Source: an uncultured Erysipelotrichaceae bacterium
GTDB taxonomy: Bacteria; Bacillota_I; Bacilli_A; Erysipelotrichales; Erysipelotrichaceae
NCBI GenBank assembly: GCA_947569705.1
Contig: CANOSP010000002.1
Location: forward strand, 1 to 64,000
DNA: 64,000 nucleotides
Direction: 5' to 3'
Shown here: positions 1 to 64,000 of the stretch, piece after piece
How positions within the stretch are numbered: position 1 is the stretch's first letter
Layout: the number at the start of each line of letters is the position of its first letter
Made by a program: the position numbers and the translations under genes
The notes under the pieces: generated by a model
What the model was told of the DNA's origin: nothing
The model's input: the letters and a program-made list of their open reading frames with translations, nothing else
Database searches by the model: none

Positions 1-85
1 TTATAAAGCGTTTCGGCACTATAAAATAAAGCAATAATAAACAAGGCAGAAAAGAAAACAGAAATGTCAGAGAGCTGAATAACAT
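1..85 (-). CDS. MBOAT-family O-acyltransferase, N-terminal fragment
   Basis: Only the first 28 codons lie in the window; the gene runs off its left edge. Translation gives a hydrophobic start, MLFSSLTFLFSFLPCLLLLY, which is typical of AlgI/DltB-like membrane-bound O-acyltransferases. The ATG directly abuts the TAG of the upstream DHHW-family gene, so the two are translationally coupled. MBOAT and DHHW/AlgJ-like proteins are known partners that move acyl (usually acetyl) groups across the membrane onto extracellular polysaccharides. The family call rests on the N-terminus plus this neighbour; the catalytic His is outside the window. Confidence 0.7.
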   Translation of the reverse strand, partial: MLFSSLTFLFSFLPCLLLLYFIVPKRFI

Positions 86-1243
86 CTAATTTCCCCCTTT
101 CAAATTGAATGTATCATTTACAAAAAAGGTAAAGTTTCCGATAAAAAGCACTTTATCAATTTTGTGTTCTTTTACAAATTGATAAATATTAAATGGTTCC
201 TGCATATCATTCTCATAGTGTCGAAGATCTACATTATAGGTATGATTGAAATGACTTGCCAATAATTCATTAATCGCATTGTCAAACGAATTGCCGATAA
301 TCAATAAATTTTCTTTTGATTCCTGAAAGAAATCATATTGAATGAGACCGACATCCCAACCGTAATAAGCTCCGTACCCGATGTTATCAACCGTCAGTTC
401 CTCACTGTTTCGCTTTAAAACCGGTGCTTCGTTTTTTATAGAAATATTATGAGGCGCAAACTCGTAGGAATATACACAAAACGGCTCTTTAAATAACCAA
501 TTACCGCCGATCAACGCATCTCTGGAACCGGTATAGGTCGCTGCGGAACATGTCTCATTCCCCTTTGAGATCAAATTCCCCAAGTCCATCCAATTTACAA
601 TATCACTGTATGCCGCATAAGCACCTTTGTGATTCCAATGATGATCGGTCTTGAAGAAGAACTCTTTATATTCGTCCAAATGATTGACAGAATATTTTTT
701 AGTGTGATAGTTTTTATCCAGTCTTTTTACGATATATTCATAAAAGTTTGATTTTTCATCAGTAATATAATTTATATCCTCATCTTTTTCAATATAATAT
801 ACATAACAATCAATATCACCCAACTGTTTTATTACATGATTTAAATTTTGTATTTTTGAATCTAAACCTTTTTTAGTTTCCGGAGAAAAAGCCTCAGTTC
901 TGGCAATGAGATATTTATCATTATATAATATATCATTGTTAAGCTTGCGGTTTGAATCATCAGTCAACTGAAAGAAACCCAGTTTCGTTAAGATTTCAGC
1001 TGATTTTTCTGTTAGTTTCATTTGCGTCGCAAACGGAAGCTGATCAGCCATGGCTGTCTCATACTGATCTTGAAAAGTTTTATCAAATATTGCGGAGATT
1101 GATAATGACGGAATTTGATTCGCTGCACGATTTTCTGTCTCATTAATTGTTAAAGGTCTTATAAATGGTTTAACAGCGCCGCACAATAAAATAATTAATA
1201 AAAAAACGATAAAAAACAGATCGATCAGCTTATTCTTTTTCAT
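86..1243 (-). CDS. DHHW/AlgX-AlgJ-like SGNH-type acyl-transfer protein
   Basis: A 385-residue protein with one N-terminal membrane anchor (about residues 9-26) and an extracytoplasmic body. An ENRAA motif follows the anchor. The family-defining KTDHHWNHKG stretch lies near residues 198-207, and a GNSFDN block (near residue 317) resembles the Ser block of SGNH hydrolases. Proteins of this family work beside an MBOAT acyltransferase in O-acetylation of cell-surface polysaccharide, and an MBOAT gene starts immediately downstream. The ATG is preceded by an AGGAGAG ribosome binding site. The polymer acted on cannot be told from the sequence. Confidence 0.8.
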   Translation of the reverse strand: MKKNKLIDLFFIVFLLIILLCGAVKPFIRPLTINETENRAANQIPSLSISAIFDKTFQDQYETAMADQLPFATQMKLTEKSAEILTKLGFFQLTDDSNRKLNNDILYNDKYLIARTEAFSPETKKGLDSKIQNLNHVIKQLGDIDCYVYYIEKDEDINYITDEKSNFYEYIVKRLDKNYHTKKYSVNHLDEYKEFFFKTDHHWNHKGAYAAYSDIVNWMDLGNLISKGNETCSAATYTGSRDALIGGNWLFKEPFCVYSYEFAPHNISIKNEAPVLKRNSEELTVDNIGYGAYYGWDVGLIQYDFFQESKENLLIIGNSFDNAINELLASHFNHTYNVDLRHYENDMQEPFNIYQFVKEHKIDKVLFIGNFTFFVNDTFNLKGGN

Positions 1244-1406
1244 TCACATCTCTCCTATTGAGCATGATTTAATATTATAGCATATGTATTAGTTATATAA
1301 AAGCAAATACAAGTCGATAGCGACTTAAGCAAATCGTACCTCTTGCTATTTATAACAGATCTATTGTAAGTTAATATTAAAAGATTTATAAAAACCTTAT
1401 TTTTTG

Positions 1407-1435
1407 TTGAAATACATCGTTATTTCTGATAAGAT
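1407..1435 (+). promoter_or_regulatory. Promoter of the mntP riboswitch transcript
   Basis: TTGAAA at 1407-1412 and TAAGAT at 1430-1435 are separated by 17 bases. They lie just upstream of the riboswitch, placing transcription start near 1442. Confidence 0.6.
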
Positions 1436-1442
1436 GTTTCCG

Positions 1443-1572
1443 TAATAAGGGAGTAGTTAGCTCAAAGAGTCGCTGTGCCGACATACTGACAGGTTTTCAA
1501 TCAAGGCTTGTCCTGTAAGCGTTAAATAACAAGACTTATACATGGCTATTATCCGTGTATAAGTTTTTTTGT
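1443..1572 (+). ncRNA. yybP-ykoY manganese riboswitch with terminator
   Basis: The leader of mntP carries the two conserved internal-loop segments of the yybP-ykoY class: AGGGAGTAG near 1448-1456 and GCCGACATACTGA near 1477-1489, in the right order. The aptamer is followed by an intrinsic terminator: a 12-bp stem (1534-1545 with 1553-1564, one G-U pair) and a T run to 1570. In this class Mn2+ binding stabilises the aptamer and prevents termination, so the downstream efflux pump would be made when Mn is high. The class call comes from sequence memory of the consensus; the fold was not computed. Confidence 0.85.
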
Positions 1573-1587
1573 TCGGGAGGTTTCACA

Positions 1588-2151
1588 ATGAGTTTATTGT
1601 CTGTTTTCTTTATCGGAGTAGGCTTGGCAATGGATGCCTGCGCCGTTTCATTCGCAAAAGGAATGTGCTTAAAAAAGAAGGTCTTTCGCTATGCATGGAT
1701 TCTCGCTTTTGCTTTCGGTTTGTTTCAAGCCGGAATGCCGCTGCTCGGATGGTGGATCGGACATTATTTTGAAGGCTTTATTACGGCTGTCGATCATTGG
1801 ATAGCGTTTATCCTGCTCGGCACGATCGGTTTTCATATGATAAAAGAAGCGAAGGAACCAACCGATGAATCAGAATGTCCTACAACCGCAATTCCGCTGA
1901 AGGATATTATCATCTTGGCTGTCGCTACCAGCATTGATGCGCTTGCGGTCGGCATCAGCTTCGCATTTTTACAGGTGGATATATTGTCTGCCGTCATTAT
2001 TATCGGCATTACCACTTTTATTATCAGCTTTGTCGCTGTCATCATCGGCAATCGCTGCGGCGGACATATGGGTACTTATGCCGAAGTAATCGGCGGTATA
2101 ATTTTAATTGCCATCGGTCTTAAAATACTGTTGGAGCATTTAACAGCATAG
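1588..2151 (+). CDS. mntP: Manganese efflux pump MntP
   Basis: A 187-residue, six-helix membrane protein. It has the internal two-fold repeat of the MntP family: GLAMDACAVSF near residue 11 and ATSIDALAVGISF in the second half, each with a membrane Asp of the ion path. MntP exports Mn2+. The start is ATG 1588 behind a GGGAGG site; an in-frame upstream ATG at 1555 lies inside the riboswitch terminator and is unlikely to be used. The Mn riboswitch in the leader supports the substrate. The gene is monocistronic and converges on the next gene. Confidence 0.92.
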   Translation: MSLLSVFFIGVGLAMDACAVSFAKGMCLKKKVFRYAWILAFAFGLFQAGMPLLGWWIGHYFEGFITAVDHWIAFILLGTIGFHMIKEAKEPTDESECPTTAIPLKDIIILAVATSIDALAVGISFAFLQVDILSAVIIIGITTFIISFVAVIIGNRCGGHMGTYAEVIGGIILIAIGLKILLEHLTA

Positions 2152-2180
2152 CCATTAATTCCTTAGTTTCGCCGCACGAT

Positions 2181-2210
2181 AAAAAAAGAAGCAGTCTATT
2201 TCACTACTTC
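2181..2210 (-). terminator. Terminator of the lipoprotein gene
   Basis: On the minus strand an 8-bp stem (2203-2210 with 2188-2195, one G-U pair) is followed by seven Ts. The stop codon of the lipoprotein gene lies in the loop, so the coding end and the terminator overlap. Confidence 0.7.
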
Positions 2211-2735
2211 CATTTCTATTGTTTTGCTTGCTTTATTGCCGCTGGAATCTTCCACATAACAGGTAATGCTTTGTTTACCTACTTTGCTTGTATCTACACT
2301 GTCGCAATGCAAGGACTTCTTCAGTAAATCACCGTTGTCATAATTATCACTGATTTGCGCTTTCAGCTGACCCAAGGTTTCTTCATTCCATGTAAAGACC
2401 ACATCCTTCTTCACTTGAAAGCCGACAACAGACAACGACGGTGCTTCTTCATCCACGATTGACACATGCAGATTCAAACCATATTCGGGAAATGTAAAAA
2501 CCGTTTTCCCCACCACGCTTGTATCGATCTTCGCACCGGTCTTTATCTTTGCGCGATCACTTTCGCTCAGTGGCTCACCGTCCTTTAATAAATAGGATAA
2601 CGGGTCGAATTGCGTATCATGAACTTTAATGCTTATCTCATCTTGAGATAGTGTATACACACTTTCCTCGCTGCAGCCGCTGAACATACATAAACCTGAT
2701 ATTAAAAGACACAGCTGTAATCCCTTGTATTTCAT
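2196..2735 (-). CDS. Cell-surface lipoprotein with Ig-like (DUF5011-type) repeats
   Basis: A 179-residue protein with a lipoprotein signal peptide: Lys-rich start, hydrophobic core and a lipobox ending FSGC, so Cys21 would be lipidated. The C-terminal part contains VDTSKVGKQSITCYVEDSSG, the hallmark of bacterial Ig-like beta-sandwich domains of the DUF5011/HYR kind. A more degenerate copy (DTSVVGKTVFTF) precedes it. Such proteins are anchored outside the membrane and act as adhesins, scaffolds or cell-wall-associated factors. No catalytic motif is visible. It is a single gene, convergent with mntP. Confidence 0.7.
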   Translation of the reverse strand: MKYKGLQLCLLISGLCMFSGCSEESVYTLSQDEISIKVHDTQFDPLSYLLKDGEPLSESDRAKIKTGAKIDTSVVGKTVFTFPEYGLNLHVSIVDEEAPSLSVVGFQVKKDVVFTWNEETLGQLKAQISDNYDNGDLLKKSLHCDSVDTSKVGKQSITCYVEDSSGNKASKTIEMEVVK

Positions 2736-2876
2736 TTCACCACTCCTTGTTTAATTGGCCGTTTCTATTATATCAAATATTCATTCATTTTTCAGCGGAT
2801 CAAGCGGTATTTTTCAACAATCATCCGCTGTGATTTCACCCATGATTACTTATTTATTAAAATGTGAGTGAAAGAA

Positions 2877-2905
2877 TTGTATTCTTATAAAAAAGGTATT
2901 ACAAT
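2877..2905 (+). promoter_or_regulatory. nagA promoter
   Basis: TTGTAT (2877-2882) and TACAAT (2900-2905) are spaced by 17 bases, about 24 bases before the nagA start codon and just upstream of its CGGAGGG ribosome binding site. Confidence 0.55.
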
Positions 2906-2928
2906 GATAGGTAAACGGAGGGATTGCC

Positions 2929-4038
2929 ATGAAAATTACAATCAATAATGTACGTTTTATGTCACAGGGAACGATGTGTTTTGGTGATTTACATATAGAA
3001 GACGGTTTTGTCGAACGCATCGATTATAAAACACCTAAGCCGTATTCCGATATTGCGATCAACGGGTTTGTTGATATACATACTCATGGCTTTCGCGGTG
3101 TTTCCTGTGAAACGGCCGATATAGACGCTCTCCGTCAGTTAGCGATCCAATATGCAAAACGCGGTACCGTTGCTTTTTTGGCAACACTGGATCCGATGCC
3201 GTTAAAGGAATATGAAATCATTTTACAAAAGTATCGTGAGGCATTTAAGGGAGATTATCTCGGTGCGCGTTTTTGCGGTATTCATTTAGAGGGACCTTAT
3301 TTGAATCCCAAGCGTGCCAATGATATTGACATCAATGCACTTCAGTCGATTGATTTAAAAGAACTGGAACATTTTCTGTTTCATTACAGTGACTTAATTA
3401 AAATCATGAGCATTTCACCGGAGCTTGAGCATGGTCTTGAGGCTGTCGCAATGTTAAAGCGCTTCGGCATCAAGGCAAGCATCGCCCACAGTGAATGCTC
3501 TTACGATCAAACAAAACAAGCTATTTCTGCCGGAATCTCACAAATAACCCATTTATGCAATGCCATGGCAGATTTTGATCATCATCAAGCAGGTATTTTA
3601 GATGCCGTGATTGAATCGGATTTACTTTGTGAATTGAATATGGACGGTGTTCATATCCAGCGCTCTATGCTGAAATGGCTGATACGGCTTTTGGGGTCTC
3701 ATCGCGTTATGGCAATCTCTGACGGATCTCATTACAGTGGTTATGACTATCCGCAGAACTATCAGCTGGACGCAACACATATTGTAAAAAATCATGCAAT
3801 TTATGCCAACGGTCATTTGGCGAATTCTTTCAGAGATCTATTGGATGCATTTCGCTTCCTTCATTCAGAGTTGGAATACCCGCTTGCCGATTGTATTGCC
3901 ATGACTTCTACCAATGCCGGCAAATTGATCAATACCTTGAATTATGAAATAGGTTTAGGTAAAAAAGCCGACCTTTTAGTTATGGATCATAATTTAGAAT
4001 TGAAAGATGTAATCATAAACGGCAAACATTCGCTATAA
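2929..4038 (+). CDS. nagA: N-acetylglucosamine-6-phosphate deacetylase
   Basis: A 369-residue amidohydrolase-superfamily enzyme. It converts GlcNAc-6-phosphate to glucosamine-6-phosphate and acetate, feeding amino-sugar catabolism and cell-wall recycling. Visible motifs are the HTH metal site in DIHTHGF (His51, His53), HLEGPY with Glu121, His187 in SIAHSE, His208 in THLCNAM and the catalytic Asp265 in ISDGSH. Length is normal for NagA. The start is ATG 2929 behind CGGAGGG. No nagB is adjacent, so it appears to be transcribed alone or with the following regulator gene. Confidence 0.92.
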   Translation: MKITINNVRFMSQGTMCFGDLHIEDGFVERIDYKTPKPYSDIAINGFVDIHTHGFRGVSCETADIDALRQLAIQYAKRGTVAFLATLDPMPLKEYEIILQKYREAFKGDYLGARFCGIHLEGPYLNPKRANDIDINALQSIDLKELEHFLFHYSDLIKIMSISPELEHGLEAVAMLKRFGIKASIAHSECSYDQTKQAISAGISQITHLCNAMADFDHHQAGILDAVIESDLLCELNMDGVHIQRSMLKWLIRLLGSHRVMAISDGSHYSGYDYPQNYQLDATHIVKNHAIYANGHLANSFRDLLDAFRFLHSELEYPLADCIAMTSTNAGKLINTLNYEIGLGKKADLLVMDHNLELKDVIINGKHSL

Positions 4039-4072
4039 TTGAATATCCAATATTTCAGGATGTGAAAACTGA

Positions 4073-4525
4073 ATGATTCTTCGTTTTTGCACATATAATA
4101 TAGGCATGGCAAAGAAAACAGAAGTACACACAAAACTGACATTTGCGGAGATTTTAGAAGACGCAATCAAAAATTCTCGACATAACAATGCGGAGGTCGC
4201 AAGTCTGTTGGGCGTTTCCAGAGGAACTGTTTCCAACTGGGTGAGCGGCGCTCGTAAACCGGACATTGATATGACTATTCAAATTTGTCTGTTACTGGAT
4301 TTAGATTTCTATTATCTGATCGGTATGACAATTCCTGCCGGTGAGCTTCGTCCGCATGAACAAGAATTATTACTTACATATCGTCAATTAAGTAAAGCAG
4401 GTAAGGAAGGTTTAATTAATGTATCTCGACTGATCGCAGCCGGAAATTCAAAAAAGACAGTTGATGCTTATGTAAGTAAAAACGACAGAATGATGGCCGA
4501 AAAGGGCAGTGCAAAAAACAACTAA
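4073..4525 (+). CDS. XRE-family helix-turn-helix regulator
   Basis: A 150-residue protein with a Cro/CI-type HTH near residues 35-75: VASLLGVSRGTVSNW, then GARKPDIDMT, the usual recognition-helix and following helix pattern. The C-terminal part has no recognised ligand domain but contains an ELLLTYRQLSKAGKEGL segment common in phage-repressor-like XRE proteins. The start is uncertain: ATG 4073 has a weak upstream AGGA, and an internal ATG at 4106 (MAKKTE) is possible. It lies 34 bases after nagA on the same strand; whether it controls nagA is unknown. Confidence 0.75.
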   Translation: MILRFCTYNIGMAKKTEVHTKLTFAEILEDAIKNSRHNNAEVASLLGVSRGTVSNWVSGARKPDIDMTIQICLLLDLDFYYLIGMTIPAGELRPHEQELLLTYRQLSKAGKEGLINVSRLIAAGNSKKTVDAYVSKNDRMMAEKGSAKNN

Positions 4526-4556
4526 GCATTCTGCTCAATGAGGTTAATCGAAAATC

Positions 4557-4581
4557 AAAGAGGTAAAACGCCTCTTTTTTT
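4557..4581 (+). terminator. Terminator after the XRE gene
   Basis: A 7-bp stem (AAAGAGG at 4557-4563, CCTCTTT at 4571-4577) with a 7-base loop, running into eight Ts. Confidence 0.8.
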
Positions 4582-4833
4582 CTTGTTTTACCGATGGATA
4601 ATTCTACAACCTAATCCTATGACCCATATTAGATGCTTTTTAAATGATTATTTTATGCTTATTTCATTTTTGCTTAATCCTTGTTTCATTGTTCTTTGAT
4701 AAAGGCAAGCAAAGCGTTCTCATTAAATTTTCTGCCCGCCGCCGAGGCATTAACTAATGCATTAGGTATATCACAAGGATCATCACAACAATATCTGCCA
4801 ATTTACAACATTATTTATCATTATCCAACAGGA

Positions 4834-4943
4834 TTCGTCATTATCTCTGTCATATTTACAAGAACACCGATGATTCGCCAATATTCGACAACATAATCCA
4901 ACACAATCTTCCAATATCCGTCAGAAACTGTCATAATTCGACA
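4834..4943. promoter_or_regulatory. Cluster of Spo0A-box-like sites in a convergent gap
   Basis: The gap between the XRE gene and the PBP gene carries four copies of TTCGNCA (reverse TGNCGAA, the core of the Spo0A box): at 4834, 4874, 4884 and 4937, all in one orientation. The second and third are exactly 10 bp apart, and the last reads TTTGTCGAA in reverse, the full consensus. A related cluster lies at 55.6-55.8 kb. The rest of 4582-4945 is AT-rich with no credible gene. The function at a convergent 3' gap is unclear. Confidence 0.35.
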
Positions 4944-4945
4944 AA

Positions 4946-6814
4946 TTACTCCTTTAAATACCAGTACGGACTGCCTTGTGAACTCACCTGCCCGCTGATC
5001 GGATCTACATAGCGCGTTTCGATCGCATCGCTGGGCGCATACCATGGTCCGTCACCCTGCGGAAACAATTCATCAAAAGTCTTTTTAAATATGCTTTTCG
5101 CTTCTTCATAATGCGTTTTTTCTAACAGACGATTATCATCATAACCGGTCCATACCGCAACCGTATATACAGGATTAAAACCGGCGACCCATCCGTCCCA
5201 ATCACTCGTACCTGATTTTACTCCGACCTTTGTTTTCGGAACACTTCCTGTCATGGTCGGATAGGATGTAGTACGATTGCGCAAATCATAAGTAGATGTC
5301 AACATTTGATTCAAAACCAAGGTTTTATCACGATCCATTAAACGTTTGTTTTGGGTATCGACTTCTAACAGCACATTGTTTTCTTCATCAACGACTCTTT
5401 GAATAAAGCTCGCTTCGCGATATAAGCCTTCTGATGCAAAGGTATTATAAATATTGCCTAATTCATAAACAGACATATTGACGGTACCTAATGCTTCACT
5501 CGGATTTTCCTGTGATTGTTCAATGCCGAAATCCAACAAAGAATGATGCAGCGTTGTTGTTCCCAAAAACAAATGGGTTTTTACTGCATATATATTATCC
5601 GACATTGAGATTGCATTTATCATCGAAATTTCCCGATAAGGATAACGATTTCCGTAATTATGCGGTTCATATTCACCGCTTTCTACCTGAAAGGTCGTCG
5701 GCTGTGAGATAAAGGTAGTAGACGGAGTGAATCCTTGACACAATGCATTATAGTATAATAACGGTTTTACCGTACTGGCTACTTGCCGTTTCGCATACAT
5801 CGCTCGGTTAAACTGCGATATGGTATAGTCCTTACCGCCCGCTATTGCCAATACATGAGAGGTAAACGGCTCCAGTACAATCCCTGCACATTCCAACGCA
5901 TCTTCTTTATCCATACTTGCATCAATACTGTTCATAAGTGCTTTTTGTACCTTAGGATCATAACTTGTATAAACCTGCAGTGTATTGCTTTTATCTAACA
6001 AATTCTTTTGTGACAGCTCTTCTAATACTACCGTGATAAAGTATTCTTCATTCCCATAGACATTTTGATCATCTTCATGAGCGGCATAAGTAAGCTGTTC
6101 TTTCATCGCTGCCTGATATTCATCTTCACTGATCAAGTCTCGCTGTAAGAAAACTGACAGAATCAGTTCTTGTCTTGCTTTGGCATAATCCGGATGCAGA
6201 TACGGACTGTACAAAGAAGGGCCGTTTGGTATTCCGATTAACATTGCCGTCTGTGCAATATCTAAATCAGCCAATTCTTTATCAAAAAAGAATTTCGCCG
6301 CATTTCTCACTCCGTATATTCCGTGTCCGTAATACAGTGTATTTAAGTAACCTTCCAGTATCTCTGCTTTACTGTATTGCATTTCCAATCGTATCGCATA
6401 AAAAAACTCTTGTATTTTCCGGGAAATAGTTTGTTCATTTGTCAGAAATAGGTTTTTCGCATATTGCTGAGTAATGGTACTGCCTCCTTCTACGACACCG
6501 CCGGACATCACATTGTTTTTCAGTGCTTTGATTATTCGTATCGGATCAAAACCGGCATGATTGTAAAACCGTCGATCCTCTACACTGACAAATGCGTCTT
6601 GGATGAATTCCGGTATTTGTTCAATACTTGTCCATTCCATATTTTTTTTAAAGTTTGATTCATACAGTACATCTCCGTTTGTATCATAGATCGTTATGCT
6701 TTTTCTTGTCTCATTTATATCTAAGGGATCCAGCATCGCATAGGTATAGATCGCCAACAATATACTTAAGCATAGATATATGAATATAAACAGAAGCTTT
6801 TTCCAATGCTTCAC
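4946..6814 (-). CDS. Class A penicillin-binding protein (PBP1A/2A type)
   Basis: A bifunctional peptidoglycan synthase of about 622 residues. An N-terminal membrane anchor is followed by a GT51 glycosyltransferase domain (EDRRFYNHAGFDP and GGSTITQQYAKNLF motifs). A transpeptidase domain then carries the SxxK motif in ASTVKP, SDN in MSDNIY and KSGT in VGVKSGTSDWDG. It polymerises and cross-links lipid II outside the membrane. A GTG at 6823 overlaps the AAGGGG ribosome binding site, so I place the start at GTG 6814, 8 bases downstream of it. There is no PASTA or Fn3 tail. It is monocistronic. Confidence 0.92.
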   Translation of the reverse strand: MKHWKKLLFIFIYLCLSILLAIYTYAMLDPLDINETRKSITIYDTNGDVLYESNFKKNMEWTSIEQIPEFIQDAFVSVEDRRFYNHAGFDPIRIIKALKNNVMSGGVVEGGSTITQQYAKNLFLTNEQTISRKIQEFFYAIRLEMQYSKAEILEGYLNTLYYGHGIYGVRNAAKFFFDKELADLDIAQTAMLIGIPNGPSLYSPYLHPDYAKARQELILSVFLQRDLISEDEYQAAMKEQLTYAAHEDDQNVYGNEEYFITVVLEELSQKNLLDKSNTLQVYTSYDPKVQKALMNSIDASMDKEDALECAGIVLEPFTSHVLAIAGGKDYTISQFNRAMYAKRQVASTVKPLLYYNALCQGFTPSTTFISQPTTFQVESGEYEPHNYGNRYPYREISMINAISMSDNIYAVKTHLFLGTTTLHHSLLDFGIEQSQENPSEALGTVNMSVYELGNIYNTFASEGLYREASFIQRVVDEENNVLLEVDTQNKRLMDRDKTLVLNQMLTSTYDLRNRTTSYPTMTGSVPKTKVGVKSGTSDWDGWVAGFNPVYTVAVWTGYDDNRLLEKTHYEEAKSIFKKTFDELFPQGDGPWYAPSDAIETRYVDPISGQVSSQGSPYWYLKE

Positions 6815-6959
6815 TCTTATCACCCCTTATGTGCTAGTATGCACATTCTGAAAGGATATAAACATGCAGTGCTTGGTTGTCTTGTTTTGATTGACTCTCT
6901 ATGGTCTTGTGTCGGGTGATTTTTGCCGTCTTGGATCGTTTGAGTTTATAACTTTTGTT

Positions 6960-7260
6960 TTTATGTGTTTTCTTTATCTTTTCCTATTTTTTCTGATCTT
7001 TTCTTGTCTTATCTTTTCTTATCCTTTCTGATCTTTTCTTGTCTTATCTTCTCTTATCTATTTCATATCTCTCTTAGCTATGCTTATCTACTTTATATTT
7101 GTCTCTTCTTTTATGTTTATCTCTTTTTTTATGTTTATTTCTTCTTTTTAATTGATCTCTTCTATATCTCATATCTATTTCTTACCTACTTCAAATCCAT
7201 CTCTTCTCTGTCTGATATATATTCCATAATTTATTTCAGATATATTTCTGTTTATTGTAA
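6960..7260. repeat. Pyrimidine-rich low-complexity tract
   Basis: About 300 bases of the plus strand are almost purely T and C, with degenerate tandem units of the TCTTTTCTTGTCTTATC type (for example near 6986-7050) and later TTTATGTTTATTTCTTC units. It separates the PBP gene from the TetR gene at the left edge of the accessory patch. The open frame through it encodes only Phe/Leu/Ser/Tyr-rich nonsense and has no ribosome binding site. Confidence 0.7.
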
Positions 7261-7277
7261 ACTTTCATTCCGATGGA

Positions 7278-7305
7278 TTGACAAATCTGCAAAACGCATT
7301 ATAAT
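7278..7305 (+). promoter_or_regulatory. Promoter of the TetR-hydrolase operon
   Basis: TTGACA (7278-7283) and TATAAT (7300-7305), both perfect, with a 16-base spacer, 48 bases upstream of the regulator's start codon. Confidence 0.8.
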
Positions 7306-7320
7306 ATAAACAGCATTATA

Positions 7321-7332
7321 TAAACATGTTTA
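7321..7332. promoter_or_regulatory. Probable TetR operator
   Basis: TAAACATGTTTA is a perfect 12-bp palindrome just downstream of the -10 box, in the 5' leader of the regulator gene. A further TATAAACA half-site lies at 7305-7312. Position and symmetry suit autorepression by the TetR-type protein; binding is inferred. Confidence 0.45.
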
Positions 7333-7352
7333 TTTTATTGCGGAGGTGCATT

Positions 7353-7964
7353 ATGCCAAGAAGCGTTCAAATCACAAAAGAGAAAATTCTCGCAGCAGCA
7401 ATAGGTATTCTTATCCGTGACGGATATTACGCAGTAAATATTAAAAGTATTGCGAAAGAATTGAAATGTTCCACACAACCGATAGCTTGGCAATATGGCA
7501 ATATGGATAATATGAGGGAAGCTCTAACACAAGAAGCTGTTATCTATGCAAATCAAAAAATGATGCCAACTTCAACAAATTGCATAGAAGCATTTTGGCA
7601 GATTGGCTATGCGTATATCAATTTAGCATTTGACACCCCGAATTTGTTTCGTTTTGTATATATGGGAGAAAGCAAGAACTATTGCAGGGGCAGATTTAAC
7701 TCTATCTTAACAGACAAAGGAAATGCTGCTTTGATAGATAAATTATATCAATATCTTAATATTAGTCGAGAACAGGCAGATATGCTGTTTCAAAGAATGC
7801 TTGTATATACACACGGAATTGTTTCTTTGGTTGTAGCAGGTGTATTGAATTGTACCAAAGAACAAGTGTATTCAATAGTAAAAGATTTTGCGGCTGATTT
7901 GTTTTCTCTAACAGATGTAGATTTAGATATTCCATCTATTATATCGAACATTACAGAGGTATAA
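7353..7964 (+). CDS. TetR/AcrR-family transcriptional regulator
   Basis: A 203-residue protein with an N-terminal TetR HTH. The sequence KEKILAAAIGILIRDGYY is followed by IKSIAKELKCSTQPIAWQYG and NMDNMREAL; the Y in the recognition helix and the following helix are typical. The C-terminal ligand domain is TetR_C-like. The start is ATG 7353 behind GCGGAGG. It is followed after about 30 bases by an alpha/beta hydrolase gene on the same strand, which it probably controls together with itself. Both lie next to an integrase relic, so they may have arrived as cargo. Confidence 0.85.
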   Translation: MPRSVQITKEKILAAAIGILIRDGYYAVNIKSIAKELKCSTQPIAWQYGNMDNMREALTQEAVIYANQKMMPTSTNCIEAFWQIGYAYINLAFDTPNLFRFVYMGESKNYCRGRFNSILTDKGNAALIDKLYQYLNISREQADMLFQRMLVYTHGIVSLVVAGVLNCTKEQVYSIVKDFAADLFSLTDVDLDIPSIISNITEV

Positions 7965-7996
7965 ATTTTAATGAAAGGAATTTTACTTAAAAGAAA

Positions 7997-9118
7997 ATGC
8001 GGATACTATTTATCATATTATGTGACATAGTTTTGTTGGTTGTCTTGCTGATGGTGTCTTTTCGTATTCATAATTCATTGCAGTCAAAAATAGATACAGA
8101 CACGGGCATACAGGAAAATATCTATATCACAATAGGAGATATAGAACAATATTTGCAAATTCGTGGCGAAAATAAGAATAACCCTATTATCCTATGGCTT
8201 CACGGAGGACCCGGCTTTCCGTTAACATATTTAACCTACTATTACCAGACCGCATTGGAAAAGGATTATACGATTGTTTGTTGGGAGCAAAGAGGCTGCG
8301 GACGGACATTTTATAGAAATAAAAGCAACGGCAATCTGACTATTGAACAGTTACTTACTGATACAGATGAAGTGATTGACTATTTGCAGGGACGGTTTGG
8401 TCAAGAAAAAATCATCATCATAGGGCAATCATGGGGAACAGTTCTTGGAATGGATTATATAAATATCCACCCAGAAAAAGTGGCTGCATATATCGGCGTT
8501 GGTCAAGTAACCGATTTTTCTCAAGGGAAAATCTATGCAGCAGAGAGTGCAGTTCAAATGGCGATGGAAAATGACAACAATGAAGATGCTGAATTTCTGG
8601 AGAGGTCCATTGATCAATTATCTAACACGGAGAGTATTGAAAAGTTAGATGTAAAACCGCTTGAAGATATGATTATTACATCTACAAAATACTTGAAATG
8701 TAACGGGGAAATGTCGGGGACAGAACAAATATTTGCTGCGATTACATCTCCAGAAATGACGTGGAATGATGCAAAATGGTTTCTATTCGCAAGTGATACG
8801 CAGAATATTGTCGCTTCTCAAAATGACCTTGTGAATTATATGTATTTTCAATTTGATGTTATGAATTTGAGTGAAAAATATGACATTCCAATTTGCTTTA
8901 TTCAAGGTGACAGCGATTGGATTACGCCAACCGATATGGTAGTTGATTATTATTCGTGCATTTCAGCTAAGAAAAAAAACATGGTTACCATCAACAATGC
9001 AGGACATACTCCGTTCTTGGATAATCCAGAGCAGTTTTGTGAAGCAGTTAAAACTTTTTTATCCGAGTGCAAAATGAATAATATACAAGAAAATTGTAGA
9101 AGTGATATTTATAACTGA
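7997..9118 (+). CDS. Membrane-anchored alpha/beta hydrolase (proline iminopeptidase-like)
   Basis: A 373-residue protein. Residues 3-20 form a membrane anchor or uncleaved signal. The hydrolase core shows the oxyanion loop HGGPGFP, a WEQRGCGRT block, the nucleophile elbow GQSWGT, an acid in GDSDWITP and the catalytic His in NAGHTPFLD. This pattern is closest to the proline iminopeptidase/tricorn F1-like group, but the substrate cannot be told. The ribosome binding site (AAAGGAA) is rather far from the ATG. It is co-transcribed with the TetR gene and ends right at the degraded KTR/integrase sequence, suggesting element cargo. Confidence 0.82.
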   Translation: MRILFIILCDIVLLVVLLMVSFRIHNSLQSKIDTDTGIQENIYITIGDIEQYLQIRGENKNNPIILWLHGGPGFPLTYLTYYYQTALEKDYTIVCWEQRGCGRTFYRNKSNGNLTIEQLLTDTDEVIDYLQGRFGQEKIIIIGQSWGTVLGMDYINIHPEKVAAYIGVGQVTDFSQGKIYAAESAVQMAMENDNNEDAEFLERSIDQLSNTESIEKLDVKPLEDMIITSTKYLKCNGEMSGTEQIFAAITSPEMTWNDAKWFLFASDTQNIVASQNDLVNYMYFQFDVMNLSEKYDIPICFIQGDSDWITPTDMVVDYYSCISAKKKNMVTINNAGHTPFLDNPEQFCEAVKTFLSECKMNNIQENCRSDIYN

Positions 9119-9220
9119 ATGGATACGCTGCCCTGTCTGCGGAATAATACAAGATTGCAGATACGGGCAGATACAGAGCTGAAAAACTTTCCTCTCTACT
9201 GCCCGAAGTGCAGACAGGTG
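9114..9220 (+). pseudogene. Cys-rich KTR protein relic, frameshifted
   Basis: Read from the codon before 9120, the frame gives WIRCPVCG. It must then drop one base to continue NNTRLQIRADTELKNFPLYC and PKCRQ. Together these are the zinc-binding CxxC...CxxC body of the small Cys-rich KTR proteins (PF14205) common in conjugative transposons. A single-base deletion at the GGAATAAT junction breaks the frame, and the C-terminal end runs straight into integrase sequence. Family recognition is from memory of the conserved TELKNFPLYCPKC string. Confidence 0.65.
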
Positions 9221-9754
9221 CGAAAGGAGACACTAACACCGAAGCAGGAAGAAAACCAGTTAGCCTTTATGGAGCAGGATGCGGTGTATAAGAAATACCG
9301 TGATGAGGTAATCATCCTGCTCGGCACGGGACTTAGGATTTCAGAGTTCTGCGGTCTTACCACGGCTCTGGACTTCAAAAATCGCCAAATCAATGTAGAC
9401 CATCAACTTTTGCGTGATACCGACATCGGCTACTATGTGGAAACGCCAAAGACCAAGAAAGGCATACGGCAAATTCCTATGAGCGAAGAAGTCTACCAAG
9501 CGTTGAAGCGTGTGCTGAAGAATCGGAGCAACGCAGCTCCATTCAGTATAGAGGGTTACAAAAATTTCTTGTTCCTCAAAAATGACGGGATGCCAAAGGT
9601 GGCGGCATATTATGAAAGTATGCTGAAAGTGCTTGTAAAGAAGTACAACAAGCAGAACAAAGAGCAGCTTCCGAACATCACGTAGACGCTGAACTATTAC
9701 GCCCATGCGACCTACGATTACGCAAAGGCAGAAATGGAACGGTTAGCGGCATAA
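9221..9754 (+). pseudogene. Tn916-type tyrosine integrase relic with two deletions
   Basis: The remnant begins in the middle of a Tn916-like Int (LTPKQEENQLAFMEQD), continues through the first catalytic Arg in GTGLRISEFCGL and reaches KKYNKQNKEQLPNIT. A TAG follows, and then in the same frame TLNYYAHATYDYAKAEMERL, the C-terminal end with the catalytic Tyr (TLNYYAHAT). The segment between, which should hold HxLRH and the third catalytic residue, is missing, as is the whole N-terminal arm-binding domain. It cannot be an active recombinase. It marks a lost integrative element and suggests how the TetR-hydrolase pair arrived. Confidence 0.85.
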
Positions 9755-10086
9755 TAAAATCGGTGCTTTTACTACTGCCGTACTACTTTTGGATTCAAAA
9801 TTATGCCGAGAAGCACAAAGATATGCCAAGTATCTCCCGATATGACAAATGGCGAAAAAACCTTAAAATCTGAGACTTATCGCCATTTGCCGAGATATGA
9901 AAAGATAGTTTGAAAATTTACTTGAGGTTTGTTTCTAAAGAATTATGATATTTTGATTATCATTTGGTTCCTACTTGTTTTATCATATCGGTAAGGTATT
10001 TTATAATCGTTCAAAGTTTTTTTGTATATTTCAGATAAAAAAACATTAAAAAATCAGCTAAAGCATTAAATTTATGAAAGTTATAC
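9755..10086. other. Non-coding tail of the element relic
   Basis: No gene is visible. A 10-bp inverted repeat (CAAATGGCGA at 9846-9855 and TCGCCATTTG at 9880-9889) could be a terminator remnant or an element-end site. The remainder is AT-rich and leads to the argS-operon promoter. Confidence 0.5.
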
Positions 10087-10114
10087 TTGCACCTTAGAAA
10101 AATTCTGATATAAT
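10087..10114 (+). promoter_or_regulatory. Promoter of the DUF1934-argS-rpoE operon
   Basis: TTGCAC (10087-10092) and a perfect TATAAT (10109-10114) with a 16-base spacer. Transcription would begin near 10121, which rules out the ATG at 10120 as the first start codon and points to ATG 10138. Confidence 0.75.
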
Positions 10115-10137
10115 TCACCATGGTAAGTGGTGATAAT

Positions 10138-10530
10138 ATGAAAAAACATCTTACGGTGAAAAGAAAACATCGTTATGAAGAGGAACGTGATATATTGTTT
10201 CGCGGTATCGCTGATGTTGTTTCAACAAATACGGGTATAAAAATATGTTATACAGAAGAAAATAAAGAAGCGTGCGTGCAGGTTGAGGTCATCGCTGATA
10301 AGAATTGTTTGGAAATCAAACGATTTTCTGAAACCGACAGCCGAATGTTTTTTTCATTAAATAAACGTACAGAGGGTGTATTATCTACTCCTTACGGTGA
10401 TATTTCGATTGAGTTTTTCACTCATCGTTATATTTATAAGGAACAGATTATTACATTGGAATATGATATTTATAATGGGGATAGCTGTATCGGCGGTTAT
10501 CGCTTTATATGGAGTATCAAGGAGGCTTAA
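10138..10530 (+). CDS. ywiB: DUF1934 (YwiB-like) calycin-fold protein
   Basis: A 130-residue protein of the DUF1934 family, a small lipocalin/FABP-like beta-barrel of unknown ligand. The alternating beta pattern (VQVEVIADKNCLEIKRFSE, then FFTHRYIYKEQIITLEYDIY) and its position directly in front of argS match YwiB of Bacillus. The start is ATG 10138, preceded by GGTGAT, which pairs with the 16S tail; the upstream ATG at 10120 coincides with the predicted transcription start. It is the first gene of the argS-rpoE operon, with one base between it and argS. Confidence 0.75.
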   Translation: MKKHLTVKRKHRYEEERDILFRGIADVVSTNTGIKICYTEENKEACVQVEVIADKNCLEIKRFSETDSRMFFSLNKRTEGVLSTPYGDISIEFFTHRYIYKEQIITLEYDIYNGDSCIGGYRFIWSIKEA

Positions 10531-10531
10531 T

Positions 10532-12172
10532 ATGAGTGATTTAGAGTATCAGCTGAAGGAAGCGATTAAATGTGCGTTTAAAAAAGCATTTGATCAGTCT
10601 ATCACATTGGATGATATTGTTATTGAAATTCCGAAAGATAAGAGCCATGGTGATTATGCGACAAATGTCGCTATGAAATCGGCTCGGGTTTTGAAGAAAA
10701 GTCCGCGTGATATTGCGGAAGCGTTGATTGCACTGTTGGATGATCCTGTAATTCAGCGCTGTGAATTGGCAGGTCCGGGATTTATTAATTTCACGATGAA
10801 TCATTCGGCGATGAGTAATGTAATTGATTCCGTACTTGCTCAAGGTGATGACTACGGTCATAATGACAGCGGAAAAGGTGTTAAGATTAATGTGGAGTAT
10901 GTATCGGCGAATCCGACCGGTGATCTTCATTTGGGTCATGCTCGCGGTGCTGCTTGGGGTGACAGTGTAACGCGCTTGTTGAGTGCTTGTAATTATGATG
11001 TTTGCCGGGAATATTATGTGAATGATGCCGGGAATCAAATTCATGCGTTAGCTTTATCGCTGATGGCTCGTTATGCACAACTCTTTCATATTGAGAAGGA
11101 AATGCCGAAGGACGGATATTTCGGTAAGGATGTTGCGCTGATTGCGGAGCGTATTGTCGAACAGGATAAGGATCGCTGGCTTCACGAAGATGAAGAAACT
11201 GCTTATGCTTTTTTCCGTAAAGAAGGTATGAAGCAGGAATTGGCGAAGCTTCAGCGTGATTTAGATCTGTTTCGTGTTCATTTTGATGTTTGGTCCAGTG
11301 AGCAACAGCTTCATGATAACGGTCAGGTTGAAAAAGTTTTGCATAAGCTGAATGAACTGGGGCAAACCTATGAACAAGATGACGCGCTGTGGTTCGCTTC
11401 TTCAAAATACGGTGATGATAAGGATCGGGTTCTGAGAAAAAGTGACGGCAGTTATACATATCTGGTGCCTGATATTGCATACCATATAACGAAGTTTGAG
11501 CGTGGCTTTGATAAGCTTGTGAATTTTTGGGGCGCTGACCATCACGGTTATATCCCACGTATGAAAGCTGCGATGCAGGCTTTGGGTAAAAATCCGGATC
11601 AATTAGAGGTGGATATTATCCAAATGGTGCGTCTTGTTGAGAATAAAGAAGAAATCAAGATGAGTAAGCGTACCGGTAATGCGGTAACGGTTCGAGAACT
11701 TTGTGAAGAAGTCGGTGTGGACGCTGTTCGCTATTTCTTCGTTCAGCGTGCATTGGATACGCATTTGGATTTTGATTTAGCGTTGGCTCGTAAGCAAAGC
11801 AACGATAATCCTGTCTATTATGCGCAGTATGCACATGCACGTATTTGTTCGATTTTGAAGCAGGCGGAACAATTCCCTTCATGCAGTAATTACGATCGCT
11901 TAACGGATGACAAAGAGGTTCAGCTGTTGAAGTATATCAATGAATTCCCTGCCGTGGTTGCGGATGCGGCTAAGCATCGGGCGCCGAATAAGGTTTGTAA
12001 TTACATTCAAAAGCTTGCTGCTTATTTCCACAGCTTCTATAATGCCTGCAAGGTGATTGATCCAAATGATAAAGAGTTAAGCTCTCAACGATTGGCATTA
12101 TTGAAAGCTACGAAGATTACGTTAAAAAACGCTTTATACCTGATCGGTGTTGAAGCCGCTGATAAAATGTAG
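10532..12172 (+). CDS. argS: Arginyl-tRNA synthetase
   Basis: A class I aminoacyl-tRNA synthetase of 546 residues, normal for bacterial ArgRS. It has the N-terminal ArgRS additional domain, the HIGH signature as HLGHARGAAWGD, the KMSKRTGNAVT loop and a C-terminal DALR anticodon-binding domain (NPVYYAQYAHARI opening). It charges tRNA-Arg with arginine in the cytoplasm. The start is ATG 10532 behind AAGGAGG. The ywiB-argS-rpoE order is the one found in Bacillus. Confidence 0.96.
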   Translation: MSDLEYQLKEAIKCAFKKAFDQSITLDDIVIEIPKDKSHGDYATNVAMKSARVLKKSPRDIAEALIALLDDPVIQRCELAGPGFINFTMNHSAMSNVIDSVLAQGDDYGHNDSGKGVKINVEYVSANPTGDLHLGHARGAAWGDSVTRLLSACNYDVCREYYVNDAGNQIHALALSLMARYAQLFHIEKEMPKDGYFGKDVALIAERIVEQDKDRWLHEDEETAYAFFRKEGMKQELAKLQRDLDLFRVHFDVWSSEQQLHDNGQVEKVLHKLNELGQTYEQDDALWFASSKYGDDKDRVLRKSDGSYTYLVPDIAYHITKFERGFDKLVNFWGADHHGYIPRMKAAMQALGKNPDQLEVDIIQMVRLVENKEEIKMSKRTGNAVTVRELCEEVGVDAVRYFFVQRALDTHLDFDLALARKQSNDNPVYYAQYAHARICSILKQAEQFPSCSNYDRLTDDKEVQLLKYINEFPAVVADAAKHRAPNKVCNYIQKLAAYFHSFYNACKVIDPNDKELSSQRLALLKATKITLKNALYLIGVEAADKM

Positions 12173-12183
12173 GAGGATAGATC

Positions 12184-12516
12184 ATGAGTACAAAATCAAT
12201 GATTAATATTGCATATGAATTAATGAATAAAAAACGCAAGCCGGTAACTTTTTTGAAGCTGTGGGAAGATGTCTCCACAATGATGGGTTTTAATGAACAA
12301 CAGGAAGATGATAATATCGCGCAATTTTATAATGATATTTCTTTTGATGAGCGTTTTGTATGTATCGGTGATAATAAATGGGATTTGCGCTCTCGTCATA
12401 CGTTTAATGAATCTGTGGTTGATACCGAGGATCTGATGATTGATGAAAGTGATGAAGACGGTGTTTATGTCGAAGAGGAAACGATTAAGGACGTTGTGAT
12501 TGAAGATTACAACTAA
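12184..12516 (+). CDS. rpoE: RNA polymerase delta subunit
   Basis: A 110-residue protein with an N-terminal HARE-HTH domain (MINIAYELMNKKRKPVTFLK, FLKLWEDV) and an acidic, disordered C-terminal tail (MIDESDEDG, EEETIKDVVIED). This is the layout of the Firmicutes delta subunit, which binds core RNA polymerase and speeds its recycling from nucleic acids. The tail is shorter than in Bacillus. The start is ATG 12184 behind AGGAGG, 11 bases after argS. Confidence 0.88.
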   Translation: MSTKSMINIAYELMNKKRKPVTFLKLWEDVSTMMGFNEQQEDDNIAQFYNDISFDERFVCIGDNKWDLRSRHTFNESVVDTEDLMIDESDEDGVYVEEETIKDVVIEDYN

Positions 12517-12551
12517 CGACCGCATTCAATAGAATTAATTAAATAATAACA

Positions 12552-12585
12552 GCGAGAGCCGAAAACGAGGCTTTTGCTTTTTTTT
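12552..12585 (+). terminator. Terminator of the argS-rpoE operon
   Basis: A 9-bp stem with G-U pairs (GCGAGAGCC at 12552-12560, GGCTTTTGC at 12569-12577) and an 8-base loop, then eight Ts. Confidence 0.8.
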
Positions 12586-12753
12586 ACGGGCAAGCTTGGG
12601 GAAGTCGATGAAGTATGAAGGAAGAAAATCATAAGGCAGTGACAAGAGCGTATTTGATTTCTTATTTTCATATAAACACTCGTAAACTTGTTAAAAAGTG
12701 CAAACAACTCATCACACAACATGCAAAAAAGTGCAATTAATGTGTCGAAAAAC

Positions 12754-12782
12754 TTGCTTATAGGTACAACTTATGCCATAAT
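12754..12782 (+). promoter_or_regulatory. Promoter of the DUF4143 ATPase gene
   Basis: TTGCTT (12754-12759) and CATAAT (12777-12782) are spaced by 17 bases, 29 bases before the start codon. Just upstream, AAAAAGTGCAA occurs twice (near 12693 and 12727). Confidence 0.45.
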
Positions 12783-12811
12783 GTACGTAATTAAGAGCGG
12801 AGGTTCAATTT

Positions 12812-14173
12812 ATGGAGAGAAACGCTTTGAAGCAGCTAATTGAATGGAATCAAGCCAAACGCAGAAAACCGTTGATCGTATGGGGCGCACGACAGGTTGG
12901 AAAAACTTATTTGATTAAAGATATTTTTGCCGAAACCTGCTACAAAAACCGCACGATTTATATTGACTGTAAAATTGAGGATGAAATCAGAGCATTCTGT
13001 AACAGGAGTGCTGATGCTAAAAAAATCATTGAATTTATATCGCTGTTCAAAGGAAAACAAATAGATGAAAATACCCTGTTGATTTTTGATGAGGTACAAG
13101 AGTGTCCGAATATCATATCCGCATTAAAATACTTTTGTCAGGATTTCAGACATATTCCCGTTATTGCGACCGGTTCAATGGTTCGCATAAAGCTTGAAAG
13201 AGAAACCCGCAAACGCGGAACTGCGAATCATCATAAGTTTCTGTTTCCGGTCGGTAAAATCGATCAGCTGACAATTTATCCTATGAGCTTTGATGAGTTT
13301 TTAATGAATTCAAATCGTCCGCTGTTTAATGCGGTGAAAGCCGCTTATGAAAACAAAGAACCGTTAGCTGATGATATTCATACGCTTGCGATGGATCACG
13401 TATATAAATATTTGTTGATCGGCGGTATGCCGGAGGCTGTGGATGCTTATATTGAGGAAAACAGTCTTTTTCCTGCACAAGAAATATTAAAAGCATTATA
13501 TGATAATTATTTATCTGATATGGATTTATATCAGGCAAGCAGAGAAGCCGTATTACGTTCCCGAGCCTTATTTTCTAACATTTATCAACAACTGAATAAA
13601 GAATCTAAGAATTTTTCACCGAGTTTTTTAGAGGCGAACCGCAAAACCAGAGATTTTGAGGCTTCTGTTCATTGGCTTACGACTGCCCATATCATTCATC
13701 AATCGTTTCAGCTGAAGGAACACATTACGCTGCCGCTTATATCGGACAATTCAAATCATTTTCGTTTATTCTTGGCAGATATTGGTATGTTTTCTTATCA
13801 AAGCGGAATTAATGCGGCATCGTTTATCGCTAATGACAGGGAGAATACGTTGTCCGGTATTTTTTACGAAAACTTTGTCGCAAACGAGCTGTGCGCAAAG
13901 GGACTGAAGCTTTTTTACTGGCGAGGAAAAGCTTCTGCGGAGCTTGAGTTTATTATTGAGTCTGATAATAAGCTTTATCCGATTGATGTAAAAAAGGGCA
14001 GAGGGACATTAAACTCATTGTCTAAATTTTCTAATCATAATAAATTTGAAGCTGCGATTAAGGTTTCAAACGGTAATTACGATTATCACGTGGAACAAAG
14101 GCTGTTGACGATTCCGTTTTATTTTATTTCATTTGCGGCTGAGGATCTTGCGAAGGGAACGCTGAGGGTGTAA
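12812..14173 (+). CDS. AAA-family ATPase with DUF4143 domain
   Basis: A 453-residue protein of the widespread AAA_14/DUF4143 group. Near residue 26 it has a Walker A, WGARQVGKTYL; Walker B is LLIFDEVQEC; sensor residues lie in VIATGSMVRI. The C-terminal DUF4143 domain ends in a PD-(D/E)XK-like core (FYENFVANEL, then LEFIIESDNKLYPIDVKKGR). The biological role of these proteins is unsettled; links to mobile elements and toxin-antitoxin-like behaviour have been proposed. The start is ATG 12812 behind GCGGAGG. It stands alone on its own promoter. Confidence 0.85.
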   Translation: MERNALKQLIEWNQAKRRKPLIVWGARQVGKTYLIKDIFAETCYKNRTIYIDCKIEDEIRAFCNRSADAKKIIEFISLFKGKQIDENTLLIFDEVQECPNIISALKYFCQDFRHIPVIATGSMVRIKLERETRKRGTANHHKFLFPVGKIDQLTIYPMSFDEFLMNSNRPLFNAVKAAYENKEPLADDIHTLAMDHVYKYLLIGGMPEAVDAYIEENSLFPAQEILKALYDNYLSDMDLYQASREAVLRSRALFSNIYQQLNKESKNFSPSFLEANRKTRDFEASVHWLTTAHIIHQSFQLKEHITLPLISDNSNHFRLFLADIGMFSYQSGINAASFIANDRENTLSGIFYENFVANELCAKGLKLFYWRGKASAELEFIIESDNKLYPIDVKKGRGTLNSLSKFSNHNKFEAAIKVSNGNYDYHVEQRLLTIPFYFISFAAEDLAKGTLRV

Positions 14174-14247
14174 AGAGTTTTTTGATTATTAAGTTTTTTG
14201 GTAATAAATGATATAATCTTCTCGGATAAAAGAAAAGGAAAGTGCAT

Positions 14248-14829
14248 ATGATAAACAAAAAAGATTTAATAAAAAGTATTCTCATATTTTTGATATGCAT
14301 TCCGTTAAGTTACATATTTTATTGGTTTGTTAGTTTAAGAATAATTAATATCGTTTATTACATAGATACATTACCAAAAGGTATATTTTTATACTTTTGT
14401 CATATAATATTATTCTATTTTCTTACCAAGGTGGTATTCAGAATCAAATTATTAAATTTTGAAAAAATAATTTTGATCCTCACTTATTTTATTTTCTTAC
14501 TGTTATGCTTTTTTGACCGAGTTTATATAGGTGAAAGAGTTATAAATTTGAATCCGTTTGATTTGATAAATACTGTATATAATAACGGAATCATCGTATT
14601 GTTATTAAATATTGCTGTATTCTGTCCGTTTTATACCGCAATAAAATGGATAAATAAAAATACAAAACCTAAAATTGCTTTTATTATTTTCTTTCTATTT
14701 GCATTATCCGTAGAGATTATTCAATTTTTTACTATGAGTGGAATTTTTGATGTAATAGACATATCCTTATATGTTATCGGTTATTATTTAGGCTTTTTAA
14801 CTTATAAATATGTGTTATTTAAAGAGTGA
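14248..14829 (+). CDS. VanZ-like integral membrane protein
   Basis: A 193-residue, very hydrophobic protein with five or six membrane helices. The last part, LSVEIIQFFTMSGIFDVIDI then LYVIGYYLGFL, is the VanZ-family signature (EIIQ followed by a D/DI helix and Gly-rich helix). VanZ-like proteins have been tied to teicoplanin resistance and lipid handling, but most members have no known function. ATG 14248 is preferred: an AAAAGGAA ribosome binding site lies about 9 bases upstream. The gene is AT-rich and followed by a kilobase without genes. Confidence 0.7.
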   Translation: MINKKDLIKSILIFLICIPLSYIFYWFVSLRIINIVYYIDTLPKGIFLYFCHIILFYFLTKVVFRIKLLNFEKIILILTYFIFLLLCFFDRVYIGERVINLNPFDLINTVYNNGIIVLLLNIAVFCPFYTAIKWINKNTKPKIAFIIFFLFALSVEIIQFFTMSGIFDVIDISLYVIGYYLGFLTYKYVLFKE

Positions 14830-14900
14830 ATATTGATAAGATTAAAATAAAAGAAGAAAATTTAATAAAGGAAAAACGTATGATTGCATTTTGCTTTTAT

Positions 14901-15047
14901 AACGTGGAAATGTGATCACTAATGATATACGTTATTCTTTTTTTGTATATGCATCGGTATCTTTCATGAACAGCAAAGTTCATTGAATCAACTTTGTTGT
15001 TTCTGATTTCCGTGTATGCGGAAATTCGCTGGTTATCTGTGTACATT
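14901..15047. repeat. Intergenic repeat block, copy A
   Basis: A 147-base unit about 88% identical (by eye) to copy B 377 bases downstream. Each copy contains the palindrome GTGATCAC, the inverted repeat TGAAC-N6-GTTCA and the hairpin ATTTCCG-N6-CGGAAAT, and ends in GGTTATCTGTGTACATT. Differences fall mainly outside the palindromes, and where they hit the spacer they keep the arms intact. It has no coding capacity. Confidence 0.85.
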
Positions 15048-15102
15048 TTCCGCACTACTGTATATTAAAAAGACACATGTCATCGTTTTATATATACAAA
15101 TA

Positions 15103-15118
15103 GTACAAACATTTGTAC
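15103..15118. repeat. 16-bp inverted repeat between the two copies
   Basis: GTACAAACATTTGTAC: 7-bp perfect arms around a two-base centre, in the spacer between repeat copies A and B. The shape suits a dimeric regulator site. Confidence 0.5.
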
Positions 15119-15267
15119 ACAACATAAGATGTACATAGTTTCTGTCTTTTAATTATAAATTCGGACTGTTATATGGATTGATAATACTAAGTAATCACTC
15201 AATATATTTTTTGGTGTAAAGAACTTATTATATCATACCATTAATCACATGCGGTGATTCTCCATGC

Positions 15268-15423
15268 GATTTCCACAAACGTGGAAATGTGATCACCAAT
15301 GATATACGTTATCCTTTTTTTGTATAAGTATCAGCATCTTTCATGAACAACAATGTTCATTAAATCAACTTTATTTCTCAGATTTCCGTGTATGCGGAAA
15401 TTCGACGGTTATCTGTGTACATT
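15268..15423. repeat. Intergenic repeat block, copy B
   Basis: The second copy of the block. It carries at its left end a full hairpin, ATTTCCAC-AAAC-GTGGAAAT, of which copy A keeps only the right half, and otherwise matches copy A from 15278 to 15423. The unit thus begins and ends with ATTTCC...GGAAAT palindromes. Confidence 0.85.
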
Positions 15424-15468
15424 ATTGGAAACACATAGAAGATATAATTTGTCAACCTTTTAGAGTAC

Positions 15469-15490
15469 GATTTCCGGGAACCCGGAAATC
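15469..15490. repeat. Perfect GATTTCCGGG/CCCGGAAATC palindrome
   Basis: A 10-bp perfect stem with a two-base centre, the third type of ATTTCC...GGAAAT hairpin in this gap. A fragment resembling the block interior (GATACGTTATTC) recurs near 15563, so a third, decayed copy may be present. Confidence 0.65.
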
Positions 15491-15631
15491 TGCCTATCAT
15501 CTATACACAATAAACACTATCTGTATATATAATGAATACATCACATTCATATATCCGTAGTGCGATACGTTATTCTTCCCATATGACCCCAACTTGTTTA
15601 CCACAAATACCGTATCGATCAGCATTTCTGC

Positions 15632-15660
15632 TTGCCAAACAAGCTTTTTTGTATTAGAAT
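15632..15660 (+). promoter_or_regulatory. Promoter of the aro-tyrA operon
   Basis: TTGCCA (15632-15637) and TAGAAT (15655-15660) with a 17-base spacer. Transcription would begin near 15667, just in front of the leader-peptide ribosome binding site. Confidence 0.65.
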
Positions 15661-15683
15661 ATTGACAAACGGAGGCATAAGAC

Positions 15684-15719
15684 ATGCGTAAAAATGCTTA
15701 TTTTTATTATTATGAATAG
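15684..15719 (+). CDS. Tyr/Phe-rich leader peptide of the aro operon
   Basis: An 11-residue open frame reading MRKNAYFYYYE and ending in TAG, with a strong CGGAGG ribosome binding site 8 bases before its ATG. Four of 11 residues are Tyr and one is Phe. It sits between the operon promoter and an intrinsic terminator ahead of a tyrosine-pathway operon, the layout of a ribosome-mediated transcription attenuator. A ribosome stalled at the Tyr codons (15699-15713) would cover the CATGCGTA segment at 15683-15690, which is otherwise free to pair with TACGCATG at 15741-15748. It is inferred from sequence only. Confidence 0.8.
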   Translation: MRKNAYFYYYE

Positions 15720-15721
15720 TT

Positions 15722-15808
15722 CCTATCAGTAAACCGGCTATACGCATGGGCTTTTTTGCTTCTGATAGGGAAAACAAAGCATCGTATCTATTCAAACGAT
15801 GCTTTTTT
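15722..15808 (+). terminator. Attenuator region and terminator of the aro operon
   Basis: Two mutually exclusive pairings are visible. CCTATCAG (15722-15729) pairs with CTGATAGG (15762-15769), or the leader-peptide start (15683-15690) pairs with TACGCATG (15741-15748), which is followed by GGGCTTTTTT. Downstream lies a perfect intrinsic terminator: AAAGCATCG (15776-15784), CGATGCTTT (15797-15805) and a T run. The 5' arm of that terminator can also pair with ATGCTT inside the leader frame (15694-15699). Which pairing is the antiterminator needs folding or experiment. Confidence 0.75.
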
Positions 15809-15847
15809 CTTAAAACAATGCTTTAACTGCAACAGGAGGTAAGCAAT

Positions 15848-16858
15848 ATGAAATTACATATGAATTTAGACGAACACAGTTATGATATTATATTAGAGCG
15901 CGGAAGCTTAAAACAACTGCGAAATTATATTGATGTAAATCATAAGATTCTCATAATCAGTGATGATAACGTACCGAGAGAATATATAGATACTGTCGCA
16001 GCGCAATGTCCGGAATGTTTTATCCATATTGTAAAGCACGGTGAACAGGCAAAATCACTTCACGTATTTGAAACGATTTGTGCCGATTTGCTGAAGCATC
16101 ACTTTTCCCGCAAAGATAAAATCATTGCATTAGGCGGCGGTGTGGTTGGCGATTTATCCGGTTATGTAGCGGCTTCCTACATGCGAGGAATTGATTTTAT
16201 TCAAATACCGACCACAACATTGTCACAGATTGATTCCTCCATCGGCGGAAAGGTTGCGATCAACTTTAACGGTGTAAAAAATGTAATCGGTGCCTTTTAT
16301 CAACCAAAGCTGGTGCTGATAGATCCAAACACGCTGAATACATTACCGCGCCGACATTATATTAACGGATTAGTTGAAGCGCTGAAAGCAGGATTGATCT
16401 ATGACTCTTCCTTGTTTGAACTGTTTGAAAATAAAGATATTGATCAGGATATTGATGAAATCATCGCTAAGGCATTGGCAGTAAAAAAAGCTGTGGTGGA
16501 ACAAGATGAAAAAGAACAGGGGTTAAGGAAGATTCTAAACTTCGGACATACAATCGGACATGCGATTGAAGCTGATAATCATCTTCATGATCTCTATCAC
16601 GGAGAGTGTGTGGCACTGGGAATGCCTTACTTTATGAGTGATAAGCAGCTTCGTGAGCGAACACAGGCGATCTGTAAAAAAATGGGATTGCCGAGTGAAG
16701 TTAGCGCTCATCATGCGAATTGGCTTTCCGTTATGCGTAATGATAAAAAAGCCGACCATGATAAAATCGATACCGTTTGGGTTCATGAAGCGGGACAGGC
16801 AGTGATCAAACAGATGAGCATAGCTGAAATCGCTGAACTTTTGGAGGATACACTATGA
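15848..16858 (+). CDS. aroB: 3-dehydroquinate synthase
   Basis: A 336-residue enzyme of the second shikimate step. It turns DAHP into 3-dehydroquinate using NAD+ and a divalent metal. The NAD-binding GGGVVGD lies at residues 96-102. The metal ligands are Glu177 (LVEALKAG), His234 (NFGHTIGH) and His251 (LYHGECVALGMP). PTTTLSQIDSSIGGK is the substrate loop. The start is ATG 15848 behind ACAGGAGGT. It is the first structural gene of the aro operon; its stop overlaps the aroC start by four bases. Confidence 0.96.
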   Translation: MKLHMNLDEHSYDIILERGSLKQLRNYIDVNHKILIISDDNVPREYIDTVAAQCPECFIHIVKHGEQAKSLHVFETICADLLKHHFSRKDKIIALGGGVVGDLSGYVAASYMRGIDFIQIPTTTLSQIDSSIGGKVAINFNGVKNVIGAFYQPKLVLIDPNTLNTLPRRHYINGLVEALKAGLIYDSSLFELFENKDIDQDIDEIIAKALAVKKAVVEQDEKEQGLRKILNFGHTIGHAIEADNHLHDLYHGECVALGMPYFMSDKQLRERTQAICKKMGLPSEVSAHHANWLSVMRNDKKADHDKIDTVWVHEAGQAVIKQMSIAEIAELLEDTL

Positions 16859-17973
16859 AAAATACAATCGGAAGGCATGTGTGCTGCACGATATTCGGAG
16901 AGAGCCACGGCAGTGCCATCGGTATTACCTTAGACGGATTGCCGGCAGGAATTGCGATTGATGAACAATTTATGCTGGAACAAATGGATAAACGCAAAGC
17001 AAAAGGCAGAATTTCTACCCAACGCCATGAAGCCGATCTCCCGGAAATCATCAGCGGTGTATTTGAAGGGTATACAACCGGTACACCGTTGACCATTTTG
17101 ATTCAAAACAATGATCAGCATTCCGCCGATTATGAAAAAACAAAGAATCGCTTGCGTCCCGCACACGCAGACTATACGGCAGATGTGAAATATCTCGGTT
17201 ATCAGGATTATCGCGGCGGCGGACATTTCAGCGGCAGAATTACGGCACCTTTGGTCGCGGCAGGTGCGATTGCCTTACAAATCTTAAAGGATCACAATAT
17301 TCAAATAGCGAGTCATATTTTAAAATGTCACACAGTCAATGACGATGCCTTTGATCAATCAGATGATCAGTTAAATGCGCAAATTCGCTCATTGCGTTCA
17401 GCATCATTTCCGACAATTCGTGAAGAAGCACAAACTGCCATGACCAAAGAAATCGAAGCCGCTGCTTCAAACGGTGACAGTGTCGGCGGAATTATTGAAA
17501 GTGCTGTAATCAACGTACCGGCAGGAATCGGTGAACCGTTCTTTGACTCACTGGAAAGCATTATCGCCCATTATCTTTACAGCATCCCGGCAGTCAAGGG
17601 AGTTGCGTTTGGACTGGGCTTTCGCTTCAGTGAGCATACCGGCAGTGAAGTCAATGATTCGATTGCCTTTGAAAATAACCGTGTTGTCACAAAGACCAAC
17701 AATAACGGCGGTATTAACGGCGGTATTTCCAACGGTATGCCGATCATGATTCAAACATGCGTCAAGCCGACGCCGTCCATATATAAGGAACAGGACACAA
17801 TTAACAAAGCTACTAAGCAAGCCGAAAAGCTGATTATTCAAGGTCGCCATGATCCGGCAATCATACATCGCGCCTGTGTGGTCGTTGACAGTGTATTAGC
17901 TTTAGCAATTTTAGATTGTATGATGGAAAGAAGTGCGGTACTGGCACTCCAAGATAAAAGAAAAGAGGATTAA
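16855..17973 (+). CDS. aroC: Chorismate synthase
   Basis: A 372-residue enzyme that makes chorismate from EPSP with reduced FMN. Signature blocks are FGESHGSAIG near the N-terminus, GGGHFSGRITAP, TKTNNNGGINGGISNGMPI for phosphate and flavin binding, and RHDPAIIHRACVVVDS near the C-terminus. Length is normal. It starts within the aroB stop codon (ATGA overlap), so translation is coupled. Confidence 0.96.
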   Translation: MKNTIGRHVCCTIFGESHGSAIGITLDGLPAGIAIDEQFMLEQMDKRKAKGRISTQRHEADLPEIISGVFEGYTTGTPLTILIQNNDQHSADYEKTKNRLRPAHADYTADVKYLGYQDYRGGGHFSGRITAPLVAAGAIALQILKDHNIQIASHILKCHTVNDDAFDQSDDQLNAQIRSLRSASFPTIREEAQTAMTKEIEAAASNGDSVGGIIESAVINVPAGIGEPFFDSLESIIAHYLYSIPAVKGVAFGLGFRFSEHTGSEVNDSIAFENNRVVTKTNNNGGINGGISNGMPIMIQTCVKPTPSIYKEQDTINKATKQAEKLIIQGRHDPAIIHRACVVVDSVLALAILDCMMERSAVLALQDKRKED

Positions 17974-17975
17974 TT

Positions 17976-18995
17976 ATGATTATCACAATGAAAAAAAATG
18001 CACCAAAAAAAGAAATCGATGCCTTAATGGGACGTTTGTCAGACCGCGGTCTGCATGTTCATTCAAGTATCGGTGAAAACTACAATGTATTCGGTTTGGT
18101 CGGCGATACCTCAATTATCGATCCGAAACAAATTGAAGCGAATCCTTATGTGGACAGCGTTGTGCGAGTTGCGGCACCGTATAAAAAGGCAAACCGTTTA
18201 TTTCATCCTGAAGATACAATCATTACGGTCGGTGATTATCGCATCGGCGGAAAGGAACCGCTTGTCGTAATCGGCGGACCTTGTTCCATCGAAGGCTTAG
18301 AGCCTACTTTACAAATTGCACAGGAAGTCAAAAAAGCCGGCGGATGCATGTTAAGAGGCGGTGCTTATAAGCCGCGTACTTCTCCATACGCATTCCAAGG
18401 TATGGGTACCGAAGGAATTTTAGCAATGTGTGAAGCACGTAAACAAACCGGATTACCGATTGTTTCTGAATTAATGAGTGCGGATAAATTAGATGAATTC
18501 GTAGAACATGTCGATATTATTCAAATCGGTGCGCGAAACATGCAAAACTTTGATCTGTTAAAAGCTGTGGGTAAGGTAGATAAACCCGTATTGTTAAAAC
18601 GCGGTCTTGCGAATACGATTGAAGAGTGGATCATGGCTGCGGAATATATTATGTCGGAAGGAAATGATAAAGTCATTTTCTGTGAACGCGGTATCCGTAC
18701 ATTTGAAAAATATACAAGAAATACTTTAGACCTAAGTGTGATTCCGATTATCAAAGAAAAAACTCATTTACCGATCATCATCGATCCGAGCCATGCGACC
18801 GGAGATTGGAAGCTTGTGGAATCTATGTCATTGGCTGCGATTGCGGCAGGCGCTGACGGCTTGATTATTGAAGTTCATGAAAATCCCGAATGTGCATGGT
18901 CTGACGGTGCTCAAACCTTAAAACCGAAGAAATTCGCTGAGCTGATCGAAAAAGGTCGCAGTATTGCCCGAGTCATCGGGAGGGATATTGCATGA
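17976..18995 (+). CDS. aroF: 3-deoxy-7-phosphoheptulonate (DAHP) synthase, type I-beta
   Basis: A 339-residue first enzyme of the shikimate pathway, condensing PEP and erythrose-4-phosphate. The N-terminal ~75 residues (MIITMKKNAPKKEIDAL onward) form the ferredoxin-like regulatory domain of the AroA(Q)/Thermotoga type, through which tyrosine or phenylalanine often inhibits. The TIM-barrel follows with GGPCSIEG, RGGAYKPRTSPYAFQGMG, QIGARNMQNF and IIDPSHATGDW. There is no chorismate mutase fusion. It sits two bases after aroC and overlaps aroA by four. Confidence 0.94.
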   Translation: MIITMKKNAPKKEIDALMGRLSDRGLHVHSSIGENYNVFGLVGDTSIIDPKQIEANPYVDSVVRVAAPYKKANRLFHPEDTIITVGDYRIGGKEPLVVIGGPCSIEGLEPTLQIAQEVKKAGGCMLRGGAYKPRTSPYAFQGMGTEGILAMCEARKQTGLPIVSELMSADKLDEFVEHVDIIQIGARNMQNFDLLKAVGKVDKPVLLKRGLANTIEEWIMAAEYIMSEGNDKVIFCERGIRTFEKYTRNTLDLSVIPIIKEKTHLPIIIDPSHATGDWKLVESMSLAAIAAGADGLIIEVHENPECAWSDGAQTLKPKKFAELIEKGRSIARVIGRDIA

Positions 18996-20260
18996 TTGCC
19001 AAAGTATTTCCCGGAAAATGCAAAGGTAAAATAACCATTCCCCCAAGCAAAAGCATGGCTCACCGTGCGATCATCTGTGCTTCTTTGGCAAAAGGTGTCA
19101 GCCGTATTGATAATGTTGCTTATTCACAGGACATTTTAACAACGATTGACGGTATGCGCACATTAGGAGCTGAAATTATTAAGCACGATGATTTCCTTGA
19201 GATCACCGGAATCGGTAATATAACCGACTGTAAGCATCAGGAAATATTTTGTAATGAAAGCGGTAGTACCTTGCGCTTCTTCATCCCGCTGTTTTCCTTA
19301 TGTAATAAGCGAATCGTTTTCAGCGGTAAGGGGCGCTTGATGGATCGTCCCCAAAGTGTTTATGAAAAAATCTTTAAAAATCAAGGTTTATTCTTTCAAC
19401 ATGAAAATGGAACCATTTCCATAGAAGGTGCTTTACAGGGCGGTGAGTTTATTTTAGACGGCGATGTATCCAGTCAGTTTATCAGCGGTCTGTTATTTGC
19501 CTTACCTCTATGTGATAAGCCTTCCACTATTGTGATCAAAGAACCGTTTGAGTCGCGCTCTTATGTGAATTTGACAATGCAGATGCTGGAACATTTCGGC
19601 ATTGAAGCAGAATTCAGTGATCCTAATACGATTTATATCAAAGGGAATCAGGAGTATCATTCCGGTTGTTATTGTGTAGAAGGTGACTTTTCACAGTTGG
19701 CATTTTTTGCCTGTCTCGCTGCTTTGAATCATGATCTTGAAGTGTGTGGGGTTCATCACAATTCCCGACAGGGAGATAAGGCTATTATGAAAATTTTAAA
19801 GCTGGCTCAAGTTCAATTTAAGGAAATTGTGAATGGTTATGCGGTTTGGAAAAGTGATCCTTGCGGTACTGTCATCGATTTAGCCGACTGCCCTGATCTC
19901 GGACCGATTCTTTGTGTATTTGCGGCTTTTTCCGACGGTTCTACTCATATCAAAAATGCCGGAAGATTGCGAATTAAGGAAAGTGATCGCATTGCGGCTA
20001 TGGAGTGTGAGTTGAAAAAGCTTGGTGTAAGCATTCGCAGTGATGAAAATGATATTTATATTGAGGGAAGCACTGCTTATGAAGGCGGGGTTGAATTTGA
20101 TGCACATAATGATCACCGTATTGTGATGAGTCTTGCGGTTGCGGCAACACTTTGTAAAAAGCCTTGCACGATACACGGTGCCGAGGCGGTACGAAAGTCT
20201 TATCCGCAGTTTTTTAATGATTTAACTCGCGTTGGCATTGAGGTGGAACGTTATGAATAA
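18992..20260 (+). CDS. aroA: EPSP synthase (3-phosphoshikimate 1-carboxyvinyltransferase)
   Basis: A 422-residue enzyme joining PEP to shikimate-3-phosphate. Motifs are PPSKSMAHRAII near the N-terminus, CNESGSTLRFFIPL for substrate and glyphosate-site residues, RIKESDRI, and DAHNDHRIVMSLAVAA near the C-terminus. In the SGS block the Gly-Ser-Thr order is standard; the more glyphosate-tolerant class II motif is not seen. It overlaps aroF by four bases upstream and tyrA by eight downstream. One copy of the dispersed TGGAA-N4-TTCCA motif lies within it. Confidence 0.95.
   Translation: MIAKVFPGKCKGKITIPPSKSMAHRAIICASLAKGVSRIDNVAYSQDILTTIDGMRTLGAEIIKHDDFLEITGIGNITDCKHQEIFCNESGSTLRFFIPLFSLCNKRIVFSGKGRLMDRPQSVYEKIFKNQGLFFQHENGTISIEGALQGGEFILDGDVSSQFISGLLFALPLCDKPSTIVIKEPFESRSYVNLTMQMLEHFGIEAEFSDPNTIYIKGNQEYHSGCYCVEGDFSQLAFFACLAALNHDLEVCGVHHNSRQGDKAIMKILKLAQVQFKEIVNGYAVWKSDPCGTVIDLADCPDLGPILCVFAAFSDGSTHIKNAGRLRIKESDRIAAMECELKKLGVSIRSDENDIYIEGSTAYEGGVEFDAHNDHRIVMSLAVAATLCKKPCTIHGAEAVRKSYPQFFNDLTRVGIEVERYE
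19408..19421. repeat. Dispersed TGGAA-N4-TTCCA motif (aroA copy)
   Basis: TGGAACCATTTCCA inside the aroA coding sequence. It is one of eight perfect-arm copies between 19.4 and 41.5 kb, and the same centre (CCAT) recurs at 30220. Confidence 0.7.
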
Positions 20261-21107
20261 GGATACTCGCTTTCTTTTTGTCGGTCTCGGTTTAATGGGC
20301 GGCAGTTACGCCTATGCGCTGTCAAAACGCGGTTATCATGTCGCAGGCATCGATATTAATCAGGATAGTATTGACTTTGCATCGGCAAACGGTATCATTG
20401 AAAAAGGCGCTTGTTTTGATGTGGATCTCATTCACGAAGCTGATGTAATTTTCTTTGGATTATATCCGAATACGATGGTTGCTTGGATCGAGGAAAATCG
20501 CAGTTTGTTTAAAGCTGGCTGCTTGATCAGTGATGTTGCCGGTGTTAAATGTCATGTCGTTGATCGTGTGCAGAAATTGTTAAAGGATCTTCCGGTAGAG
20601 TTTATCGCTTCGCATCCGATGGCGGGCAAGGAAGTCAGCGGTGTGAAATATGCCAATGATCAAATGTTTCAACAGGCTAATTTCATTATCACTCCGACCG
20701 ATAAAAATACAGACAGCGCTGTTTCGTTTTTAAAGGAATTTGCGAAGGAGCTTAATTTTGCGAATATCAGTATTTTAACGCCTATGAAGCATGATGAAAT
20801 GATCGGTTATGTTTCGCAGCTGACTCATGTGATCGCAATTTCATTGATGAATGCGAATGATAATCCTGATTTAGTGAATTATACCGGTGACAGTTTCCGT
20901 GATTTAACACGTATTGCCCGAATCAATGAACATTTGTGGACGGAGTTGTTCTTTTTGAATAAGGATAATTTGATTCGGGAAATTGATGATTTTGAAGCGG
21001 CATTGCAGGCGTTGAAGCAGACACTGCTTGATGAAGACGGCGATACGTTGAAGCAGATGATGATTACCTCAACGCAAAGACGCAGTCGCTTTGATAAGAA
21101 GAAATAG
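20253..21107 (+). CDS. tyrA: Prephenate dehydrogenase
   Basis: A 284-residue NAD(P)-dependent enzyme that converts prephenate to 4-hydroxyphenylpyruvate, the committed step to tyrosine. The Rossmann loop is FVGLGLMGGSYAYAL near residue 8, followed by SHPMAGKEVSG with the catalytic His and QLTHVIAISLM in the dimerisation domain. There is no ACT domain. ATG 20253 overlaps the end of aroA and is the better start; the longer frame from 20232 would add residues not seen in the family. As last gene of the operon it explains why the leader peptide is Tyr-rich. Confidence 0.93.
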   Translation: MNKDTRFLFVGLGLMGGSYAYALSKRGYHVAGIDINQDSIDFASANGIIEKGACFDVDLIHEADVIFFGLYPNTMVAWIEENRSLFKAGCLISDVAGVKCHVVDRVQKLLKDLPVEFIASHPMAGKEVSGVKYANDQMFQQANFIITPTDKNTDSAVSFLKEFAKELNFANISILTPMKHDEMIGYVSQLTHVIAISLMNANDNPDLVNYTGDSFRDLTRIARINEHLWTELFFLNKDNLIREIDDFEAALQALKQTLLDEDGDTLKQMMITSTQRRSRFDKKK

Positions 21108-21234
21108 TTTGTCTCACTTGTCTTTTGGTTAATTCTTTTGGTGATACTCTTACACCTGTTTAGGTTTTGGAAAGATTCCATATAATATATTGAATAAATC
21201 ATGTATTGAAATAATGGTTTTATGAATAAAGTAA

Positions 21235-21281
21235 AAAGCAGTAACCGCTTCGGTCTTGACGAAAGCTGTTATTGCTTTTTT
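21235..21281 (+). terminator. Terminator of the aro operon
   Basis: An 11-bp stem with one G-U pair (21235-21245 with 21268-21278) and then Ts. Beyond it, to 21465, is AT-rich sequence with repeated TTAATGCTTTT units and no gene. Confidence 0.75.
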
Positions 21282-21465
21282 AATGCTTTTTTAATGCTTA
21301 TTTTATGCTTTTCTAATGGTTTTCTAATGAGTCATTAAAGTTTTGTATTCCCTTTATATTTTCCTTTATATTGCTATCCCGGTATCTTTTACTTAGATCA
21401 TACCTCTTCCCTTATCATATTCAAGTAGGTTGATTGGATTAGATCGCTTGGTTGCCTAAGTCTGA

Positions 21466-22977
21466 TCATAACTCTGTTTCAGAATCTTTCTTGACCTTCG
21501 GCAGTTCCAGCCAAAAGCATGTACCTGTACCGACCGTACTTTCTACACCGTAAGGCGCCTGATGCAGTTCCAATATACTTTTGACAATGCTCAATCCGAT
21601 ACCGCTGCCGGTTTTTGAGCGCTTATGATGCTGCTTACTTTTATAGTATCGCTCCCAAACATACGGCAATTCATTTTGCGGTATTCCTGCGCCATGGTCG
21701 ATAATTTCAATTCTCACTGTTTGACCTTGATCGATCTGTTTTACAACTACAAGATGATCATCACCGCAATAGGTTACAGCATTGTTAATCAGATTGTATA
21801 TGACCTGTGTGATTTTCACTTCATCTGCTTGAACATCACATGACTTGTCATATTGAAATTCAATACGACAAGTTTCTTTTTCCAGCATTTTTGAATAGCG
21901 CGCTACTACCTGCTTGATCAATTCAGTGATTGCACAAACACTTGGCTGCAGCTTTTGTATACCTGCTTGCAGCTTTGATAAATCCAAAATATCATTTGCC
22001 AAATAAGTTAATCGATTGGCTTCATCAATGATAATTTGGATATTTTCCGGGGTGTTTTCTCCCGGTATATCTCGCATCATTTCGCCGTAGCCGCTGATCA
22101 TTGTGAGCGGTGTTCTCAGATCATGACTCATATTGGCGATTAATTCGCGTTGTAGCTGCTGAACCTTACTTAATTCCTCTGCCGCATATGTCAAGGTATC
22201 GTTTAGTTCGCTGATTTCTTTATACTCATTACCGTGAAAACGTACTTCGTAGTTTCCCTTAGCCAGTTGCTTGGCATTTTGATTTATCGCAATAATCGGT
22301 CGAGCGATTTTCTTTGACATGTTGTACGCCAACAACATCCCGAGCAAAAACAGAATGATCGTTATAATGATCAACTGGGTACGCAGTGTTTCGATCGTCG
22401 CGTCTACCGGTGATATTTGCGCATTGACCAAAACGACCAAAGCATTGTCTGCTTCATTTTTAATCACACTTGCATAGGTCATATTTTGAAGACCTTTATC
22501 TTTTTTTATCATATCACCGTTAGGAAAAGGCAGCTCTGTTTCAGGCGGATTTTCACTCATTGGACGATTGCTTGTTTCATCCGTTGTGATAAAACGCTGT
22601 GCATTGCCTCCGTTGGCAAGTGCTTCTTCGTATATGGAATTGATTTCACTTTGTTTTAGCTTATCGATCATGCAGCGAGGATCTCTGCGGTTGCTTGTAT
22701 ATATTTCGGAAAGCTCGTCATTTAAGATGGAAACACACAGATCATTTTTGCGGGCAATGGCTTCGATTTCTTCTTTATAATTTGGTTCCTCTATCACATG
22801 TTGGATACTGACAGCGGCGTTTTTCACCGCATGAGATTTGATCATGCGATAGAATTGATCCAAAAACTGTACTTGAAAGATCCACAGAATTACCAACATG
22901 ATTGCGCCGAACAACAGAAATGCCGTAAATATCCTGCTTCTTACACTGCGACCTTGCGTTTTTGCCTCAGCATTCAA
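21466..22977 (-). CDS. Two-component sensor histidine kinase
   Basis: A 503-residue sensor. There are two membrane helices (about residues 17-36 and 201-219) around an extracellular domain of about 165 residues. A HAMP domain follows, then HisKA with the phosphorylated His285 in MSHDLRTPLTM and a HATPase_c domain (NLINNAVTY N-box, DHGAGIP G1, GSGIGLSIVKSI G2). The response regulator gene lies just upstream and overlaps its start by 11 bases, so the two are coupled. The signal is unknown; the layout resembles VanS/PhoR-type cell-envelope sensors. Confidence 0.9.
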   Translation of the reverse strand: MNAEAKTQGRSVRSRIFTAFLLFGAIMLVILWIFQVQFLDQFYRMIKSHAVKNAAVSIQHVIEEPNYKEEIEAIARKNDLCVSILNDELSEIYTSNRRDPRCMIDKLKQSEINSIYEEALANGGNAQRFITTDETSNRPMSENPPETELPFPNGDMIKKDKGLQNMTYASVIKNEADNALVVLVNAQISPVDATIETLRTQLIIITIILFLLGMLLAYNMSKKIARPIIAINQNAKQLAKGNYEVRFHGNEYKEISELNDTLTYAAEELSKVQQLQRELIANMSHDLRTPLTMISGYGEMMRDIPGENTPENIQIIIDEANRLTYLANDILDLSKLQAGIQKLQPSVCAITELIKQVVARYSKMLEKETCRIEFQYDKSCDVQADEVKITQVIYNLINNAVTYCGDDHLVVVKQIDQGQTVRIEIIDHGAGIPQNELPYVWERYYKSKQHHKRSKTGSGIGLSIVKSILELHQAPYGVESTVGTGTCFWLELPKVKKDSETEL

Positions 22978-23653
22978 AACGATAACCTACCCCTCTTAAT
23001 GTCACGATCAAGCGACTGTATTCTTTTAAACTTTTCCTTAACAGTTTGATATGTGTATCCAAGGTACGATCATCACCGTAGAAATCGTATCCCCAAACAT
23101 TTTTGATTAACATTTCACGTGTCAGTGCAATTCCTTTGTTTTTTATAAAGTAGAATAACAGCGCGTACTCTTTGGGCGTCATATCGATTCTGTTGTTATC
23201 GATGGTTACTACACGGGCAGTAAAATCAACCTGCAGTCCCTCATATTTGAACACAGCTTTTGGACGTTCTGCATTCTCATTTTCTTTTATTCTATGTGTT
23301 CGTTTCAGTACCGCATGAATTCGCATCATTAATTCCTTAGGTGAAAATGGTTTCACAACATAATCGTCAACACCTGTTTCAAACCCATGCAGCTTATCAT
23401 ATTCTTCTCCGCGCGCCGATAACATAATAATCGGTATCGATTTTTGTTTCAATATTTCGCGGCTCGCCGAAAAACCGTCCAGCACCGGCATCATCACATC
23501 CATTACGATTAGATCGTAGTCATTCGATCTGCACATTGTTACTGCCTGCATTCCGTCTTGTGCTTCTTCTACCTCGTATCCTTCAAACTCTGCATACTTG
23601 CGAATCATCTCTCTGATTCGTTGTTCATCATCGACAACCAATAGTTTATTCAT
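22967..23653 (-). CDS. OmpR-family response regulator
   Basis: A 228-residue regulator. The receiver domain has the acidic pair VVDDE, the phosphoacceptor Asp52 in VMDVMMP, the switch Ser in MLSARG and Lys in VVKPFSP. The C-terminal winged helix (MTPKEYALLFYF, then DDRTLDTHIKLLRKSL and LRGVGYRFE) is of the OmpR/PhoB type. It is paired with the sensor kinase downstream. Target genes are not evident. Confidence 0.92.
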   Translation of the reverse strand: MNKLLVVDDEQRIREMIRKYAEFEGYEVEEAQDGMQAVTMCRSNDYDLIVMDVMMPVLDGFSASREILKQKSIPIIMLSARGEEYDKLHGFETGVDDYVVKPFSPKELMMRIHAVLKRTHRIKENENAERPKAVFKYEGLQVDFTARVVTIDNNRIDMTPKEYALLFYFIKNKGIALTREMLIKNVWGYDFYGDDRTLDTHIKLLRKSLKEYSRLIVTLRGVGYRFEC

Positions 23654-24008
23654 GACTTAACCTCTTTTTTCTTTTATGTACTGTATAAAATGTAATCTTT
23701 TTTTGTTTTTATTTTTTTGTAGAAAGGTGTATGTTGTACAGCTTGTTTTTTCACTTGAGCTGTTATTTGTTTTCGATAATTTTTTGATACTTTAGTATCT
23801 TGTCTTACGCTCCGCGCTGACAGTTTCTATCGCTTTGTATTTATGCTTTTCAATCGCCTTATCAAGCCTGTTTAGCTTCTGAATATTTGCACTATCATTA
23901 TAACTGATTTTACTTTCCTCTATGTGTTTTTTATCTGAAACTTTCTCGTTCTGAATTTCACGCATTTTTCACATTTATATTCTAACTTTTATATATTATA
24001 TTTTTATT
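23654..24008. other. Intergenic gap, nothing recognised
   Basis: AT-rich sequence upstream of the response regulator. It should hold the two-component operon promoter on the minus strand, but no convincing -35/-10 pair or RNA was identified. Confidence 0.5.
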
Positions 24009-24752
24009 CTATACTTCATTCACATCTAAATAAACCCAATAAATAAGGCTTTTTGAAAGTTTCAACTTTAGCTTCTCAGCCATTTTACGTGATTTCTGAT
24101 TATCCGTAAAAAGCTCGGCATACGGAATTAACCCTTTTTTCAGCTGCTCTTTAATCATACTCAGCGTGAGCACCGCACCGATTCCTTTGCGCTGATGTTT
24201 TGTTTCTACCTCTAACAAACCGATAGAACCGCTGTCATGTGTTCCGATAAATGCTATAAGCTGATGTCCGTGAAACGCTCCCAACATCCCTGCCTCGATT
24301 CGCTCTTCGATATACTTCGGAATCGCTAACGGTTTGTAAGAATAATGTGCGCATATGTAAGGAATTGCGTCTTTGGTTAGTTTATGAATTTGATAGGGTA
24401 TCTGAACCACTTTTTGTGGAACTGTTTCCATAAAAACAGCGAATTGATACGGCTTTGACAATCGTAGATTTCTCTGTTCACAGACTTGTTTCATTATCAC
24501 CCCTCGAGCGACAAGATCACCTGTCATATGCATTGTGTTTTGTAGTATTGTTTCGGCTGCTTGTGTGTTTAATGCATCCGCATAATATAATTGATTGACT
24601 TGATCATATACACAGATTCCGTCAGCTTTATCATAAATCATTTCGTAGGTTCCCTGCTTCATACAGTTTATAATATCAGGATGATCAGTGATGGTTAATT
24701 GAAAATTCGGTTGTGCCGGTATTGTCGTTGACTTCTCATAATGTTTTTGCAT
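24009..24752 (-). CDS. GNAT-family N-acetyltransferase
   Basis: A 247-residue protein. The C-terminal third has the GNAT fold: VETKHQRKGIGAVLTLSMI is the acetyl-CoA pyrophosphate loop (Q/RxxGxG/A) and the ELFTDNQKSRKMAEKLKL helix follows. The N-terminal half is less conserved and may be an FR47-like or degenerate tandem domain. The acceptor is unknown. A copy of the TGGAA-N4-TTCCA motif lies in the coding sequence at 24417-24430. It is separate from rsmI by about 80 bases. Confidence 0.78.
   Translation of the reverse strand: MQKHYEKSTTIPAQPNFQLTITDHPDIINCMKQGTYEMIYDKADGICVYDQVNQLYYADALNTQAAETILQNTMHMTGDLVARGVIMKQVCEQRNLRLSKPYQFAVFMETVPQKVVQIPYQIHKLTKDAIPYICAHYSYKPLAIPKYIEERIEAGMLGAFHGHQLIAFIGTHDSGSIGLLEVETKHQRKGIGAVLTLSMIKEQLKKGLIPYAELFTDNQKSRKMAEKLKLKLSKSLIYWVYLDVNEV
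24417..24430. repeat. Dispersed TGGAA-N4-TTCCA motif (GNAT gene copy)
   Basis: TGGAACTGTTTCCA on the plus strand; read on the other strand the centre is ACAG, so this is the one clear reverse-orientation copy. Confidence 0.6.
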
Positions 24753-24833
24753 GATAATCTCCTCTTTGCCGTTACTTACTTGCTTACTTAATATTGTTTG
24801 TTTTATAAAAAATTGCGCTGTCTTTCAACGCAA

Positions 24834-25685
24834 TTATGATTGTTCATGATATTGCCGATATAAATCATTTTTAGAACATCCGTGTTCCTTAGCAACTTTT
24901 TTGATCGCTTCCTTACTGCTGAGACCTGCTTCGATATAATCCTCGATTTTTTGCATCAGGAAGTCAGGATCATCGGTTATTTCATCTTCAAGGTATTTCC
25001 CCTCTACGACAATGACCATTTCTCCCTTGCATGTATCGATGATTTCCAGTACCTCACTGATCGTTCCGCGAATAAATTCTTCGTAACGTTTTGTCAGCTC
25101 TCGTGCTAGACAAATGTTTCGATCGCCGAATACATTGCGCATATTTTCCAGTGTTTTTTGAATGCGGTGAGGTGCTTCGTAAAATAACAGCGTTTGCGGA
25201 TATTCCTCTAACTTTTGTAATTCTTGTATTTGCATAGTTTCTTTTGGCTTTAGGAAACCGTAAAACAGAAAGGATTGGGTCGGAAGTCCGCTCGCAACTA
25301 ACGCATTTAACATTGCATTGGCTCCCGAAATCGGCACGACTGCGTATCCGGCTTCTATCACCAATCGGGTGACGCACTGTCCGGGATCTGAAATCAACGG
25401 ATAACCTGCATCACTGACCAAAGCGACTTGATTGCCCTCTTCCAGTAATCGCAGTAATCCCTGCGCACTTTCATTTTCATTGTATTGATGATGTGCAATC
25501 AGCTTGGTGTGTATATCAAAATGGCTTAACAGCTTGCGGGTGTTGCGTGTATCTTCCGCCGCAATCACATCCACATCGCGCAAAACCTCAATCGCCCGCG
25601 GTGTCAACTCTGCTAAATTCCCGATAGGAGTTGCGACAATATACAAGGTCGGCTTTTCATCAATAAAGCTTTTTTGTCGGTTCAT
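24834..25685 (-). CDS. rsmI: 16S rRNA 2'-O-ribose C1402 methyltransferase
   Basis: A 283-residue SAM-dependent tetrapyrrole-methylase-fold enzyme that methylates the 2'-O of C1402 in the decoding centre. Family signatures: LYIVATPIGNLAELTPRA at the N-terminus, AAEDTRNTRKLL, SDAGYPLISDPG and LLFYEAPHRI. A C-terminal HTH-like extension (SKEAIKKVAKEHGCSKNDLY) is usual for RsmI. It is part of the tmk-holB-ricT-rsmI minus-strand run typical of Firmicutes. Confidence 0.94.
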   Translation of the reverse strand: MNRQKSFIDEKPTLYIVATPIGNLAELTPRAIEVLRDVDVIAAEDTRNTRKLLSHFDIHTKLIAHHQYNENESAQGLLRLLEEGNQVALVSDAGYPLISDPGQCVTRLVIEAGYAVVPISGANAMLNALVASGLPTQSFLFYGFLKPKETMQIQELQKLEEYPQTLLFYEAPHRIQKTLENMRNVFGDRNICLARELTKRYEEFIRGTISEVLEIIDTCKGEMVIVVEGKYLEDEITDDPDFLMQKIEDYIEAGLSSKEAIKKVAKEHGCSKNDLYRQYHEQS

Positions 25686-25693
25686 GTTTACCT

Positions 25694-26725
25694 CTAACGA
25701 TCGGAAAAATCAATATCCGGCCATAATTCCTGAAAACTTAAAAACTGTACATCTTCCTTGTTTTCGATTTTCGCTTGTTGAAGCAGTACGTTTAAGCTGG
25801 TAACCCGATAACGATGTCCCTTATATTCAATCTGTGAGTTCAGTTTAGGCAAGCCTTCTCTCAGCTTCTTGTATTGTTGATCCTCATATTTTAAACAGCA
25901 CATCAGCTTGCCGCACTGCCCGCTTAATTTTTGTATATTCAATGCCAGTAATTGATTCTTTGCCATATTGATCGATACGACATCAAAATCATTCAGAAAG
26001 CGGCTGCAGCATGTTTCCATACCGCACATTCCTAAACCGCCGATGATCTTTGATTTATTTCGCGGTCCGATCTGTCTTAATTCAATTCGGCATTTGAATT
26101 CGGCTGCCAAGGCTTTTAACAATTCTCGGAAGTCTACTCGCTCATCTGCGACATAGACAAATATGATTTTACTGCGATCCAGTGTATATTCCGCTTCAAT
26201 CAAGTTCATATCTAAATTTAATTCTTTGATATGCTTATCACATATAACCAAAGCTTCCTTCGCTGCTTCGGCATTTTTGGCAACATCATCAATATCTTTT
26301 TGTCGAGCCTTTCTCAAAATCGGCTTTAACTCCAAATTGTTGTGATGATTGATATATACTTCACAGTCTCGCATAATCGTACCGACTTCCAAGCCTCTGA
26401 TTGTTTCTACAATCACCTGATCTCCTACCTTATATTCTGTGGAATCAGTTCCAAAGGTATAGACTTTCTTGGAACCCTTAAAGGAAACAAATGCAATATA
26501 CGGATAAGGCTTCTGTTCTTGTTCTTTTTTTACGCTGTCCTTCGATTCCTTTTGTGAGTCTGTATTAGCCTCTTTATTTATATATGTATCCTGCTTATGA
26601 TTTTGATAATTGTTATTATGATGCAACTCATGATTCAGATTTTTTTCCTGATCGCTGCTTTTGTTTTGGTGATTGCGGAAGTTTTGTTTTTGATGATTGT
26701 GTTTATTTTGATTCTGCGGACTCAT
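25694..26725 (-). CDS. ricT: RicT/YaaT-like PSP1-domain protein with Asn/His/Lys-rich N-terminus
   Basis: A 343-residue protein. The last ~270 residues are a PSP1 domain: YIAFVSFKGSKKVYTFG, GDQVIVETIRGLEVGTI, then GMCGMETCCSRFLNDFD and CGKLMCCLKYE with the conserved Cys residues that carry Fe-S clusters in the RicA/F/T complex. That complex promotes RNase Y-dependent RNA processing and, in Bacillus, sporulation and competence. The first ~70 residues are low-complexity Asn/His/Gln/Lys, not found in the usual protein. It sits between holB and rsmI, as in Bacillus. Confidence 0.88.
   Translation of the reverse strand: MSPQNQNKHNHQKQNFRNHQNKSSDQEKNLNHELHHNNNYQNHKQDTYINKEANTDSQKESKDSVKKEQEQKPYPYIAFVSFKGSKKVYTFGTDSTEYKVGDQVIVETIRGLEVGTIMRDCEVYINHHNNLELKPILRKARQKDIDDVAKNAEAAKEALVICDKHIKELNLDMNLIEAEYTLDRSKIIFVYVADERVDFRELLKALAAEFKCRIELRQIGPRNKSKIIGGLGMCGMETCCSRFLNDFDVVSINMAKNQLLALNIQKLSGQCGKLMCCLKYEDQQYKKLREGLPKLNSQIEYKGHRYRVTSLNVLLQQAKIENKEDVQFLSFQELWPDIDFSDR
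26440..26453. repeat. Dispersed TGGAA-N4-TTCCA motif (ricT copy)
   Basis: TGGAATCAGTTCCA inside the ricT coding sequence, identical to the copies at 28806 and 41518. Confidence 0.7.
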
Positions 26726-26864
26726 AGTATCCCTCTTTCCTTATTATCTATTAGTTTCTTTCTTATATTTCATAAGTTTTTTTGTATCTCTTATTATCTT
26801 GCGGCTGCGTGTTATTGCTTATAGTTCATCATCTGATGCTCAATAACTGATAAATATTTATTCG

Positions 26865-27860
26865 CTATTGCTTTAACAGCTTTTGTTCATTTCTTATTTG
26901 GAAAATCATCTGATCACAAAGCAGTGTTATATTTACCGATTTCCATAGTTTATCTCTTGTCGCAATTAATATCGCCAAGATGCTTTGCGGATTATGAACA
27001 CATGTCTTTTGTTTCTCAAAGCTTTTTCGATAGCCTTCATCTTCACAATCAGTTTTGCCCTTGATCAGATCGCGATAAAATGTCATTAACATTTCTAAAA
27101 AATATCTCATGCATCGCTTCCCGTCAATCCTTTTATTGTCAAAACCTTCTTTTAACAATCCGGCATGTGCCTGATGAATGGATACAGCACTTTCTTCAAT
27201 AAAACTCAGAAACAAATGGCGTGCCTGTTGGTATTCTTCTGTTTCATTTACCTTTCGCATTTCCTGAGGACTGTGGATCATCCCGCTTAATAAATAGGCA
27301 TCGAGTGTTCCCAGCTCTTCTCTGCACATTTCATAGCACACCGCTTGACTCAACGGATGAAAGGGAATCAGCTGACAACGTGATATAATGGTCGGCAGGA
27401 TTCGCTCTAACTGATCACAAATAAGTATCGCTGCCATTTGTCCGTTAGGTTCTTCTAAGAATTTTAACAAGGAATTTAATGCATCCACAGTCGCATTTTC
27501 TGCGTGATTGATCATGTAGATCTTTTTCCCTGTATGTTCTAATCCTGTCTTTGAAAACTCATGTTGTAACTTTAGAATATTCTCTTTTTTAATAGATGCC
27601 GTTGTACCGTCCAAATAGATAAAGTCTGTCATCTGATTTGCCTTTATTCTGCGGCAATCCGCACATTCCTCACAGGCGAATCCGTCTTGATCGCGGTTTG
27701 TGCAAAGAATACTCTGTGCCAACAGCTGCGCACATTCAAGCTTTGGAGTTCCCGGTATACCGTGGAATAAATAGGCATGTGCAAGCTTGTCATTTTTCAG
27801 TGCATGTGATAAGGTACGATATGCGATCGGCTGTTCCTGCTTCAGCTGTTGCTTATTCAT
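26865..27860 (-). CDS. holB: DNA polymerase III delta-prime subunit
   Basis: A 331-residue clamp-loader subunit. The AAA+ fold starts at QPIAYRTLSHAL; the P-loop region FHGIPGTPKLECAQ lacks the GKT of an active ATPase, as expected for delta-prime. A four-Cys zinc module (CTNRDQDGFACEECADC) follows, then SRCQLIPFHPLS. I start it at ATG 27860, whose codon overlaps the tmk stop region by eight bases; a longer frame to 27932 would run through tmk. It works with DnaX to load the sliding clamp. Confidence 0.88.
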   Translation of the reverse strand: MNKQQLKQEQPIAYRTLSHALKNDKLAHAYLFHGIPGTPKLECAQLLAQSILCTNRDQDGFACEECADCRRIKANQMTDFIYLDGTTASIKKENILKLQHEFSKTGLEHTGKKIYMINHAENATVDALNSLLKFLEEPNGQMAAILICDQLERILPTIISRCQLIPFHPLSQAVCYEMCREELGTLDAYLLSGMIHSPQEMRKVNETEEYQQARHLFLSFIEESAVSIHQAHAGLLKEGFDNKRIDGKRCMRYFLEMLMTFYRDLIKGKTDCEDEGYRKSFEKQKTCVHNPQSILAILIATRDKLWKSVNITLLCDQMIFQIRNEQKLLKQ

Positions 27861-28485
27861 GAGCGTTGATAAGCTCCTCACACTTGTCCAGTGTTGCTTG
27901 AAAAACCGTTTCCATATCTGCTTCGGCATCAATTTCGATCATACGCTCCGCAAACATTTCTTTGACCTTTTCATATCCTTCTGCGACGCGGTGATGAAAA
28001 TCATTCGCCTCTAAATCCATGCGATCTAAATTCCCGCGTGCATTCACTCGCTGCATTCCTGTATCTAATGAAACGCTCAAGAAGAAAGTCGCATCAGGCA
28101 TATGTGATTCAATCGCAAATTGATTGATTTTAAGTACCTCATCAATGCCGATTCCTCTGCCGATTCCCTGATATGCCAAGGAGCTGTCTATAAATCGATC
28201 GCATAGAACGATCTTTCCTGTTTCAAGTGCCGGCAATACTTTTTCAATCAGATGTTGGCGGCGGCTTGCTGCATATAGCAAGGCTTCACATCGCGCATCC
28301 ATTGCGGTGTGATTCGGGTCTAATATGATTGTACGAATTTTTTCCGCAATTTCAATTCCGCCCGGCTCTCTTGTATAAATGACAGGGTAACCTTTTTCCA
28401 ATAATGCCTCATATACTTTTTTGGAAATTGTTGTTTTCCCTGATCCGTCATTTCCTTCAAATGTAATAAATAATCCTTTGTGCAT
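27853..28485 (-). CDS. tmk: Thymidylate kinase
   Basis: A 210-residue kinase that phosphorylates dTMP to dTDP. The P-loop is FEGNDGSGKTTISKK, with YTREPGG, the DR motif in LCDRFIDSSLAYQG and the LID region rich in basic residues. The start is ATG 28485 with GAGGAG seven bases upstream; a GTG at 28500 overlaps that site. It is coupled to holB. Confidence 0.94.
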   Translation of the reverse strand: MHKGLFITFEGNDGSGKTTISKKVYEALLEKGYPVIYTREPGGIEIAEKIRTIILDPNHTAMDARCEALLYAASRRQHLIEKVLPALETGKIVLCDRFIDSSLAYQGIGRGIGIDEVLKINQFAIESHMPDATFFLSVSLDTGMQRVNARGNLDRMDLEANDFHHRVAEGYEKVKEMFAERMIEIDAEADMETVFQATLDKCEELINAHE

Positions 28486-28656
28486 ATTATCGCTCCTCAC
28501 ACATGTATCATTATACCACGCTTTGCCTGTTCTTGCTTAATGAAATTGTTTCCTGTCTTTATTAATTTTGCATCGATATGCATATTTATTTTATTTCTGT
28601 ATATAATATGAAATAGGAAAGTAGTTCTTTCCTTTCTCATATAGCGTCCTTGACGC

Positions 28657-28686
28657 AATAAAAGCGGCGAAATCGTCGCTTTTATT
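28657..28686. terminator. Bidirectional terminator between tmk and tcdA
   Basis: A 13-bp near-perfect stem (28657-28669 with 28674-28686, one G-U pair) rich in A on one side and T on the other. Since both neighbours are on the minus strand it would mainly end the tcdA transcript. Confidence 0.65.
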
Positions 28687-28800
28687 ATGGTTATTAGTGA
28701 TTATTACCGCTGTTTATATTACAGCGATCAACTCATATACCGCTTGACCTCTTTGAAAACAGTGATATGGATATTAAATTCCTGTTTAATTGGTTTTTTA

Positions 28801-29535
28801 TTATATGGAATCAGTTCCATATAATATTTTTCTAACGACATAACTCGCACAAGCCAATCCTGCCGCAGCGGGTACAAACGGAGAGCTTGCCGGCGGAATG
28901 CGCAGTTTGCGTGTAGGTGCATCGGGATCTGTTTCTATGTTTTGTTTGATCGGCTGTTCTTTGGAAAACACGACCGGAATTTTTCCTTTCAGCCTTCTTT
29001 TCCTAACTTGCGACCGCATGACCTTCGCCAATGGATCGTAGCTGGTTTTCATTAGTTCGCTGATACAAACTGCGGTAGAATCTAATCGGTTCGCCATCCC
29101 CAAACAGGAAATAAAGTCAATTTTATGTTCTAAGCAGTAAGCGATTAAATCCAACTTCGCACTGATCGTATCAATCGCGTCCACGACAAAATCTATTTTG
29201 TTTTTAACCAACACTTCGTTATTTTCTGCTTGATAGAACATTGGATACAGGATCACTTCGCAATCCTTTCTGTAACTGTGAATACGTTCTTTCATGACTT
29301 CTGTTTTTGGTTTACCGATCGTATCATAGGTCGCATGAATCTGACGGTTAAGGTTACTTTCAGAAACACAATCATGATCAACTAAAAGCAAACGTCCGAT
29401 GCCGCAGCGCGCCAATGCCTCTGCGCAATAGGAGCCGACACCGCCGATTCCAACAACCATAACCGTTGCGTCTTTTAAAATTTCCACCTGCTTATTTCCC
29501 AATAACAGCCTTGTTCTTTCATCATACGCTTCCAT
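28801..29535 (-). CDS. tcdA: tRNA threonylcarbamoyladenosine dehydratase (TcdA/YgdL)
   Basis: A 244-residue E1-like (ThiF/MoeB/HesA) enzyme that cyclises the t6A modification at tRNA position 37 to ct6A using ATP. Visible: GIGGVGSYCAEALARCGI as the nucleotide-binding loop, VDHDCVSESNLNRQIHAT, DAIDTISAKLDLI, and the family C-terminal block MRSQVRKRRLKG. No zinc-binding Cys quartet is seen, as usual for this group. It is monocistronic, followed by a terminator. A copy of the 14-bp dispersed motif covers its last codons. Confidence 0.9.
   Translation of the reverse strand: MEAYDERTRLLLGNKQVEILKDATVMVVGIGGVGSYCAEALARCGIGRLLLVDHDCVSESNLNRQIHATYDTIGKPKTEVMKERIHSYRKDCEVILYPMFYQAENNEVLVKNKIDFVVDAIDTISAKLDLIAYCLEHKIDFISCLGMANRLDSTAVCISELMKTSYDPLAKVMRSQVRKRRLKGKIPVVFSKEQPIKQNIETDPDAPTRKLRIPPASSPFVPAAAGLACASYVVRKILYGTDSI
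28806..28819. repeat. Dispersed TGGAA-N4-TTCCA motif (tcdA 3' end)
   Basis: TGGAATCAGTTCCA, extended to ATATGGAATCAGTTCCATAT, spanning the final codons of tcdA. Confidence 0.75.
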
Positions 29536-29594
29536 GATTCTACCTCACCTTTTCTATCGTCCGGTTTACTATGTATCGTTTCCGTTTAATTTTA

Positions 29595-29608
29595 TGGAAT
29601 CAATTCCA
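29595..29608. repeat. Dispersed TGGAA-N4-TTCCA motif (upstream of tcdA)
   Basis: TGGAATCAATTCCA, identical to the copy inside mutL at 33067. Confidence 0.75.
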
Positions 29609-30219
29609 TTATTTTACTCTGACTTACAACTTACATGTCATCTATATAGAATATTATTCAAACATTTTCATTATGGATATTCTTTACCATCACATGCTTG
29701 TTTTCAATGTATCTCTAACATTCATTTCTTGATTTAATATTATTTCCCATTCACAAATTATCCGTATACTTTTTTAAAAACCGCTTTTTAAAAGGTTTTC
29801 TTACCTAGTCTAAAAATAGAATACTATCTGTTTAACATCTGGTATTTCCCGATTGTACAGCGCTCTGTTTCGCAGCGATGATCGCTGTTTCTGTTTCATT
29901 TTCCTTATTATTAAATAAATTACTTTTCTGACAATCAGATATTGTGTTTTTCCATCGATCGCCGGCATTCATTTTTAACGATAAATAACTCAGATAAATC
30001 AATCAATACTTTAAAGTCTATCAATACTCACCCGGTTATCAAAACGCATAAGGTTCTGCTTAACACCGCTTACTTCCGCATTACTATTTCCCGATTTCTT
30101 GATCATTCACTTACACTTAGACCTACCGCTATTATTTATTTTCTATCGAATGCTGGTTTATGAAGCAACATCATAAATTAAGGGATACTGTAACCTACTC
30201 ATCAATTCGCAAATATTTA

Positions 30220-30233
30220 TGGAACCATTTCCA
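30220..30233. repeat. Dispersed TGGAA-N4-TTCCA motif (beyond miaA)
   Basis: TGGAACCATTTCCA, in extended dyad symmetry ATTTATGGAA...TTCCATAAAT. Confidence 0.75.
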
Positions 30234-30299
30234 TAAATATATTGCTAAATTTCATTCGCTGATCTATTTACGAAATATCACATATTTCTTATTACTTTA

Positions 30300-31214
30300 T
30301 TAAGAACGCAGCCATGTCTCTACATCGGTGATCATTTGTTCACACCAATGTTCATTCTCCACATCATACCAATGCATTTGCAGTTGATTGTGAAACCATG
30401 TATATTGTCGCTTCGCAAAATTACGTGAATTTTTCTTAATCTGATTGACACAATTCTCAATCGATTCATCTGCTTGGAAATGTGCCTGCCACTCCTTATA
30501 GCCGATTGATTGAAAACACTGCATCTGCCATATATCTGATTCTTGCGCAGCCAAGTTTTTGACTTCCTCGTATAACCCTGCTTCCATCATCAGATCAACC
30601 CGTTGATTGATTCGTTCATACAATCGCTCACGATCCATCGTCAATCCGATAAAGTAAGCATCATATAATAATTCATGTTGTTGTGAGGCAATGACTTCAC
30701 TTTTTTTTGTACCGGCATGTGCCATTTCAACAGCACGTACCATACGTTGACGATTATTGGGATGAATCGTTTGTAAAGCATTCGGATCTACATGACGAAG
30801 TAACGCATAAAGCTGTGAGTTGCTCAAACCTTGTAAAAAGCTGATAAACTCTTCATCCTTTGCTTGTGTTTGAAATGTATAATCATATAACAGCGACTTT
30901 ATATATAAACCGGTACCGCCGCAAATAATGGGCAATGATCCTCGCTCGTTAATCGTATCCATGATTTTTCTGCCTTTTTCCTGAAAAACTTTCACATTAT
31001 ATTCATCATAAATACTGAAACAATCTAACAGATAGTGGGGAATCGACTCCTTTTCCGCTTCCGTGATTTTCGCTGTACCGATATTCAACCCTTTATATAC
31101 TTGCATCGCATCGCCGTTGATAATCTCACCTTGAAACTGCTTTGCCAACAAAATACTGCAGGAAGTTTTACCGACACCTGTAGGACCGGCGATCACCAAT
31201 ACTTTCTTTTTCAT
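30300..31214 (-). CDS. miaA: tRNA dimethylallyltransferase
   Basis: A 304-residue enzyme that adds a dimethylallyl group to A37 of tRNAs reading U-starting codons. The P-loop is AGPTGVGKTSCSILLAK, with DAMQVYKGLNIGTAK and HYLLDCFSIYDEYNV (the DSxQ-equivalent here reads DAMQ, a normal variant) and GGTGLYIKSLLY. It is third in the mutS-mutL-miaA unit, five bases after mutL. Confidence 0.94.
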   Translation of the reverse strand: MKKKVLVIAGPTGVGKTSCSILLAKQFQGEIINGDAMQVYKGLNIGTAKITEAEKESIPHYLLDCFSIYDEYNVKVFQEKGRKIMDTINERGSLPIICGGTGLYIKSLLYDYTFQTQAKDEEFISFLQGLSNSQLYALLRHVDPNALQTIHPNNRQRMVRAVEMAHAGTKKSEVIASQQHELLYDAYFIGLTMDRERLYERINQRVDLMMEAGLYEEVKNLAAQESDIWQMQCFQSIGYKEWQAHFQADESIENCVNQIKKNSRNFAKRQYTWFHNQLQMHWYDVENEHWCEQMITDVETWLRS

Positions 31215-31219
31215 AACAG

Positions 31220-33229
31220 TTACCTTAAAAACTGTTTGGTCAGTTGATCATCACTGATACAAATAAATGTCGGTCTTCCGTGCGGACAGTGAAACGGCTG
31301 TTCACACTTACCTAAATCAGCTACTACCTGTTGCATCTCGGCAAGCGAAAGATTACGATGAAAACGAATCGAGGAATGACATGCCATTGTTGCGATTGCC
31401 AAATGGCGAAGCTTTGATTCATCAACTGTTTCCTCTGCCATCCATTGATCAATTAAATCCTGCAAGAATGCCTGTTCATCAATCTGTTGCATCCATGTCG
31501 GTAAATCGCGTACAATGAAAGAATTATTTCCGAACTCTTCAAACACGATTCCCAATGCTTCCATTGCTTGATTCAATTCCTTCAAACGAATACGAACGGC
31601 AGGTTCAGCCTCTATGGTAATCGGTATCAGCATCGACTGTGCATCATTATTTCCCGATAGTATCTGTTGCTTAATCACTTCAAAATGATAGCGCTCCTGT
31701 GCGGCATGTTGGTCAATGATATATAGACCTGCTTCCCCTTGCGCTAAAATATAGGACTGGTGAAACTGCCCGATCACTTCCATAATCGGCAGACACTCAT
31801 TCTGTGATTTCTGATGAGTCACAGCTTCAGTTTTACTGCTTTCTTCCTGTTGCTTTTCCGCTATTTTGACGCTTTGTCCCTCTTTTTTGTTTTGGGAAAT
31901 AGTCGTTTCAGCTAGGGAAATAGGCTCTTTTTTTTCTTCATATTCCACTTTTTTTATATTAGGTCGAGATTTTTGCGGATACGCGATCTTTGGTTCCTCA
32001 ACGATCGGTTCTTGAGCATTCACAGTCGTTGTCCGATCTGTCTTGACCTCTTTTTGCGGAATTGGTTCCTTCATTTTTGCACTGATTTCCTTTAGATCCA
32101 ACGGCGGCAGCTGCTCGGGATGAAGGAAGCCTTCGTTCACTTCTTCATGAAGTTTCTTCAGTTTCGGATCACGTTCATAAGTAAACTGTAACTCAGTTAT
32201 TTCCGGTTTTTCCTTTGGTTTCGGAAGCTCTGCCTGTACCACCTGCAATTTATTTTTCAGCGCTTGATCAATCGTTTGATACACCAATTTTTCTAATTGT
32301 TTCTCTTTCGATAAGCGTATTTCCCACTTAGACGGATGCACGTTTACATCGACAAGCTGACTGTCCATTTCAATATTTAATACAACGATCGGATAACGAT
32401 CCTTCGGCATATAGATATGAAATGCATCAATAATTGCTTTCTGTAAATGATAGCTGCGAATCATACGCTGATTGATAAATAATGTCATATAGTATTTTGT
32501 TGCGCGGTGATACTGAGGCTGTGCCGCGTATCCGCTGATATGATAATCAAAATCTTTACCGTCAATCTGAATTGCACTTTTCGCTACATCTCTGCCGTAA
32601 ATTTGCATCAATACTTCTTGAAGACGATTGTTGCCTTTGGTTTGAAATACATTCTTTCCGTCATGTGCCAAGTAAAAAGCGATTTCGGGATGTGCCAGCG
32701 CAAACTTCTGAATAATATCCAATATTAATGAAAATTCATATTGCGGACTTTTTAAATGCTTAAAGCGAGCCGGTGTTTTTTGAAATAGATTTTTTACTTC
32801 AATCATCGTTCCGAGCGGCGCTGCCGTTTGTCGCACAGCTTGTTTTTCACCGAAACTGATGAGTATCTCGTTAGCTTCGCTGCCGTTATTCGTTTTTAAT
32901 GTGACCTGAGAGACTGCCGCTATGGAAGGAAGTGCTTCGCCGCGAAATCCCATGGTATGAATATTCCATAAATCAGCTTCTTCTTTCAGCTTACTGGTCG
33001 CATGGCGTTCAAACGCAAGCTCGGCATCCTCTTTATCCATACCGATTCCATCATCGATAATTGTTATGGAATCAATTCCACCCTGTTTGATCTGCAGTTC
33101 GATACGCGTTGCTTGTGCATCAATCGCATTTTCGACCAGTTCCTTCACCACACCGGCAGGACGCTCCACAACCTCACCGGCTGCGATCATATTACGTAAA
33201 TGCTCATTTAATTGATTGATTTTACCCAT
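31220..33229 (-). CDS. mutL: DNA mismatch repair endonuclease MutL
   Basis: A 669-residue protein. The N-terminal GHKL ATPase has ENAIDAQATRIE, DDGIGM and GFRGEALPSIAAVSQ. A linker of about 150 residues rich in Glu/Lys/Pro follows. The C-terminal dimerisation domain carries the metal-binding endonuclease motif DQHAAQERYHFE, plus ACHSSIRFH and CPHGRPT, so this MutL nicks DNA itself, as in organisms without MutH. It partners with MutS, encoded upstream. A 14-bp dispersed motif lies in the GHKL-coding part (33067-33080). Confidence 0.95.
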   Translation of the reverse strand: MGKINQLNEHLRNMIAAGEVVERPAGVVKELVENAIDAQATRIELQIKQGGIDSITIIDDGIGMDKEDAELAFERHATSKLKEEADLWNIHTMGFRGEALPSIAAVSQVTLKTNNGSEANEILISFGEKQAVRQTAAPLGTMIEVKNLFQKTPARFKHLKSPQYEFSLILDIIQKFALAHPEIAFYLAHDGKNVFQTKGNNRLQEVLMQIYGRDVAKSAIQIDGKDFDYHISGYAAQPQYHRATKYYMTLFINQRMIRSYHLQKAIIDAFHIYMPKDRYPIVVLNIEMDSQLVDVNVHPSKWEIRLSKEKQLEKLVYQTIDQALKNKLQVVQAELPKPKEKPEITELQFTYERDPKLKKLHEEVNEGFLHPEQLPPLDLKEISAKMKEPIPQKEVKTDRTTTVNAQEPIVEEPKIAYPQKSRPNIKKVEYEEKKEPISLAETTISQNKKEGQSVKIAEKQQEESSKTEAVTHQKSQNECLPIMEVIGQFHQSYILAQGEAGLYIIDQHAAQERYHFEVIKQQILSGNNDAQSMLIPITIEAEPAVRIRLKELNQAMEALGIVFEEFGNNSFIVRDLPTWMQQIDEQAFLQDLIDQWMAEETVDESKLRHLAIATMACHSSIRFHRNLSLAEMQQVVADLGKCEQPFHCPHGRPTFICISDDQLTKQFLR
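33067..33080. repeat. Dispersed TGGAA-N4-TTCCA motif (mutL copy)
   Basis: TGGAATCAATTCCA inside mutL, identical to the intergenic copy at 29595. Confidence 0.7.
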
Positions 33230-33288
33230 GCGCTCTCACTCCTTCCTATCTCTATGTATTTGTTTTAACCTTTAGCCTTGCGCTTTGA

Positions 33289-35853
33289 TCAGGACAGCAT
33301 CTTCTTTAGTTCATTCACCAATAACAAGGCTTCAATCGGTGTCATTTGATCTGCCTGTATCTGCATCAGCTTTTCTTTGATCGCCGCTGCCTGCGGATCG
33401 CTTTTTTCAATTACCTGCGGCAATGCGGTGTTCGTATCCAAAAAGGACAGCTGTTCGTTTTGATCTTTCGCTTCCAATCCGGATAAAATATGGCGCGCAC
33501 GCGCTAAAACAGTATCGGGCAGCTTCGCCAGTGCCGCTACATTTATACCGTAAGATTTATCTGCCTTTCCCTCATTGACACGATACAGAAAAGTGACTGA
33601 TTCATTTTCTTCATGAACTTCTACATGAACATTGCGAATTCCTTTGTGATACTTTGCCAATGTAGTCAATTCATGATAATGAGTGGAGAACAGTGTTTTT
33701 GCATGAATATTCTGTTCAATATATTCCAACATTGCCTGTGCAAGCGCCATACCGTCATAGGTAGAAGTACCTCTGCCGATCTCATCAAATAAAATCAATG
33801 ACTTATCACTTGCATTCTGTAAGGCATGATTCGCCTCTGTCATCTCAACCATAAAGGTCGATTGTCCCGACATAATATCATCACTTGCCCCGATTCTCGT
33901 AAATATCTGATCGAACAACGGCAGTACGGCACTTTTTGCCGGCACAAAACAACCGAGCTGTGCCATAATCACGATTAAAGCGGTCTGTCGCATATAAGTA
34001 GATTTACCACCCATATTCGGACCGGTTATCATTAATATGGAATTGGTTTCATCCATACAAAGATCATTGGATACATAATGTCCGTTCTTTTTCATCATCT
34101 TTTCTAAGATCGGATGGCGTGCTTCGGTTAATTCAATCACTGCCTTTTTTGCAAACTGCGGTCGAACATAGCCGTTATCACCGGAAATTTCCGCCAAAGC
34201 ATAAAGAACATCGATCGTTGCCAAGGCTTGTGCCATATCATGCAGTTTCGGCAGATATGCTTTGATTTGATTTAACAATGCGTTAAACAGTTCTTGTTCC
34301 AAACGTATACTGTGCTCCTGTGCATGTACGATCGCATCTTCCTTTTCTTTTAATTCTTCTGTGATAAATCGCTCCGCATTGGCAAGAGTTTGTTTTCGTA
34401 CATAACCGAATTCATCCTTAATCTGATTCAAATTCGCTTTTGTTACCTCGATATAATAACCGAACACTCGATTATATCCTATTTTTAATGATTTTACTCC
34501 GGTACGCTCTTTTTCCTTCGCTTCTAATTCCAAGATCCAATGCTTGCCGTTTTTCCCGATCTCCCGTAGCTGATCCAGTTCCTCATGATAACCGTCCACA
34601 AACACGCCGCCGTCTTTTATGTGCAGCGGGGGATTTTCAATAATCGCACCCTGCAAAACATCATATAAAGAAGTGCATGGATCGATCTGTCGGAATTCTT
34701 GATAACTCGGACATTCCTTCATAATATCGAAAATTTGGGGCGCATGTTCCAAGGTTTTCACCAGTCGTAAAACATCGCGCGGATTTGCATTCCCGTAAGC
34801 AACACGTGCGCTTAAACGCTCTAAATCATAGACACAGCCTAAATGCTCACGCAATTCATCTTTTATAATAAAATTATTATTTAAAAATTCAATCGCATCT
34901 AATCGCTGTGCAATCGCCGTTTTCTGTACTAGCGGATATTCAATCCATTTCTTTAACAATCGCGATCCCATTGCACTTTGACATTTATCCAAAAAGCTCC
35001 AAAGCGTTTGACTTTTTGAATTCGTGCGTTGTGTTTGCGTTAATTCTAAGTTGATTCTTGTATTATAATCCATTTGAAGAAAATCTGCTTCGTTCATCAT
35101 CTCCACCGGATTCAAATGTGCCATATTGCGTTTTTGCGTTTCGTTTAAGTAATTGGTAAGCGTCGCAAAGCTTCGTTTGATTCGCTCGTCTTGAACTGCA
35201 CTGATTAAATAATGATATTCTTCCTTGCAGGTATGATCTGTTTCCTGTGAAATCGTAATCGAACCCATTTCCTCAATCATTTTACAGATTTTTTTATCAA
35301 AAGACGGTTCGATAACTATTTCCGCCACATTATTTCCCAACAGAACCTTCTGAATTGCCATTACCTGCTTATCGATCAGCTGGGCGCGCATTTCACCCGT
35401 TGTCATTTCGCATAAAACAACTGCTAAGCCGTGTTGATAATCGTATAAAGAAGCAATATAGACACCGGCTCTTTCATCTTGTATTTCATCCATGATCGTT
35501 CCCGGTGTTACTATTTTTATGACGTCTCTTTTCACAAGTCCTTTTGCTTGTGTCGGATCCTCTAACTGCTCAACGATCGCTACTTTATAGCCTTTTTGAA
35601 TCAGACGTTGGATATAACCCGTCGCAGCGTGAAAAGGAATCCCGCACATCGGGACTTTTTCTTCCGCACCCGCATTTCTTCCTGTTAAAACTAAATCCAG
35701 TTCGCCGGATGCCGTTTTCGCATCCTCAAAAAACATTTCATAAAAATCGCCTAAACGATAAAATATAATCGCATCGGGATGTTGTTCCTTGATCTCGATG
35801 TAATGATTCATCATCGGTGTATATTTTCCTTTTTGGATAATTTCTTCCGCCAT
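33289..35853 (-). CDS. mutS: DNA mismatch repair protein MutS
   Basis: An 854-residue mismatch sensor. It has the mismatch-reading wedge GDFYEMFFEDA near the N-terminus, connector, lever and clamp domains, and an ABC-type ATPase with Walker A TGPNMGGKSTYMRQ, DEIGRGTSTYDG (Walker B/signature) and STHYHELT. The short C-terminal tail is of the clamp-interacting kind. It is first gene of the mutS-mutL-miaA run, with 59 bases to mutL. Confidence 0.96.
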   Translation of the reverse strand: MAEEIIQKGKYTPMMNHYIEIKEQHPDAIIFYRLGDFYEMFFEDAKTASGELDLVLTGRNAGAEEKVPMCGIPFHAATGYIQRLIQKGYKVAIVEQLEDPTQAKGLVKRDVIKIVTPGTIMDEIQDERAGVYIASLYDYQHGLAVVLCEMTTGEMRAQLIDKQVMAIQKVLLGNNVAEIVIEPSFDKKICKMIEEMGSITISQETDHTCKEEYHYLISAVQDERIKRSFATLTNYLNETQKRNMAHLNPVEMMNEADFLQMDYNTRINLELTQTQRTNSKSQTLWSFLDKCQSAMGSRLLKKWIEYPLVQKTAIAQRLDAIEFLNNNFIIKDELREHLGCVYDLERLSARVAYGNANPRDVLRLVKTLEHAPQIFDIMKECPSYQEFRQIDPCTSLYDVLQGAIIENPPLHIKDGGVFVDGYHEELDQLREIGKNGKHWILELEAKEKERTGVKSLKIGYNRVFGYYIEVTKANLNQIKDEFGYVRKQTLANAERFITEELKEKEDAIVHAQEHSIRLEQELFNALLNQIKAYLPKLHDMAQALATIDVLYALAEISGDNGYVRPQFAKKAVIELTEARHPILEKMMKKNGHYVSNDLCMDETNSILMITGPNMGGKSTYMRQTALIVIMAQLGCFVPAKSAVLPLFDQIFTRIGASDDIMSGQSTFMVEMTEANHALQNASDKSLILFDEIGRGTSTYDGMALAQAMLEYIEQNIHAKTLFSTHYHELTTLAKYHKGIRNVHVEVHEENESVTFLYRVNEGKADKSYGINVAALAKLPDTVLARARHILSGLEAKDQNEQLSFLDTNTALPQVIEKSDPQAAAIKEKLMQIQADQMTPIEALLLVNELKKMLS

Positions 35854-36092
35854 ATTATCACTCCGTTTCAGCTATACCATTATACCAAAAAAATCATTAC
35901 TTTTGTCAGTCTGTCCCAAGATTTCAGTGTTTTTTTTGATAAAAACACCTTTTTTTAATAGGATACTGTATTGAATACGGTATGGAACTATGCTACCATA
36001 ATGATGTAATCATTTAGTATAAACGGAGAGCTACAAAAAATAGGTCTCAAATGATATTTCTAAATGAAATACCGGATAAGAGGTGCTTATCA

Positions 36093-36449
36093 TTGAACAA
36101 ACAATTTGAAAATGAATTGGGAATCAATGTGATTTTTGATTCCTCACAAGAAATCAGAACTTTAAAATTTTGTTTATGTATGCTTATTGATGTACATCTT
36201 CATGCGCAAGCGGATAAACAGATATTATTTGAAGTGATTGTGAATGATCATATAGAATATTTTGTTTATGAGATATGGATCGTTGAACATCCAAAATCAA
36301 TCAAACGATATTATAAAGAAAAGACTATACCACTGTCAGAATTCAGAGATAACTTTTTTATAGATATAAATTCTACGCATGAAACGATTGCTGAAAAATA
36401 TATTAAGCAGGAATTAGCGAGCCTTAATAAAGAGAATACGATATTTTGA
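36093..36449 (+). CDS. Hypothetical protein, 118 residues
   Basis: Not recognised. TTG 36093 is the best start, with GAGGTG seven bases upstream; the ATG at 36051 has no ribosome binding site in range. The product is mixed alpha/beta with an acidic-aromatic stretch (VNDHIEYFVYEIWIVEHPKS) and no signal peptide or membrane helix. It stands alone between two divergent or convergent neighbours. It may be a small accessory gene. Confidence 0.5.
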   Translation: MNKQFENELGINVIFDSSQEIRTLKFCLCMLIDVHLHAQADKQILFEVIVNDHIEYFVYEIWIVEHPKSIKRYYKEKTIPLSEFRDNFFIDINSTHETIAEKYIKQELASLNKENTIF

Positions 36450-36663
36450 TGTTTAACCTATGGTCAGTAATTTATCGTTGAAACAGCTTATGAGTAACTA
36501 TTCAATTTTTCTATAGGATAATGCTTGTAAGCTTTTTTCATTTATAACTATACCTGCGGCGTATTTCATATCATATACTTCGTACCATATATTTCATACA
36601 TTGAATCTAATAGCTTTTTGATGTAGAATGCAGCCGATTGATTTTTTATCGACTGAAGCAATT

Positions 36664-36700
36664 AAAAAAACAACTGTTGTGCCTTTACAAACAGCTGTTT
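36664..36700 (-). terminator. Terminator of the PTS-like gene
   Basis: An 11-bp stem with one G-U pair (36690-36700 with 36668-36678) followed on the minus strand by seven Ts. Confidence 0.7.
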
Positions 36701-36730
36701 CTTATTAAAACATTCGCAATATTGAAACCG

Positions 36731-38275
36731 CTACGACGATGACAGCTGCTTCAATTGTTTCTTGATTTCCTTTGCGACTATTGTTGATAAATTTCCCAAA
36801 CGAATTAAGTATCCGTCTAATGATTCAAGAATCAAATACGCGCCTTCGTCACGTAATGCATCAAAATCTACCTTGTCACGATAGTGCAGCGCTACCGTGA
36901 TTTTATCCGGTGTGGAAGTCACGGAACGGATATTTTCCAAACCGCCCAATGCCTTGATCACCCGCTTGGTAATTTCATTGCGGCTTCCTACATTAAACAA
37001 ACTGACCGCAAAGCGTTTGAAATAGGAACGAGTCGCAAAGAAAAAAATTACCATAACGACAAAACCGATTCCAAACATCACACCGAATGAATAACTCATA
37101 TCGGGATTTCTGAAAAACGGTACCAAGTCCAACAGAGAACCCGGATTCGCCACCATCAAGGAGCCTTGAAACCAATAGCCGATCGATACCCCTGCCATTT
37201 GCAGTCCCGCATAAAGCAATCCGACGATTAACAAATATATAATATACAGCATCGGCGCAAGAATTAACATTAATATTTCCATCGGCAATGAGTTTCCGCA
37301 GATTACCGATAACGCGATCGCTAACAAAAAGAACAGAAAATATCGTTTGCGGTCTTTTTTACTGTCTACCAAAGAATAATATCCCAACAAGAATCCCGGA
37401 ATTAAGAATATATTAATTAAATAGTACGGAGTCAAAAGATGACCGGCGTTTGTTGTGACTATATTTAAGTTCTGATATGCATACCATGTATTTACATCAC
37501 CTAAATACGGAATTCCGAAGTTATCAGTAGCACTGCCGCCGAGTTCTCCGAGCCAAAATGCATTTCGCGGAATATCCTGCAAAGAGAACACCGCTGAAAT
37601 TCGCTCACTGATGCCGTAAAGGAACAGATTAATCGGACTGAGCAGATCATGAGCTAAAAAATTATAAAAATAATTGATTGCGGTAATCACCAAAGGCCAT
37701 CCGAACGCAAACACGATACCGGCCAACACCGAAAAACAAACGCTCAGAATCATTGCCCATGCGTCATGATCGATAAAGGATAAAATCCCGTGCATGGAAT
37801 AATGGCGTGATTTCAAATAGCTGTACATCGTGATAATATAAGCTACAACTAAAGATAGGATTCCGGTATTATACGGTATTCGTGTTACCTCTTCAAAAAT
37901 ACTGTCCGCATGAAAGCTGATCTGTATTCCCAGCATATTACCGTAAAAATAACTCGGCGCATCATTATTCTCTAAAAATAATATCACTAAGCTGATAACC
38001 ACATAGCTGACAAACCCGATAAATACAGGAACTGCATCTTCAAATTTTCTTGTTAATATCACCAGAAATACCAACAGCGGAAATATCTGTATCAAAAAGC
38101 CGCCGCTGTAACGCATCATCTCACTGATCAAAATTACCACATCATTGTTCACATTCCATATATAACTGATATTAGGATTAATGATTGAATTTCCGATGCC
38201 TAACAATATCGTCGCAAAAAATAACACCTTCAACGGAAATTGTATATATTCCAACATGGCATGCCATTTTGCCAT
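36731..38275 (-). CDS. PTS glucose-family EIIBC-like protein lacking the EIIB cysteine
   Basis: A 514-residue protein. About ten membrane helices with an EIIC-like domain (FLYGISERISAVF, then PFFRNPDMSYSFG) are followed by a C-terminal EIIB-like fold (ITKRVIKALGGLENIRSV, KVDFDALRDEGAYL, VAKEIKKQL). In canonical EIIB the NLDACITRLR motif holds the phosphorylated Cys. Here the matching stretch is SVTSTPDKITVAL with no Cys, and the EIIC loop that usually reads LHH has LQD. It may not carry out phosphotransfer, and could be a sensor, a partner-dependent transporter or a decaying paralogue. Confidence 0.65.
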   Translation of the reverse strand: MAKWHAMLEYIQFPLKVLFFATILLGIGNSIINPNISYIWNVNNDVVILISEMMRYSGGFLIQIFPLLVFLVILTRKFEDAVPVFIGFVSYVVISLVILFLENNDAPSYFYGNMLGIQISFHADSIFEEVTRIPYNTGILSLVVAYIITMYSYLKSRHYSMHGILSFIDHDAWAMILSVCFSVLAGIVFAFGWPLVITAINYFYNFLAHDLLSPINLFLYGISERISAVFSLQDIPRNAFWLGELGGSATDNFGIPYLGDVNTWYAYQNLNIVTTNAGHLLTPYYLINIFLIPGFLLGYYSLVDSKKDRKRYFLFFLLAIALSVICGNSLPMEILMLILAPMLYIIYLLIVGLLYAGLQMAGVSIGYWFQGSLMVANPGSLLDLVPFFRNPDMSYSFGVMFGIGFVVMVIFFFATRSYFKRFAVSLFNVGSRNEITKRVIKALGGLENIRSVTSTPDKITVALHYRDKVDFDALRDEGAYLILESLDGYLIRLGNLSTIVAKEIKKQLKQLSSS

Positions 38276-38375
38276 AGAATCACCTCACCCTATAATCATA
38301 CCATGTTGATATGGTTACTTCAAATATTTTTTCAATGACTTTTCTTACAACGGGGAAGTAGAATCATATTACTTA

Positions 38376-38384
38376 TGGTATAAT
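38376..38384 (+). promoter_or_regulatory. Extended -10 promoter of the rodA-like gene
   Basis: TGGTATAAT: a perfect TATAAT with the TGn extension and no good -35. It predicts a 5' leader of about 160 bases. Confidence 0.5.
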
Positions 38385-38390
38385 AGTAGA

Positions 38391-38551
38391 TGGAATGTTC
38401 ATCTTGTGTTTAAGATGATTCTGTTGGTCAGACTTCACTTCTGTCTGATGGTTTATTCATCTGATTATTTGTCAAATCGATTGTTTGTTCATCCGACTTA
38501 CTGTCAGTCTGTTTAATAGATCTATATAATATATAGGAAAGGAGAATTTTT
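38391..38551 (+). other. Structured 5' leader of the rodA-like gene
   Basis: Several small hairpins (TCATCTT/AAGATGA near 38398-38417; TCAGAC/GTCTGA near 38428-38448) and a degenerate direct repeat of the GTTTRTTCATCYGAYT type. No known riboswitch class is recognised and there is no terminator. Confidence 0.35.
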
Positions 38552-39781
38552 ATGAATCAAGCACTGTTGAAAGTAAAAGATCCTAAAAAATACGATTTTG
38601 TATTAGTGACGATTCTTGCCGTTATGGCGATTACCAGCTTTGTCTCCATTTACAGTGCATTTGCGTTGATTACTTCAGAGAATCCTACCTTTCTGTTAAT
38701 GAAACAAATTATGTGGTATGCGCTTGGTTTTTTGGTTATGTCAATAATTATGTATCTCGGAAATGATATTATGTTTAATTTTGCCAAGCTGGCATATTGG
38801 GTTTTGTTAGGTGCATTAATTTATTTATTTATCAGTAAATATATTGTCAGTCGTTTTATGGGATATGAGAATAACTTACCGTTTGTTACACCGATCAACG
38901 GTGCGACTTCTTGGTTTCAGTTTCCGGGAATCGGTTCCTTTCAGCCGAGTGAGTTTATGAAGGTTGTTCTGATTATGATCACCGCCGGGATTATTGATGA
39001 CCATAACACGAATAAGATCGTTGATTCTTACGAGAGCGATATTCAATTATTTATAAAAGTTTTTAAATGGGTGCTTCCGCCGTTGATTCTGATTTTTATT
39101 CAGCCGGATACCGGTGTATGCATTATTATCTTATTTTCTATTATTATGATGTTGGCGTGTTCGGGGATTAAAAATTTTTGGCTGTTTTGCGGTTTGGGTC
39201 TCTTTCTGTTGGCTGTCGGAATATTCTCTTATCTCTATTTGTTTAATCATTCGCTGCTCGCTTCTTTGTTTGGAAGTGACAGTTTGTATAAACTTGATCG
39301 TATCAAAGGGTGGCTCGATCCTGAATCGGACATCCTGCATACAGGCAACCAGCTCTATACCGCATTAATGGCTATGGGTTCTGCCGGATTGACGGGACAT
39401 GGCATTCAGGAATTTCTGATTCAAATTCCCGAAGCACAGACTGACTTTATCTTTGCGGTAATCGGTCAAAGCTTCGGATTATTAGGAACGCTGTTTACCG
39501 TGGTGCTTTGTATGTGTCTTGATTTGAAGCTTTTGCGGATTGCGGCTTTAACTAAAACGACCAAAGATAAATATTATATCTCCGGCGTTTTGGGAATGTT
39601 GCTGTTTCAGCAGTTTCAGAATATCGGAATGATCATCGGACTGTTGCCGATTACCGGTATCACCTTGCCGTTCATCTCTTACGGCGGTTCATCGCTGCTT
39701 TCGTATTTTATTGCGATCGGCATTGTTTGTAATACCAGCTCTAAAGCGCATAAATTATCTGATTATGTGTATAAAGCCTAA
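38552..39781 (+). CDS. RodA/FtsW/SpoVE-family (SEDS) glycosyltransferase
   Basis: A 409-residue protein with about ten membrane helices. SEDS hallmarks: GSFQPSEFMKVVLI, FIQPDTGVCIIIL, LDRIKGWLDP, EAQTDFIFAVIGQSFG and PFISYGGSSLLSYF. SEDS proteins polymerise lipid II with a class B PBP in elongation, division or sporulation. The RIKGWLDP and QTDFIF blocks fit RodA better than FtsW, but without a neighbouring mreC or ftsQ the sub-type stays open. No class B PBP gene is adjacent. The start is ATG 38552 behind AAAGGAGA. Confidence 0.88.
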   Translation: MNQALLKVKDPKKYDFVLVTILAVMAITSFVSIYSAFALITSENPTFLLMKQIMWYALGFLVMSIIMYLGNDIMFNFAKLAYWVLLGALIYLFISKYIVSRFMGYENNLPFVTPINGATSWFQFPGIGSFQPSEFMKVVLIMITAGIIDDHNTNKIVDSYESDIQLFIKVFKWVLPPLILIFIQPDTGVCIIILFSIIMMLACSGIKNFWLFCGLGLFLLAVGIFSYLYLFNHSLLASLFGSDSLYKLDRIKGWLDPESDILHTGNQLYTALMAMGSAGLTGHGIQEFLIQIPEAQTDFIFAVIGQSFGLLGTLFTVVLCMCLDLKLLRIAALTKTTKDKYYISGVLGMLLFQQFQNIGMIIGLLPITGITLPFISYGGSSLLSYFIAIGIVCNTSSKAHKLSDYVYKA

Positions 39782-39841
39782 TCATTGAATTCACTCATTA
39801 TTGATATTCTAAAACAGGAATATACTTCTGATTATTTCCCT

Positions 39842-39872
39842 AAGCAGCTGTTTGTAACGCAGTTGCTTTTTT
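39842..39872 (+). terminator. Terminator of the rodA-like gene
   Basis: A 9-bp stem with one G-U pair (39842-39850 with 39860-39868) and six Ts. The rest of the gap to 40111 is T-rich sequence with nothing recognised. Confidence 0.75.
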
Positions 39873-40111
39873 ATAAATGAATGTCCGTGCCTGCTACAAT
39901 AACCATTTCATCATGACTTGAATCTTTTTCTCCAAATGATAAAAAACAAGTATTTACAGTACTTTTTATCTCTTTGTACTATCTCTACTTGTCTTAGAAT
40001 ACTTTTGTTCGCATTTTATAATATAATAATTTTATAATATAAACCTAAAATCTCGTATTGCTTTCTATATCCCTTTCTATTTCTATATCTATTTATACTT
40101 TTATAATCTCT

Positions 40112-40882
40112 TTAATACAGATTCTTTAGTCGTTTCAAATAGCTGTATTCGCGGTATCTGGCAAAACGCACACTATGGTTTGAAGTAGTACAAGTAACCT
40201 TATCCACACCCTCTAAAGAAACATTGCGGTGATCGAAGCACAACACTGCATCAGAGAAATCATCGCTTTTAAACTCAACAATACGATCCGGCTTTAAGAT
40301 ATAAGGATTGCCTAATGAACGATGCTTACTGTGTTGGATCGCTGTAATCTCTGCCATCTGCATTAAGGAAATACCGCTGTCTATAACGGCACCGCCTAAA
40401 CTGCGATTATAAGCAGTCGAGCCTGCTTGCGTACTCAAACAAACTCCCGATCCCCAACATGTTTCAAACAGTTCATTATCGACATACACATCAATCACCT
40501 GTGTTCGTTTCACATTCTCGATGCGCATTTCGTTCAAAGCATAATACTCTTCTTTGTTTGTTTTTATTTGTAAGAGCTTTGAACAAAATATCTTCGGGGT
40601 TCTTTCTTTCATATCTTTCAGAAATAAAGGATATTCTTCTTCCGTATAATCTGTAAAGAAACCGAGTGTACCGGTATGGATTCCGACAAAATTCACCTCA
40701 TCTAACAAGTCTAAATATTTTTGAACTGCATACAACAACGTGCCGTCCCCGCCGATAAAAATCACAATATCCGGATGTTGATCATTTGCTTCCCATCCAT
40801 CTTGAATTAAATCAGTATAGATTTTCGCTTCTAAATTTTTTGATTTTTCATTATTCTTTGCGACGGTTGTAAATTTTTGCAC
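40112..40882 (-). CDS. nadK: NAD kinase
   Basis: A 256-residue enzyme that phosphorylates NAD+ to NADP+. The catalytic GGDGTLL lies in IFIGGDGTLLYAVQKYL, with GTLGFFTDYT, NEMRIEN and the glycine-rich TQAGSTAYNRSLGGAV block. Short for the family but complete, like other Firmicutes NadK proteins. It is divergent from the CYTH gene; in Bacillus, CYTH and NAD kinase genes are also neighbours (yjbK region). Confidence 0.94.
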   Translation of the reverse strand: MQKFTTVAKNNEKSKNLEAKIYTDLIQDGWEANDQHPDIVIFIGGDGTLLYAVQKYLDLLDEVNFVGIHTGTLGFFTDYTEEEYPLFLKDMKERTPKIFCSKLLQIKTNKEEYYALNEMRIENVKRTQVIDVYVDNELFETCWGSGVCLSTQAGSTAYNRSLGGAVIDSGISLMQMAEITAIQHSKHRSLGNPYILKPDRIVEFKSDDFSDAVLCFDHRNVSLEGVDKVTCTTSNHSVRFARYREYSYLKRLKNLY

Positions 40883-40939
40883 AGAACCACTTCCTTTTCG
40901 ACCTTATTTATTGTATCATAAGTTTGGCGGTGATGAAAT

Positions 40940-41494
40940 ATGAATCTGCATTTTGAGAAAGAATTTAAAATACTTTTAAATAAGGATCAGTTTATTACCT
41001 TATTGAAACAATATCCCAAAGCGGAATTTAAAAAGCAAGTAAACACTTATTATGATACGAAGGATTTCTATATCCGTAATCATATCGGAGCAATGAGGAT
41101 TCGTGAAATTGATCATCAGTTTATTTTCACTTTAAAGCATCGCTGTCAAGACGGAGTACAGGAGTATGAAGTGAATGTTTCTGAAAATTCTACAACTGTG
41201 TTTGAAACAGAGGAAATCAGTTCTCTTTTGAACTCTTTGCATATTGATCAGCCAATAACAAAAATCGCTTCCTTAACTACGTACCGTGCTTTGATTCCGC
41301 TTGGTGATGCGGAGCTTTGTTTTGATTACAGTGAGTATAACGGTATGTGTGATTTTGAAATTGAGTATGAGTATTTACGTCCGCATGACGGTCTCGCTGT
41401 ATTTAATGAAATACTCGCTGTTGTTAATGTGAGATACGAAAAGAATTGTAAAGCAAAAATACAGCGAGCGTTAGAAAGCTGTAAGGATCAGTAA
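40940..41494 (+). CDS. CYTH-domain protein (YjbK-like)
   Basis: A 184-residue protein of the CYTH/triphosphate tunnel metalloenzyme family. The signature EKEFK (ExExK) is at residues 6-10. It has alternating acidic and basic strands of the beta-tunnel: TYYDTKDFYI, MRIRE, FTLKHR and CFDYSEYNG, FEIEYEY. Members hydrolyse inorganic or nucleoside triphosphates; the substrate of this one is unknown. It is followed one base later by the DUF1294 gene. Confidence 0.88.
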   Translation: MNLHFEKEFKILLNKDQFITLLKQYPKAEFKKQVNTYYDTKDFYIRNHIGAMRIREIDHQFIFTLKHRCQDGVQEYEVNVSENSTTVFETEEISSLLNSLHIDQPITKIASLTTYRALIPLGDAELCFDYSEYNGMCDFEIEYEYLRPHDGLAVFNEILAVVNVRYEKNCKAKIQRALESCKDQ

Positions 41495-41495
41495 T

Positions 41496-41813
41496 ATGAC
41501 AGTTGAGTCTGGTGTTGTGGAATCAGTTCCATATGTAAGTGAAGGGATTTTCATTTTTATAATTCTTATAAATTGCATCGGGTTTATCAGCATGTGGATG
41601 GATAAGTATCGAGCAATTCATCATCAATGGCGCATTCGTGAAACTACACTTTTGGTTATCGCGTTGTTAGGCGGAGCCATCGGTGTGTTTCTCGGTATGC
41701 TTTGTTTTCGTCATAAAACAAAAAAAGTTAAATTTCGTTTCGGCATTCCGTTGATTCTATTCATGCAGTTTTTAATCGTATATTACTGTGGTTCTTTACT
41801 TCATCTTAGTTAA
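41496..41813 (+). CDS. DUF1294 membrane protein
   Basis: A 105-residue protein with three or four membrane helices. The DUF1294 core is MDKYRAIHHQWRIRE, LLGGAIGVFLGM and HKTKKVKFRFGIP. Function unknown in all members. Start ATG 41496 with AAGGA in the end of the CYTH gene. A copy of the 14-bp dispersed motif (41518-41531) covers codons 8-12. Confidence 0.88.
   Translation: MTVESGVVESVPYVSEGIFIFIILINCIGFISMWMDKYRAIHHQWRIRETTLLVIALLGGAIGVFLGMLCFRHKTKKVKFRFGIPLILFMQFLIVYYCGSLLHLS
41518..41531. repeat. Dispersed TGGAA-N4-TTCCA motif (DUF1294 copy)
   Basis: TGGAATCAGTTCCA near the 5' end of the DUF1294 gene; the rightmost copy in the window. Confidence 0.7.
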
Positions 41814-41878
41814 AAGGGAATCCTAACGATCCCCTTCACTTTCTTTCATAACATGATTTTCTATAATGATTTATATCG

Positions 41879-41913
41879 TATTGCGACAACAGCACTTATC
41901 GCAATACTTTTTT
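41879..41913 (+). terminator. Terminator of the CYTH-DUF1294 operon
   Basis: An 8-bp perfect stem (TATTGCGA at 41879-41886, TCGCAATA at 41899-41906) and a T run to 41913. It overlaps the 3' end of the convergent downstream gene. Confidence 0.75.
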
Positions 41914-42844
41914 ATTGCTTTTCTGCCGCGATTTGATAGGTGATCTGAAGCTGCCGGCATAGCTGCTTCGCGGATTCATTTTCACTATCAAAAAGAATTG
42001 ATATGTTAGCTGATGATCCTTTCGCTGTCAACGCTGCTTGATATATTTCTTTTTTCGCTATCGCATATAATAAGCTACGCTTCCAAGCTTGAATCGACAA
42101 CACACAAGGAATATAAAAATGTACTTGTTTTTGATTCAGCATCCAAAAATCATTTTCTCCGCCGGCAAGAAATCCACAGTCAGTTTGTTGTTGCTTTAAT
42201 AACGGCTTTACCATTGCGGCGATTTTTTTCTTTTCATAATTCGTATATAAATCCTCATCATATTGTTCATGAGCGCGTTGTATCGTGATAATATCAGCGT
42301 CATTTTGTATCGCTGCTTCGCGCCTTTCTACATAGGTACTCCATAGATCAACACCGACTTCTGCACCTTTTTTCAGTATTTTCCAAGATAAATCGTTATC
42401 CTTATGGTCAAGGTAAATATAACTTTCTACTTGTTTGGAGATTTCCTTTTCAAGTTCACTTAAATAGATCGGCTCTTGAAAAAACATCACATGATCTAAT
42501 AACAGGCAATAAATTTGTTTTGGGAAAGCGTGCAGCTTTTGATATTTTTGAATTGCCTGAGCAAACTGCTTTTCACTCCCGTATCCACACAGTGATCCAT
42601 ACCGCTTACATATATTTTTTACACTGCCGTATGTATCTTTGGCATAACGTCCGTAACCAACAATTCCCTTTTCTTTCTCTTTTCCTTTTTCCGTCCCCTT
42701 TGTTAAAAAGAAAAGATAATCTCCATGATGAAAATTTTGAAATTTTCGCTTTCCTGAAAATCGCCAAAAGACCATTTCACTATTGCCGTGCAGACGATGA
42801 TATTCAATCATTTCATGATTCGTGATATATGCAATCGATGCCAT
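41912..42844 (-). CDS. Protein with N-terminal PUA/EVE-like domain, function unknown
   Basis: A 310-residue protein. The first ~100 residues (YITNHEMIEYHR, SGKRKFQNFHHGDYLFFLTK, KGIVGYGRY) look like an EVE/PUA-type nucleic-acid base-binding fold: a Trp/Phe-lined start, then GDYLFFL and a G-V-G-Y strand. The C-terminal half (IQRAHEQYDEDLYTNY, KRSLLYAIAKKEIY, ILFDSENESAKQL) is not recognised. EVE domains in bacteria often read modified bases and occur in defence systems, but here the neighbours are housekeeping repair genes. GAGGTG lies nine or ten bases before the ATG. Confidence 0.5.
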   Translation of the reverse strand: MASIAYITNHEMIEYHRLHGNSEMVFWRFSGKRKFQNFHHGDYLFFLTKGTEKGKEKEKGIVGYGRYAKDTYGSVKNICKRYGSLCGYGSEKQFAQAIQKYQKLHAFPKQIYCLLLDHVMFFQEPIYLSELEKEISKQVESYIYLDHKDNDLSWKILKKGAEVGVDLWSTYVERREAAIQNDADIITIQRAHEQYDEDLYTNYEKKKIAAMVKPLLKQQQTDCGFLAGGENDFWMLNQKQVHFYIPCVLSIQAWKRSLLYAIAKKEIYQAALTAKGSSANISILFDSENESAKQLCRQLQITYQIAAEKQ

Positions 42845-42940
42845 AAGGACTTCTCACCTCATTTCTCTTTTTTTCTATTTGCTTTTTACATTAGTTTATT
42901 TCTTTATTTCATTCTATCATGTTTCATGTAAAAAGCGAAG

Positions 42941-42970
42941 AAAAAAAGCTAAAATTATTAGCTTCTTTTT
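42941..42970. terminator. Bidirectional terminator at the end of recR
   Basis: AAGCTAA (42946-42952) and TTAGCTT (42958-42964) with an A run on the left and T run on the right; on the minus strand it ends the dnaX-ybaB-recR transcript. Confidence 0.75.
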
Positions 42971-43560
42971 TACATTTCTTTTCGTCCTTCCAATGCTTTA
43001 ATTAAGGTCAATTCATCTGCATAATCTAAATGACCGCCCATCGGTAAACCATGCGCAATTCGTGTTACCGTAATCGGATATTTTTCCAATAGCTTTGCCA
43101 AATAGAGTGCAGTTGTTTCTCCCTCTACCGTTGGATTTGTCGCAATGATAATTTCTTTAGTATCCTGATTAATACGCTCAATCAAAGAAGGGATATTAAT
43201 ATCCTCGGGTAAAATACCTTTACTTGTGGAAATCACACCGTTTAATACATGATAGACTCCTTTGAACTCGTTTGTTTTTTCCATCGCAATCACATCTCGC
43301 GGTGTTTGAACGACACAGATAATTCCATGATCACGATTCAGATCTTCACAAACCGGGCATTTATTATTTTCTGTCAAATTGCCGCAAACCTCACATGTAT
43401 GGATTTGATCCTTCATATCAACCAAAGCGGTTATCATTCGCTCTATATCTGATTTATCCCATTCCAAGACCTCAAACGCATATCGTTCTGCCGTTTTAGA
43501 TCCTACTCCCGGCAATCGTTGAAACTGCTCAACCATTGCCGCAAATTTTTTAGGGTACAT
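42970..43560 (-). CDS. recR: Recombination mediator RecR
   Basis: A 196-residue protein of the RecFOR gap-repair pathway. The N-terminal HhH (QRLPGVGSKTAERYAFEVL) is followed by a four-Cys zinc finger (CEVCGNLTENNKCPVC) and a Toprim domain (ICVVQTPRDVIAMEKT, then IIATNPTVEGETTALYLAKL). Its ATG overlaps the last base of ybaB. dnaX-ybaB-recR is a standard Firmicutes operon. Confidence 0.95.
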   Translation of the reverse strand: MYPKKFAAMVEQFQRLPGVGSKTAERYAFEVLEWDKSDIERMITALVDMKDQIHTCEVCGNLTENNKCPVCEDLNRDHGIICVVQTPRDVIAMEKTNEFKGVYHVLNGVISTSKGILPEDINIPSLIERINQDTKEIIIATNPTVEGETTALYLAKLLEKYPITVTRIAHGLPMGGHLDYADELTLIKALEGRKEM

Positions 43561-43868
43561 TAAAATCCACCCGGAAGCTTAACACCGCCGGTCATTTTAT
43601 TCATCACTTTATTTTTTTCATCCGCCGCTTGTTTCATTGCGTCATTAATGGCACTGACAAGCAACTCCTGCAGTGTCTCTTTTTCATCTTTATTCAGTAA
43701 TTCCTCTTGAATCTCAATCTGATCCACTTCCATAGAACCTTTTACAACAACTTTCACTAAACCTCCTGCCATTGTCGATTCATAGCTGTGTTCCTTTAAT
43801 TCTGCTTCCGCTTTACTCAATTCCTTTTGCATCTTCTGTGCTTGTTTTAATAATGCTTGCATGTTCAT
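43560..43868 (-). CDS. ybaB: YbaB/EbfC nucleoid-associated protein
   Basis: A 102-residue DNA-binding protein. Typical start MNMQALLKQAQKMQKELSKA, then the beta region VKVVVKGSMEVDQIEI and a C-terminal MNKMTGGVKLPGGF. It forms tweezers-like dimers on DNA. It sits between dnaX and recR as in most bacteria. Confidence 0.94.
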   Translation of the reverse strand: MNMQALLKQAQKMQKELSKAEAELKEHSYESTMAGGLVKVVVKGSMEVDQIEIQEELLNKDEKETLQELLVSAINDAMKQAADEKNKVMNKMTGGVKLPGGF

Positions 43869-43872
43869 AGTT

Positions 43873-45858
43873 TTAATCCTCCGTTATTAATATATTTTCT
43901 TCTCCGAACAAATCTATCATTAAATCTTCTTGACTTACTTCTTTTGTTTTTTCAACACTTTTTTGTGCTTGAAACGTAATCGGCGGGGGCAATGTTCCAT
44001 CAGCCATTCTTTTTCTGAAATCATCAGTTACGCTAATGGATTGATCGTTCGTAATCGCAAAGATTTTTTTCTGCTTTTGAAACAATTCCTCGCTGAAGGA
44101 TATGAATTCATTTCTACTATCAGATTCATTAATAACATTTGCTTCTGCTTGGTTGTTCACAATTAATACTAAATAACTTTCGGCACTCGCAAAGATTTTT
44201 CCGTTCTTCAATAGATTTGCCATTCTCGCCCATTCCAGCTCCATTGTATACTGATGAATATTTTGAAACTTATTCATATCGGCTTGCTTCTCCGGTTTAT
44301 TCGCACCGACTAATAATTGAAGAACATAATCATTAGAAAGCGCCTGTGCGGATTGATCCAACATTTCATTTTCCCCAATAGGATTCACTGATGCTTCATC
44401 TTCTACCTCTGAATCACCCCCATTTGGGTTTATCAATGACTTATCATTAGTTGACTTTACCGAATCATTTTCAATCATTGGCATAGGATCGAGATCTTCA
44501 GATAAACTATCCTTTGTGAAATCATCGTTCGTATCTTCATCTGTTAAATCAGTATCATTGTTTTGGATTGTTTCACGTGAAACATCAACATCATCTGAGT
44601 CATTACTGTTTTTCAATTCCCCCTGAGACTTTGAATCCTCAAAACCTTGGTCAATATGGGTTTTGTGATCTTCGGATTTACCGGGGGAAGAGTGTACAAT
44701 CGATTGTTGCCTCCGATTCTCCGATTGACTATTGTTATTTTGATGATCTACCGTAGTAACACTTACATGTGACCTAACCGCTTGATCCAAATCCATCATA
44801 CGCAATAAGCATATTTCAAAATAAGAAGAAATACTTGCCGCATTACGATATTTATCATAAGCATCCATTAGCGCATCAATCATAAGAAAACGATGTTGCA
44901 TAGAAGCCTTCTGCATAAAATCTCGTGCCTCATCTTGTTGCATAATCTTTAACAGACTTTCACTTTTCGTAAAATCATAAATCAACGATTCTTTCAATAA
45001 ATCAATTAAATCCATGGTTAAACGCTTAATGTCAATCCCCTTACCGACCAACTCTTGAAGCCATGCCATACAAGAAGAAGCATCCTTTTCAAACACCATA
45101 TCCAGCAATCGAAGCTTTTCCTTTACCGTCAATATCCCGTAAATCTCATTGATATGATGTACCTTAATATCATCCTGTGCATAAGCAATACACTGATCCA
45201 AAATACTCCATGCATCACGCATACCACCGTCACACAATTGCGAAATAATACGAAGAACCTCTTCTTCACATTGAATATGTTCTTGATCCAACGCAACATG
45301 AATCCGCTTTACCACCTCATCAGCCGGTACCTTAGTAAAGTCATATCGCTGACATCTTGAGATAATGGTCGGCAAGACTTTATGCGGTTCCGTTGTGGCT
45401 AAAATAAAAATCACATGTGCAGGCGGTTCCTCAATCGTTTTTAACAGTGCGTTAAACGCACCGGTTGACATCATATGAACCTCATCAATAATATAAACCT
45501 TATACTTACTCTTAATAGGTGCATACTTCACCTTTTCAATCAAACTTCTTACTTCCTCTACACCGTTATTACTAGCCGCATCAATTTCAACTATATCCGG
45601 ATGCGTACCCTCAGTGATAGCGAGGCAGTTCTCACACTCCATACAAGGATGTTGATGATCTGATTTACAATTTACAGCTTTCGCAAATATCTTAGCTATT
45701 GAAGTTTTACCTGTACCTCTCGGTCCGCAAAACAAATATGCATGAGCAATTTTATTTTGATCAACTGCATTTTTTAATGTTCTGATAATATGTTTTTGCC
45801 CGACAACTTCATCAAAAGTATTCGGGCGATAAGTACGATACAACGCTTTATACGCCAC
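43873..45858 (-). CDS. dnaX: DNA polymerase III gamma/tau subunit
   Basis: A 661-residue clamp-loader ATPase. The AAA+ domain has Walker A FCGPRGTGKTSIAK, the zinc module CKSDHQHPCMECENC, Walker B YIIDEVHMMS and the SRC motif ISRCQRYDF. A long acidic Asp/Asn/Ser linker (about residues 370-510) leads to the tau C-terminal part. A perfect parS site lies inside the linker-coding DNA. No obvious slippery A6G-type frameshift site for a separate gamma was noticed. It is first gene of the dnaX-ybaB-recR operon. Confidence 0.95.
   Translation of the reverse strand: MAYKALYRTYRPNTFDEVVGQKHIIRTLKNAVDQNKIAHAYLFCGPRGTGKTSIAKIFAKAVNCKSDHQHPCMECENCLAITEGTHPDIVEIDAASNNGVEEVRSLIEKVKYAPIKSKYKVYIIDEVHMMSTGAFNALLKTIEEPPAHVIFILATTEPHKVLPTIISRCQRYDFTKVPADEVVKRIHVALDQEHIQCEEEVLRIISQLCDGGMRDAWSILDQCIAYAQDDIKVHHINEIYGILTVKEKLRLLDMVFEKDASSCMAWLQELVGKGIDIKRLTMDLIDLLKESLIYDFTKSESLLKIMQQDEARDFMQKASMQHRFLMIDALMDAYDKYRNAASISSYFEICLLRMMDLDQAVRSHVSVTTVDHQNNNSQSENRRQQSIVHSSPGKSEDHKTHIDQGFEDSKSQGELKNSNDSDDVDVSRETIQNNDTDLTDEDTNDDFTKDSLSEDLDPMPMIENDSVKSTNDKSLINPNGGDSEVEDEASVNPIGENEMLDQSAQALSNDYVLQLLVGANKPEKQADMNKFQNIHQYTMELEWARMANLLKNGKIFASAESYLVLIVNNQAEANVINESDSRNEFISFSEELFQKQKKIFAITNDQSISVTDDFRKRMADGTLPPPITFQAQKSVEKTKEVSQEDLMIDLFGEENILITED
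44569..44584. promoter_or_regulatory. parS centromere site 1 (inside dnaX)
   Basis: TGTTTCACGTGAAACA, a perfect 16-bp match to the conserved ParB-binding palindrome. It lies in codons for VSRET within the low-complexity linker of DnaX, where the coding sequence is free to keep the site. Confidence 0.92.
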
Positions 45859-46096
45859 CGCGCTCCACCTGCTTTCTTAGCATAATTATATCAAAAATAT
45901 GAGATTAACTCCATGATAAATCTGTAGAATATAAGTTTTTTTATGCATTTACAAAGCCTAAGTTTAACTAAAAAAGATGAAAGCAAATCAACCAAAAATC
46001 TGTCGAAAGCCTCACTCCGTATACCTCGACCATTGAATATCACAAACAAAGCTCAACCACATTAGGAAACAAAAAAAGTGATTTTCTTCTTGCATA

Positions 46097-46117
46097 AAAA
46101 GCGATAAACTATCGTTT
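46097..46117 (-). terminator. Hairpin at the tadA 3' end
   Basis: AACGATA-GTT-TATCGCT on the minus strand followed by TTTT; it overlaps the last codons of tadA. Upstream of dnaX (45859-46096) no other feature is seen. Confidence 0.45.
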
Positions 46118-46567
46118 GCTCATTCGCTTTCTTCTAAAGAAATCACTTAACAAAGATCCGCATTCCTCAGCTAACACACCGCCGCAAACAAGCGGATAAT
46201 GATTAAACCCTTTGGTATCATACATCTTCATACAGCTTTCAAGGCAGCCGCCTTTCGGATCAGCGGCACCGTAAACAACACGCTCAATTCGCGATAACAA
46301 AATCGCACCAGCACACATCGGACATGGCTCCAAAGTGACATACAAAGTACAATCGTCAAGACGCCATGATCCCAATAACTCATTCGCTTTTTTTATTGCC
46401 AGTATTTCCGCATGTGCAATTGATTGTTGAGAGACTTCACGCTCATTATAAGCTGACGCAATGACTTGATCATCTTTTACAATCACACATCCGATCGGAA
46501 CCTCATCAATCATTTCCGCTTTTTTTGCTTCGTCAATTGCAAGCTTCATGTAGACTTCATCATTCAT
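46109..46567 (-). CDS. tadA: tRNA-specific adenosine deaminase
   Basis: A 152-residue zinc deaminase that makes inosine at the wobble base of tRNA-Arg(ACG). The zinc and proton-shuttle motifs are HAEILAI (HAE) and EPCPMCAG (PCxxC), with GCVIVKDDQVIASAYN upstream. The SRIERVVYGAADPKGG block is typical. It is followed by dnaX and preceded by the SRP RNA, an arrangement common in Firmicutes. Confidence 0.94.
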   Translation of the reverse strand: MNDEVYMKLAIDEAKKAEMIDEVPIGCVIVKDDQVIASAYNEREVSQQSIAHAEILAIKKANELLGSWRLDDCTLYVTLEPCPMCAGAILLSRIERVVYGAADPKGGCLESCMKMYDTKGFNHYPLVCGGVLAEECGSLLSDFFRRKRMSKR

Positions 46568-46587
46568 TAATTGTCATTCCTTTACAA

Positions 46588-46677
46588 TAAAAAAGTGCTA
46601 TCACACATGATAGAGCTTCCTTATGGCTGCTTCGTTCCCGACCTGACCAGATTCGGTAGATACCATTGTAATAGCCT
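46588..46677 (-). ncRNA. ffs: Small bacterial signal recognition particle RNA
   Basis: On the minus strand the conserved apical loop reads GGTCAGGTCGGGAACGAAGC, then AGCCATAAGG, the universal SRP domain IV with its GGAA tetraloop. The 5' AGAGGCT can pair with 3' AGCTCT to close the molecule. A terminator follows (CTATCA/TGATAG stem, T run). It is the short form of about 90 bases. It scaffolds Ffh for co-translational targeting. Confidence 0.9.
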
Positions 46678-46681
46678 CTTT

Positions 46682-46710
46682 ATATTACCATATTTTTGCT
46701 TATATTTCAA
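46682..46710 (-). promoter_or_regulatory. SRP RNA promoter
   Basis: On the minus strand TTGAAA (46705-46710) and TAATAT (46682-46687) with a 17-base spacer, placing the start near 46675-46678. Confidence 0.7.
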
Positions 46711-46993
46711 TCAAATAAAGAGAAATAATTGAATTTCACCTTTCATTTATAAACCTCAACAAATGTGCCGACATATATTATAACCTAATCTCACCATAAA
46801 AACTTTAAGATTTAAATATTATCATACCTACCGAGTCTTTACAGTTACGTAACTAAACAGAACAATACAAGTAGCCTATTATGAAAACAAATAAAACTAA
46901 TCTCCTTACAGAATAAAGATTCAATAGACCATCTAAGTCATTCATATATCACTAACTAAACTAAGTAGACACATCTAGAGTAAGCAAGTTAGA

Positions 46994-47009
46994 TGTTTCA
47001 CGTGAAACA
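46994..47009. promoter_or_regulatory. parS centromere site 2 (intergenic)
   Basis: TGTTTCACGTGAAACA again, perfect, in the gap between the SRP RNA promoter and the YcxB-like gene. It lies 2.4 kb from site 1. ParB/Spo0J sites cluster near the replication origin. Confidence 0.93.
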
Positions 47010-47035
47010 TTAGATCGGAATTACCCCTTGTATCC

Positions 47036-47044
47036 TTATCCACA
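47036..47044. promoter_or_regulatory. DnaA box next to parS
   Basis: TTATCCACA, a perfect DnaA-box consensus 27 bases from parS site 2. It is single, not clustered, so it may titrate DnaA or be chance. Confidence 0.45.
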
Positions 47045-47082
47045 TATTCATAATATTCCTATACGAGTCACTGAATAAAAAA

Positions 47083-47112
47083 GAAGCGAACTGCATCGCC
47101 GCAATTCACTCC
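47083..47112 (-). terminator. Terminator of the serS operon
   Basis: A 12-bp stem with G-U pairs (47101-47112 with 47083-47094) followed by a T run on the minus strand. The rest of the 46.7-47.1 kb gap holds parS and the DnaA box. Confidence 0.75.
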
Positions 47113-47145
47113 TAGATTAGCTTACATTAACATTAGTCGTCTATT

Positions 47146-47658
47146 TTATTTTTTTATACGTAACGGTTTACCGTGATTGACCTTCTCTTTCAACAACTCC
47201 CTCACTTCAGCTACCTGATCATCGCAGACTTCCTTCCAAATCATCGTAAAGAAATCTTTCTGATACAACAAGAATGCATCCTTTGTCTCAAAGCATTGAT
47301 GATACTGATCCCATGATCGATACACAAGATTGTTACCTTCACCGAAACTCACACCATCCTCATCCAACACTATCGTAGAGTGATCCTGTTCATCCTCATA
47401 CAAACTGCGATATGCGGCTTTCGGAATCTGAACCTCACACACATAATTACACAGAAGACTCACAATAAACAAAACCGCAACGATTCCGTTCATCCACCCA
47501 TAATCCTTATCAAACCCCAAATCCATCACCAAGCCAAACACCAACAAACAAAAGCTCAGCACCATCGACCGACGAATATGAAACTTAATATGACAGTGCG
47601 CTCGATAAATACGAGTAAAAACAGACTCACTGATTCGATACGATTTTTCAATCCTCAT
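47146..47658 (-). CDS. YcxB-like membrane protein
   Basis: A 170-residue protein. Two membrane helices (about residues 32-47 and 55-72) are followed by a YcxB-like C-terminal domain (IVLDEDGVSFGEGN, YRSWDQYHQCFETKDAFLLY, DFFTMIWKE), a PH-like fold. Function unknown. Its start codon overlaps the serS stop, so it is co-translated with serS, and shares the T-box-controlled transcript. Confidence 0.7.
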   Translation of the reverse strand: MRIEKSYRISESVFTRIYRAHCHIKFHIRRSMVLSFCLLVFGLVMDLGFDKDYGWMNGIVAVLFIVSLLCNYVCEVQIPKAAYRSLYEDEQDHSTIVLDEDGVSFGEGNNLVYRSWDQYHQCFETKDAFLLYQKDFFTMIWKEVCDDQVAEVRELLKEKVNHGKPLRIKK

Positions 47659-48944
47659 TACTGCTTAGGCTCCAGCTTCTCAACACCACCCATATACGGA
47701 CGCAAAGCCACAGGTACATTCACACTTCCGTCCTCATTCAAATTATTCTCCAAGAAAGCAATTAACATACGCGGCGGAGCGACCACTGTATTATTCAATG
47801 TATGAGCGAAATACTTACCGTCTTCACCGTTGACTCTAATCTTCAAACGACGTGCCTGAGCATCCGTTAAATTAGAACAGCTGCCTACTTCAAAATACTT
47901 TTGTTGGCGCGGACTCCATGCTTCAACGTCCACAGACTTCGTTTTCAAATCAGCCAAATCACCGGAACAGCACTCCAAAGTACGAACCGGAATATCTAAA
48001 CTACGGAATAAATCCACAGTATTCTTCCACAGCTTCTCATACCATTGTGCACTTTCCTCAGGTTTACAAACAACAATCATTTCCTGCTTTTCAAACTGAT
48101 GGATACGATACACACCACGTTCTTCAATTCCATGCGCACCCTTCTCCTTACGGAAACAAGGAGAATAACTTGTATAAGTAAAAGGCAGCTGTTTCTCATC
48201 CAAGATCGTATCGATAAACTTTCCGATCATCGAATGCTCACTCGTACCGATTAAGAACAAATCCTCGCCCTCAATCTTATACATCATACTTTCCATTTCC
48301 GCGAAACTCATTACACCGGTAACAACATTACTGCGAATCATATACGGCGGAATTACATACGTAAAGCCACGGTCAATCATAAAATCACGAGCATAAGAAA
48401 TTACCGCAGAATGCAGACGTGCAATATCACCCATCAAATAATAAAAGCCATTTCCGGCAACCTTACGAGCGCTGTCCAAATCAATGCCGCAAAAGCGCTC
48501 CATAATTTCAGTGTGATAAGGAATTTCAAAGTCAGGAACCACAGGATCACCGAAACGCTCTAATTCAACATTTTCCTCATCAGACTTGCCGATCGGAACA
48601 CTCGGATCAATCATATTCGGAATCTGCATCATTAACTCTTCCAACTTTTTCGAAACCTCTGCTTCCGTTTCCTCTATCTGCTTCATTTCTTCCGCCATCG
48701 CAGAAACAGCCTTCTTCATCTGTTCCGCTTCCTCACGCTTGCCCTCTTTCATCAAGCCGCCGATTTGCTTACTCATAGAATTACGCTGCGCTCTTAAATC
48801 ATCACCGCGCTGTTTTAACGAACGATTCTCCTTATCCAACGCAATTACTTCATCGACAAACGGAAGTTTATGATCTTGAAACTTCTTCTTGATGTTCTCC
48901 TTCACTTCCTCCGCATGCTCTCTGACAAACTTCATATCTAACAT
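47658..48944 (-). CDS. serS: Seryl-tRNA synthetase
   Basis: A 428-residue class II synthetase. The N-terminal long coiled coil (about residues 25-105) grips the tRNA-Ser variable arm. Catalytic motifs: FRKEKGAHGIEERGVYRIHQ (motif 2), LIGTSEHSMIG in the Ser site and ARRLKIRVNG then PPRMLIAFLENN (motif 3). The leader carries a serine T-box. Stop overlaps the YcxB-like gene. Confidence 0.96.
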   Translation of the reverse strand: MLDMKFVREHAEEVKENIKKKFQDHKLPFVDEVIALDKENRSLKQRGDDLRAQRNSMSKQIGGLMKEGKREEAEQMKKAVSAMAEEMKQIEETEAEVSKKLEELMMQIPNMIDPSVPIGKSDEENVELERFGDPVVPDFEIPYHTEIMERFCGIDLDSARKVAGNGFYYLMGDIARLHSAVISYARDFMIDRGFTYVIPPYMIRSNVVTGVMSFAEMESMMYKIEGEDLFLIGTSEHSMIGKFIDTILDEKQLPFTYTSYSPCFRKEKGAHGIEERGVYRIHQFEKQEMIVVCKPEESAQWYEKLWKNTVDLFRSLDIPVRTLECCSGDLADLKTKSVDVEAWSPRQQKYFEVGSCSNLTDAQARRLKIRVNGEDGKYFAHTLNNTVVAPPRMLIAFLENNLNEDGSVNVPVALRPYMGGVEKLEPKQ

Positions 48945-49102
48945 AAATATATCCTCCTTTGTTTGTTTAACAATATCTATATCATTTATTAAAAAATATC
49001 TTTATTATCTGTTTTAACAATGTCTTTATCATCATAATTCATAAAGCCATACTGCTCATACAAAACCTAACCGCAAGCGTTGCGGGAACAAACCGTTGAA
49101 CA

Positions 49103-49404
49103 AATAAAAAAGGCACTGCCCGAAAGGGACGAATGCCTCGTGTTGCCACCCTTTTTCATCCATAAACACAAACTCGATCATTACAACCCGAGCAATCGAT
49201 CCGTTCATAAAATATAAAACAAACAGTCTGTGCTTATCAACCTCTCAAACGTGATAACGGTACGACCGAAAGTGATTACTAAATTAATTACAATATTTCC
49301 TCACTTTGCTCAAAGGGGGATTCCAAAACGGATTCGGATTGCTCGCACCAACCGTAATCTCTCTGAAACAAAATCACATTTTGTACTATTCCTTATCAAC
49401 GCTT
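49103..49404 (-). ncRNA. Serine T-box riboswitch
   Basis: The minus-strand leader contains AAGGAATAGTA near its start, the AGAGAG and GGTTGGTGCGAG stem I blocks, and the T-box AAAGGGTGGCAACACGAG. An intrinsic terminator lies at 49102-49137. The discriminator-pairing bulge reads TGGC, which fits the G73 of tRNA-Ser. A TCC codon in GGAATCCCC near the end of stem I is the likely specifier. Uncharged tRNA-Ser would stabilise the antiterminator. Confidence 0.9.
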
Positions 49405-49410
49405 ATTTAT

Positions 49411-49439
49411 ATTAAACCATGCTTTCCACAGATTGTCAA
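49411..49439 (-). promoter_or_regulatory. serS promoter
   Basis: Minus-strand TTGACA (49434-49439, perfect) and TTTAAT (49411-49416) with a 17-base spacer, just upstream of the T-box. Confidence 0.75.
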
Positions 49440-49474
49440 TCAAAGCTCTAAACAAGAATCAAAGATTAAGCATC

Positions 49475-52051
49475 TTACTCAGCCGCTGATTCATCATCGG
49501 CAGAAGCATTCACCGATTCAGAAGCAGAATCAGAAGAAGACTCGGAAGAATCAGAAGAAGCACCCTCAGCTTGCGCTCCGTCAGCTGCACTTCCTTCGTC
49601 AACTGATGCTTCATCACTTTGATCATCCTCGCTCTTATCCACGATAGCTACCTTAGCGACACGTTCCTCATCACCGACATTGATCAGCTTCACACCCTGT
49701 GTATTACGCAGATAGATGCCAATATTCTCAACAGCAATACGAATAATAATACCACTGTCCGTCATAATCATAACATCCTCATCACCGTTTACGGCACGAA
49801 CCGAAACAAGCTGACCTGTCTTCTCCGTAATATTAATTGTCTTAACACCCTTCGTACCGCGATTCGTTAAACGATATTCACTGATAGCAGTACGCTTACC
49901 ATAACCGTTTTCACTGACTGAAAGCAATGTAGAACCTTCCACACTCGTCGCCGCACCGACAACATAAGAGCCATCAACATTGAAGCCCTTCACACCGGAA
50001 GCATTTCGACCCATTGCACGAACATCCTGTTCATTAAAGCGAACTGCCTTACCGTTAGCCGCCGCAATAATAATATCATCACTGCCGGTTGTCTGCTTCA
50101 CACCCAACAATTCATCATCTTCACGAAGTGTGATAGCGATCTTACCGTTTTGACGAATCGATTCAAATTCAGACATCGGTACACGTTTTACAATACCCTT
50201 CTTAGTGACAAAGAATAAGTAAGCAGCCGTTGACTCACGTTCCACCGGAACCAAAGCCTCAACCTTTTCATCCTTATCTAAATTCAACAGATTCACGACC
50301 GGCAGACCCTTCGCTGTACGAGAAGCATTCGGGATATGGAATCCCTTCATACGATACACCTTACCGAAATTAGTAAACAACAACAGATGATCATGAGTGG
50401 ACATTGTGATCATTAACTCAATAATATCATCCTCATTCATACTCATGCCCTTAATACCGCGGCCGCCGCGATTCTGTGTACGATACGTATCACTCGGAAT
50501 GCGCTTGATATAACCGTTCGTCGTCATCGTGATGACAACATCCTCTTCCGGAATCAAATCCTCATCCTGCATATCGATTTCCGCATCACTGATCTCCGTG
50601 CGGCGTTCATCACCGAAACGATTCTTAACCTCGGTCAGTTCACTGCGGATAATATCCAATACACGACTGTGGTTCGCTAAAATATCACGAAGATCCGCAA
50701 TCAGAACCATCAATTCTTGATATTCATTTTCAATCTTGTCACGTTCCAAACCGGTCAAGCGTTTCAAACGCATTTCCAAAATTGCATTCGCTTGAATTTC
50801 ACTCAACGCAAACTTTTCCATCAAAGTCGCACGCGCAATTGCATCTGTATTACTGCTGCGAATAATATGAATGATCTCATCAATATGATCCAAAGCAATA
50901 CGCAGACCCTCTAAAATATGCGCACGATCCTCTGCCTTCTTCAATTCAAACTTCGTTCTTCTCACCGTTACATCAATTTGATGATCCACATAATAAGAAA
51001 GAACCTCTTTTAAATTCATCAGCTTCGGCGCACCGTTATGCAAAGCAAGCATATTCACACCGAAACTTGTCTGAAGTGCCGTTGTACGATACAACTGATT
51101 CAACACAACATCCGTCTGAACATCCTTACGCAGCTCAACAATAATGCGAATCCCGTCACGATTACTCTCATCATTCAAATAAGTAATTCCGTCAATCACC
51201 TTATCTCTTACCAAGTCAGCGATCTTAGTAATTAAATTCGCTTTATTAACCTGATAAGGAATTTCATAAAAGACAATGCGAACCTTGCCGTTATCCATTT
51301 CCTCAAGCTTATGTTTGGCTCTCATCACAACAGCTCCGCGACCTGTTTCATAAGCCTGCTTGATTCCGGAGCGACCGATAATCATAGCACCGGTCGGGAA
51401 ATCTGGACCCTTAATGTAATTTTCCATCAGCTCCATAATCGTAATATCCGGCTGATCCATCACCGCCAAAGCGGCATCAATCGTTTCCGATAAATTATGA
51501 GGCGGAATATTCGTAGCCATACCGACCGCAATACCGACACTGCCGTTTACAAGTAAATTCGGAAAACGTGCCGGCAATACACTCGGCTCTACTTCCTCAT
51601 TATCATAGTTCGGATCAAAATCAACAGTATCCTTATTAATATCCTTCATCATTTCCATGGCGATCTTAGACATGCGGGCTTCCGTATAACGCATCGCCGC
51701 CGCACCGTCACCGTCCATTGACCCGAAGTTACCGTGTCCCTGAACCAATTCATAACGATAAGAGAAATCCTGCGCCATACGAACCATCGCATCATATACC
51801 GCCGTATCACCGTGCGGATGATACTTACCGATTACCTCACCGACAATACGTGCCGATTTTTTAAAAGGCTTACCGGCAACAATACCCAAATCATTCATCG
51901 CATACAAAATACGACGATGAACCGGCTTCAAACCGTCCCTGACATCAGGCAATGCACGCTGCACAATTACCGACATTGAATAGTCAAGGAAGGACTCACG
52001 CATTGTTTTCGATATATCAACTATTTCCAAACGCTCTTCATCTTGATACAT
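49475..52051 (-). CDS. gyrA: DNA gyrase subunit A
   Basis: An 858-residue topoisomerase subunit. The catalytic Tyr is in [10 protein letters not shown]. The quinolone region reads [20 protein letters not shown], so Thr occupies the Ser83-equivalent and Asp the Asp87-equivalent. The C-terminal beta-pinwheel has the GyrA box [11 protein letters not shown]. The last ~55 residues are an Asp/Glu/Ser/Ala-rich tail ([13 protein letters not shown], then [11 protein letters not shown]). It follows gyrB by 18 bases. Confidence 0.95.
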
Positions 52052-52069
52052 AACTCCTGCCTCCTTCTA

Positions 52070-55135
<3,066 letters not shown>

Positions 55136-55139
<4 letters not shown>

Positions 55140-55339
55140 ACAATATGAAATTTACTGCCTTCAATCATTATCACATCGGATACCCGCAGCTTTCTGCCTC
55201 TGCGATTTTCTGTTTCACCGTTTACCGTAATCGTAAGTTCCTTCAGCGCAAGCTTTGCTTCACCGCCCGATGAAATAAAATTTGTAAGCTTTAAAAATTG
55301 CCCTAATGTAATATAATCTCCGTTTATTTTTATATCCAT
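55136..55339 (-). CDS. rlbA: S4-domain RNA-binding protein (YaaA/RlbA type)
   Basis: A 67-residue S4-like protein: MDIKINGDYITLGQFLKLTN, SSGGEAKLALKELTITVNGE, RRGRKLRVSDVI. This small protein sits between dnaN and recF in Bacillus and relatives. Start at ATG 55339; a longer frame to 55555 would read through AT-rich leader without homology and is rejected. A GGAAA/AAGG site precedes it. Confidence 0.88.
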
Positions 55340-56258
55340 CTCAAGCCTTCTTTCATACCGTATTATTATATCATATTTTCCACATTTTTTGGGTATTTTA
55401 AGCAATATTTTAACACTTTTTTTACGGTGTTTTCCACATTGAATAACGCAGTCATAAAGCTGTATTATCGATTTAATAAGTAATTTATTCAAACACTTAT
55501 TTTCATAAAAAACGACGTGTTTCAACACGGCATTGTGATAATATAAAAGCTGCATGATGAAGCGATGTTGTGACTAATTCTATTATCGCAAATAGCAACA
55601 TTATTCTGACTGTTTTGATAGATTTCGACATTTTTCGTCATTATCCTATTGATTCCGACAGACATGCTTCAACAATTTTCTTGTTTATATCTGTTGTTTT
55701 TACTATTTTCGACAATATTCTCCATGAATCGCTATACACTGACAGTATCTTTCATTTTTCCCTATACATTGACATCATTTGCTAAAATAACTGTTTTATC
55801 GACAAATTTCAACAAGCTAATTCGCTGTTTCAGATAATTTTTTATCTTAAATAAAGTAATTAAGCTGAATAATTTTCTATTTTAGATAATTTAATGGTTT
55901 TAGAATAGAAATCGCTATCAAAAGACTTGCCCTTATATCATTATATTTTCTATTTATTTTTCTTTAATTTTGTTTAAATTCCATACAGATTTGCTATATC
56001 AGCAAATATTCAATAATTTCTACACTAAATATTTTCAAATATAGAAGATTTTATTCACAAGATATTTCACGTTATTTACCAATTATATAAATTATTTATA
56101 CTGATTTTTATATCTAAAACATACAGATTATCTAATTTAGATAATTTTTATCCTATATAAATATATAAAATATTAAAAATTTAAAAAAACTGATCAGCAT
56201 GTTATACCAATCAGCCTTTTCTTTTCATTCACATGTTACAGTTTTAACAAGATTCTTA
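55340..56258. other. AT-rich gap: candidate replication origin or origin remnant
   Basis: No gene. It contains a perfect DnaA box TTATTCACA (56051-56059), two TTTTCCACA variants (55376-55384, 55430-55438) and TTATCGACA (55796-55804). Spo0A-like TTCGNCA sites lie at 55624, 55634 (10 bp apart) and 55708, and there are long A/T runs near 55960-56180. It is next to rlbA-recF-gyrB-gyrA and within 11.7 kb of two parS sites. dnaA/dnaN are not adjacent, so the true origin may lie elsewhere. Confidence 0.45.
56183..56216 (-). terminator. Terminator of the exporter operon
   Basis: Minus strand: CTGAT (56210-56214) pairs with ATCAG (56190-56194), followed by seven Ts. The stem is short. Confidence 0.5.
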
Positions 56259-57962
56259 TTATTTCACTTCCTGACTTGCCTTTAATAAATCCGATATATG
56301 CTGTTTTCTGAACTGTCCGCTGTTCTTCCTTAAGCAGATTCTGTTAAGCAAATAAGGGATTAACAACAATACCGCAAAGATTAAAAAGACAGGGTGCATT
56401 TCAATCACAAAACATACGGCACAGCCACAGCTTGAAACTACACTGATCATTAACATACCGCGATTACTCAACCGCTGATATACATATCGTATTGAATCAC
56501 ACGGAACACCGTCATTAACTAAAATAATATTTGATGTTAAATGATATTTCCAGTTATTTTGAATCGTAATATAAATGAATATCATATAGAACAAATAAAT
56601 GATTCCGATCAATAACCACAGGATAATATCCTCTGCGGATCCCTGTTTTGAAAGCTCATATTTATCACTTAACATCGGATGGAACACTTCTATTCTTTGA
56701 TCATATAATTCATTAAACAGCTTTTCTAAATACGCTGAGTCACCTTTTAATTCATATTGAATCGTATTTATCTCATCATAATTATCAATTCGCTGCTTTA
56801 AATCATCGCTGCTGTAATAAGCCATCGCACGCGTATGTGCATCCTTTTCGGTTATGATCTCCCGTATTTCAAATGATATTTCATTTATCCATGTACCATG
56901 TACATAATTTAAACTAAACTGCTTCCCGATTAATTCTGTTTCACTCATACCGTATTGTCCCGCTAAGAACTGAGCCGTATTTTGATTGATGATAATGCCG
57001 CCGTCTTTTAATTTCTCTTTATCCTGCTCATGATGACTCGGCACAGCATTGATCGGGAAAGTATTCGTTCCGGTATCATAAGCTAAGAAGTTGATAATGG
57101 AATGACTGTCTTTCATCGTTCTTTCATACTCAGCCGGATCTTTGATATATAGGTATTCACTTTCATATAGATCATCATATACTTTCCATTGATACTGACG
57201 AATATTAATCAGTAACATAATAATTATCGCAAATGAAAACAATGAATATAAAAGTATAGTTTTACGACTTTGTTTTTTTAGTATTCTTTTCATTACGTTA
57301 TTTATTTCTGTTTGTTTTATTTCACTGTTTTTTACTTGAGAACTCAGAATATCTCCTTGATATTTAGATATTTCAATCATCTTCCCTTGTTTCATTTCCA
57401 ACAAGGTTGTCCGTTCTTTCATAATATGAGTTAAATCATGTGTCACTACGATGACTGTCGCAGTTTTGGCTTTTTCGTATAATAATTCCATAACTGCACT
57501 TGCGGATGCCTTATCTAACGCAGATGTAGGCTCATCGAACAAATATATATCTGCACGTCGGCACAACGCCTTTACGATCATAATACGTTGCTTTTGACCT
57601 TTGGATAATTCATTCGGATACTGGTGAATTAAATGATCGACCTTTAATGCTTTCATATATGCGGAAGGATCCTCAAATGAATCAGGATAAAACGCTGCAC
57701 ATGTTTTCAGATTCTCATCTACACTCATCGTATCCAGCAACTCATAATTTTGTAAAGCATATACAACTTGACTGTCTTCGGTTTCAATTTTTCCTTGATC
57801 GCATTGTTCATATCCGCATAAAATATTTAACAGTGTAGTTTTGCCGATTCCGCTTTTTCCGTATAACACATACATCCCGTTTGCGCTGAAATCATAGCTG
57901 ATATGATCTAGTATTGTTCTTCCGTTATAGCTTTTACTTATATCTGTGAGTTTACATTTCAT
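56259..57962 (-). CDS. Fused ATPase-permease ABC transporter (third member of the exporter cluster)
   Basis: A 567-residue half-transporter. The N-terminal ABC domain has Walker A YGKSGIGKTTLLN (residues 34-46), signature LSKGQKQR, Walker B IYLFDEPTSALDKA and the switch His in VVTHDLTH. A membrane helix near residue 235 is followed by an extracellular domain of about 200 residues and three helices near the C-terminus. The overall plan is MacB-like. It is only distantly similar to its two neighbours. It starts four bases after the A exporter and is co-transcribed with it and the small secreted protein. Confidence 0.8.
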   Translation of the reverse strand: MKCKLTDISKSYNGRTILDHISYDFSANGMYVLYGKSGIGKTTLLNILCGYEQCDQGKIETEDSQVVYALQNYELLDTMSVDENLKTCAAFYPDSFEDPSAYMKALKVDHLIHQYPNELSKGQKQRIMIVKALCRRADIYLFDEPTSALDKASASAVMELLYEKAKTATVIVVTHDLTHIMKERTTLLEMKQGKMIEISKYQGDILSSQVKNSEIKQTEINNVMKRILKKQSRKTILLYSLFSFAIIIMLLINIRQYQWKVYDDLYESEYLYIKDPAEYERTMKDSHSIINFLAYDTGTNTFPINAVPSHHEQDKEKLKDGGIIINQNTAQFLAGQYGMSETELIGKQFSLNYVHGTWINEISFEIREIITEKDAHTRAMAYYSSDDLKQRIDNYDEINTIQYELKGDSAYLEKLFNELYDQRIEVFHPMLSDKYELSKQGSAEDIILWLLIGIIYLFYMIFIYITIQNNWKYHLTSNIILVNDGVPCDSIRYVYQRLSNRGMLMISVVSSCGCAVCFVIEMHPVFLIFAVLLLIPYLLNRICLRKNSGQFRKQHISDLLKASQEVK

Positions 57963-57966
57963 CGCC

Positions 57967-60042
57967 TTAACCTCTCGTTAAATATTTCAAATAAAGTGTT
58001 GTTCCTATTTCATATATAACGACAACAAACAGGAAGCTGTATACAAAATGAATAAATGACCAATCCAAGACACTTCGATTCAATATTGACAGCGCTGCTT
58101 TGTTTAACAACGGAATACATCCCATCATTAATACAAATGATAGTAATCCTGTTATTATACACAGACATAAATTCACTATCGCCTCTACCTTTATCGGTGA
58201 ATAACCGCATTGTTTTATGATATGAGATTCTTTTTTCAGCTGTTTCTTAAAGAAGAAACGATGTAACATCAAGAATATAATTGTGATTATTAATAATACC
58301 GCGATAATCTGTTTCATCATTTTTTGATCTTGATTGATTTTTCCGCTCCACTCAATATATACGTTATCTTCTCCGTTAAAGATATGGTAGCTGTCTTTTA
58401 CCAAAGGACTGTTTTCGTTTAATTTTTCCATTATTGATTGAGTATCTTTTGTCGGATCGACTAAGAATTTTTCCTGTTGGACATATAGTTTGTTTACATC
58501 ATAATGGTGTATTTTCGCAACACTGCTTTGAAATGCATTCCGTTTAAAGTAGATACGATTTTCAAGTATATTCTCATACGATGTCACTCCCGATATAATG
58601 ACATGTAATTCTAAATCACGATCATCTCCCCAATCATCAGGTAAACTCTCAGAATCAAAACCTGAGCGCAAATTAAAAGATAATTTTTCACCGATAAGCT
58701 GATCTTTACTTTCAAAATCTAATGCTTTCATTAATGCTTCAGCTAAATCATTTCCGATTATTATTTCATGATCTTCTTTAGGATAATTACCGGCAATTAA
58801 AGGAATTTTCTCCGATTGTACCATTTCATAAGGAAATGCTCGCGGTGTGACGCCCAAAGATATGAATTTACTTGATAATTTTACAATTTCAACATATGTT
58901 GTTTCTGGACAAACAAAACCGGCAGTATCTTCATTCATAACTATTTGAAAAACATTAAAATATGAATTAAAACCATCTACTAATTGTTTTTTTATACTTA
59001 TTTCTTTTCCCTCTGATATTTCTTTTGCCATTTTTTCTGATTTTTCTATATCAATATGATTATAATTTATACTATCCCATACTAATGCATAAGCTATTAT
59101 GTCCTTGTTCTTTTCTACTACCTTATTCAAATATTCAAGATTAAATATATCAAAATCATAACAAAATTTAGATGTACCGAAATCATCAGTTGTTATTTCA
59201 CAATCATTTGGAAATGTATATATCAAATTCGTACTGTAATTCCACACATTATGTTTCTGTTTTTCTCCACCGGAGTCGGTGTAATAAATTCCTATATACG
59301 ACGCAAAACTAAAACAAAATAATAATATTATACTGATTATCATATTCAGTTTATGTGCCTTGATATATAATTTACATATTTGCTTTATATTTTTTATCTT
59401 TTCATGCTTTATTTTATTTATCTTCTCTGAATCTTCTGTCTTTTCTATTTCATTTTTTATCAATTCCAAACTTCGATGTTCTATACGATACGAAATATCT
59501 GCCACATCATCAAACAATGCCTCATCATGCGTTGTTATTACTACCGTTATTTCCTTGCTTAACTGTTTGATCATGTCACAGACGATAACCGCATTCTTTT
59601 GATCCAATGATGCACTCGGTTCATCCATTAATAATAAATCAGGCTCATTTAAAAGCGATCGCATTATTTGTACTCTGCGTTTCTCTCCGTTAGATAATTT
59701 CTTTACCTTTTGATTCTTTAACTCTATCATGTCAAACTTTTCTAATAAATGATCAATCTTTTCATTATCTAAATTCGCAAATAATAAATTATCATAAACA
59801 GATAGATTTTCAAATAATTCTATCTCTTGAAATAGATATTCTATTTTACGGTTATTCTCTATATTTCCTTCATAATCCTTATCTAATCCCGCAATGATTT
59901 GAAACAGCGTTGTTTTTCCGCTGCCGCTTTCTCCGTAGATCGTAATACAGCCATGATCCGGAAATGATAAATTCAAATTTTGAAATACACAGACCTCATT
60001 ATGTTTATTATGATAGGTTTTATTGATGTTCTTTATTTTCAT
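57967..60042 (-). CDS. MacB-like ABC exporter A beside the secreted peptide gene
   Basis: A 691-residue ATPase-permease. Walker A GESGSGKTT (37-45), signature LSNGE (116-120), Asp140-Glu141, His172. There is one membrane helix at about 233-252, then an extracellular domain of about 330 residues and three C-terminal helices. The last ~180 residues and the ATPase are nearly identical to exporter B, but the extracellular domain is clearly divergent. The start is ATG 60042 behind GGAGG, 54 bases after the small protein gene. Bacteriocin export or immunity is the likeliest job. Confidence 0.8.
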   Translation of the reverse strand: MKIKNINKTYHNKHNEVCVFQNLNLSFPDHGCITIYGESGSGKTTLFQIIAGLDKDYEGNIENNRKIEYLFQEIELFENLSVYDNLLFANLDNEKIDHLLEKFDMIELKNQKVKKLSNGEKRRVQIMRSLLNEPDLLLMDEPSASLDQKNAVIVCDMIKQLSKEITVVITTHDEALFDDVADISYRIEHRSLELIKNEIEKTEDSEKINKIKHEKIKNIKQICKLYIKAHKLNMIISIILLFCFSFASYIGIYYTDSGGEKQKHNVWNYSTNLIYTFPNDCEITTDDFGTSKFCYDFDIFNLEYLNKVVEKNKDIIAYALVWDSINYNHIDIEKSEKMAKEISEGKEISIKKQLVDGFNSYFNVFQIVMNEDTAGFVCPETTYVEIVKLSSKFISLGVTPRAFPYEMVQSEKIPLIAGNYPKEDHEIIIGNDLAEALMKALDFESKDQLIGEKLSFNLRSGFDSESLPDDWGDDRDLELHVIISGVTSYENILENRIYFKRNAFQSSVAKIHHYDVNKLYVQQEKFLVDPTKDTQSIMEKLNENSPLVKDSYHIFNGEDNVYIEWSGKINQDQKMMKQIIAVLLIITIIFLMLHRFFFKKQLKKESHIIKQCGYSPIKVEAIVNLCLCIITGLLSFVLMMGCIPLLNKAALSILNRSVLDWSFIHFVYSFLFVVVIYEIGTTLYLKYLTRG

Positions 60043-60071
60043 ATTATTATCCCTCCAATTTATATAAAGAT

Positions 60072-60091
60072 AGAGCGAACGTCTTCGCTCT
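60072..60091 (-). terminator. Hairpin between the secreted protein gene and exporter A
   Basis: AGAGCGAA (60072-60079) and TTCGCTCT (60084-60091), a perfect 8-bp stem with a 4-base loop, followed on the minus strand by ATCTTT rather than a full T run. It could act as a leaky terminator or an mRNA-stabilising hairpin, giving more of the secreted protein than exporter. Confidence 0.6.
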
Positions 60092-60096
60092 AATTT

Positions 60097-60504
60097 TTAA
60101 TATCTAACTGTAAAAGTATAGTTTACAATATAGCCTGCCATTTGTTTAGCAGGATAGAATGTGTATTTTACTGCAGTCGTACTGCCTGTATGATTAAATG
60201 TTTTATATGCAGAATCTGCATTTAATTCTCTAACGTTTCCGCTATTTGCCTTTATAGTACCATTATTTATCGTGACATTTATCCCTGCAGCTGAAACACT
60301 TCCAGGATTTTTTGCCTTTACAGTAAATGTTGTACCGGTTTTGGTAGAAGTGGTATATCTTTTAGAACCTTCAATAGTACAAGGTTCTCCGCCGCCACCC
60401 TCTATTGCTTGAGTGCTAATACCATCATTATTTGCCGAAGTAACTACACCTAAACACATTACGGATAATAATAAAGCTCCCATGCCTGTGAACAACTTTT
60501 TCAT
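60097..60504 (-). CDS. Small secreted Gly-rich protein, candidate bacteriocin or effector
   Basis: A 135-residue protein. Residues 1-24 are a Sec signal peptide (MKKLFTG, then LLLSVMCLGVVTSA). The mature start has an EGGGGEPC segment (residues 35-42) with one Cys. The rest is Thr/Ser/Gly/Asn-rich beta structure without a recognised domain, ending YIVNYTFTVRY. It is encoded between two exporters and shares their transcript and promoter type. ATG 60504 is chosen: GGGGG lies nine bases before it, and the GTG at 60513 overlaps that site. Lactococcin-972-like precursors have similar context and an EGG after the signal, but the Trp-rich core is absent. Confidence 0.75.
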   Translation of the reverse strand: MKKLFTGMGALLLSVMCLGVVTSANNDGISTQAIEGGGGEPCTIEGSKRYTTSTKTGTTFTVKAKNPGSVSAAGINVTINNGTIKANSGNVRELNADSAYKTFNHTGSTTAVKYTFYPAKQMAGYIVNYTFTVRY

Positions 60505-60525
60505 TGTTTTCACCCCCTTCCCATA

Positions 60526-60545
60526 TTAAGAAAGCGCTTTCTTAA
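60526..60545. promoter_or_regulatory. 20-bp palindromic operator P1 (cre-like)
   Basis: TTAAGAAAGCGCTTTCTTAA, a perfect palindrome covering the start region of the secreted-protein transcript. The AAAGCGCTTT core resembles CcpA cre and other LacI-family operators. Confidence 0.75.
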
Positions 60546-60549
60546 CTAT

Positions 60550-60577
60550 ATTTTAACATCAATATTCACAATGTCAA
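60550..60577 (-). promoter_or_regulatory. Promoter P1 of the secreted-protein operon
   Basis: Minus strand: TTGACA (60572-60577) and TAAAAT (60550-60555), 16-base spacer TTGTGAATATTGATGT. It is nearly identical to P2. Confidence 0.8.
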
Positions 60578-60639
60578 TAAAATACAAACAAATAATATTT
60601 AAAATGCTAAATTAATGAATATTATATACATAAATCTAA

Positions 60640-62742
60640 TCATTTTATGAAATATTTCAAGTAAAGTGTAGTTCCAATTTCATATATAACGACAACAAAC
60701 AGGAAGCTGTATACAAAATGAATAAATGACCAATCCAAGACACTTCGATTCAATATTGACAGCGCTGCTTTGTTTAACAACGGAATACATCCCATCATTA
60801 ATACAAATGATAGTAATCCTGTTATTATACACAGACATAAATTCACTATCGCCTCTACCTTTATCGGTGAATAACCGCATTGTTTTATGATATGAGATTC
60901 TTTTTTCAGCTGTTTCTTAAAGAAGAAACGATGTAACATCAAGAATATAATTGTGATTATTAATAATACCGCGATAATCTGTTTCATCATTTTTTGATCT
61001 TGATTGATTTTTCCGCTCCACTCGATATATACGTTATCTTCTCCGTTAAATATATGGTAGCTGTCTTTTACTAAAGGACTGTTTTCGTTTAATTTTTCCA
61101 TTATTGATTGAGTATCTTTTGACGGATCGACTAAGAATTTTTCTGCATGAAGTTTTACCTCATTCACATCATAATGATAAATATCAGCTATTGTACTTTG
61201 AAGTGCATTCCTTTTAAAATACATTCGATTTTCAAATACATTTTCATATGATGTGATTCCGGATACAGTAACATGTAAATGTAAATCTTTATTTCCCCAA
61301 CTATCAGGTAAATTCTTTATTAAATCATCATGATAATCACCGCCGGTATAAAAATCCAATTTAGTACCTATTAATTGTTCTTTATTCTCATATTCAAGTA
61401 CAGCCATTATATCTTCAGCGAAATCATTTCCGATTATTACTTCATGATCTTCCTTAGGATAATTACCGATTAAAAGTGGAATTTTTTCCGGTTGAACCAT
61501 TTCATAAGGAAATGCTCGTTGTGATTTGCCTTGTAATAATAATTTATTTGATAAATCTTTAATATTTAAATACGATATTTCAGGATGAATAAATGTAGCG
61601 TGATTACCATCTTCATTTTTAAATTCAATGATTTGAAATACATCATAATGAGAATAAAATGAATTTTTTAATTCTTCTATCTTACTGAAATCCTTACCGT
61701 TTTCCCTTTCTTTCCACATTTGATCCAAACTTTCATGATCTACTCCATGATATATTGCACTGTCCCATTCTAATGCATAGGCAACGACATTTTTATTTTT
61801 TTCTATTGTTTTATTCAAATGCTCAAGATTAAATAAATCATATTCATAACAAGTTACTGACTTGATAACATCTTGTACAATAATCTCACAATCATTCGGA
61901 AATGTATATATCAAATTTGTACTGTAATTCCACACATTATGTTTCTGTTTTTCACCGCTCGCATCGTTATAATAAAATCCTATATACGACGCAAAACTAA
62001 AACAGAATAATAATATTATACTGATTACCATATTCAATTTATGTGCCTTGATATACAATGCACTCATTTGAAAAATATTCTTTTTATCTATCTCTTTCTT
62101 TTTTACCGATTCATGACCTTTACGATCGTGATCTAATTGAGATAAACTGTTTTCTTTTATTAACTCCAAACTTCGATGCTCAATACGATACGAAATATCT
62201 GCCACATCATCAAACAATGCCTCATCATGCGTTGTTATTACTACCGTTATTTCCTTGCTTAACTGTTTGATCATGTCACAGACGATAACCGCATTCTTTT
62301 GATCCAATGATGCACTCGGTTCATCCATTAATAATAAATCAGGCTCATTTAAAAGCGAGCGCATTATCTGTACTCTGCGTTTCTCTCCGTTTGATAATTT
62401 TTTTACCTTTTGATTCTTTAACTCGATCATGTCAAACTTTTCTAATAAATGATTGATCTTTTCATTATCTAAATTCGCAAATAATAAGTTATCGTAAACA
62501 GATAGATTTTCAAATAATTCTATCTCTTGGAATAAATATTCTATTTTATGGTTATTTTCTATAACACCTTCATAATCCTTATCTAATCCCGCAATGATTT
62601 GAAACAACGTTGTTTTCCCGCTGCCGCTTTCCCCGTAGATCGTAATACAGCCGTGATCAGGAAATGCTAAATTCAAATTTTGAAATACACAGACATCATT
62701 ATGCTTATTATGGTAGGTTTTATTAATGCCGATTAGTTTCAT
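60640..62742 (-). CDS. MacB-like ABC exporter B, paralogue of A
   Basis: A 700-residue ATPase-permease with the same layout as A: Walker A GESGSGKTTLFQ, LSNGEKRRVQ, LLLMDEPSASLD, TTHDEAL, one helix, an extracellular domain and three C-terminal helices. A 347-base DNA stretch in the 3' end is identical to exporter A (60677-61023 with 58007-58353). The extracellular domain has diverged, with insertions such as FYTGGDYHDDL. Start ATG 62742 is preferred by alignment with A and by GAGGG eight bases upstream. It has its own promoter P2. Confidence 0.8.
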   Translation of the reverse strand: MKLIGINKTYHNKHNDVCVFQNLNLAFPDHGCITIYGESGSGKTTLFQIIAGLDKDYEGVIENNHKIEYLFQEIELFENLSVYDNLLFANLDNEKINHLLEKFDMIELKNQKVKKLSNGEKRRVQIMRSLLNEPDLLLMDEPSASLDQKNAVIVCDMIKQLSKEITVVITTHDEALFDDVADISYRIEHRSLELIKENSLSQLDHDRKGHESVKKKEIDKKNIFQMSALYIKAHKLNMVISIILLFCFSFASYIGFYYNDASGEKQKHNVWNYSTNLIYTFPNDCEIIVQDVIKSVTCYEYDLFNLEHLNKTIEKNKNVVAYALEWDSAIYHGVDHESLDQMWKERENGKDFSKIEELKNSFYSHYDVFQIIEFKNEDGNHATFIHPEISYLNIKDLSNKLLLQGKSQRAFPYEMVQPEKIPLLIGNYPKEDHEVIIGNDFAEDIMAVLEYENKEQLIGTKLDFYTGGDYHDDLIKNLPDSWGNKDLHLHVTVSGITSYENVFENRMYFKRNALQSTIADIYHYDVNEVKLHAEKFLVDPSKDTQSIMEKLNENSPLVKDSYHIFNGEDNVYIEWSGKINQDQKMMKQIIAVLLIITIIFLMLHRFFFKKQLKKESHIIKQCGYSPIKVEAIVNLCLCIITGLLSFVLMMGCIPLLNKAALSILNRSVLDWSFIHFVYSFLFVVVIYEIGTTLYLKYFIK

Positions 62743-62832
62743 CATCCGCACCCTCTTTCTATTTCAAATAATTATTTTAAAATGATTTAAAATTCATTAT
62801 ATGATAATTTTTTATTTTTTACTAAAAATATG

Positions 62833-62842
62833 TAAGCGCTTA
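62833..62842. promoter_or_regulatory. Operator P2 (cre-like)
   Basis: TAAGCGCTTA, a 10-bp palindrome within TGTAAGCGCTTAAC, downstream of the P2 -10 box. The GCGCTT core matches the P1 operator. Confidence 0.6.
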
Positions 62843-62851
62843 ACTGATTTA

Positions 62852-62879
62852 ATTGTAACATAAATATTCATAATGTCAA
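62852..62879 (-). promoter_or_regulatory. Promoter P2 of exporter B
   Basis: Minus strand: TTGACA (62874-62879) and TACAAT (62852-62857), 16-base spacer TTATGAATATTTATGT, differing from the P1 spacer at only two positions. Confidence 0.8.
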
Positions 62880-63081
62880 TTTTTATTATCAATAAATATA
62901 TAATCAAAATCTTTTATAATAGATAATTAACTCATATAAGAAGAAAATACCGGATTTACATATGGAAATAAAATAAAAAAATCAAAAATTTTTTAGTAAT
63001 TTATCTTTTCGACGTGTAAATAAAAGATAGGGGAATTTTTTAAGCTGAATTATAGACAAACGAAAGGAGATGACAAAGTCT

Positions 63082-64000
63082 ATGAATAAAGTAAATGAAA
63101 TGATTGATCATAACGATCATAAAATCACCTATGATGAATATTGTAAAAGGATTTTATGTAACAAGCAGATATTGGCAAGAATTATTAAAGAGTGTGTTTC
63201 GGAGTTTCGCGATATTCCGTTAGCCGATATTCCCAATTACATGGAAAATGATCCGACAATGAATATTAATATCGAGAAGGCTGCCGATAAAATCTATGGA
63301 ATGAATACCGAGGATATATCTGTACACGGTGCCAAGATCATTTTTGATATTATTGTAGGTATCAGATTACCTGATTCACCCGAAAAAGAAAGCATCGGTT
63401 TAATTCTAAATATCGAAGCACAGGCAAGCAGTAATACACCCTACCCGTTATTAAACCGTGCAATTTATTACTGCAGTAGATTGCTGGCAAGACAAAAGAA
63501 TCGCCCTGACGGCTTCCAACATTCAGATTTTCAGAATCTAAAAAAAAGTCTATTCGATATGGATTGTGATGAATTCTAAGAAAGCAACTGAGGGAGTAAT
63601 GAATCAATATTCAATCAGTGAGAAATGTTTAAAAAGAGTGTATCATTTCGCTAAAGAAGAATATGATAAACTTACAATCATCATGATTTATCCCAACAGT
63701 AAATATGATGTGAATGATGATAACTATAGTTTAATGGAGATGTTACATATCTTGTTTAAAGCAAAAATGACGACACATGAGAAAAAGCGCCAATTAGAAA
63801 AAAACAATGGTATATTGATGACAAAGAAAACAGAACGGGAGGTTGAAGGTATGTGTAATTTGTCTCAGGTTTTTATTGAAGATGGATTTATTAAAGGACA
63901 AAGTAAGATTGTTCTTAATTTAATGAAAAAAACAAAACAAACAATTAATGAAGTAATGGACTCATTAGACATAGAAGAAATATATCGACCTAAAATTACA
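63082..64000 (+). pseudogene. Rpn/PD-(D/E)XK nuclease-family gene, frameshifted at an A8 run and cut by the window edge
   Basis: The first frame ends after about 166 residues at 63579 (ILARIIKECVSEFRDIP, LILNIEAQASSNTPYPLLNR, AIYYCSRLLARQK), the Rpn/transposase_31 core with the active-site IEAQ. After LKK at the eight-A run (63540-63547) the right continuation lies one base away: VYSIWIVMNSKKATEGVMNQ, then YDKLTIIMIYP and GMCNLSQVFIEDGFIKGQ, to the window end. Dropping one A would restore it. It may be a decayed gene, a phase-variable switch or rescued by slippage. These proteins move with genome rearrangement and nick DNA. Confidence 0.75.

Follow-up and report, generated by a model that had tools for sequence, protein, structure and literature searches.

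The question raised by this locus is whether the DNA in front of aroB encodes a leader in which a translating ribosome decides if the operon behind it is transcribed. The operon, aroB-aroC-DAHP synthase (aroF)-aroA-tyrA, occupies positions 15848-21107 on the plus strand of the window, by which we mean the whole 64,000-nucleotide stretch that was analysed; it was assigned from NCBIfam matches and ORF spacing, and its five ORFs are near-overlapping. The original prediction had placed a promoter, a Shine-Dalgarno (SD) site, the short frame MRKNAYFYYYE, stems and a terminator 5' of aroB, and all of these were found, at 15632-15808. We consider it likely, at a probability of about three in four, that the element is a ribosome-mediated transcription attenuator that reads tyrosine supply in the form of charged tRNA-Tyr.

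The region, all of it on the plus strand, begins with a promoter (TTGCCA-17-TAGAAT, 15632-15660) that scored 10/12 in a consensus scan, and congeners carry a like -35/-10 pair at the same distance. The leader's own SD, GGAGG (15671-15675), opens segment A (15671-15690), which also takes in the spacer and the start codon region. The peptide frame and its stop run from 15684 to 15719, with ATG at 15684 and TAG at 15717-15719. Directly 3' of the stop codon is segment B (15722-15729), followed by segment C' (15734-15735), the CC of a CC..GG mini-hairpin recognized from the alignment and from the pairing specificity described below; C' is short in the window's genus and reads CCAU or CCAA in other genera. 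Further downstream are segment C (TACGCATGG, 15741-15749), which can pair with A or, through its GG, with C', a run of six T (15752-15757) that joins C in pairing with A in the minimum free energy (MFE) fold, and segment D (15762-15769), the partner of B. An intrinsic terminator with its T tract (E:F, 15776-15807; hairpin 15776-15805, then T) lies between the leader and the first gene, as in an attenuator. Two perfect stems are present: CATGCGTA (15683-15690) with TACGCATG (15741-15748), within A:C, and CCTATCAG (15722-15729) with CTGATAGG (15762-15769), forming B:D. Relative to shuffles, the folding z score was -2.5 for the whole leader and -6.9 for the terminator alone. Among the 105 SD-led short frames of the window, the only one with five or more Y/F in six residues was this leader.

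Of 60 relatives, 49 yielded an aroB. The leader was detected in genera beyond the window's own with a covariance model (R1) built on six congeners, and more leaders came from a second model (R2); the loci were read by eye. The layout was found at 33 loci in at least 17 genera of the family Erysipelotrichaceae, 17 of them before aroB (mostly Tyr), six before aroF (Tyr) and ten before aroE-aroK (more Phe). Every congener that has aroB also has the leader, which reads MRNNAYFYYYE, MRKNAYFYYYE (twice) or MRMSKMYYYYE; that of L006 has a longer frame in which the Tyr run keeps its place. Examples of the other leaders are MHNKGYYYYR, MHTSNYFYYYE and LANKKMYYFS before aroB, MHLATSSVFYFYFQ and MKQSIRLNAYFTFR before aroE-aroK, and MLKFNLNHSYYYYYR before DAHP synthase. 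The window's own genome encodes a second leader, MKLHHSFFYCFTFR, before a fused aroE-aroK gene (L084:1331-1480; contig C17, near 37821), and has no such leader at pheA. An R2 search across the order gave no match outside the Erysipelotrichaceae, about 43 of the 315 genomes searched lying outside the family.

The composition of the leaders is regular in some respects and loose in others. None of the 33 contains a Trp codon; those before aroB and aroF are rich in Tyr, and in those before aroE Phe outnumbers Tyr. In 30 of 33 the stop follows the last aromatic codon with exactly one codon in between, and the first aromatic codon falls anywhere from position 3 to 11. Y and F interchange, the length of the run and the residues upstream of it vary, and the last residue can be E, R, Q, S, L, K or C. 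With an SD or a start at the 5' end, a conserved frame and a Tyr/Phe run, the leaders have the regulatory codons of a ribosome-mediated attenuator. The original prediction had named in advance what would speak against such a device, close relatives lacking the Tyr run or the stems, and this was not seen: congeners and other genera alike retain the leader frame with its run, the two crossing stems and the terminator, and compensatory changes are found. In L006 and L074 the stop codon is shifted and the frame extends into B or D; these leaders are degenerate copies, a variant or sequence errors.

Pairing between segments was examined by a cross-pairing test, in which the pairing energy of nine segments within their own leader was compared, over 22 divergent leaders, with that of segments taken from different leaders. 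B:D was clearly native-specific (-11.7 vs -4.4 kcal/mol, z -10.5), as were the terminator E:F (z -5.8), which is present in all members, A:C (z -4.9; -10.7 vs -7.9 kcal/mol with the 20 SD-bearing leaders) and the small C':C helix (z -3.9). The remaining combinations of the 36 included no native-specific pair in the 22 leaders, in a test that is blind to invariant or tertiary contacts. Pair counts in 11 leaders gave 25 cells changed on both sides vs 6.9 in shuffles, and slid versions of the count were all far lower. Since the segments are ordered A, B, C, D and pair as A:C and B:D, one helix crosses the other, which by the usual rule makes them mutually exclusive, although both may form at once as a pseudoknot. 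A:C is weak in several relatives (-2.6 to -6 kcal/mol), and B:D should therefore be the default there. The stems that the original prediction called competing do compete, A:C against B:D, but not with the terminator; its further point, that the start codon is part of a stem and folding is set against translation, agrees with A:C, which holds both the leader SD and the start.

Folded without a ribosome, the window and its relatives adopted A:C, with the leader SD and start hidden. When the nucleotides around Tyr codon 6 or 8 were masked, B:D replaced A:C in the window and likewise in every relative folded except L006, whose frame is altered; a ribosome at the stop codon gave A:C again, so that the helices formed in masked folds are mutually exclusive and depend on ribosome position. 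At Tyr codon 9 or 10 the MFE structure remained A:C. E:F was retained in every folded state.

In B. subtilis, NusG-dependent pausing involves TTNTTT at -11 to -6 and a hairpin that lies 11-12 nt 5' of the RNA end, and N81 and T82 of NusG read the motif (PMC12288461). The T-run of the window is a match to this motif; it begins 3 nt past the C helix, and C':C is short there, only CC:GG. An exact TTNTTT directly 3' of the GG of the C helix was found in 15 of 34 leaders (5000 shuffles: mean 3.1, maximum 11), with T invariant at motif positions 5-6 and present at position 4 in 32 of 34. Motif and hairpin together resemble a B. subtilis-type pause, the exact motif being found in under half of the leaders. 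The organism's own NusG reads VRNTPGV and has the N81/T82 pair, as does PDB chain 8ehq_G, which we take to be B. subtilis NusG. The paused RNA 3' end is predicted at about 15762, the first base of D, where A, B and C would have been made and D would not. A pause site at the TTNTTT after the C helix is an element newly predicted by this analysis.

In a textbook attenuator the antiterminator has one arm in common with the terminator. Cross-pairing of the 22 leaders revealed no segment upstream with E or F as its native partner and hence no shared arm; what would connect the switch to termination is therefore missing, and we file the element as an attenuator-like variant and not as a textbook member. 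Several candidates for this link were tried and rejected. Two possible antiterminators, 15713-15726/15781-15794 and 15694-15705/15771-15782, are complementarities of the window that are absent beyond its closest relatives. A pseudoknot of UGCUU(U) (15757-15761) with AAAGCA in E is good in L002 and L068 and fails in L006, L007, L067 and L070, and in most leaders the D-E gap of 2-9 nt is too short for it to reach across B:D. The T-run and the A-rich spacer were not a native-specific pair, and L074 and L075 have no A-runs; E makes only 3-4 pairs with C or with the start codon; and A:C as a separate terminator would have a loop of about 50 nt, with D made too late to oppose it. Also observed was an RCAUC core in the 5' arm of the terminator (15776-15784), kept in L005, L006 and L069 though the 3' arm differs. 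The core occurs in one of 18 terminators in the window, and two relatives have GCAC instead.

These features suggest the following course of events. As read from the order of the segments, RNA polymerase would make A, the leader, B and C and pause at the T-run (TTNTTT) while D is still to emerge, and a ribosome would load at the extreme 5' end and translate the 11 codons. With ample tyrosine, the ribosome would reach the stop, cover B and depart; C and the T-run would then capture the leader SD and start in A:C, B:D would be excluded and the terminator would halt transcription. With scarce tyrosine, the ribosome would be held on the Tyr run, A:C would be blocked, B:D would form as D emerges, and the polymerase would read through into aroB-tyrA. 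We infer that the leader senses starvation, and the odds that B:D is the readthrough state seem to us somewhat better than even. B:D does not overlap E:F, and the stalled ribosome and B:D may jointly hinder the terminator hairpin physically. A more specific form, which we hold to be doubtful, is an attenuator that is gated by the pause and needs no antiterminator: NusG would hold the polymerase before D, a ribosome parked on the Tyr codons would keep the SD/start stem open, and B:D would bring that ribosome beside the nascent terminator, blocking E:F. If true, it would make leader-peptide sensing usable where polymerase may outrun the ribosome.

A second architecture was found in the same family, upstream of aroB at six loci (L014, L016, L034, L036, L037 and L038). 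These have a Tyr/Phe run ending at the stop, a terminator and the aroB operon, and most of them have a weak SD or none and a frame that begins close to the 5' end predicted for the RNA. Unlike in the window type, an antiterminator sharing an arm with the terminator is present: D pairs with the leader end or, as a classical antiterminator, with the terminator (-17.4 kcal/mol native vs -13.3 permuted, p 0.008). This sister group bears on a reading with the opposite RNA logic, a serious possibility although an unlikely one, in which the ribosome, when it stalls at the last aromatic codons, covers the outer, GC-rich end of B; B:D then fails to form and readthrough follows, which makes B:D the OFF state. 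In the sister loci B extends over the last codons and the terminator is a partner of D, and pairing of the leader end with D frees the terminator. The opposite logic also accounts better than the main reading for the constant one-codon spacing of stop and last aromatic codon (30/33), set beside a first aromatic codon that wanders from 3 to 11, and B:D would be its default where A:C is weak. In the window type, however, a free D has no terminator partner, D:E and D:F not being native-specific, and loss of B:D therefore has no visible way to stop E:F; moreover, a stall at the first Tyr codon would leave B free.

The exact spacing from aromatic run to stop, with B directly after it, would also suit an arrest peptide, in which free tyrosine or phenylalanine would prevent release at the stop, the part played by tryptophan in TnaC, and the parked ribosome would cover B. 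This seems very unlikely, for known arrest peptides have conserved residues, and here Y and F interchange and the run length, the upstream residues and the last residue are all variable. A constitutive terminator combined with translation control, or with a T-box-like tRNA sensor, is scarcely credible. C does carry UGG followed by N, as T-boxes do where they meet the tRNA 3' end, and A:C does hide an SD. The hidden SD, however, is that of the leader, and the region with the aroB SD (segment "post") has no native-specific partner. A tRNA-Tyr would call for U after UGG in a T-box, whereas the base is G or A in the window's genus, and the Tyr run stands strictly in frame behind an SD and a start codon. 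A covariance-model scan for the T-box (RF00230) gave no match at 15600-15860, yet one was found 33 kb away in the same window (49122-49408, minus strand, 113 bits); by eye, the ORF that follows it (47658-48944) resembles a seryl-tRNA synthetase. The organism thus has T-boxes, and none is used for the aro operon. That the frame is a random one which happens to lie near an ordinary promoter and terminator is a negligible possibility: Tyr/Phe codons are likely in AT-rich DNA, but 20 block-shuffled windows yielded one frame with at least five Y/F in six residues among 2710, and conservation over 17 genera with compensatory changes refutes it.

No description of the Tyr/Phe element was found in the literature searched, and no Rfam family matches it: nine relatives scanned gave no Rfam match, and Phe_leader (RF01859) scored 22 bits against a gathering score of 55. 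Phe_leader and E. coli-type attenuators resemble it in having a leader with regulatory codons, alternative hairpins and a terminator; they differ in the antiterminator overlapping the terminator, which is wanting in the aro leader here. B. subtilis tlrB (yxjB) is an experimentally tested comparison: its leader peptide, NusG pause and terminator need no overlapping antiterminator, since the terminator is hindered by the stalled ribosome itself (PMC6851288). Both have a short leader peptide, lack an overlapping antiterminator and hide the leader SD in a hairpin, and the NusG-dependent pause and pause hairpin that time translation in tlrB have their counterpart here in the predicted pause (PMC6851288). 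In contrast, tlrB responds to tylosin arrest and not to amino-acid supply, its ribosome hinders the terminator directly, and it has no crossing B:D helix (PMC6851288).

The original prediction regarded ribosome-mediated attenuation sensing Tyr codons as unusual in Firmicutes. Control by leader peptides does have precedents in this group. Leader-peptide transcription attenuation was proposed from comparison for his operons of the Erysipelotrichales, the same order, in the portion of PMC9413887 that we draw on; there too the leader holds repeated codons for the regulatory amino acid and precedes a terminator, but the operon is his, the attenuator and antiterminator hairpins are classical, and that portion reports no NusG pause or start-codon stem. 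In Acholeplasma, uORFC-13-1 before aroF has a promoter, an RBS, a short uORF with Phe codons, one extra stem, a terminator and an aromatic gene; compared by description, it differs in being confined to Acholeplasma and environmental sequences and in that its U-run codes for Phe (PMC8632094).

Work cited in PMC9226507 reports that RNA polymerase in B. subtilis outruns the ribosome, and amino-acid leader peptides should therefore be hard to use. One bacterial family nevertheless seems to rely on leader peptides at three aromatic operons and has a T-rich pause motif where the decision would be taken, suggesting ribosome-based amino-acid sensing, a style of control thought rare in this bacterial group. 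Whether polymerase and ribosome are coupled, or a programmed pause takes the place of coupling, is a question testable here, in a family that has two architectures, one with and one without an antiterminator.

Other features were noted upstream of the aro promoter. The ORF at 12812-14173 encodes a 453-residue protein with only a weak DnaA/Hda-like match at its N-terminus. Between the ORF at 14242-14829 and the aro promoter, a 98-base unit occurs twice with 90% identity (14901-14998 and 15278-15375), and the same stretch contains three copies of a 46-base unit with GATTTCCG..CGGAAATC hairpins (15002-15047, 15378-15423 and 15466-15511).

Follow-up and report, generated by a model that had tools for sequence, protein, structure and literature searches.

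What does a small secreted protein do among three ABC transporter genes inserted beside a bacterial replication origin? A sequence-only reading of the 64,000-nucleotide stretch analysed here (the window) had proposed a bacteriocin-like or contact-effector locus protected by fused exporters. According to our analysis, there is roughly an even chance (about 0.5) that this is a bacteriocin-like competition locus, in which Sec would export the toxin and type VII ABC pairs would confer immunity.

Organization of the locus and its promoters

Gene order and promoters confirm the arrangement first described, a small secreted gene amid paralogous ATPase-permeases in two units. Open reading frames and sequence reading place ABC1, the small gene, ABC2 and ABC3 in this order on the minus strand of the window, with ABC1 as one predicted transcription unit and the other three genes as a second (Table 1). 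The locus as a whole is inserted between dnaN and recF, beside the replication origin; by sequence recognition, we take dnaN-dnaA to form one flank and an S4-like gene, recF, gyrB and gyrA the opposite one. PDDEXK_2-type (Rpn-like) transposase-family genes lie beside two ABC loci (window 63070-64000 and L024:10671-11684), the window copy being in two frames and the copy on contig C5 of the same genome in one open frame.

Table 1. Features of the locus, in window positions.
Feature	Position	Strand	Remarks
ABC1, fused ATPase (N) and MacB/FtsX-like permease (C), 700 aa from ATG	60640..62742	-	own promoter, no small gene directly upstream
ABC1 ectodomain, about residues 257-588, TM1 to TM2	60979..61974	-	hydropathy/comparison
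Small secreted protein, 135 aa, ATG, Shine-Dalgarno GGGGGTG	60097..60504	-	predicted all-beta mature domain
Sec signal peptide, about residues 1-24	60433..60504	-	sequence and hydropathy
ABC2, fused ATPase-permease, 691 aa	57967..60042	-	
ABC3, shorter fused ATPase-permease, 567 aa	56259..57962	-	conserved second half of pair
Promoter of small gene-ABC2-ABC3 unit, TTGACA-16-TAAAAT, extended -10	60550..60577	-	consensus match
Perfect 20-bp palindrome TTAAGAAAGCGCTTTCTTAA	60526..60545	.	just downstream of -10; cre/LacI-like operator candidate
Promoter of ABC1, TTGACA-16-TACAAT, extended -10	62852..62879	-	consensus match
Palindrome TAAGCGCTTA, cre-like	62833..62842	.	downstream of ABC1 -10
Hairpin, 9-bp stem, small gene stop to ABC2	60071..60092	-	probable read-through terminator or processing hairpin
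Intrinsic terminator-like hairpin and T run	56183..56221	-	operon end

The matching promoters claimed for the two units are real as consensus matches. Both carry an extended -10 TG, score 11/12 against the consensus and are in the region's top three, and the exact 17-mer TTGACATTRTGAATATT common to them occurs, without mismatch, at these two places only in the 64 kb. CG-centred palindromes follow both -10 boxes, and similar ones precede the small genes of the relatives G003, G005 and G006. Matches to the cre consensus (at least 12 of 14 positions) were present in 7/12 upstream regions of these loci versus 9/100 controls, a comparison in which some upstream regions spanned 150 bp instead of 120 and two are orthologues. 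From sequence, we infer a putative CcpA/LacI-type control of the locus. A hairpin with z of -3.39 or lower occupies 7/9 gaps between small and ABC genes; among other co-directional gaps 3/26 reach z -3, one of them likewise after a small gene of the same kind. In most relatives the hairpins between the two genes stand at the same place with unrelated sequence.

The ABC motifs reported for the three permeases were borne out: Walker A, signature (LSNGE or LSKGQ) and H-loop motifs are present in ABC1, ABC2 and ABC3, which match PF00005 with 88-100 bits. Hydropathy of the permeases gives one TM, a large ectodomain and further TMs, and together with the N-terminal ATPase this is the MacB/FtsX-type (type VII) layout. 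The fused permeases did not reach the cutoffs of the FtsX and MacB_PCD models (PF02687/PF12704), ABC1 and ABC2 scoring 8-12 bits to FtsX, which unfused relatives in G086 pass with 34.2 and 33.1 bits; nothing in Pfam/NCBIfam matched the permease domains above cutoff. No adaptor gene (MacA/YknX) was seen, and PADLOC returned generic ATPase matches. A third transporter exists as described; what had been called a diverged copy is ABC3, which forms the conserved, shorter half of the pair.

Identity between ABC1 and ABC2 reaches 94% over the ATPase and 99% over the C-terminus but is 59% in the ectodomain, a distance matched by that to G002 (58%). The diverged zone covers about residues 201-550, with dS of 0.5-1.7 there, 0.16-0.35 in the ATPase and 0-0.13 at the C-terminus. 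Judged from sequence, this mosaic suggests either that gene conversion has acted on the flanks while the ectodomains were kept distinct, or that ectodomains have been exchanged.

The small secreted protein

The N-terminus of the small protein, MKKLFTGMGALLLSVMCLGVVTSA|NND, reads in sequence and hydropathy as a typical Sec signal peptide, in line with the secretion proposed earlier. The label "Gly-rich" did not hold up, as there are 13 Gly in 111 mature residues and only the EGGGGE stretch stands out. There is no lipobox or anchor, and no sortase signal was seen. The protein belongs to no recognised family as judged from Pfam and NCBIfam, whose models it does not match; Acyl-CoA_dh_M and Beta_helix_3 (Pfam) were discarded with scores far below cutoff. 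A PDB sequence search gave nothing.

The structure model of the window protein is poor (mean pLDDT 60), with an all-beta mature domain predicted, while its G005 relative gave a confident all-beta model with pLDDT above 90 over the mature domain. Fold searches with both models returned no match with E under 0.001. For the G005 model they listed only common CUB, GOLD and carbohydrate-binding sandwiches, all with Z under 7; the predicted fold is a generic beta-sandwich. At the sequence level the window protein is weakly related to the other beta-sandwich proteins (10/1997 shuffles score as high), and hhalign against its relatives lent this kinship no support. We base it also on shared length, the same operon position and the strand order of the models, although the latter agreement is not independent, both models having been built from the same sequences. 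With dN/dS of 0.23-0.27, the relatives of the small gene evolve under purifying selection.

No clear match to a non-toxic surface or pilin-like family emerged, though Foldseek ranked Ena1C, a subunit of endospore appendages, first for the weak window model (E 1.8e-3), given which the protein may have a surface role. As a beta-sandwich it might be a surface or appendage subunit whose release or assembly is assisted by the ABC proteins. We consider this improbable: the confident G005 model does not prefer Ena, whose first row appears at rank 35 (E 0.047), no other appendage genes were seen, and Cys-rich proteins take the same place elsewhere.

The precursor had been called unlike lactococcin 972, and the Lactococcin_972 profile search agrees. 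PF09683/TIGR01653 matched neither the window protein nor six relatives in Pfam, and likewise in NCBIfam for those tested; TIGR01654 and PF07242 (DUF1430), which describe the Lcn972-associated membrane protein, had no match at E 10 among seven permease domains. PF09683 occurs in 1/196 genomes of the family, which is not the window's own. The best NCBIfam model for the ATPases, TIGR03608 (Lcn972 ABC ATPase), gave 118.5, 120 and 126.5 bits, about half its cutoff of 254.85 bits. In the lactococcin-972-type locus of G080, taken as a control, the ATPase reaches 248.6 bits, just under the cutoff, and the membrane protein matches TIGR01654 and DUF1430; this locus (L110:6651-7772, contig C101) is true but short, with a DUF1430-like protein and an ATPase. 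Family membership was therefore rejected, PF09683, TIGR01654 and DUF1430 being absent and TIGR03608 at half its cutoff. The small protein does share the family trait of a Sec signal peptide on a small, secreted, beta-rich protein, which is not specific. The Lcn972 structure 2LGN was absent among the fold matches listed. Mature Lcn972 has 66 aa, the mature window protein about 111.

Related loci and the content of the small-gene slot

The fused ABC pair was found in 16/196 genomes of the same family (E 1e-50 or better), and a permease-only profile in 14/392 genomes of the phylum, 13 of these 14 in the same taxonomic order. The window's own genome (G000) holds two further pairs, on contigs C1 and C5. 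ABC1 had no match in plasmids, and an ABC alignment against genome contigs was swamped by generic ABC ATPases, with two weak permease matches among 80 loci. Close relatives of the small protein were absent from the genome-contig collection and plasmids, and those of its G005 relative from viral contigs.

The expectation that a small secreted protein recurs beside the fused pair was borne out. Such a gene lies directly upstream of the long ABC gene in 10/27 loci versus 6/199 control genes (Fisher p 5.5e-7, a guide only, as close-relative loci are included; the set of 27 was fixed after the table had been seen and excludes the split gene of G003 as well as those permease matches that were weakest). 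The remaining 17/27 loci have no intact small gene scored directly upstream, some of them being contig ends, remnants or larger gaps. Homologues that commonly occur without the transporters, which the sequence-only reading had named as evidence against itself, were not encountered: every clear homologue found shares its locus with these ABC genes.

What fills the slot differs by genus. In the window genus it is the beta-sandwich protein, with a related secreted protein of 134-141 aa in the same locus of G000-C1, G002, G003, G005 and G006; in other genera it is an unrelated, Cys-rich secreted protein (G075, G078, G086, G114, G139, G180 and G184). One of the Cys-rich loci (G086:C12, L107:4895-10193) has unfused FtsX/MacB-type permeases and an ATPase, a 62-aa secreted peptide and a divergent gene of 408 aa, in the size range of regulators; it represents an unfused version of the system. 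In G002:C20 the small gene survives as a remnant immediately before an intact ABC gene, and in G003 an intact small gene accompanies a split long ABC gene. The dnaN-recF locus of G002 and G005 contains one ABC pair only and no small gene; that of G006 is broken at the ABC repeat onto two contigs, at the place where a small gene could lie. Between the small gene and the ABC pair of G000:C1 (L023:6982-7724) lie a 67-aa TM protein and a 179-aa membrane-anchored protein, both kept in G006; the latter had no family match above cutoff.

These ABC pairs could form a resistance module that detoxifies foreign antimicrobial peptides like BceAB, VraFG and YknYZ, with the small protein as an accessory that binds or presents peptides. 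The MacB/FtsX-type topology, the peptide resistance conferred by relatives of this class (PMC5985334), the loci that have the pair and no small gene, and the dnaN-recF orthologue retained by G002 and G005 agree with this. We nevertheless regard it as unlikely, because unrelated secreted proteins occupy the same slot, the small protein has no lipobox or anchor, and no BceRS-type two-component genes were recognised in the loci read, where RRNPP-type regulators occur in several relatives instead.

XRE-TPR (RRNPP-type) regulators are adjacent in several relative loci, together with secreted peptides of 60-66 aa, and the small protein might thus be the pheromone precursor or ligand of such regulators, exported or processed by the ABC pair. 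This seems very improbable for a folded domain (G005) far larger than known RRNPP pheromones; the separate peptides fit the role better, and the window locus has no adjacent quorum-type regulator. Secreted, Cys-containing peptides of 61-67 aa beside XRE-TPR or TPR genes (L068:4608-4808, L070:4763-4960, L072:1449-1652 and L106:8101-8286) are possible pheromone precursors.

Some 4 kb from another fused ABC pair, contig C5 (L024:12234-13144), like G006:C101 (L060:1981-2891), encodes a secreted protein of 235 aa whose hydrophobic segment, GGISAFLPGIGTAIAAGIGLGAG, resembles a glycine zipper; a small TM protein comes next. The sequences make the two a candidate pore-forming bacteriocin with its immunity protein.

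A proposed bacteriocin-like locus and its known counterparts

The reading as a bacteriocin-like locus draws on the small secreted gene recurring upstream of the long ABC gene, on a slot filled by two unrelated secreted families, on the Cys-rich locus whose permeases and ATPase are unfused, and on the loss of the small gene beside an intact ABC gene. It draws further on ectodomains that diverge between homogenised flanks, on the hairpins in the small-to-ABC gaps, on the XRE-TPR regulators of several relatives, and on the purifying selection on the small-gene relatives. Counted against it are the weak kinship of the window protein, its poor model, the generic fold, the 17/27 loci without a scored gene and the lack of an adjacent quorum-type regulator in the window. 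Partner loss fits a sensor or accessory protein too.

We posit that the 135-aa precursor would be exported by Sec, lose its signal peptide and fold into a small beta-sandwich acting on the envelope of related cells. In the membrane of the producer, a long and a short fused MacB/FtsX-type ABC half-transporter would pair, and the long ectodomain would recognise the cognate small protein and keep it off its target. With the hairpin after the small gene, toxin production would exceed that of the ABC pair. ABC1, which has a separate copy of the promoter, would represent a second immunity allele that lost its small gene. Toxicity, target, immunity and this loss are what we infer. Immunity appears likelier than export, since a Sec signal is already present on the small protein and MacB-type transporters are thought to handle substrates outside the cytoplasmic membrane instead of moving them across it (PMC5985334). 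The exporter role proposed for the fused proteins is accordingly doubtful; the resemblance of the layout to lactococcin-972 loci stands.

More tentatively, the locus could define a new bacteriocin class, beta-sandwich proteins that leave by Sec and have a dedicated immunity pair of fused type VII ABC proteins. The ectodomains would be specificity modules kept distinct while recombination homogenises the rest, and the toxin slot would take unrelated secreted proteins. A putative immunity protein present twice in a single genome, in copies whose divergence is limited to the ectodomain, would offer a natural experiment on immunity specificity. The locus would also add an uncharacterised secreted-protein family and a search route for others, upstream of the fused ABC pair.

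Several known systems resemble parts of this locus. MacB, YknYZ, BceAB and AS-48H (type VII) likewise have an N-terminal ATPase fused to a permease and a large ectodomain between TM1 and TM2, and members of the class protect against antimicrobial peptides (PMC5985334); unlike them, the ABC pair here is coupled with a secreted small protein, without an adaptor gene seen. Bce-type modules may have a role in common with it, the sensing or removal of envelope-active peptides, but in them the ATPase is separate and the BceB permease long, whereas fused halves with few TMs are found here.

In the loci of Lcn972, streptococcin B and mediterrocin, membrane and ATPase genes likewise come after that of a small beta-sandwich protein secreted by Sec, and lactococcin-972-type strains without toxin keep the downstream genes (PMC11796350, PMC12345188), as do some loci here. 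The published loci differ in that ATPase and permease are fused here, in a tandem pair of a long and a short protein. What the ABC and membrane proteins do in lactococcin-972-type loci has yet to be proven (PMC11796350). Our best reading is that the window locus works like these loci, yet belongs to a different family. By analogy, the published system nearest to it is streptococcin B, a bacteriocin with a beta-sandwich fold that is believed to be exported by Sec, with presumed immunity genes, strains that lack the toxin and keep the rest, and a ComR-type regulator, ScbR (PMC11796350), comparable to the XRE-TPR regulators adjacent to the relatives described here.
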